From a virus, in IMG/VR virus record IMGVR_UViG_3300011116_000462, positions 1 to 24,052 of that record: a stretch of DNA of 24,052 nucleotides; one strand, given 5' to 3'. Made by a program: the position numbers and the translations under genes. Positions 1 to 24,052 of the stretch are shown here, in pieces; position 1 is the first letter of the stretch, and each line of letters opens with the position of its first letter. Under the pieces are notes generated by a model that had not been told where the DNA came from, ran no database searches, and worked only from the letters and a program-made list of their open reading frames with translations.

Positions 1-216
1 CACACGTTCGTCAGCCTCTGCCTGCACTCGGGCATGACGATCCCCGAAGTCAGCCAGGCCGTCGGTCACGCGAACGCGACGATGACGCTGAACCGGTACG
101 CGCACGTGTACGCCGAGTCGCAGCACGCTACGCGCCAGACGCTCGATGAGGCCATCCGGGCTGTACGAACTCGGCGAGCGGCGAAGCGTCGACACGCGGA
201 GCCCGCTCTGGCTTAG
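1..216 (+). CDS. int: Tyrosine integrase, C-terminal fragment (cut by window edge)
   Basis: This is the last 71 codons of a tyrosine recombinase open at the left edge of the window. The visible part begins with HTFVSLCLHSG, which matches the segment that follows the second catalytic Arg in RHTFAS-type integrases. It continues with VGHANATMTLNRYAHVY, which holds the conserved His of the LGH motif and the nucleophilic Tyr in NRYAH. The protein would catalyse integration of the phage into the host chromosome and, with an excisionase, its excision. The first catalytic Arg and the N-terminal domains lie outside the window. The last 89 nt overlap tail-to-tail with the excisionase-like gene on the other strand. 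The family is clear; the integration site cannot be seen here. Confidence 0.9.
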   Translation, partial: HTFVSLCLHSGMTIPEVSQAVGHANATMTLNRYAHVYAESQHATRQTLDEAIRAVRTRRAAKRRHAEPALA

Positions 217-370
217 GCGCGCGCGCCGGCGCGATCTCGGTCGCGTCGACGCGATACACGCTCCCGATCCGGACGGCGCTGATGTCGCCGCGTCGGATCG
301 CGCGGCGGATCGTCTCCGGATGAACACGCAGCTGCGTCGCGGCCTCTTCGACGGTCAGCAGGCTCGTCAT
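128..370 (-). CDS. xis: Excisionase-like HTH protein (MerR/HTH_17 type)
   Basis: The 80-residue protein starts MTSLLTVEEAATQLRVHP and continues ETIRRAIRRGDISAVRIGS. This is the compact winged helix of excisionases and helix_turn_helix_17 proteins, covering about residues 3-46, followed by a Pro/Arg-rich tail. A longer in-frame ORF reaches 451, but the domain begins at the ATG at 370. That ATG overlaps the TGA of the upstream nuclease gene (ATGA), so the two are probably translated in a coupled way. Position beside the integrase supports a role as recombination directionality factor. The 3' 89 nt run antisense to the integrase C-terminus, an unusual tail-to-tail overlap. A plain DNA-binding regulator is the alternative. 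Confidence 0.78.
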   Translation of the reverse strand: MTSLLTVEEAATQLRVHPETIRRAIRRGDISAVRIGSVYRVDATEIAPARAPKPERAPRVDASPLAEFVQPGWPHRASGA

Positions 371-1167
371 GACGAGTACCCCACGCTGCACATCCGGTTC
401 GCGTCGCACGTGGAGCACGCCCACGGGTGCAGGACGCCATCGACGGGCCACTCCTCAAACGGACCACGCTCCTCGTAGAGTCGCTGGATGCGCTCAAGCG
501 TCGCCGACGCGAGACCGAGCGCCTTCCCGCTCACGCGCGCGTCGTACGGCACCGCGAGCGCGGCGCTCGTGATCAGGATCGGCGTCTTCGACTTCACGAG
601 GACGTGCCACTCGACCGGCTTCGGGATCGCGGCCTGGTAGAGCCACGCCTGCACCTTCCACGAGCCCGTCGGGACCGTCACCTTCTTGCTGCTCGTCTTG
701 ACTTCGACGAGCTGCTGCTCGGCTTCGAGATCGACGAACCCGATGATCGGCGTGTCCGAGTCGGCGACGCGGATCTCGATCCGCTTCTCCGTCTCGACGG
801 GCTTGATGTGCGTCGGCCGCTCAGCAGCGTAGACCTCGATCAGCTCGCGTGTCTGCGTGGTGATCTCGTCGACGTCCGCGTGGTCGGCGACGTCGAGGCC
901 GCCGATCAGGCTCGTCGCGGTCTCGATTGCGGAGTCGACGAGCGTCCGCTTCGACGGCTTGTCGTCGCGCAGTCGCGTGTACATGTCCGCGATGCCGGCA
1001 TGGACGCCGCTGCCGACCGCGAGCGCGCTCGTCGCAGGACCACGCGTGCGAAGTAGGTACCGGTGCCGCCACGCTTCGGGACACGTGATCGCGAGCTGCA
1101 GGCTCGAGAAGCTGAAGTGATCCGGCATCGTGCCGGTCTCGAATGCTGGCGCGAGGTTCGTCAGCAT
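367..1167 (-). CDS. Cas4/RecB-type PD-(D/E)XK nuclease with Fe-S cluster cysteines
   Basis: The 266-residue protein has the layout of Cas4/AddB-like nucleases. Cys29 lies in the N-terminal LQLAITCPEAWRHRYL segment and His56 in GSGVHAG. Active-site residues are Asp146 in IGFVDL and Glu155 and Lys157 in LVEVKTSS, with a QxxxY motif (QAWLY) near residue 173. A C-terminal trio, Cys251, Cys254 and Cys260, would complete a 4Fe-4S site with Cys29. Phage members of this family act as exonucleases in replication and recombination. The ATG at 1167 overlaps the upstream stop (TGATG); the longer frame up to 1440 is the shadow of that gene. Met14 (ATG at 1128) is an alternative start. It lies directly behind an SSB-like gene, which fits a recombination pair. 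Confidence 0.85.
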   Translation of the reverse strand: MLTNLAPAFETGTMPDHFSFSSLQLAITCPEAWRHRYLLRTRGPATSALAVGSGVHAGIADMYTRLRDDKPSKRTLVDSAIETATSLIGGLDVADHADVDEITTQTRELIEVYAAERPTHIKPVETEKRIEIRVADSDTPIIGFVDLEAEQQLVEVKTSSKKVTVPTGSWKVQAWLYQAAIPKPVEWHVLVKSKTPILITSAALAVPYDARVSGKALGLASATLERIQRLYEERGPFEEWPVDGVLHPWACSTCDANRMCSVGYSS

Positions 1168-1616
1168 CAGAACGGCAGGTTGTCGTCCATCACCACCGTC
1201 GTCGTCGCCTTCGCCGCCGCGGTCGGAGCGGGCGTCGTCTTGGTGGTTGCGGGATGCTCGAGCGGCTTCGGCTTGATGTCCCACGCCTCGTTGCCGCTCT
1301 TCGTCGTGTACTTCCACAGGTAGATCGGACCACCAGGCTGGCCCGGCGACGCGTTCAGCAGCGCGAGCATGCCGTGCGCGAGGCGCTCGCGATGCTCGGA
1401 ATGCGTGAACGCGAGCAGTCGCGTCTGATCGCGACCCCACGGCTCGGCCTTGATGTGGAACACCGTCTGCGCGCCGTACACGCCATCCGTGTTCGGCTCG
1501 ACGTGGTACACGTACATCGGCGTCTGCTCGAGGTAGAGCTGCTCCTTCTCGCTGGCGGACACGAACGTGCCGCCGCTTGCCTGGTCGAACGCAGTGGTGA
1601 GGTCGATCGCGCTCAC
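1167..1616 (-). CDS. SSB-like protein with acidic DDNLPF tail
   Basis: The 149-residue protein has a beta-rich first two thirds (YVYHVEPNTDGVYGAQTVFH, then IKAEPW). A low-complexity Pro/Thr/Ala/Lys linker follows at about 112-142, and the protein ends MDDNLPF. A flexible linker ending in an acidic Asp-Asp-x-Leu-Pro-Phe tip is the hallmark of single-stranded DNA-binding proteins, whose tip recruits host nucleases and repair proteins. The OB fold itself cannot be confirmed by eye. The GTG start at 1616 has a GGGAG Shine-Dalgarno five bases upstream and overlaps the preceding stop (GTGA); the ORF extension to 1724 is out of context. It is coupled to the Cas4-like nuclease downstream. It may be a functional SSB or a divergent recombination accessory protein. 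Confidence 0.62.
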   Translation of the reverse strand: MSAIDLTTAFDQASGGTFVSASEKEQLYLEQTPMYVYHVEPNTDGVYGAQTVFHIKAEPWGRDQTRLLAFTHSEHRERLAHGMLALLNASPGQPGGPIYLWKYTTKSGNEAWDIKPKPLEHPATTKTTPAPTAAAKATTTVVMDDNLPF

Positions 1617-1777
1617 GTGGTCTCCCTTGTCTCGGCCTTCTTGGCCTGTCGGTGTGCTTCGCGCTCGCGCTTCTTCGCGAGCTTCGTCGCGCCGCGCTCG
1701 AGGCGACGCTTCTTCGCCGGCCACGCGTCCTGCTTGCGGAGCATGGTCTTGCGGTTGTAGTGGCCCCCGTTCGGCAC
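1613..1777 (-). CDS. Small Lys/Arg-rich basic protein
   Basis: A 54-residue protein starts at the GTG at 1777 (MPNGGHYNRKTMLRKQDAWP). The rest is almost entirely Lys, Arg, Glu and Ala (AKKRRLERGATKLAKKRERE), probably one highly charged helix. Its start shares a G with the stop of the upstream gene in a TAGTG overlap, and its stop overlaps the next GTG, so it fits tightly in the operon. An internal ATG at 1744 is possible. The longer frame up to 1915 is a shadow. The charge suggests nucleic-acid binding, but I do not recognise a family. Confidence 0.6.
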   Translation of the reverse strand: MPNGGHYNRKTMLRKQDAWPAKKRRLERGATKLAKKREREAHRQAKKAETRETT

Positions 1778-2118
1778 TAGCGCGTCTCCTGCGACTGGAT
1801 CGTGCGCGTCTCGAGGAACCGGTATCCGAGCTGCGTGATGACCCACCTGCCCGGCGAGCGATTCGGCGCCCACGACGCGTACCCGTGCTTCTTCAGGCAC
1901 ACGCCGAGCGGGCACTTCGGATCGGTCAGGCGGAGCGCGCTGAGACGATTCTCCTGAACGAGATCGTTCAGCGCGTCGCGCAGGTCATCGTCGAGTGGTG
2001 TTGGCGGCTGCGAGCCCCCACGAGTCGCCCGACCAGTGTGGAGGCTCGCAGCCTGATCCGCGCCACCGTCGAGAGGAGGGAACGATGCTGCGCGGAGTGC
2101 GTTGTGTTCGGATTGCAT
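1777..2118 (-). CDS. Hypothetical protein, first gene of the leftward early operon
   Basis: This 113-residue protein is not recognised. The first 45 residues look disordered (Ser, Pro, Gly and Arg rich). The second half, LDDDLRDALNDLVQENRLSA and then KKHGYASWAPNRSPGRWVIT, looks folded and could be a small winged-helix-like domain, but no motif is diagnostic. It begins at an ATG about 30 nt downstream of the predicted start site of a TTGACA/TAGCGT promoter and ends in a TAGTG overlap with the next gene. Being first behind an operator-bearing promoter suggests an early-expressed gene. Confidence 0.6.
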   Translation of the reverse strand: MQSEHNALRAASFPPLDGGADQAASLHTGRATRGGSQPPTPLDDDLRDALNDLVQENRLSALRLTDPKCPLGVCLKKHGYASWAPNRSPGRWVITQLGYRFLETRTIQSQETR

Positions 2119-2156
2119 GACGTGGTTGTCCGCAGTAGGTCGGGGTGTGAGTGCGG

Positions 2157-2186
2157 ACGCTAGTCACGTCATGAGTACCATGTCAA
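2157..2186 (-). promoter_or_regulatory. Early leftward promoter (TTGACA-18-TAGCGT)
   Basis: On the minus strand a consensus -35 box TTGACA (2181-2186) is followed after 18 bp by TAGCGT (2157-2162), which matches the TANNNT -10 form of actinobacteria. The -35 box lies inside the inverted repeat at 2179-2192, so a bound repressor would block it. The predicted start site is near 2150, about 30 nt before the ATG at 2118. The same hexamer pair occurs again at 2651-2679. Confidence 0.55.
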
Positions 2187-2192
2187 GACATG
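2179..2192. promoter_or_regulatory. Inverted-repeat operator CATGTC-AA-GACATG
   Basis: This is a perfect 6+2+6 inverted repeat. Its core TGTCAAGACA recurs exactly at 3166-3175, on the other side of the regulator genes. It covers the -35 box of the leftward early promoter and lies about 65 bp upstream of the repressor gene, the expected place for autoregulation. Assignment to the XRE repressor is inference. Confidence 0.55.
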
Positions 2193-2255
2193 TTGGGGAT
2201 GACGCGGCGGAGGAGCTGATCTACCCCTAGACGCGGCTCCGTCGCTTGTGCTTTG

Positions 2256-2609
2256 ATGCGACGCGTGCCGCGCAGAGAAACAGACCGGACGCTCGCTTTG
2301 CTGATCGGTCAGCGCATCCAGATCGCGCTGCGAATGGCGGATCTCACGCAGACCGACGTCGCGATGATGACCGGCACCGCGCCGAGCATCGTCAATCGCT
2401 GGTGTCGTGGCGCGAGCATGCCGAGCGCCGAGGGCCTCATCAAGCTCTCCTGGAGTCTCGCCGTCTCGACCGACTTCCTTCTTGGTCTGACCGATGAGGG
2501 TCTCCCCACGCTCGAGCCCCCGCGAGATACGCGTGTCGACGAGATGGCGGACGCGTTGGCAGAAGACAGGCCGCCTCGCTCAGCTCGAGCCAGCCGGCGG
2601 CGACCCTGA
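2256..2609 (+). CDS. XRE-family (Cro/CI-type) transcriptional repressor
   Basis: The 117-residue protein carries an HTH_XRE domain at about residues 15-80: LIGQRIQIALRMADLTQTDV, AMMTGTAPSIVNRWCRGASM and LAVSTDFLLGLTDEG. Such proteins bind inverted repeats and control lysogeny. After the domain comes only a short, charged, probably disordered tail, so there is no LexA-like cleavage domain. A TTG sits directly before the ATG (TTGATG). I see no clear Shine-Dalgarno, so the start is uncertain. It is the only rightward gene in the switch region and is flanked by two copies of TGTCAAGACA. An immunity repressor is the most likely role; a Cro-like antagonist is possible. Confidence 0.8.
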   Translation: MRRVPRRETDRTLALLIGQRIQIALRMADLTQTDVAMMTGTAPSIVNRWCRGASMPSAEGLIKLSWSLAVSTDFLLGLTDEGLPTLEPPRDTRVDEMADALAEDRPPRSARASRRRP

Positions 2610-2643
2610 TCGCGAGTCGGTAGATCTGCCGATCCCTCGTCAT
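2440..2643 (-). CDS. Possible small antisense protein behind an early promoter (doubtful)
   Basis: A 67-residue frame starts with MTRDRQIYRLAIRVAAGWLE and continues LSEAACLLPT, a plausible amphipathic helical start, then becomes Arg/Ser/His rich. Its ATG lies 7 nt after a TAGCGT -10 box preceded at 17 bp by TTGACA, which is the geometry of a leaderless transcript. However, 170 nt of it run antisense to the 3' end of the repressor gene, and GC-rich antisense frames often stay open by chance. The promoter is better supported than the protein. I do not recognise a family. Confidence 0.33.
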   Translation of the reverse strand: MTRDRQIYRLAIRVAAGWLELSEAACLLPTRPPSRRHAYLAGARAWGDPHRSDQEGSRSRRRDSRRA

Positions 2644-2650
2644 GCGCGCG

Positions 2651-2679
2651 ACGCTAGACCGCGACGCGACGTTTGTCAA
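2651..2679 (-). promoter_or_regulatory. Second TTGACA-17-TAGCGT promoter, leftward
   Basis: The minus strand shows TTGACA (2674-2679), a 17-bp spacer and TAGCGT (2651-2656), the same boxes as the promoter at 2157-2186. The start site would fall at or just before the ATG at 2643. Transcription would run antisense across the 3' end of the repressor gene, which could interfere with it. Confidence 0.5.
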
Positions 2680-2852
2680 CGATTGTGACGAGTGATCCTG
2701 CGGATCTGCTCGTGCGACACGCCGGCCCGGTCCGCGATCTCGCGCAGCGTCATCCCCGTCGCTCGAGCCGCTCGGATCGCGTCGACAACCTCGCGTTGAG
2801 CAGCGCGCAGCGCGACCACCGCAGCATCGAGCCGATCACCAGCATCCCTCAT
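2676..2852 (-). CDS. Mini helix-turn-helix regulator (58 aa)
   Basis: The protein is MRDAGDRLDAAVVALRAAQR followed by EVVDAIRAARATGMTLREIA and DRAGVSHEQIRRITRHNR. The segment TGMTLREIADRAGVSHEQIR is a textbook helix-turn-helix of the sigma-70 region 4 / resolvase type, preceded by one long helix. The start is the ATG at 2852; the frame continues to 2921 but overlaps the gene upstream. There is no Shine-Dalgarno. A TATCCT box ends 8 nt before the ATG, so a leaderless transcript is possible, and a TCACGTGA palindrome overlaps the start codon. It probably acts as a small regulator in the lysis-lysogeny switch. Confidence 0.75.
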   Translation of the reverse strand: MRDAGDRLDAAVVALRAAQREVVDAIRAARATGMTLREIADRAGVSHEQIRRITRHNR

Positions 2853-2859
2853 CACGTGA
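2852..2859. promoter_or_regulatory. Palindrome TCACGTGA at a regulator start
   Basis: A perfect 8-bp palindrome sits on the start codon of the 58-aa HTH gene. Its half GTCAC is shared with the larger repeat at 3048-3062 and with single sites at 2163-2168 and 2683-2689. It is short, so it could be chance. Confidence 0.3.
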
Positions 2860-2874
2860 CAGGATAGTCGGCGC

Positions 2875-3045
2875 TTAGTGTCGCGACGTGTCGTCGACGA
2901 GCAGCTGCACATCCGCAGCATCGAGATTGAGCTCGCGCGCGATCTCGTCGACGCTCATCCCCTCCGCCAGGCACGCGCGCGCATGGTCGGCGAGATTCGC
3001 GAACGAGTCTCGGACGCGCTTGATCGCCTCATCGCTACTCGTCAT
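2875..3045 (-). CDS. Second mini helix-turn-helix-like protein (56 aa)
   Basis: The protein reads MTSSDEAIKRVRDSFANLAD, HARACLAEGMSVDEIARELN and LDAADVQLLVDDTSRH. The stretch AEGMSVDEIARELNLDAADV has the spacing of a helix-turn-helix and aligns by eye with TGMTLREIADRAGVSHEQIR of the neighbouring 58-aa protein. Both proteins put one helix of about 25 residues before it. The ATG at 3045 lies directly behind the 15-bp inverted repeat at 3048-3062 and has no Shine-Dalgarno. The acidic C-terminus differs from the basic neighbour, so it may be a partner or antagonist rather than a DNA binder; that is inference. Confidence 0.62.
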   Translation of the reverse strand: MTSSDEAIKRVRDSFANLADHARACLAEGMSVDEIARELNLDAADVQLLVDDTSRH

Positions 3046-3047
3046 AG

Positions 3048-3062
3048 GTCACATAATGTGAC
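3048..3062. promoter_or_regulatory. Inverted repeat GTCACAT-A-ATGTGAC
   Basis: Perfect 7+1+7 inverted repeat ending two bases before the start codon of the 56-aa regulator, a position where a bound protein would block transcription or leaderless initiation. The GTCAC half-site recurs in the other spacers of the switch region. Confidence 0.5.
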
Positions 3063-3104
3063 ACACGACTGGGTGCTCGGCGAGGCGAGTCGTCGAGGAG
3101 GGTT

Positions 3105-3137
3105 GAGCGGTCGGCGGGTCGTCAGCGCCGACCGCTC
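3105..3137. terminator. Strong hairpin between late operon and regulator genes
   Basis: Two perfectly complementary 12-nt arms, GAGCGGTCGGCG (3105-3116) and CGCCGACCGCTC (3126-3137), enclose a 9-nt loop. There is no adjacent U-tract on the minus strand; on the plus strand a CTTTTTG run follows 15 nt later. It lies 60 nt beyond the last gene of the late operon and before the regulator genes, so it probably insulates the two, perhaps in both directions. Confidence 0.6.
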
Positions 3138-3164
3138 CTCCTCATCATCCGCTTTTTGACGGTC

Positions 3165-3176
3165 TTGTCAAGACAA
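3165..3176. promoter_or_regulatory. Second TGTCAAGACA operator copy
   Basis: Perfect inverted repeat TTGTC-AA-GACAA sharing the 10-base core with the site at 2179-2192. It lies between the end of the late operon (3200) and the terminator hairpin. I see no convincing -10 box at the right distance in either direction, so it may be an accessory operator rather than a promoter. Confidence 0.45.
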
Positions 3177-3199
3177 CCAAGTAGAAACTCGCAAGCGGA

Positions 3200-4210
3200 T
3201 CAGTCGAGCCAGATGACGTACTCGGCCGTCACGCGACCCGCGACCGGATCGACGAAATGCAATCGCTGACCCGGCCGGCCTCGAGCACCGACGAACTCGC
3301 GCGCATACTCGCTGCCCGACTCCGTCGACGGCGTCACGAACACGCGCCCCCCATTCGCCATCGTCAGCTGCATCACCTGATGAAAGTGGCCCATGTACAT
3401 GTCGTCGAACGGTTCCGTCACGCCCGACGACCACGCGATCGCCTTCCGGCTGATTCCGAACGCGGGCACATTCCCTCCGAAGCTCTTGATCTGATCGCCA
3501 TGCACCAGCAGCGCGCGATACGCGCCGATCTCCGCGATCTCGTACCACCCAGTCGGCTCGTGCCACACAAGCCGATCCGTCGCGGCGAGTCGTTCGCGCG
3601 TGATGCGATACAAGACGCGATCCCAGTTGTCGCCGCGCGGATTATCACCCTTGCGTCCGATCCGCCCATGATTGCCCGCGACCTCGTACACGTCGACGCG
3701 CGCGAAGTCGGCGAGCAGACTACGTAGCGCCTCCTCGATCAACCGGCTCGCGGTGAAGACCTGGCTGAACGCGGTCGAGTCGACCTCGAACGCCTGGCCC
3801 GGAAAGACCGTGATGCCTTCGACCATGTCGCCGCCGAGAAACACGACGATCCGATCGACGGGGTATGCGGCGCGCTGCAGCTCAGCGAGACGCAGCGTCT
3901 TCTCGATCGTGCGCCTGACGCGCTTCTCGCACACGCTCGAGTCGTACGAGTCGGTGTGCTTCCCGAGCTGCCAATCCGTCAGGTGCAGCACGCACGCGTG
4001 CGCGTCACGCTTCTTGGTGACTCGAGGCGCGCGAATCGGCTTCGCAGCGCCTACGATCAGCGCGGCTTCGCGCGCGCCTCGCTCGACCGCGTCGACGAGA
4101 TCCTCCGTCCGATGCTTCGCCGCGGCGAGCTGACGCTGCAACCGCTGACACGTCTTCTCCAGCTCGACGTACCGCTGCTCCGCGTCGAACTCGTTATCGC
4201 TGACAGCCAC
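3200..4210 (-). CDS. Calcineurin-like metallophosphoesterase with N-terminal coiled coil
   Basis: The protein has about 336 residues from the GTG at 4210. An N-terminal coiled coil (about 8-48) precedes the phosphoesterase domain. Its metal-binding motifs run in order: LHLTDWQLGK near 76-83, LGGDM near 125, VAGNHGR near 177, LLVHGDQ near 234 and MGHFH near 273. The first motif has Gln where many family members have the His of DxH. Enzymes of this fold hydrolyse phosphodiesters or phosphomonoesters, including SbcD/Mre11-like nucleases; the substrate is unknown. The frame also opens at 4234 but would then overlap the upstream gene by 41 nt; the 4210 start has GAGG in front. It ends the late operon, downstream of lysis. 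Confidence 0.82.
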   Translation of the reverse strand: MAVSDNEFDAEQRYVELEKTCQRLQRQLAAAKHRTEDLVDAVERGAREAALIVGAAKPIRAPRVTKKRDAHACVLHLTDWQLGKHTDSYDSSVCEKRVRRTIEKTLRLAELQRAAYPVDRIVVFLGGDMVEGITVFPGQAFEVDSTAFSQVFTASRLIEEALRSLLADFARVDVYEVAGNHGRIGRKGDNPRGDNWDRVLYRITRERLAATDRLVWHEPTGWYEIAEIGAYRALLVHGDQIKSFGGNVPAFGISRKAIAWSSGVTEPFDDMYMGHFHQVMQLTMANGGRVFVTPSTESGSEYAREFVGARGRPGQRLHFVDPVAGRVTAEYVIWLD

Positions 4211-4442
4211 ACACGCCTCGCCGATGCGCGCCAATGCTCTTCCCCGTCGGAGTCACCGCGTAGCCGCGACGATTCAGCACGTTCGCGATCGCAACATTCG
4301 TGAACAACGAATCAGCGAGGGCCGCGTCGAGCTCGCCCCGATCCTTCTCGTCGAGGTCGCGGAGGATCTTCCCGATCGGGCACCGATTCTGCTTCCGCGC
4401 AGCCTCTTCGGCTCGGATCTCATCCAGCAGACTCGCCACCAC
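4194..4442 (-). CDS. Small DNA-binding-like protein (82 aa)
   Basis: The protein has a charged N-terminal helix and a core CPIGKILRDLDEKDRGELDA followed by ALADSLFTNVAIANVLNRRG and YAVTPTGKSIGAHRRGVCGC. The part SLFTNVAIANVLNRRGYAVTP, leading into a basic helix (KSIGAHRRG), resembles a helix-turn-helix. Proteins with this NRRGY...HRRG.C pattern are common small genes in actinophages but lack an assigned role, to my knowledge. The GTG start at 4442 is preceded by a strong GAGGAGG Shine-Dalgarno. It lies between the endolysin and the phosphoesterase. Cysteines at CP and VCGC could bind metal; that is speculation. Confidence 0.65.
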   Translation of the reverse strand: MVASLLDEIRAEEAARKQNRCPIGKILRDLDEKDRGELDAALADSLFTNVAIANVLNRRGYAVTPTGKSIGAHRRGVCGCQR

Positions 4443-4464
4443 TCGGCCCTCCTCGTTGAGCTGA

Positions 4465-5286
4465 CTAGGTGATCTCGAACGTGAAGCAGACCTTCGACAG
4501 GTCGGCGTGCACGTTCACTCGGACCGCGTCGCTCGAGTTGCCCTCGACCGTCACGATGCCCTTCTTGCCCGGATCGAACGTCTTTCCGCTCGCGGTCACC
4601 TTCTCGCCAACCTTGCCGAGCGCGATCCCGATGTGCTCGGGCGTCCCCGACCCGTCCCAGCAGAACAGCACCATCGTGCCCTTCTTCAGCGTGTTCTTCG
4701 ACACCGCGCGCGCACCATACGAGCCAGTGCTGGCGATATCACGCAGCGTCGGACAGTAGAGCGCGTTGAAGCGGCCCTGGCGGAGGCCGTACGCGGCCGT
4801 CTTCGAGCCCTCGCAGAGCGCTGCCGTCATCGCGGACTGCGCGCACCACGGCTGTCCCATCCGCACGAGGTACTCGGCGAGACCAAGGTCACGCGACACG
4901 CGCTGCAGCTGCGGCACGACGTTGCTGCCCGCAGGCACCTCGACCCATCGGCCAGGCATCCACCACGACACCATCCGATCCGCGGCTCGAGCACCGACGG
5001 GCTGATTCTTCTGCTGCGCGCGGATCTTCGCGCGAACACGCATCGCACTCGTCGGCTCGGCCTTCCCCGACAGGTACGCGGCGAGGCGCGCGCCGAACGT
5101 CGCCTGGCACTCGGTCGCCTTGTAGCCGAGATCCCACTTCGCCTGCTTCGCCGCAGTCGCCGTCACGGGCCCGAAGTCCGAATCCACATCCTTCTTCGCG
5201 AGGTACCCGTGCTGCGCGAGCAGCTGCTGCGCGGCTTTCACATCCGCACCCTTCATGTGCGGACTGGTGAGCACGAGCGTCTTCAT
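4465..5286 (-). CDS. Endolysin: peptidoglycan-binding domain plus CHAP domain
   Basis: The protein has 273 residues from the ATG at 5286. Residues about 10-70 (GADVKAAQQLLAQHGYLAKK, then DSDFGPVTATAAKQAKWDLG) form a PG_binding_1 repeat that anchors to the wall. Residues about 140-260 are a CHAP amidase/endopeptidase with Cys148 in QPWCAQS, His218 in TPEHIGIALG and the acidic/Asn pair in VEGNSS (248-252). It would cleave peptidoglycan at lysis after the holin opens the membrane. Its ATG overlaps the holin stop (ATGA), so it is coupled to the holin; the frame above 5286 is a shadow. No signal peptide is visible, so holin-dependent export is expected. Confidence 0.9.
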   Translation of the reverse strand: MKTLVLTSPHMKGADVKAAQQLLAQHGYLAKKDVDSDFGPVTATAAKQAKWDLGYKATECQATFGARLAAYLSGKAEPTSAMRVRAKIRAQQKNQPVGARAADRMVSWWMPGRWVEVPAGSNVVPQLQRVSRDLGLAEYLVRMGQPWCAQSAMTAALCEGSKTAAYGLRQGRFNALYCPTLRDIASTGSYGARAVSKNTLKKGTMVLFCWDGSGTPEHIGIALGKVGEKVTASGKTFDPGKKGIVTVEGNSSDAVRVNVHADLSKVCFTFEIT

Positions 5287-5465
5287 GCGACGCGCTGCGG
5301 ATCGACCTTCAGGTATCCGGCGAGGAACGTCACGATGATCGTCACCGCGCCCTGCACCTCGACCGGGACCGTCACGCTCGTGAACGATTCGACGCCCCAG
5401 CACACGAGGCTCGTGATCGCCACGGCCAGCGTCGCCGCCGTCACCTTCGGACTGATACCACTCAT
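5283..5465 (-). CDS. Holin (60 aa, two membrane segments)
   Basis: The protein starts MSGISPKVTAATLAVAITSL and ends with a short charged tail (LKVDPQRVA). Two hydrophobic segments at about 8-27 and 38-53 are linked by SFTSVTVPVEVQ. This is the usual layout of small actinophage holins of the ISPKVTAA type, directly upstream of the endolysin. The ATG at 5465 has an AAGGGAG Shine-Dalgarno 8 nt upstream, which decides the start against the longer frame reaching 5597. It forms the lysis pair with the following endolysin. Confidence 0.82.
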   Translation of the reverse strand: MSGISPKVTAATLAVAITSLVCWGVESFTSVTVPVEVQGAVTIIVTFLAGYLKVDPQRVA

Positions 5466-5514
5466 CCTCGTACTCCCTTCGCGTAGTACAAAAAGCCTAC
5501 CAAGCAGGGGATGA

Positions 5515-5532
5515 CGCTCTAGTACTAGAGCG
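5515..5532. repeat. 18-bp perfect palindrome between the two lysis membrane genes
   Basis: CGCTCTAGTACTAGAGCG is its own reverse complement and contains the stop codon of the upstream membrane-protein gene. The core TAGTACTA occurs two more times at 6311-6333. As RNA it could fold into a hairpin, but the T-run that follows on the minus strand is over 20 nt away, so terminator function is doubtful. Confidence 0.45.
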
Positions 5533-5767
5533 CGCTCGTAAAGTGCAAGAGGATCGTCGTCGTGACGCTCGCGGCGGCGACGACGAGTCCACTCCATGCG
5601 ACGATGCTGCGGCGCGACATCTGCGTCGACACTTCGGCTCCCTGCCGATGCGCCTCCGCCGTCTCGAGCTTTCGCAGGCGTCCATTCAGATCCTTGCGAT
5701 ACCCGTGCACCTCGTCGCGGAGATCCGCGAGCATCGTGTAGAGCCGATCGACGTCCCCCGCAGTCAT
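5525..5767 (-). CDS. Coiled-coil plus transmembrane protein, holin-like
   Basis: The protein has 80 residues from the ATG at 5767. A charged helical part (about 3-45, DVDRLYTMLADLRDEVHGYR and KDLNGRLRKLETAEAHRQGA) is followed by one membrane segment at about 57-76 (IVAWSGLVVAAASVTTTILL). This N-terminal coiled coil plus C-terminal membrane anchor is the layout of XhlA/hemolysin-type lysis accessory proteins. The frame is open to 5896, but that part overlaps the C1q-like gene. The start lies four bases after that gene's TAG. With the neighbouring holin it may form a two-component holin or holin-antiholin pair; which one is which cannot be told. Confidence 0.6.
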   Translation of the reverse strand: MTAGDVDRLYTMLADLRDEVHGYRKDLNGRLRKLETAEAHRQGAEVSTQMSRRSIVAWSGLVVAAASVTTTILLHFTSAL

Positions 5768-5771
5768 CGCA

Positions 5772-6308
5772 CTACGAGTTTCGGCCAACCCACGAGAGTG
5801 TGAGGCGCGTCTGGCCATTTGTTTCGCTGGCGTTTCCACCGAGGATGTACGCCGACCCGCCTGTGAACGTGACGCGAGCGCCGATCTGATCGCCACTTGT
5901 CAGGTAGAGCAGTCCGGACACATTGATAAAGGCGTCGGTAGAGGTTCCCGTGTTCTCCATCTCTAGGACCGCGCTGCCGTTCTTGAGAATGCCTCCCCTG
6001 ACGCGCGTGACGGTCGCCGTGGCAGTCACATACGAGACGAAACCAATGAGATATAGGCCGGTCGTCTGCACGGTCACGTACGTCGGAGTCGACGCATTCC
6101 ACATGCCGTCATTGTCGGACGTCGTATCCGACGCCGACCACGAGATCGCCGCCTGATTGGTGTACGAGCTGAGGTTCGTGCTGCGATAGACCTTGACCAT
6201 CGCCGGCACGACGAGGTTGTTGACGGCGGTCGATGCGACGTTCAGCTGGGCGGCGGTGAGGACGCTACCGGCGGTGAAAGTCGTGACAGTGCCGTACGTC
6301 TTCGCCAT
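5772..6308 (-). CDS. C1q/TNF-like tail protein, possible receptor-binding protein
   Basis: The protein has 178 residues. The first 35 (MAKTYGTVTTFTAGSVLTAA, then QLNVASTAVNN) form an attachment segment often seen in phage tail-tip proteins. From about residue 36 to the end the pattern fits a C1q-like jelly roll: VYRSTNLSSYTNQAAISWSA, TTGLYLIGFVSYV, ILKNGSAVLE, LYLTSGDQIGARVTF and TRLTLSWVG. Such domains trimerise and bind surface ligands, and the gene follows the tail hub gene, so it may contact the host. The ATG has no Shine-Dalgarno; instead a TACTAT box ends 7 nt upstream, suggesting a leaderless transcript. Confidence 0.68.
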   Translation of the reverse strand: MAKTYGTVTTFTAGSVLTAAQLNVASTAVNNLVVPAMVKVYRSTNLSSYTNQAAISWSASDTTSDNDGMWNASTPTYVTVQTTGLYLIGFVSYVTATATVTRVRGGILKNGSAVLEMENTGTSTDAFINVSGLLYLTSGDQIGARVTFTGGSAYILGGNASETNGQTRLTLSWVGRNS

Positions 6309-6310
6309 GC

Positions 6311-6333
6311 GCTAGATAGTACTAAACGCTAGT
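6311..6333. promoter_or_regulatory. Tandem TAGTACTA palindromes and possible leaderless promoter
   Basis: The 26-nt gap holds two copies of the palindrome TAGTACTA, 14 bp apart. The downstream copy provides TACTAT (6316-6321) ending 7 nt before the ATG at 6308. The wider form RGTACTATSTA is shared with the sites at 10645-10650 and 12799-12804. No -35 box is recognisable. Confidence 0.42.
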
Positions 6334-6334
6334 A

Positions 6335-7705
6335 CTAGAATCCGAGCACCACGCTCGGATCATTCAGCTTGCCGTACACGGTCGAGTCGAGAATCAGCGC
6401 GACGCCGTACGTCGCGGCGAGGCGGAATCGGACCTGGTGCGAGTCGGGTCGGATGTCGTGCTCGATGCCGATGATCTCGCAGTTTTGGCGAATCTGCGGC
6501 GCGGTCGAGATACTCGACGAGGCTACGGTCGTCTGGCCGAGCGCTGCACCACCCGTCATCGCGCGACGCTGCGCGGGGCTCTGATTCAGCACCTGCACGC
6601 TCGCGACGGTCCCCGCGCTCGTGTACGCATCCGTCGTCGTCGTGACCGGATTCGGCGTGAACTTCACGTTCACGACGTTCGTCAAGTCGAGTGCGAGGAT
6701 CTGCGCCTGCTGCGCCGCCGACAACGAGGAGAGCTCGAGCGTGATCGTGTCGAATCGCAACTCGGGCTGGCCGTACTGGCCGACGAGATAGTTGGCGAGC
6801 GCGAGCGCGTTCGCATCCGTGTCCGTCAACAGGCCCGACTCGTCGAGCGTGTTGATGCCGTACAACGCGATCGAGTCCGTAGCGCTCGCGGTCTGCGTCA
6901 CACCACCCGCGCGCGTCACATTCACCCGGTTGTAGAGCAGCTCGGTCCCGTACGCGACCTCGACACCCGTGTACGGAATGCCCGTCCCATCATCCGCGAA
7001 CGTGACACTGCCAACGACGCTCGCCGTGTTCCGATCCTTGAACGTCGCCGATCCCGCGCTTGAGATGAAAAACGAGCCGGCCTCCGTCATCTCGACGAGC
7101 TGCAGGTACTCGAGCGCGTTCGTGTTCTGCGCGATCACGTCCGCCTGGAGCGTCTGCTGCCCCGTGTCGATCGCGCGCGCCGCGGCCGGCCACGCGACCT
7201 CGCTCTTCGACAAGACGCTGCTGATCCGCGCACCACTCGCCTGACTCGTCGCCGTCGCCAGCGCGAGAACCTGCTTCGACAAGACTGCGAAGCCGTCGAC
7301 GCAGACCGCGACGGCGTCCGACTGGCCCGAGATGTCGTACGACAGATTCCAATCGTCGACGAGGCCGCTGAAGACGAAGCTGCCAGCCGCGTAGATATTC
7401 ATCTGCTTACGCGGCACGATGTTCGGATAGAGCGGACTCGCGCTCTGCGTCGGATCGAACGTGCGATCCTGATTCTTCAAGACGATCGTCGCGCTGCCAG
7501 TCTGGAACCGGTCGAGCTCGCGACTACGCCCACGACTGATCGTGACGCTCTTCGCGTACGCGCTGATGTCGGTGTACCACGTTCCGCCGAGCGTGTACGA
7601 GACGCCGTCCAGCACGCCGCGCGTCGGATCGTCGAGGACGAAGTACGAGTTACCGAACGTGCTCGGATCGAGACCGAGCTGGACGCTGAGAGTCGGCGTC
7701 GGCAT
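6335..7705 (-). CDS. Minor tail protein, tail hub or baseplate-like
   Basis: A 456-residue beta-rich protein. The N-terminal part, with TDISAYAKSVTISRGRSREL and DRFQTGSATIVLKNQDRTFD, is the DISxYV...GRxxELDRFQ...G motif of the actinophage minor tail proteins that follow the tape measure. The rest includes YAAGSFVFSGLVDDWN and RQNCEIIGIEHDIRPDSHQV, typical of hub domains related to Dit/Tal proteins. It should close the distal end of the tail tube and carry the receptor-binding proteins. Its ATG shares a base with the tape measure stop (TAATG), so it is translationally coupled. Confidence 0.82.
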   Translation of the reverse strand: MPTPTLSVQLGLDPSTFGNSYFVLDDPTRGVLDGVSYTLGGTWYTDISAYAKSVTISRGRSRELDRFQTGSATIVLKNQDRTFDPTQSASPLYPNIVPRKQMNIYAAGSFVFSGLVDDWNLSYDISGQSDAVAVCVDGFAVLSKQVLALATATSQASGARISSVLSKSEVAWPAAARAIDTGQQTLQADVIAQNTNALEYLQLVEMTEAGSFFISSAGSATFKDRNTASVVGSVTFADDGTGIPYTGVEVAYGTELLYNRVNVTRAGGVTQTASATDSIALYGINTLDESGLLTDTDANALALANYLVGQYGQPELRFDTITLELSSLSAAQQAQILALDLTNVVNVKFTPNPVTTTTDAYTSAGTVASVQVLNQSPAQRRAMTGGAALGQTTVASSSISTAPQIRQNCEIIGIEHDIRPDSHQVRFRLAATYGVALILDSTVYGKLNDPSVVLGF

Positions 7706-10041
7706 TAGGCGCTCGCGAAGACGGGCCCGTTGCGTCGCTCATACGTCTTGATCGCCTTCACGACGACACGACCGAGCTCGTTCGGATCAGTCCCCACGCC
7801 CGCGTTGATCGTCACGTAATAGTTCGTGTCGCCGACCGCGTCACCGAACGCCTTCCGCATCATCACCGCAGCACGATCACTCGACAGCGGAATCACCGCC
7901 TCAGCGCCGGCCTCGCCCGCGACAACGCGACGACCCGTCAGGATGCCACCAAGCGCGAGACCATAATCACTCTTCGCCGGCTTCGACCCGATGATGCTCT
8001 TCAACGTGTCGTTCGCCTTCGCGATCGCCGCCGAGCTCGCATCCGAGTCCTTCAGCGTCTTGATCTTGTCGCGCTGACGCGACACGCGCTCCTGCCATCG
8101 GCTGATCGCCTCGCGGTACGCGGCTCGAGCACTCGCCGTGACCGGCCCCTCGTTGAATCCGCCAGGCATGCCGATGTCCGGCAGGATGCCGAGACCCGAC
8201 AGTCCCGCGATGTTCGTGATGTCGAGTGCCGCGTTCTTGATCGTCTTGTATGCCAGGCTGAACGCCTTCGCGAACGCGACACCCATCCCCGTGCCCGTGT
8301 CCTTCCCGACGATCTTGTCGAGCTCGGCCGCGAACGTCTTCGCGCTCATCTTCCCCGCGTTGAACGACGCGACGAGATCGTCGATCTTCTTCTGGTTCGC
8401 CTTGTTCGCGTCGTCGACGGCGCGCTGCCTGAGCGTCGACTCCTTCTCGTAGAGGAACTGGTCAAGGTCGAGCTGGGCCTGCGCGTACTCGGCGCTGCCC
8501 TTCGTCTGCGCGGCGAGGTTCGCGCGCAGCTGCGACTCGGTGAGCGCGAACTGGCGATCCTGCAACCCGCGACCCTTCGCGTCGAGCTGCGCCTGCGTGC
8601 CAAAGCCGGGCCCGGTGAGCTTTGCCTGCGTCGCCTCGCTCAGCATCCCTCCGAGCGACGCTCCGAGACCAGCGAGATTGCCGCGCGCCATGTTGATCGC
8701 GGCGCGCACGTCACTGGTCAGGATGCGCGCAGTCGACTCGGGATCGAGCAGGCGCTTGCCCTGACGGACGCCTCCGCTGATCGCGCTCGCGATCTTCGAG
8801 CCGACATCGCCGAGTCCGGGAATGTTCGACACCCAGTCGAGGATCTTCTGACCGACCTCGAGCGGATGCGACTTGATGTACCCCTCGATTCCCTCGAGGA
8901 CGCCACGCATCAGCTCAGCGCCCTTCTCGCCTGCCCACTGAGCGATGTACGTCGGGTTCAACAGTCCGTTCAGGATCTGCGCGACTCGACGAGTGCTGAT
9001 ATTGACGTCTGTCGCTCCGCCGAAGATGCTTGCCGCGAGGTTCCGACCGAGGCGCCGACCGAGGCCGCGCAGCTGAACGTTCAGCTTCGCGTCGACCGAC
9101 TCGACGAAACGAATGACCTGCTCGTTCCCTGGCGGGATGAACTCGACACGCACGCCACTCGTCGGGCTCCGGATCGTCTTCAGCTGCGGCTGCGTCCACC
9201 ACCTGTAGAAACGCTGAATCAGACTGCCGGCTGACTCGAACACGAAACTCAGTCGCGCCTGGAATCCGTCTCGCGCGCTCAAGTCGCGAACGAAACTCGC
9301 GACGCTTGTTGCCGCGTTTGCGAGCGTCGGCATGAAGATGCTGACCAGATCACTAGCCATGTTCCGGAACGTCTCGCGCGCGATCGCGAGCTGCCCCGGA
9401 AGCGTTCTGCCGTACGCAGCCGCCGACCCGCCAACCTGCGTCTCGAGCTCGTGCAGGATGATCTTCTGCGCCTTCATCACGTCGCCCGACTCGACGAGCG
9501 CCTTGATCGTCTTCTTCTGATCCTCCGAGAACTGGATACCGACGCGACTGAGCGCGGACAGGCCCTTGATCGGATCGTTCAGCGCCTTCCCGACCAGGAT
9601 CGCGCTCGAGTTGAGATCCTTATGGAACGCGACCGACAGGTCCGCGGTGATCCTGGTCGCCTGCGAGAAGACGTCATTGCCCTTGCCCGTCTCGTTCCGG
9701 ATCTTCGTGAACGTGAGGAGCAGGTTCTCGGCGCTCTTGACGGCCTCATCATCCATGCCGCTCTTGTTCATGATCGACGTCGCGAGCTCGTCGATCTGCT
9801 TCGCGGTGACGTGCGCCGCGCCACCGGTCGACTTCAGCACGGCCGCGGTCTGCGCGCTGACCTTCTCCGCCTGCACGAACTCGTCGACGCCGACTCGCAT
9901 CGTCGCGACGAGCGCGCCAACACCAGCAGCTCCCGCGGCGATCAGTCCGACTTTCGCGAGCGAGCCGAGGCTCATCTCAGCGCCGCGAATCTTCCTCGTC
10001 AGGCCGCTGATGTCAGCGTCGATAGGAACGATGACAGCCAC
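7705..10041 (-). CDS. Tail tape measure protein
   Basis: The protein has 778 residues. It opens with IVPIDADISGLTRKIRGAEM and a hydrophobic helix at about 29-47 (AKVGLIAAGAAGVGALVAT). A long helical region follows with AQTAAVLKSTGGAAHVTAKQ and RVGIQFSEDQKKTIKALVES, both typical of tape measures. The end is GEAGAEAVIPLSSDRAAVMM, a conserved tape measure tail. The length suggests a tail of roughly 115-120 nm by the usual 1.5 angstrom per residue rule. It sets tail length inside the tube and is probably ejected with the DNA. The GTG start overlaps the stop of the gp10-like gene (TAGTG). Confidence 0.93.
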   Translation of the reverse strand: MAVIVPIDADISGLTRKIRGAEMSLGSLAKVGLIAAGAAGVGALVATMRVGVDEFVQAEKVSAQTAAVLKSTGGAAHVTAKQIDELATSIMNKSGMDDEAVKSAENLLLTFTKIRNETGKGNDVFSQATRITADLSVAFHKDLNSSAILVGKALNDPIKGLSALSRVGIQFSEDQKKTIKALVESGDVMKAQKIILHELETQVGGSAAAYGRTLPGQLAIARETFRNMASDLVSIFMPTLANAATSVASFVRDLSARDGFQARLSFVFESAGSLIQRFYRWWTQPQLKTIRSPTSGVRVEFIPPGNEQVIRFVESVDAKLNVQLRGLGRRLGRNLAASIFGGATDVNISTRRVAQILNGLLNPTYIAQWAGEKGAELMRGVLEGIEGYIKSHPLEVGQKILDWVSNIPGLGDVGSKIASAISGGVRQGKRLLDPESTARILTSDVRAAINMARGNLAGLGASLGGMLSEATQAKLTGPGFGTQAQLDAKGRGLQDRQFALTESQLRANLAAQTKGSAEYAQAQLDLDQFLYEKESTLRQRAVDDANKANQKKIDDLVASFNAGKMSAKTFAAELDKIVGKDTGTGMGVAFAKAFSLAYKTIKNAALDITNIAGLSGLGILPDIGMPGGFNEGPVTASARAAYREAISRWQERVSRQRDKIKTLKDSDASSAAIAKANDTLKSIIGSKPAKSDYGLALGGILTGRRVVAGEAGAEAVIPLSSDRAAVMMRKAFGDAVGDTNYYVTINAGVGTDPNELGRVVVKAIKTYERRNGPVFASA

Positions 10042-10616
10042 TAGCGACGCACCCCAGCGCGCTTACGCAGCTCCTCGTTGATCGTCTTCTCCATGTCGCG
10101 CTTCGCGCGCTCAACGCTCGCAGTCGTCGTGTCGCGATGCTTCTCGACCGTCGGCCACATGTAGCGCGATGCCTGACCGAATCGACTCGACAGGTTCGAC
10201 GCGAACACGTTCGGACGCTTCCGACCCGCCAGGTCGAACATCTGGCCCGCCGCGTCATTCTGTCGAAGCGCGACGAGCGCGCGACGCCCCGTGAATCCCT
10301 TCACGCGCTTGCGCTGAACGATGATCCCGATCTTCCGCTTCGCACTACCCGAATCCCACACCGGCGACGCACTACCACCCTCCGTCGACGGCTTCTTCGA
10401 CCCGTACCGAAGCGCACCACTCGACGACGCACTCGACGACGACGCGACCCACCGACTCAGCGGAGGCGACGACGGGATCGAGCCCTTAGCAGCCTGCGCG
10501 ACCGGCTTGAGATCATCCTTCATCCGCTTGCGCGCCTCACGAACAAGCACCGGGTCGATCTTCTGCAGCGTCTCCAACGCGTGATTCAACCCGATCGGTT
10601 TGGTACTAGAAGCCAC
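10041..10616 (-). CDS. HK97 gp10-like tail or neck protein
   Basis: The protein has 191 residues. The N-terminal helices LVREARKRMKDDLKPVAQAA and KGSIPSS resemble the HK97 gp10 family (L.KA...K.V...AK...P). A Ser-rich stretch (about 57-67) and a basic middle (KRKIGIIVQRKRVKGF) follow, then a helical C-terminus (about 160-188). The GTG at 10616 has GGGTGA just upstream. In HK97-type genomes a gp10-like gene sits before the major tail protein, whereas here it lies between the chaperones and the tape measure. It may be a tail-completion protein that moved or a distinct minor tail protein. Confidence 0.55.
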   Translation of the reverse strand: MASSTKPIGLNHALETLQKIDPVLVREARKRMKDDLKPVAQAAKGSIPSSPPLSRWVASSSSASSSGALRYGSKKPSTEGGSASPVWDSGSAKRKIGIIVQRKRVKGFTGRRALVALRQNDAAGQMFDLAGRKRPNVFASNLSSRFGQASRYMWPTVEKHRDTTTASVERAKRDMEKTINEELRKRAGVRR

Positions 10617-10637
10617 GAATCACCCGCACGTCGATTA

Positions 10638-10650
10638 GACGTACATAGTA
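10638..10650 (-). promoter_or_regulatory. Candidate -10 element TACTAT before the gp10-like gene
   Basis: GGGTACTATGTAC on the minus strand repeats the RGTACTATSTA pattern seen before the adaptor and C1q-like genes. Here the predicted start site, near 10637, leaves a leader of about 20 nt that contains GGGTGA before the GTG. There is no recognisable -35 box. Confidence 0.35.
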
Positions 10651-10677
10651 CCCGACAGCATCCGAGCGCCTCTGGTA

Positions 10678-11087
10678 CTAATCCTCGCTCGAGGCCTGCA
10701 CGTTCCGCCAGTGAATGTACCGCAGCATCGTCTCGATCATCCGATCACTGCTCTGCAAGAGCAAGCTCGGAGCGATGCCGGTCTCTACTGCGAGACCAGC
10801 GATGAGCCAGTGCTTGGAGGACTCTCCAAAGGGACGATCTCCTCCGCCTCCTCACCCGACAAGTCCTCGAGCGTGCTCGTCCACTCCATGTACGCCAGAG
10901 TCGTCTTCCCGAGCCGCTGCAGCGCGTGCCACGCGAGCCACGACAGGTACGACACGCGCGGCGCGTCCGCGATCACGCTGATCGGCAGGTTGAACTCCTG
11001 CTCGAACGCGACCATGTCGACGATCTCGCTCGTCACGAGAATCGGCGCCGCAGCGTCCTTCGTCTTGATGTTGAAGCTGATCTGCAC
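10678..11087 (-). CDS. Tail assembly chaperones G and GT with programmed -1 frameshift
   Basis: The zero-frame product is 100 aa (10785-11087, start GTG with AAGGGG 7 nt upstream). It runs from MQISFNIKTKDAAAPILVTS through FEQEFNLPISVIADAPRVSY to GSSLVSQ. At 10827-10833 the minus strand reads C-CCT-TTG, a canonical CCCTTTG slippery heptamer. Slipping back one base opens a frame encoding GESSKHWLIAGLAVETGIAP, SLLLQSSDRMIETMLRYIHW and RNVQASSED, which ends at the TAG at 10678-10680. The product is about 136 aa. This follows the G/GT arrangement of lambda and most siphophages, in which both products coat the tape measure during tail assembly. A short stem (10814-10829) overlaps the slip site. 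Confidence 0.85.
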
Positions 11088-11103
11088 GATAGACCCCTTC
11101 TAC

Positions 11104-11117
11104 GCCCCGTCAGGGGC
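11104..11117 (-). terminator. Short hairpin between major tail protein and chaperone genes
   Basis: GCCCC (loop TGAC) GGGGC on the minus strand lies 12 nt after the major tail protein stop, with no U-tract. It may partly reduce expression of the chaperones and later genes relative to the abundant tail tube protein, or protect the 3' end. Confidence 0.4.
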
Positions 11118-11129
11118 TATGCGGCTTGG

Positions 11130-11534
11130 TTAGGACGTCGCCTTGGTGATGGCGCCCGAGATCGGCCAGGTCTGGCTCGACGTGGCGAGATCGCCGACCG
11201 CGCCGTTGACCGGGTTCCACTCCGTCACGAGGACCGAGAACGTGTACGACGGATTCGCGGTCGACACGGCCGACCCGTTCGGCTTCACGACCATCGTGAC
11301 GGCAGTGCCGCCGACGAGCGGGTAGACGAGACCCTCGACGGCCGAGTAGTCCTGGTGCACGTCGAGCTGGACCTTGTTGTCGATCAGGCCGGCGACGCGC
11401 GTGCGCGCCGTGTTGCCGAACGCGGTCGTCTCGACCTCGTTGACGCTGGAGGTGACCGTGATCTGGCGGACGTAGCTCGAGATGTCGGTGCCGGCGAGCG
11501 TGACGTTCGCGTTGGTGAGTACGAGCTTTGCCAT
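11130..11534 (-). CDS. Major tail protein (tail tube subunit)
   Basis: The protein has 134 residues, beta-rich throughout. Typical tube-protein features are AKLVLTNANVTLAGTDISSY at the start, VRQITVTSSVNEVETTAFGN and the closing PNPVNGAVGDLATSSQ-like segment (WNPVNGAVGDLATSSQTWPI). The pattern VTLAGTDIS...V....EVETTAFG is shared by tube proteins of many actinophages. Its place, directly before the frameshifting chaperones and the tape measure, is canonical. A TTGTAGAAT box at about 11597-11605, inside the preceding gene, matches the one before the capsid gene and may be its own promoter. Confidence 0.9.
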   Translation of the reverse strand: MAKLVLTNANVTLAGTDISSYVRQITVTSSVNEVETTAFGNTARTRVAGLIDNKVQLDVHQDYSAVEGLVYPLVGGTAVTMVVKPNGSAVSTANPSYTFSVLVTEWNPVNGAVGDLATSSQTWPISGAITKATS

Positions 11535-11537
11535 GAC

Positions 11538-11762
11538 TTACGCTGTCTCCGCGAGGGTAGTAGAGTCCGTACCAGCAAGTGCTGGAACGCTTGTAGATTC
11601 TACAACAGCGTCCACCCGCTCCCGCTGCTTTTTGGTATTCGGCACGATCCACCCGATCTGCACGAGATGCGCCTCGTCAGTCAACTCGCTCGCCTTCACG
11701 ATCTCGCCAGCCTTCTTGCCATTGACGAGCAGCGGCGCAGTGATGATGAACTCGCGACTCAC
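11538..11762 (-). CDS. Small protein upstream of the major tail protein
   Basis: The protein has 74 residues from the GTG at 11762, which overlaps the previous stop (GTGA); the longer frame to 11846 is a shadow. The N-terminal half (VSREFIITAPLLVNGKKAGE, then IVKASELTDEAHLVQIGWIV) looks like a small beta domain with the xGxxV..seLte..a..L...G pattern found in small phage-head/neck proteins. The C-terminal third is Ser/Thr/Ala rich and probably disordered. The coding sequence contains an inverted repeat (11591-11605) around TAGAAT. Its function is unknown; a neck or tail accessory role follows from context only. Confidence 0.6.
   Translation of the reverse strand: MSREFIITAPLLVNGKKAGEIVKASELTDEAHLVQIGWIVPNTKKQRERVDAVVESTSVPALAGTDSTTLAETA
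11597..11605 (-). promoter_or_regulatory. TTGTAGAAT box before the major tail protein
   Basis: The nonamer TTGTAGAAT occurs twice in the window: here, 63 nt before the major tail protein ATG, and before the major capsid protein (18223-18231). TAGAAT matches five of six bases of the -10 consensus. It is embedded in an inverted repeat TTGTAG-AAT-CTACAA read on either strand. It lies inside the preceding coding region and has no clear -35 box. Confidence 0.38.
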
Positions 11763-12157
11763 GCGTACACCACGAATCGGAACTCGATGTAGAGGTACGT
11801 CGTGTCGCCCGCCTCGATCGAGCTGATGTGCGTCGCTGATTCGCAAATGCTCGCCTGCACGACACCGCCGAGCGTCGGATCAGCTTCGAGCGCGGCCGGC
11901 ACGCCATTCGGCGACAGGTACGCGTCGAGGCTGCGCTGCGTCGCGCGATCCGTCTGGCGTCCGACGATCACGCCGATCCGGTACGTCTGCGTGACCATCC
12001 CGCCGCGCATCGCGTCGTGATAGTCGACGCTGTCAAGGATCGGCCACGCCATCGGCGGATTGACCTGATCCGGCTGATAGTCGTAGACGCGCAGGCCGCT
12101 GATCGTCGCGAGCGCGGTCCCGATCGCGCTCTTCGTCTGACTGATCGTCGCGCTCAC
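11759..12157 (-). CDS. Neck or tail-terminator protein
   Basis: The protein has 132 residues. The N-terminus SATISQTKSAIGTALATISG followed by LRVYDYQPDQVNPPMAWPIL resembles the tail-terminator/minor capsid family (x..i...la.i.Gl.v..y.pd....P.a.....). It continues with beta strands YRIGVIVGRQTD and YLYIEFRFVVYA and a helical SLDAYLSPNG segment. Such proteins cap the tail tube and join it to the neck. The GTG start overlaps the adaptor stop (TAGTG), and its own stop overlaps the next start (GTGA). The fold is a judgement from pattern and position. Confidence 0.68.
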   Translation of the reverse strand: MSATISQTKSAIGTALATISGLRVYDYQPDQVNPPMAWPILDSVDYHDAMRGGMVTQTYRIGVIVGRQTDRATQRSLDAYLSPNGVPAALEADPTLGGVVQASICESATHISSIEAGDTTYLYIEFRFVVYA

Positions 12158-12792
12158 TAGACGAGCGTGACCATCTTGCGGTACGGATCGACGAGCATCG
12201 CGACGTCCGGGTCGATCGCGCGCGACACGCGCATCACACCCATATCTCCGAAGCCGGCGACGCCGAGCGGCGAATCGAGACGCTTGTAGAGTCGCGACGC
12301 CTGAATGATCGTGGCCTGCTCGACGACCTTCGGGACGCTCGACCAGCCCCAGTTAGCCGTGACCTGCACGAGCGCCTGCTGCCCATAGTTGGTCGACAGC
12401 GTGGGGAAGAAGTAGCGGCCGACGGCGCGGAGCCGATCATACGACCAGGCTGATCCCTCGATGATCGCGTTCAGCGGCTCGAGCTGGACATCGACGGGCG
12501 TCGCGGTCCCGCTCGGCAGGTTCCACGTGACGTCGAACACGCCGGGCGTCAGCACGCTCGACTTGAGCGTGTAGAGCGTCGTGAAGTCGTCGACCATGCA
12601 GAAGTACGGATCACGACTCGTGTAGACGCGAGTCGCGGAGCCCTGATTCCAAAAGCTCCGATTGCAGTACCCGTCGATCAGACGAGACGCGGACTCGACG
12701 CTGCCCTCGAGGAGCGTGTCATCGACGGTGTCGGTGATCCGGAGCGCGGCCTTCACCTGCGCGAGCGTGCAATAGCCATTGGTGATGCTCAC
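12157..12792 (-). CDS. Head-tail adaptor (HK97 gp6-like connector)
   Basis: The protein has 211 residues. YCTLAQVKAALRITDTVDDT followed by LLEGSVESASRLIDGYCNRS is the signature of gp6-like connectors, which sit under the portal ring. WNLPSGTATPVDVQLEPLN and VPKVVEQATIIQASRLYKRL, the latter a conserved helix, follow the same family. The GTG at 12792 has no Shine-Dalgarno; GGTACTAT ends 6 nt upstream, suggesting leaderless expression. This gene resumes the normal head-tail order that the glycan cassette interrupts after the capsid gene. Confidence 0.83.
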   Translation of the reverse strand: MSITNGYCTLAQVKAALRITDTVDDTLLEGSVESASRLIDGYCNRSFWNQGSATRVYTSRDPYFCMVDDFTTLYTLKSSVLTPGVFDVTWNLPSGTATPVDVQLEPLNAIIEGSAWSYDRLRAVGRYFFPTLSTNYGQQALVQVTANWGWSSVPKVVEQATIIQASRLYKRLDSPLGVAGFGDMGVMRVSRAIDPDVAMLVDPYRKMVTLV

Positions 12793-12798
12793 AAGTAG

Positions 12799-12804
12799 AT
12801 AGTA
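12799..12804 (-). promoter_or_regulatory. Candidate leaderless promoter TACTAT before the adaptor gene
   Basis: TTGGTACTATCTACTT leads directly into the GTG at 12792. A TANNNT -10 box six bases before the start codon would put the transcription start at or within a base or two of the GTG. The site restarts structural-gene transcription after the glycan cassette. The -35 region is not recognisable. Confidence 0.45.
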
Positions 12805-12813
12805 CCAATACGC

Positions 12814-13359
12814 CTATCTGGGGAAACTCAGGTTTGCACCATGAAACCGGTAGAGCCAGGTGTGTTCTTGTACGCACGCGAATCGAGCGCCATGATCGAG
12901 TGCGCGGAGCCAGAAGTCGTGATCCTCGTACCCGCTGCGCGCGTGCGCGTCCCACCCGAGCTCGACGCAGAGGCTCGTGCGGATCAGCGTCGTCGCGGGG
13001 ATGTAGTTGACGTGCCGGAGTTTCGTCGCGTCGAACGGCTCGTTGACGCCGAACCCGTCGCGGCCCTCGACGTCGCAGTACGAGTAGACGATGTCCGCGT
13101 CGGTCGTGTGATTGGCGAGGCGCTCGAGATGCTGCGGATACATGATGTCGTCGTCGGCGATCTGCGCGACCCACTCGCAGTCGGCAGCGACGAGACTCGG
13201 AAGCATCCGGTTCAGCATCGTCGCGACGCCGACGCGCTCGTGATCTACGCCGATCGCGTGAATCACTGGACGAAGCGTCTGCTGCTCGACGCGACGAATG
13301 CACTCAGCACGAAACTCGTGCCGCTCCGGCAAGCTGACCGTGACGACTCCGATCCTCAT
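12814..13359 (-). CDS. Glycosyltransferase family 2 (GT-A fold), last gene of glycan cassette
   Basis: The protein has about 181 residues. It opens MRIGVVTVSLPERHEFRAEC and IRRVEQQTLRPV, the first strand and helix of GT2 enzymes. WVAQIADDDIMYPQHLERLA carries the metal-binding Asp triplet (about 69-71). SGYEDHDFWLRALDHGARFA is the ED..W..R acceptor-side motif, and LYRFHGANLS follows. The ATG at 13359 has GGAG seven bases upstream; a GTG six bases earlier is too close to it. It would transfer a sugar from a nucleotide donor. At this length the acceptor region is minimal. The acceptor may be a virion protein, inferred from its place in the head module. Confidence 0.85.
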   Translation of the reverse strand: MRIGVVTVSLPERHEFRAECIRRVEQQTLRPVIHAIGVDHERVGVATMLNRMLPSLVAADCEWVAQIADDDIMYPQHLERLANHTTDADIVYSYCDVEGRDGFGVNEPFDATKLRHVNYIPATTLIRTSLCVELGWDAHARSGYEDHDFWLRALDHGARFACVQEHTWLYRFHGANLSFPR

Positions 13360-13386
13360 TCCCACACTCCGCGCTCGTTTCCCACG

Positions 13387-14052
13387 TCAGGAGCGTTCGG
13401 CCCACCTGGCGCGCAGCTCGTCTCGCTGTCTGCACAGCTCTGCCCACGCCTCCCACACGCTCTCGCCGAGCATCGCCTGCGAGTACTCGCTCGACAGGTC
13501 GGGCGCCTTGTGCGTATTCGATCCGATCAGCCTGGCCGGCGAGCCCGCGACCTTGCTGAATGGCATCACGTCACGCACGGCGCTCGAGTTTAGCCCGATC
13601 ATCGCGGACTCGCCGATGATCGTCCACGGGTGCGTGACGACGCCCTGCCCGAACGTCGCATCCTCGCCGATCAGCGTGAAGCCGCCGAGCGCGCTGAAGC
13701 TGCCGAGCGTCGCGCGATCCCCGACGACGCAGTCGTGCGCAATATGCACGCCGGCCATCAGGAGCGCGTCCTCGCCAATGATCGTCTCGACGAGGATGCC
13801 CTGATGGATCGTCGCGTACTCGCGAACGCACGCGCCGCGACGTACCACGACGCCCGCATCGCGCACGCGCGCCGTGACGGGCGACGGGTACGAGCCGCGA
13901 TGCTGCGGCGGCGCGCCGATCGTCGCGTGCGCACCGACGTACGTATCAGCCTCGATCCGCGCCGGGCCCGTGATGACGGCATACGGCTCGATGATCGCAC
14001 TCGGATGAATGTCGACGTCGCCGCGAATGATGATCGAGTCATGCAGCTGCAC
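13387..14052 (-). CDS. LpxA-like left-handed beta-helix acyltransferase
   Basis: The 221-residue protein has hexapeptide repeats from DIHPSAIIEPYAVITGPARI to MIGLNSSAVRDVMPFSKVAG. GAPPQHRG, VREYATIHQG, LLMAGVHIAHDCVVGD and VAGSPARLIGSN match LpxA segment by segment. His106 corresponds to the catalytic His125 of E. coli LpxA, with His103 beside it. The C-terminal helices (about 184-220) fit the LpxA C-terminal domain. LpxA moves an acyl chain from acyl carrier protein to UDP-GlcNAc; relatives acylate amino-sugar nucleotides. In a phage of a presumed Gram-positive host a lipid A role is unlikely, so a nucleotide-sugar modification is inferred. The GTG start has GGAGA upstream and overlaps the dehydrogenase end by 14 nt. 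Confidence 0.85.
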   Translation of the reverse strand: MQLHDSIIIRGDVDIHPSAIIEPYAVITGPARIEADTYVGAHATIGAPPQHRGSYPSPVTARVRDAGVVVRRGACVREYATIHQGILVETIIGEDALLMAGVHIAHDCVVGDRATLGSFSALGGFTLIGEDATFGQGVVTHPWTIIGESAMIGLNSSAVRDVMPFSKVAGSPARLIGSNTHKAPDLSSEYSQAMLGESVWEAWAELCRQRDELRARWAERS

Positions 14053-14932
14053 GAGCAGTCTCCGTTCCGGCGTCCTCGAGGATTCGCGTCACCGTCTCGA
14101 ACACGCGCGTCGACACGACGCGACGATCACGAATCTGGTCGTACGCATCGTCCAGGCGGCGAGTGATGAGGTCCGTCTGGTCGGGCGCCACGTACTCGTG
14201 CACGCCCGTCTGCGTGTGGGTCACGAGCGTGTCGCGCGTCTGATCCCACGTCACCGCGCCCTCATCGCAGATGATCCGAATCATCCGCGACTGGGGCCCG
14301 ACGGATCGCGCCGCGACGACCTTCGCGAACGCGCCCGTGCTGCTCGACAACGCGACACTCGCCGACACCGAATCACGCATCGTCGACGCAACGCTCCACT
14401 CCGTCGCGTCGTCAAGATCGACGAGCAGGCTCAGATCATGCACACACAGATCCGTCAGCACATCTTGCGAAGACCGGTCGAGGCTCGTCGTGCGCGTCGC
14501 GAACACGTGCTGCACGCACCCGAGCCTCGCGACGCGCTCTTTCGCGAGCTGCCACTTCGGCGCGACGAGCAGCGTGTAGTCGACGATCAGACGCCGATCC
14601 TTCTCCGCGAAGACGCGCAGCACGCGATCCGCGTCGCTCATCGTCGTCGCGCACGGCTTCGCAGCGATGACGTGCGCGTATCTCGTCGCGCTTGTCACGC
14701 ACGCCTCGACGCTCTCTGAGATCGGCGTCGCGACGATCACGAGCTCGGGCTTCTCCGCGTCTATCGCGTCCTCGAGCGACGCGTACGCCTCGATGTTCGC
14801 CAGAGTCGCGATCGCGCGACGCGTCGCGATCGGATCAGCGATGCCCGCGAGGAAGTACTTGTCGTGCTCGCGGACGCGATCGGCGAGACGCGCGCCCCAC
14901 GAGCCGTACCCGCACACAAGGGTCCGGATCAC
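14039..14932 (-). CDS. Gfo/Idh/MocA-family NAD(P)-dependent sugar dehydrogenase
   Basis: The protein has 297 residues from the GTG at 14932. The Rossmann start VIRTLVCGYGSWGARLADRV has GxGxxG at 8-13. AAKPCATT holds Lys92, equivalent to the Lys of the EKP motif (Glu replaced by Ala). LTDLCVHDLSLL carries the catalytic-pocket Asp161 and His165. Such enzymes oxidise or reduce sugar nucleotides, for example the C3 position of UDP-HexNAc acids (WbpB/WlbA type). The frame extends to 15256, but that part overlaps the GT2 gene; the GTG overlaps the upstream stop (GTGA). With the LpxA-like neighbour it could build a modified amino sugar, though no aminotransferase is present. Confidence 0.85.
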   Translation of the reverse strand: MIRTLVCGYGSWGARLADRVREHDKYFLAGIADPIATRRAIATLANIEAYASLEDAIDAEKPELVIVATPISESVEACVTSATRYAHVIAAKPCATTMSDADRVLRVFAEKDRRLIVDYTLLVAPKWQLAKERVARLGCVQHVFATRTTSLDRSSQDVLTDLCVHDLSLLVDLDDATEWSVASTMRDSVSASVALSSSTGAFAKVVAARSVGPQSRMIRIICDEGAVTWDQTRDTLVTHTQTGVHEYVAPDQTDLITRRLDDAYDQIRDRRVVSTRVFETVTRILEDAGTETARAAA

Positions 14933-15576
14933 GCGTCCCACGCATTCACCTTCCGATTCCGCACGCTCCACTCGCTCACCAGCGGCACCTCGTGCTCCGC
15001 CAGGCCGTGATACCGCGCGTTGTGAATGCCGATGTTCCGCGCGTGCGACCACTCGTTCTTCCGCGCGAGATGAGTGTCCGAGTTGATCGTGCTCGAGTTG
15101 TCGTGCCCGACGCGCGCCGCGGAGTACGACACGCGCACGCCTAGGCGCCGAGCACGCTCCTCGTAGTCGATGTCCTCCATGTACGCCGGGTAGTACGCCT
15201 CGCAGAACAATCCGACGCGCTCCGCCGCAGCACTGCTGATCCACGCGCAGCACCATGGCGGCGAGCCGGCGAGCGTGATGCCTTCCGGATCAGCATCGCG
15301 CGACAAGTCGTCCCACGCTCCGGCCTCGAACCACGCGTCCGAGTTGAGAAGCAGCCATCCGCTCGCGAACGGCAATAGCTTGATGCCGAGATTCCAACTC
15401 GCGGGGACGCCGAGATTCGCCGGCAGTCGCAGCACGCGCACGCTCTCACGCTCACCCGCCTGGTACGCATCACCATTGTCGATCACGAGGATGCGCACGC
15501 CGAGCGGGATCGAGTCGAGGCACCGGTTGAGCAGGTCGTACCGGTTCAGGACGGGGATGATGACGTGGTCGATCAC
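14929..15576 (-). CDS. Glycosyltransferase family 2, rhamnosyltransferase-like
   Basis: The protein has 215 residues from the GTG at 15576, which overlaps the GT4 stop. It begins VIDHVIIPVLNRYDLLNRCL and has LVIDNGD, LPANLGVPASWNLGIKLLPF and LLLNSDAWFEAG, with the metal-binding NSD at 78-80. YYPAYMEDIDYEERARRLGV contains the ED.D...R motif typical of WbbL/rhamnosyltransferase-like GT2 enzymes, and RVGHDNSSTIN follows. It is a complete GT-A domain without membrane segments, so it is cytosolic. The frame up to 15609 is a shadow. It probably adds one sugar in a short glycan built by this cassette. Confidence 0.87.
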   Translation of the reverse strand: MIDHVIIPVLNRYDLLNRCLDSIPLGVRILVIDNGDAYQAGERESVRVLRLPANLGVPASWNLGIKLLPFASGWLLLNSDAWFEAGAWDDLSRDADPEGITLAGSPPWCCAWISSAAAERVGLFCEAYYPAYMEDIDYEERARRLGVRVSYSAARVGHDNSSTINSDTHLARKNEWSHARNIGIHNARYHGLAEHEVPLVSEWSVRNRKVNAWDA

Positions 15577-16826
15577 TCGGCTGCGAGCTCGGCGAGCAGG
15601 GGACGCCACGACTCGTCGAAGACCTTGTCGGCGTCATAGTTGGCGGCGAACGCGATCGCATCGTCTGAGTCGCCGCGCGGCTCGCGATACGCCGCATTCA
15701 GCGCGTCGACGATGCTGCCGACATGCGGCGTGAAGAACCACGACTTCTGCATCGGGTCCCAATCGGGCTGTCCCGCGACGAGCCAGCCGGGCCCGACGAG
15801 CTCGCTCGACGCGGCGAAATCACTGACGATCACGCGCGTTCCGCATGCCTGCGCCTCGATCGTCGGAATGCCGAACCCCTCCCCCATGCTCGTCTGCAGG
15901 CACACGTCAGCCATCGTGTAGAACGCGGCGAGCGACTCTTGCGGAATGCCATTCCGATACGCGAACTGATCGACGAACCGGATCTGCTCCGGCTTGATTC
16001 CCGCCGCCTTCGCGAGATCGTGCAGGTTGATGCCGCTCATCGAGCCGTGCGACTCGGTATGCATGTAGAGGATCGCGTCAGGCTTATCGAGCGCGAAGAT
16101 GCTGAACGCGAGGAACGCCTGGCCGAACGCCTTCCGGCACGGCGCGATGCCCTTGTTCGCGCTATTCATCATCACCACGAACGCGTCCGCCGGGATACCG
16201 TGCAGCTCGCGCGGCGCGATCATCCCCGCCGGCGTCGACACGCTCCTGGTCGGCTTGAAGACCTTCTCGATCGCGTGCGGAATGTAGTGCGCCTTGATGC
16301 CGTCCACGTCGAGCATCTCCTGCCCGAATCGGCTCATCGCGATAGGCGTGACGTTCGGTCGGCGACACCACTCGCTCACTTCGGGCGGAGCGGGCTGATG
16401 ATCGACCGGCACCCACGAGCAGATCCGCGGAATCTTCTGCAGGCTCTGATTCTGCAGGTAGACCCACACGTCGTAGAGCGTGAACACGACGCGCTTCGCG
16501 TCGGGCTCTCCTGCCGCCCACTGCATCGAGTACGCCTCCAGGACGTCATCCGAGTAGTTGGACAATCCACGCGGGAACAGGTGGATGCCGTCCCACTCGA
16601 GCATCGTGCCCTCGAGGCCGTAGTTGCAGGCGACGCTGACCGAGTGGCCCGCCTTGTGCATTCGCGTGACGACCTGGCTGGTCTGCGTGCCGTATCCCGT
16701 ATTACTCCAGGGCGAGTTTGACGCCCACGTGATCCGCAGTCGCGACGCCGTCTTCTTGATCGGCGGCTTCGGCTTCGGAGCCGGCTTGCTTGGCGCCTTG
16801 GTGGCGCGACGATGAGCACGATTCAT
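15573..16826 (-). CDS. Glycosyltransferase family 4 (GT-B fold), first gene of glycan cassette
   Basis: The protein has 417 residues. A basic Pro/Lys-rich N-terminus (about 1-28, MNRAHRRATKAPSKPAPKPK) is followed by an N-terminal Rossmann domain with ITWASNSPWSNTGYGTQTSQ, where the Gly-rich loop binds the acceptor side. YIPHAIEKVFKP and RFVDQF mark the linker. TSMGEGFGIPTIEAQACGTR contains the retaining-GT motif EX7E (Glu316, Glu324). The ATG has GGGAG five bases upstream, behind a strong hairpin that separates it from the capsid gene. It is cytosolic, and probably puts the first or main sugar on the acceptor. The donor sugar is unknown. Confidence 0.9.
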   Translation of the reverse strand: MNRAHRRATKAPSKPAPKPKPPIKKTASRLRITWASNSPWSNTGYGTQTSQVVTRMHKAGHSVSVACNYGLEGTMLEWDGIHLFPRGLSNYSDDVLEAYSMQWAAGEPDAKRVVFTLYDVWVYLQNQSLQKIPRICSWVPVDHQPAPPEVSEWCRRPNVTPIAMSRFGQEMLDVDGIKAHYIPHAIEKVFKPTRSVSTPAGMIAPRELHGIPADAFVVMMNSANKGIAPCRKAFGQAFLAFSIFALDKPDAILYMHTESHGSMSGINLHDLAKAAGIKPEQIRFVDQFAYRNGIPQESLAAFYTMADVCLQTSMGEGFGIPTIEAQACGTRVIVSDFAASSELVGPGWLVAGQPDWDPMQKSWFFTPHVGSIVDALNAAYREPRGDSDDAIAFAANYDADKVFDESWRPLLAELAAE

Positions 16827-16845
16827 CGGTCTCCCTAGGATGGGT

Positions 16846-16884
16846 GCCAGCCTCCCCTCACATCGTGCGTGAGGGGAGGCTGGC
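16846..16884 (-). terminator. 16-bp stem hairpin between capsid gene and glycan cassette
   Basis: The arms GCCAGCCTCCCCTCAC (16846-16861) and GTGAGGGGAGGCTGGC (16869-16884) pair perfectly around a 7-nt loop. No U-tract follows on the minus strand, as is common for actinobacterial terminators. It lies 28 nt after the capsid stop and 20 nt before the GT4 start, so it probably lets only part of the capsid transcription continue, or protects the capsid mRNA. Confidence 0.75.
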
Positions 16885-16912
16885 GAGCGGTTCTTCTGAG
16901 TGGTGTCGCGTA

Positions 16913-18121
16913 CTAGGACGCGGCGCCCTGGAAGTACTTGACGTGCGACGTCTGCGGCAGGTTGCCGTCGACGCGGATCTGCGCGCGGAACGTGACGAGG
17001 CCCTGGTTGAAGGCGAACTCGTCGGACCGGTCGAGCTGGAGGCCGCCGCCCGCGATGCGGACCATGTACGACTTCAGGTCGCCGAAGATGACCGACTTGT
17101 TGCCGGTGCCCGTCGACGCCATGTGCGGGTTCTCGTGCATCGGGTAGCCGAGGATCAGGTCGCGCTGGTCGGCGGACACGGCCGGGCTGAAGATGTAGTA
17201 GCCGCCGCTCGACTGGAGCTGGCGCATCTTCGAGATGCTGGACGCGTTCGCCATGAAGCCGGCGCCGGGGCGCTGACGCGCCGCGGTGTCGACCGAGTAG
17301 ACGAGGTCCATGATGTTCGCCGCGGAGAACACGCCGGCGGTGCCGGTCGCGCTCGTGACGCCCGAGCCGGCGGCCGCGACGATGCCCTTGGGCTCGACGG
17401 TGCCGGTGCCGACGGTGAGCTTGTTGCCGACCGAGTAGCCGATGCCGTTCGCGGTCTGCTCGGCGAGGAAGCCGAGGATGTCGACGCCCGCGTCGGCGAT
17501 CAGCTCCTGCGACAGCTGCGTGATGAACGCGTACTTGTACGCGCTCAGCGTGACGAAGCTGTTGAAGACCGGGTCGGACTCGCCGATCGCGGAGCCCTGC
17601 GCGAACGCCGTGCCGGCCGAGTACGTCGACAGGCTCGGGATCTGCAGCGACTCGCCGCCAGCGGTGTTGAGGTGCGTGGTGACGTTCGGGTCGAGCATCG
17701 GGCCCGTGTAGCGGGCCAGCATGAGGACCTGGTTGTAGAACGAGGTCGGGACCGGCGCGCCCGTCGACGTCGAGTAGACGTCGCGCTGCTCGGCGTCAGG
17801 GCCGAACAGGTGCGTGCGGATCTCGCCCTTCGCCATCGCGCGGAGGATCTCCGCGTCGCTCGAGGCGGGCTTGTGGTCGCGGACGACGCGCTCGATGCCC
17901 TCAGCGGCCTTCGCGATGCGCTCCTCGCGCTTCTCGGCCTCCTGCACGGACTCGATCACGGCGGCGCGCTGGTCGAGATCCGCGTTGATGCGGTCCCACT
18001 GCTCGCGCTCTTCGGCGGTCAGGTCGCGGGCCTCTGCGGCCGCGGTGTCGAGCAGCGCCTTGGCCTCGTGCCACGCCGACTGGCGCGCCTCGACCTGCTG
18101 CTTCAGGTACGTCTCGCTCAT
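16913..18121 (-). CDS. Major capsid protein, HK97 fold
   Basis: The protein has 402 residues. Residues about 1-105 are a charged helical delta domain (EARQSAWHEAKALLDTAAAE, EEREQWDRINADLDQRAAVI) that works as internal scaffold. The mature part starts near TSTGAPVPTSFYNQVLMLAR and shows family features: IPSLSTYSAGTAFAQGSAIG, FVTLSAYKYAFITQLSQELI, GFLAEQTANGIGYSVGNKLT, LILGYPMHENPHM and VIFGDLKSYMVRIAGGG. The delta domain should be removed by the protease encoded just upstream, with cleavage probably around residues 95-120. It builds the icosahedral head. A 150-nt leader with a promoter candidate, and a hairpin after the gene, suggest high expression. Confidence 0.95.
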   Translation of the reverse strand: MSETYLKQQVEARQSAWHEAKALLDTAAAEARDLTAEEREQWDRINADLDQRAAVIESVQEAEKREERIAKAAEGIERVVRDHKPASSDAEILRAMAKGEIRTHLFGPDAEQRDVYSTSTGAPVPTSFYNQVLMLARYTGPMLDPNVTTHLNTAGGESLQIPSLSTYSAGTAFAQGSAIGESDPVFNSFVTLSAYKYAFITQLSQELIADAGVDILGFLAEQTANGIGYSVGNKLTVGTGTVEPKGIVAAAGSGVTSATGTAGVFSAANIMDLVYSVDTAARQRPGAGFMANASSISKMRQLQSSGGYYIFSPAVSADQRDLILGYPMHENPHMASTGTGNKSVIFGDLKSYMVRIAGGGLQLDRSDEFAFNQGLVTFRAQIRVDGNLPQTSHVKYFQGAAS

Positions 18122-18170
18122 CGCGGAGACTCACTTTCGTCTAGAGGGTTTGCGCTTTGCAAATCAGGAC

Positions 18171-18210
18171 CGCGGCTCCGCAGGCCCAAAATGCTCGCGC
18201 GGCTCCGCAG
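18171..18210 (-). repeat. Two 13-bp direct repeats in the capsid gene leader
   Basis: CTGCGGAGCCGCG occurs twice on the minus strand (18198-18210 and 18171-18183), 27 bp apart. Each copy contains the small dyad GCGG-AG-CCGC. They lie between the candidate promoter and the capsid start, so in mRNA they could form two small hairpins. Confidence 0.5.
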
Positions 18211-18222
18211 ACGAGCACACAC

Positions 18223-18231
18223 ATTCTACAA
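18223..18231 (-). promoter_or_regulatory. Candidate capsid gene promoter (TTGTAGAAT)
   Basis: TAGAAT (18223-18228) matches five of six -10 consensus bases and is preceded by TTG, giving the nonamer also found before the major tail protein. The predicted start site leaves a leader of about 95 nt. The -35 position (TTCTTG at 17 bp) is weak and lies inside the palindrome at 18243-18264. Confidence 0.45.
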
Positions 18232-18242
18232 ACCCGCCGGAC

Positions 18243-18264
18243 GTACAAGAACGCGTTCTTGTAC
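18243..18264. promoter_or_regulatory. 22-bp perfect palindrome upstream of the capsid gene
   Basis: GTACAAGAACG is followed immediately by its reverse complement CGTTCTTGTAC. A dyad this long without spacer is either a binding site for a dimeric protein or a hairpin with a tight loop. It starts 8 nt after the stop of the protease fusion gene and covers the -35 region of the candidate capsid promoter. Confidence 0.6.
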
Positions 18265-18271
18265 TAGACGA

Positions 18272-20536
18272 TCACGCGGCGATGCGCTTCGCGTCGAGCA
18301 TCTGCTGCAGCTCGACGACGCTCGCGACGGGCTCGGGCTGCTTCTCGCGAAGCTTCACGACGCTCTCGGCGAGCAGGTCGGCCTGCTCCGTCGTCAGCGT
18401 CTCGCCACGCTCGAGCGCGTCCATCGCCGCGGCGAGCGTGTCCGCGTCCAGGCCGGTCTTGTCGGCCAGCGCGTCGACGCTCCGCACGGACGCCGCGGTC
18501 GCGGCGTACGCGGCGAACGGCGCGACCGAGACCTCGTGCAGGCGAATGTCGCGCAGCTCGCGATTGTTCTCGTCCGACCAGTAGTCACCGCCGGCAGGGA
18601 CCGTGAAGCCGAAGCTCATCGTCGTGATGTCGCCACGCTTGAGGAGGTACGCGAGGTCGCGGCCTTCGGTCGTGTCGGGCAGATCCGCCTCGACACGCAG
18701 GCCCGTCGCGTCCTCCGACAATCGCAGCGTGCCGGCGCGACGCGACGCGAGCACGCGACCCGTGTCGTGATTCATCAGCAGCTTGATCTCGTTGCGGCTG
18801 CGAAGCGTCTTCGCGAACGCGCCAGGCTTGATGATCTCGGTGAACGGCAGCGGCTCGCTCGGCGAGTCGAACACGGCCGCGTACCCGTAGAACGTCATCC
18901 CGCCGGCGTCCGCGGTGTCGCTCATCTCGCGCATCTCGATCTGCGCGTGCTCCATCACGCGATGCTCAACGCCGTTGGCGTCCTCGTGCGCGCGCGTCAC
19001 GGGCGCCGAGAACTCGATCGGCCTGCCCGTCCGCACCTTCTGATCCGGCACGACGTTACCCGTCGGGTCGATTGCCGCGGCCTCGTCGACGCTCGTCGCG
19101 CTCTCGGGCTGCGTCATCAGGATCTGCTGCTGCGCGCCGATACTCGACCGCAGCTGCCACGCCCACTTCTGGTGCGCGTCGATCCGCTCGGCGATGAAGT
19201 TGGCGATGCCCTGCTGATTCTCGACCTGCGACTGCGCGTACGCCTCCTGGTACCCGTCGAGGATGTCGTCGTTCAGGTCGAGCAGGCTCTGCGCCATCGC
19301 GGCCGGCGTGTCCGGCGTCAGCGCGGGCTCCGCGAGCTCGCGCAGCTGCTGGAAGTCGCTCAGGCGGAACGGCGCGTCATAGCCGAGCTTGAGGATGTTC
19401 TCGGCGATCGGGTCGATCGACGAGTCCGCGTCCTCGTAAATCGCTCCGAACAGGGAGTGGTACTCGGCGAATGCGGGGCCCTTCACGTTCCAGTGGTAGC
19501 CGTGCGCGATGAACTTGAACGCGACGACGTCGCTCAGCTGCTCCGCGAGAAGCGTGCAGAGGGTCTCGGGAGCCTCGAGGGCCTCCATCGCGTCTTCGAT
19601 CGTCTGATCCATGTCCATCGGTAGGGCCTTTGTCTCTACGACTGCGTCGGGCCGATAAGCATCGGCGAGGGGTTTCACGGTATCGGGAAGGCTTGTCGGA
19701 TCGACGCTCGGCACGCCGAGGTCCTCGTACGCGGCGCGAACGTCAGCGTCATTGTCGATCGCGAGGATCACGTCGTACGTGTCGAGCAGCGCTCGCATCG
19801 TGTCGCGCTTGTACGCGATCGTGTCAGCGCTCGTGTTGTTCGTGAACAGCATCGCGTACTCGACGTCGAGATCGTCGAGGAGCGCGGCCGTCGCGTCGCG
19901 CTCGTCTTCGGTACGCCCCGTGATGATGACGATGCTCGCGGGGATCTCTTCGAGGAACGCGATCGTCTTGTCGATCGGGTCGCGCCCGTTCCGCACGATC
20001 GTGTCATCCACGTCGCACACGACCAGCACCGGCTTGTCGCTCGCCGGGTCGAGCGCGCGATTCGTGTCAGCGTCGAGCTGCGTGACCTTCCGCTCGGCCC
20101 ACGCGCTCGCGGTCTCGCCGCCCCACAAGAGGAACGCGACGTAGCCGGGCGTCTCCTCGCCCGCCTTATCCCAGCCCGGCTTCTTGTCGACGGCGTGCCG
20201 CGCGAACCACGCCGGCATCTTCCGAACCTTCGTCTCGCTGAGCGCGCCCTTGCTCGCCATGATTCGCGCATCCGCGATCGTCGCGCGGACCAGACCATCA
20301 CCGCCACGACCAGCCTCGTACAGGTCGAGGCCCTTACGCGCAGCCGCGGCGATCGTGCTCGTAACGGTCAGGCTGACCGCGCGCGTCTCGAAGCGGCGCG
20401 AGCGAATCAGCTCCTCATCGCCGATCGCGAGGCCCTGCATGATCGCCTTGCGCTTCGCAGCGCGCGATCCCGCCTCGTCCGTGTACGTGTAGCAGTGCCC
20501 AGCATCGCCCCACTTCCACCCCGACTCGCCGCTCAT
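18272..20536 (-). CDS. HAD phosphatase - Dps/ferritin-like - HK97 prohead protease fusion
   Basis: About 754 residues from the ATG at 20536, which has AGGAG at 20543-20547; the frame also opens at a GTG at 20557 overlapping the portal stop (numbers here count from that GTG). Residues 10-160 are a phage-specific segment (GWKWGDAGHCYTYTDEAGSR). At 176-285 is a HAD phosphatase with all motifs: CDVDDT, ITGR (Thr213), Lys250 and AIDNDAD. At 330-475 is a Dps-like domain with His355, His367, Asp382 and Glu386, the spacing of the Dps ferroxidase ligands. From about 550 to 690 is the HK97-family protease (His597 in LLMNHDTGR, Ser648 in TTMSFGF), then a helical tail. The protease matures the capsid; the roles of the other domains are unknown. 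Confidence 0.87.
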   Translation of the reverse strand: MSGESGWKWGDAGHCYTYTDEAGSRAAKRKAIMQGLAIGDEELIRSRRFETRAVSLTVTSTIAAAARKGLDLYEAGRGGDGLVRATIADARIMASKGALSETKVRKMPAWFARHAVDKKPGWDKAGEETPGYVAFLLWGGETASAWAERKVTQLDADTNRALDPASDKPVLVVCDVDDTIVRNGRDPIDKTIAFLEEIPASIVIITGRTEDERDATAALLDDLDVEYAMLFTNNTSADTIAYKRDTMRALLDTYDVILAIDNDADVRAAYEDLGVPSVDPTSLPDTVKPLADAYRPDAVVETKALPMDMDQTIEDAMEALEAPETLCTLLAEQLSDVVAFKFIAHGYHWNVKGPAFAEYHSLFGAIYEDADSSIDPIAENILKLGYDAPFRLSDFQQLRELAEPALTPDTPAAMAQSLLDLNDDILDGYQEAYAQSQVENQQGIANFIAERIDAHQKWAWQLRSSIGAQQQILMTQPESATSVDEAAAIDPTGNVVPDQKVRTGRPIEFSAPVTRAHEDANGVEHRVMEHAQIEMREMSDTADAGGMTFYGYAAVFDSPSEPLPFTEIIKPGAFAKTLRSRNEIKLLMNHDTGRVLASRRAGTLRLSEDATGLRVEADLPDTTEGRDLAYLLKRGDITTMSFGFTVPAGGDYWSDENNRELRDIRLHEVSVAPFAAYAATAASVRSVDALADKTGLDADTLAAAMDALERGETLTTEQADLLAESVVKLREKQPEPVASVVELQQMLDAKRIAA

Positions 20537-20556
20537 CGTGCACTCCTGGACAGGCA

Positions 20557-21903
20557 CTAGGCACCCACCTGGTACGCGCTGAGCGGGTCTTCGGCGTCGA
20601 TCTGGCTGATCGGCTGCAGCATCACCGTCGGGACGCCGGTGTGCGCGATCGCGGGCAGGCCGAGCTCGGCGAGGACGGCCTGCGGCTCGAAGCCGGACTG
20701 GATCAGACGCTGCGCGATCATCGTCTTCTTGTCGAGGTCGGCGAGATTCGCCGCGTCCAGATCCATCGAGTGCAGCGGCACGCGGACCGTGTCGCCACCA
20801 TCGACGGGCGCCATGTCCTCGAGCGTGCGCACATCGTTGATCGAGAACGCGCCCGCGGCCAGCATCGTCTGGTAGTACGCGGACCTCGCGGCCGAGTCGC
20901 CGCGCATCAGCCCGTCGACGTTGTACTTCACGAACACGCCCTGCGGCAGGAGCCGCGTGAACGCCTGCTCGAGCTTGTAGATGTACGGGCGCAGCGTGTG
21001 CACCACGAAGTTGATGCTGTTCTGCTCGAGCGAGTTATACGACGCGGCGCCCGGCTCGATCACGCCGAGCATCGACGGAGGCACGCGGAACGCGCGCGCG
21101 ATCTCCTCGACCGCGAACTTCCGCGACTCGATGAACTGCGCCGTGTTGTTGTCCGGCGTCGTCCGCTGAAACTTCGCGCCGCCGAACAAGACGCCCGTCC
21201 GGTGACTCTTCCGCAGGCCCTTGTGCTCGTTCTCAAACGCGTTGGCGAGATCGAGCGCCTGCTCCTTCGTCAGGTTCCCCGGATACTCGATGATCCCGCT
21301 CGAGTTAGACCCCGAGAAGAATCGCGCCGCGAACTGCTCCAGCGCGCTCGCAAGACCCAGATTCTCCTTCACCAGGTCGACGCGGCTCTTCCCACGCAGC
21401 TGGCCCGGCAGCACGAGTTCCTTGATGTGCAGCATCTCGTCGTGCGTGATCGTGTCGCGATTGTCGTAGATGTAGAGCGGCCGAGCCCCGTCGCTCGTCC
21501 TCGACACCTGCACCTTCAGCGGATTCAGCACGATCAGGCCAGCGATGCCGCGCTCGTCGCGAAGCACGCGAATGAACGCGTTCCCGTTCAGCAGCATGCT
21601 CGCGATCGCGAGCTGCGTCAGATCGCTGAACGTCACGCCGATATCCGGCATATCCAGCCACTCGGGCTTCGGCCGGTACGGACGCCGCGTCCCATTCACG
21701 CGCTGGAACGAGTCGACCGGGAGCGTGCTGATCGAGTCCGCGATGATCCTCACGCACGCATAGACCGCGTTGACCTTGAGGACGTTCTCCTGGTCGATGA
21801 CGACGCCAGAGTTTGTGGAGAATAGGATCGAATCGCCCGACGCGAACAGCGTCTGATACGAGATCGCGCGCTTCTCCGCGCCCGGCAGCAGATTCCCGAG
21901 CAC
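20557..21903 (-). CDS. Portal protein, HK97 family
   Basis: The protein has 448 residues. VNAVYACVRIIADSISTLPV, MLLNGNAFIRVLRDERGIAG, HIKELVLPGQLRGKSRVDLV, FFSGSNSSGIIEYPG and REFRVPPSMLG-like FRVPPSMLGVIEPGAASYNS are all standard portal motifs. It forms the dodecameric ring at one head vertex through which DNA is packaged and ejected. The GTG start shares a base with the TAG of the small membrane-protein gene, and its own stop again forms TAGTG. The C-terminal 40 residues (LPAIAHTGVPTVMLQPISQI) are variable. Confidence 0.94.
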   Translation of the reverse strand: MLGNLLPGAEKRAISYQTLFASGDSILFSTNSGVVIDQENVLKVNAVYACVRIIADSISTLPVDSFQRVNGTRRPYRPKPEWLDMPDIGVTFSDLTQLAIASMLLNGNAFIRVLRDERGIAGLIVLNPLKVQVSRTSDGARPLYIYDNRDTITHDEMLHIKELVLPGQLRGKSRVDLVKENLGLASALEQFAARFFSGSNSSGIIEYPGNLTKEQALDLANAFENEHKGLRKSHRTGVLFGGAKFQRTTPDNNTAQFIESRKFAVEEIARAFRVPPSMLGVIEPGAASYNSLEQNSINFVVHTLRPYIYKLEQAFTRLLPQGVFVKYNVDGLMRGDSAARSAYYQTMLAAGAFSINDVRTLEDMAPVDGGDTVRVPLHSMDLDAANLADLDKKTMIAQRLIQSGFEPQAVLAELGLPAIAHTGVPTVMLQPISQIDAEDPLSAYQVGA

Positions 21904-22061
21904 TACTCAGCCGACCCTTCGGCGAACACTCGAGCACGCTCGTACGCGAGCGCGAGCAGCACGATACTCGCGCCCAGAACGATCAAACCTGCAGGGATGC
22001 TCATCATCATCACGCCCGTCACGAGCAGCCCGAGCCCGAGGATCTCAGCTGCAAGGATCAT
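21903..22061 (-). CDS. Small membrane protein between terminase and portal (52 aa)
   Basis: The protein reads MILAAEILGLGLLVTGVMMM, SIPAGLIVLGASIVLLALAY and ERARVFAEGSAE. Two hydrophobic segments at about 2-20 and 23-40 form a membrane hairpin with a charged C-terminus. The TAG stop overlaps the portal GTG (TAGTG), which argues that it is translated. There is no Shine-Dalgarno; TACCAT ends 8 nt before the ATG, so it may be leaderless. Small membrane genes in this place occur in other actinophages without known role. A superinfection or lysis-related function is possible but unsupported. Confidence 0.7.
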   Translation of the reverse strand: MILAAEILGLGLLVTGVMMMSIPAGLIVLGASIVLLALAYERARVFAEGSAE

Positions 22062-22085
22062 TGTGAAATATGGTAGCGAACGCGA

Positions 22086-23582
22086 CTACCACGAATAGAA
22101 GCCTGGTACTACAACTTCTTCGGCCTGCAGCGTTGATCCGTACACCGCCATCACGCACGCCACGAGCGCGTCGATCTTCTGCGTCTGCCTGACCTTCGAT
22201 ACGCGCCAGCCACGATCCGTCATCTGCGCGCCCGCACCGAGCACGTGACTCGTCAGCTCCGCATCTGTCCCGGCATGCACGATCCGGCCCTCCTGCAGAA
22301 GTGTGTAGAAACTCTGATACGCGGTCGCCATCGGCGCGCTGTTCTGCGCGAGCAGCACCATCGTCACGCCATGATCGTGATCGAGAACCGTCGCTGACCG
22401 CTCGAAGAATCGCGGATCGTAGAACACGCCCGACACGTTGCACCGCTCCGCCACGCTCAGGATGTGCGCCTCGACGTCGAGCAGGTTCACGTTCACGCCA
22501 GGCTGCGGCATCCACACGCGCGACTCGACCACGATCTTGTCATCGTCGGGCCGGCGCCACGCCGCCACGACCGCGCTCGAGTCGTGCACGATGCCGATGT
22601 CGACACCGAGCGTCACGCGACTCCCGTCCGGGATCGTGACGCCCCGCTCGATCGCGGCCTGCCACCAATCCGCGTGAATCCACGCCTTCGTGCCCGCGAC
22701 CCACACGCACCCGTGCAGCTGCAGAACCTCCTCGTTCGACAACTCGGGATTCGCCGCCTGCCTGGCAAGGAACTCCGTCGTGATCCACGATGCGGGATTC
22801 GCGAGCTTCATCGCGTCGACATCGTGCGGATCACGCGTCGGCGCCGAGTAGTTGTAGACCAGCGTCCGCGCGTCAAAGTTGCGACTGATCGTCAACCCCG
22901 GATGCTTCTCCAACTCGCCAAGCGCCTCGTTCTGATCGATCATCCTGCCGAGAATCGACGCCTCGCGCTCATTCGCATCCCCCGCAGTCGTGATCGTGAA
23001 CACCTGCGTGTTCCGGCGCGCACCACCACCCGTCGTCAACGCGGCCCACGCCTTCCGCTGCGACGGCTTCGTCCACGCATGCAGCTCGTCGCAGATCACG
23101 AGACTCGGGTTGTACCCGTGCAGATTGTCCGCGCTCGACGCCATCCGCAGGATCTTCCCACCACCATCCGCGCGCGCGATCTCGCCCTGGTACTCGCGCA
23201 GCACACTCAACTCGAGCAGCTCGGGCGAGCGCCGAATGAACCCCACACAAGCGTCGAAGAGTCGGCCCGCCTGCTTATCGGACGCGGCCGCAAGCAGGAT
23301 CTCCGGCTGCGTCTGATCGTTGAAGAGCCGGTAGAGCGCGTACGCGGCCAGCATCGTCGTCTTGCCCTGCTTCCGACTGACGCAAAGCGCCACGCTCGAG
23401 AACGCCGGCGTGCTGCCCGACTCGTCCATCGACGCCAACGCCTCACCCATGAACTCGAGCTGCCACTCCTCCAACACCAGCGGCTTCCCCGCGAACTGGT
23501 CGACCGACTGGATCAGGAAGTGCTCGCACCACTTCGCGAAGTGGCTCACTCGATTGCTCTTCGCATACGCGCGCCAACGCAC
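22086..23582 (-). CDS. Terminase large subunit
   Basis: The protein has 498 residues. The ATPase domain has a Walker A variant CVSRKQGKTT (67-76), Walker B LVICDE (161-166) and a coupling region ALTTGGGARRNTQVFTITTA. The nuclease domain has Asp328 in LGVDIGIVHDSSAVVAAW, Asp389 in VFYDPRFF and a C-terminal acidic site near KIDALVACVMAVYG. It cuts concatemeric DNA and drives it into the head through the portal. The GTG start overlaps the small-subunit stop (TAGTG). Family Terminase_1, common in HK97-type siphophages. Confidence 0.95.
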   Translation of the reverse strand: MRWRAYAKSNRVSHFAKWCEHFLIQSVDQFAGKPLVLEEWQLEFMGEALASMDESGSTPAFSSVALCVSRKQGKTTMLAAYALYRLFNDQTQPEILLAAASDKQAGRLFDACVGFIRRSPELLELSVLREYQGEIARADGGGKILRMASSADNLHGYNPSLVICDELHAWTKPSQRKAWAALTTGGGARRNTQVFTITTAGDANEREASILGRMIDQNEALGELEKHPGLTISRNFDARTLVYNYSAPTRDPHDVDAMKLANPASWITTEFLARQAANPELSNEEVLQLHGCVWVAGTKAWIHADWWQAAIERGVTIPDGSRVTLGVDIGIVHDSSAVVAAWRRPDDDKIVVESRVWMPQPGVNVNLLDVEAHILSVAERCNVSGVFYDPRFFERSATVLDHDHGVTMVLLAQNSAPMATAYQSFYTLLQEGRIVHAGTDAELTSHVLGAGAQMTDRGWRVSKVRQTQKIDALVACVMAVYGSTLQAEEVVVPGFYSW

Positions 23583-24031
23583 TACGACGCAACCTCCGAC
23601 ACATCACCCGGCGCGAGCTCCAACACCGGCCCAAGCGCGTCGACCTGACGATCCGGCGCACTCGACGCGCCAGGTGGACGACCAATCGTCGAGCGCTTCA
23701 CGGCCGCCGGCTCCAACTTCAATGCCTTTCCGAACCGCGCGGCATCCGCCTCCGCCTCGCGCAGCATCTTCACCAGCGGATGCGGGATCATCGTCCCGTT
23801 GTTCACCGTGTACAGCTTCGGCCGACCATACGACTCCCACTCCGCACGCAGCTCGTCAGCCAGATCCACCGCCCTCGCATACCGAACCGCGGCGTCCACG
23901 AACCGGTCCCGATCCGCCAGCTGCTCGATCGACGCAAGCGCGACGTCGAGCGCGCGAGCGCCAGCCAGCGACAAGCCGAGCTTGACGCTGGCAACCGAAC
24001 CCCACTGAGGGCCCTCGTTTCCATCCTGCAC
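23582..24031 (-). CDS. Terminase small subunit, P27 family
   Basis: The protein has 149 residues. RALDVALASIEQLADRDRFV is a helical core, and NNGTMIPHPLVKMLREAEAD and AARFGKALKLEPAAVKR form the P27-family signature (G....HP.....R.A......G..LGL.P..R.) near residues 80-115. It recognises the packaging site and recruits the large subunit. The GTG at 24031 has no Shine-Dalgarno, so the start is uncertain; the gene could also begin outside the window if the frame is read further upstream. It is the first visible gene of the late operon. Confidence 0.85.
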   Translation of the reverse strand: MQDGNEGPQWGSVASVKLGLSLAGARALDVALASIEQLADRDRFVDAAVRYARAVDLADELRAEWESYGRPKLYTVNNGTMIPHPLVKMLREAEADAARFGKALKLEPAAVKRSTIGRPPGASSAPDRQVDALGPVLELAPGDVSEVAS

Positions 24032-24052
24032 GTTGTGGGGCGGGAATTAGCG

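Follow-up and report, generated by a model that had tools for sequence, protein, structure and literature searches.

The window analyzed here is a 24,052-base IMG/VR virus record whose minus strand carries the head module of a tailed phage, in the order terminase, portal, an open reading frame (ORF) joining Dps and Peptidase S78 domains, and major capsid protein, followed by glycosyltransferase and tail genes (Table 1). The fusion ORF occupies the position of the head protease, between the portal and major capsid protein genes, and most of its 93 relatives are placed likewise. It encodes a single polypeptide that combines a helical domain, termed Nx, with a HAD phosphatase-like domain, a Dps domain, and an HK97-type S78 protease. 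The strand and coordinates given for this ORF in the original prediction were exact, and the motifs that it quoted all lie at their residues (CDVDDT at 181 to 186, ITGR at 212 to 215, Lys250, AIDND at 266 to 270, HWNVKG at 355 to 360, YHSLF at 366 to 370, and IDPIAENI at 381 to 388). Nx, the recurrence of the architecture, Gly371, and the acidic charge and missing DNA-binding tail of the Dps domain were absent from that prediction. Translation probably starts at the ATG of residue 8 (window position 20536), which lies behind AGGAG, giving a product of 754 amino acids. Separate translation of the Dps or protease part from an internal start was also considered; the sole Shine-Dalgarno-like sequence, GAGGA, precedes the GTG of residue 282 (window position 19714), which is insufficient to claim such a start.

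Table 1. Features of the fusion ORF and its neighboring head genes (residues are numbered from the GTG)
Feature	Window position	Strand	Remarks
Large terminase gene	22086..23582	-	
Portal protein gene	20557..21903	-	Directly upstream of fusion ORF; portal stop overlaps GTG
Whole fusion ORF	18272..20557	-	761 aa from GTG at 20557; no stop within
N-terminal segment, residues 8-55	20393..20536	-	Disordered in AlphaFold2 model
Nx, residues 56-170	20048..20392	-	Conserved helical domain
HAD phosphatase-like domain, residues 176-295	19673..20032	-	DxDDT, TGR, Lys250, DND
Linker, residues 296-330	19568..19672	-	Mostly disordered, acidic
Dps domain, residues 331-473	19139..19567	-	Four long helices and short BC helix (predicted)
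His355 codon	19493..19495	-	Equivalent of E. coli Dps His51
His367 codon	19457..19459	-	Equivalent of His63
Gly371 codon	19445..19447	-	Asp67 position; fifth ligand missing
Asp382 codon	19412..19414	-	Equivalent of Asp78
Glu386 codon	19400..19402	-	Equivalent of Glu82
Linker, residues 476-530	18968..19132	-	Dps to protease; long; pLDDT <50 at 476-522
Peptidase S78 (HK97-type prohead protease), residues 546-695	18473..18922	-	
Major capsid protein gene, HK97 type	16913..18121	-	Directly downstream of fusion ORF

The C-terminal domain matches Peptidase_S78 (PF04586; E = 9.5e-42), and all 72 fused homologues retain its His597 and Ser648. With the HK97-type prohead proteases (gp4; Peptidase S78; PHROG 80) it shares the S78 domain, the His/Ser pair, and the place of the gene between portal and capsid genes, whereas about 530 extra N-terminal residues, comprising Nx, HAD, and Dps, set it apart from HK97 gp4. 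By analogy within the S78 family, the protein is likely to cleave capsid protein and to enter the prohead.

Residues 336 to 473 match Dps and ferritin families (Pfam Ferritin, PHROG 3636 at E = 1e-22, and PDB Dps sequences at E = 6e-14), and the presence of both Dps and protease in one frame is beyond chance (Pfam Ferritin, E = 4e-15; Peptidase_S78, E = 1e-41). An AlphaFold2 run on an alignment of 56 sequences modeled the Dps part with pLDDT values mostly of 95 to 98, with helices at residues 331 to 357, 363 to 390, 399 to 405 (BC), 418 to 445, and 449 to 473. In a comparison with VIA-align, the model matched dodecameric Dps proteins, best MrgA (2chp), with a Z score of 23.2 and an rmsd of 1.3 over 145 residues. 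Residues 331 to 473 are thus predicted to form a canonical Dps bundle, and a fold other than that of ferritin, which would have spoken against the original prediction, was not obtained.

The offsets from His355 to His367 (+12), Asp382 (+27), and Glu386 (+31) were confirmed; the E. coli Dps sequence served only as a ruler for residue numbering. The further claim that the ligand set equals that of E. coli Dps holds for these four residues but not for the fifth usual ligand, Asp67 (+16), which is Gly371 here. Across an alignment of phage Dps domains (75 distinct ones fused to S78 and 54 distinct free ones), equivalents of the four residues do not change, and the Asp67 position is nonacidic in 71 of the fused and 37 of the free domains. 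Several solved Dps proteins have Glu or Gln at this position, and an acid there, usual in Dps rather than universal, was not taken as defining. Because two subunits supply the ferroxidase ligands in Dps, the invariance of all four speaks for a functional dimer at the least. The bundle could instead be a mere oligomerization core that clusters the protease in the prohead, its iron chemistry being irrelevant. Dps is a strong oligomer former, and variable N-terminal extensions are common on phage proteases, Nx taking a similar place; however, if the domain were no more than a core, loss of some ligands would be expected among the 75 distinct fused domains, which makes this explanation very unlikely.

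The Dps domain has a net charge of -14 and its flanks have charges of -7 and -4, with no basic tail; direct DNA binding is therefore unlikely, and the earlier proposal of DNA protection is not upheld so far as it would operate through binding. A basic DNA-binding tail occurs in some Dps proteins only, and its absence was not taken as defining. According to the title of its structure (1o9r), Agrobacterium tumefaciens Dps protects without binding DNA. In sum of likeness, the domain shares with the Dps family (MrgA, Pseudomonas aeruginosa PA0962, and PHROG 3636) the predicted fold with a BC helix, the His/His/Asp/Glu ligands, and the HWN motif, and it differs in being embedded in a head protease, in the Gly at the Asp67 position, and in being acidic without a DNA-binding tail.

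All four HAD motifs (DxDxT, T/S, K, and D..D) are present in the window as DVDDT, TGR, Lys250, and DND, and the nearest families are the phage polynucleotide kinase (PNK) phosphatases and acid phosphatase B. The intact motif set on which the HAD assignment had been based therefore stands, and the close relatives L003 and L004 score above the cut-off of Pfam PF03767, whereas the window domain alone reaches only 24.1 bits against a cut-off of 27 bits (PHROG 415, E = 1e-9), which makes the assignment weaker there. The motifs are largely conserved in relatives, with motif IV being END in L004 and DNN in L084. Nx was modeled confidently when folded alone (pLDDT of 91), and comparison of this model with PDB folds gave no match (best Z score, 3.9). 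In some 70 other viral ORFs, Nx lies C-terminal of the protease. The domains are separated by linkers predicted to be disordered at residues 295 to 314 and 476 to 522, and the linker at 476 to 530 is a plausible processing region.

The architecture recurs. In four scans of viral contigs, Dps and S78 were found in one frame in 94 ORFs, which, after removal of seven contigs that had been fetched twice, represent 87 contigs (the window included); there are 84 distinct ORF sequences. The domain-architecture search suggested earlier thus returned the fusion in five orders, Nx-Dps-S78 (49 of the 94 ORFs), Dps-S78 (30), HAD-Dps-S78 (11), Nx-HAD-Dps-S78 (3), and Dps-HAD-Nx-S78 (1). Some fusions also bear a TUDOR-like domain. 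A portal gene lies upstream in 84 of the 93 other fusion loci and a capsid gene downstream in 63 of them, where missing neighbors may fall past contig ends or outside the models used. Among the window, L003, and L004, dN/dS ranges from 0.05 to 0.18 for Dps, from 0.10 to 0.22 for HAD, and from 0.14 to 0.20 for the protease, ratios that place the Dps domain, with values no higher than those of the protease, under purifying selection like the latter. A tree of 95 Dps domains, the deep branches and long rows of which are unsure, requires at least 5 changes between the fused and free states and at least 22 among all architectures, which indicates that fusion and shuffling have happened repeatedly. 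The window belongs to a metagenomic contig that is very GC rich and has long antisense ORFs, features that could accompany an assembly or annotation artifact joining separate genes. However, the same fusion occurs without stops in 87 contigs of many metagenomes, with conserved flanking genes and with purifying selection on each domain tested, so that an artifact was rejected as practically negligible; the sequencing error named beforehand as a possible refutation fails against the other contigs carrying the same fusion.

The S78 protease is not the only head protein to which this Dps is joined. The same domain is fused to an XkdF-type protease in a single contig (L148), to a portal/protease protein in L085, and to a zeta-kinase minor-head protein in L006 and L147. 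Free Dps ORFs occur in L087 and L088, each in overlap with the end of its upstream neighbor; in L087, this neighbor matches families of XkdF-like head proteases and is followed a few genes later by a capsid gene. Free Dps genes also directly follow the capsid gene in L263, L264, and L267 and lie one ORF further in L262 and L265. For many free Dps genes of the same family, no head neighbor was detected with the models used. The variety of head carriers, together with free Dps beside head genes, points to the head, and not one enzyme, as the shared factor. The earlier suggestion that Dps is packed inside capsids is strengthened, short of proof, by these repeated associations. A role confined to the cytoplasm late in infection, in which head making would supply a large dose of ferroxidase that is lost or destroyed at maturation, would agree with the high expression of late structural genes, with the removal of HK97-type proteases from heads, and with the free Dps genes in many related phages and in isolates such as cyanophage S-SRM01. 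It is quite unlikely, since the four kinds of head-protein fusion and the siting of free Dps next to head genes indicate the head and not just dose.

The gene is, with a confidence slightly better than even, the head-maturation protease of its phage, carrying a capsid-targeted ferroxidase cargo into the head. HK97 gp4, an S78 protease, is packaged in the prohead, and the C-terminal S78 domain would likewise draw in the entire polypeptide alongside the capsid protein, each protease copy bringing one Dps and one HAD domain inside the shell. There, the Dps domains may pair, as a two-subunit ferroxidase site would need, and perhaps form cages. Peroxide is the preferred oxidant of Dps, and oxidation of Fe2+ by the domain could lessen hydroxyl-radical damage to packaged or just-injected DNA. 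Damaged DNA ends are possible substrates of a HAD domain of the polynucleotide 3'-phosphatase type, which could clean them; such an activity would suit repair where oxidative breaks have left 3'-phosphate ends. Maturation would probably include self-cleavage of the protease at the disordered linkers, after which the N-terminal part would stay behind as an internal protein of the head. We infer prohead entry from the S78 family, and the oligomeric state of Dps, its iron chemistry, the processing, and the retention or injection of the cargo are likewise inferences; the most likely use is control of iron and peroxide around DNA, whether inside the particle or as the DNA enters the cell. Several observations were counted against cargo carriage: Gly371, the lack of a DNA-binding tail, the charge of -14, the HAD score below the Pfam cut-off in the window, and the many free Dps genes with no detected head neighbor. 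In addition, once HK97 heads have matured, gp4 exits the capsid together with its fragments, and a Dps and HAD cargo may thus be lost.

The Dps and HAD domains could also be effectors delivered with the DNA to the next host, where, instead of working in the particle, they would handle iron and peroxide and deal with DNA ends at the very beginning of infection, within minutes. The shuffling with enzymatic modules and the zeta-kinase and minor-head carriers resemble polyvalent proteins, and broken DNA would be a fitting substrate for a PNK-like phosphatase. However, a Dps cage of about 9 nm would not pass a siphophage tail folded, so that unfolded or separate subunits would be needed, and no host target is evident; delivery as effectors is unlikely. 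Packaging and injection have been proposed for polyvalent phage proteins, and zeta kinase is among the domains fused to head proteins (Iyer et al. 2017, PMC5512222); neither Dps nor ferritin appears in the main text of that paper. Several unlike enzymatic domains in one head-linked protein are the feature in common, and the window polypeptide, from a phage with portal and terminase genes, holds at least two unlike activity domains, the carrier here being the S78 protease.

Under the cargo-carrying reading, a tentative extension, possible but doubtful, is that the HK97-type capsid doubles as an encapsulin-like iron-detoxifying compartment, in which Dps, carried in by the protease or by a different head protein, would oxidize and store iron beside the genome and, with the phosphatase, keep it infectious under iron or peroxide stress. 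Encapsulins pair an HK97-type shell with a ferritin-like ferroxidase cargo (EncFtn/IMEF) by means of a targeting peptide. The likeness is one of analogy only; the cargo here is a Dps, it is linked to a protease instead of a targeting peptide, and the shell also holds the viral genome. Free-standing Dps of gut phages (Benler et al. 2021, PMC8008677) and of cyanophages such as S-SRM01 has been read as an aid to the infected cell under oxidative stress. Unlike these, the window Dps is fused, and its place in a head protease would shift the role from helper of the infected cell to the virion. Free phage Dps and polyvalent head-linked proteins were already known, and Dps on a head protease appears to be an addition to them. 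It suggests that these viruses package, along with the genome, an iron-detoxifying and DNA-sparing protein of their own, and the head protease would join the carriers already known for packaged phage effectors, in parallel to encapsulins. The survival of phage DNA under oxidative damage outside cells and the carriage of iron by particles become testable.

Uncultured bacterial viruses that bear the Dps-S78 fusion form a large group. One scan of about 85,000 species genomes returned no fusion; its only Dps relatives were four short ORFs that lack the protease, so that the fusion seems to be viral. It was not seen in the phage collection searched for isolates, and full-text searches, which covered open papers, returned no head protease bearing a Dps or ferritin-like domain. 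No close isolate of the window phage was found; the portal protein is nearest that of Pontimonas phage phiPsal1 (45%), and the terminase reaches only 28 to 29% to Streptomyces and Pontimonas phages. From these similarities, a host among the actinobacteria can only be guessed. The closest isolate protein is the phiPsal1 prohead protease (AUV61415), which is 53% identical over its S78 domain and has an Nx-like N-terminal domain, but it contains neither Dps nor HAD and bears a HiPIP-like cysteine motif instead. By eye, residues 8 to 55 of the window protein resemble the short N-terminal module of the proteases of phiPsal1 and of contigs L096 and L104.

The Nx domain, a conserved helical domain of the window's fusion protein, is common in phage head proteases, where it is placed either N- or C-terminal of the S78 (HK97-type prohead protease) domain. 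Its predicted structure is all-helical with high confidence; structure comparison matched it to none of the known folds, and no function was assigned. Among S78 proteases lacking Dps, a HiPIP-like four-cysteine motif was found in all eight proteins with two Nx copies and in 18 of the 53 with one, and the motif also occurs in three zeta-kinase/minor-head proteins, in the protease of the Pontimonas phage phiPsal1 in similar form, and immediately ahead of Dps in the related contigs L190 and L191. This motif is possibly a second iron-linked module in head proteins.

Locations of features in the window and related viral contigs
Feature	Location	Strand	Remark
Nx domain	window 20048-20392		conserved module of head protease
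HiPIP-like motif (CxxC...C...C), listed loci	L002:3809-5260; L007:4845-6599; L087:3103-5169; L190:1-1300		
HAD motif IV variants, listed loci	L084:3718-6054 (DNN); L004:4887-6803 (END)		
Dps-S78 linker with extra modules, listed locus	L206:2489-4678		example of large clade
Glycosyltransferase-like genes	window 12814-13365 and 15573-16826 (region 12814-16826)		past capsid gene
Antisense ORF, 944 aa	window 16790-19624	+	overlaps protease and capsid genes

Two relatives differ in motif IV of the HAD domain, which reads DNN in L084 and END in L004, so in some relatives phosphatase function could be reduced or absent. In a large clade including L206, the linker between Dps and S78 carries a Hva1_TUDOR domain and a conserved, unnamed module (GSYKLQFAD...GIFAVAGVLNGARGG). 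Further long Dps proteins (L135, L143, L145, and L103) have extra parts that are DUF5824, DUF3721, or unknown.

The 944-aa antisense ORF is most likely a shadow of high G+C content. The window's glycosyltransferase-like genes match phiPsal1 in their placement, since that phage also has glycosyltransferase genes behind its capsid gene.
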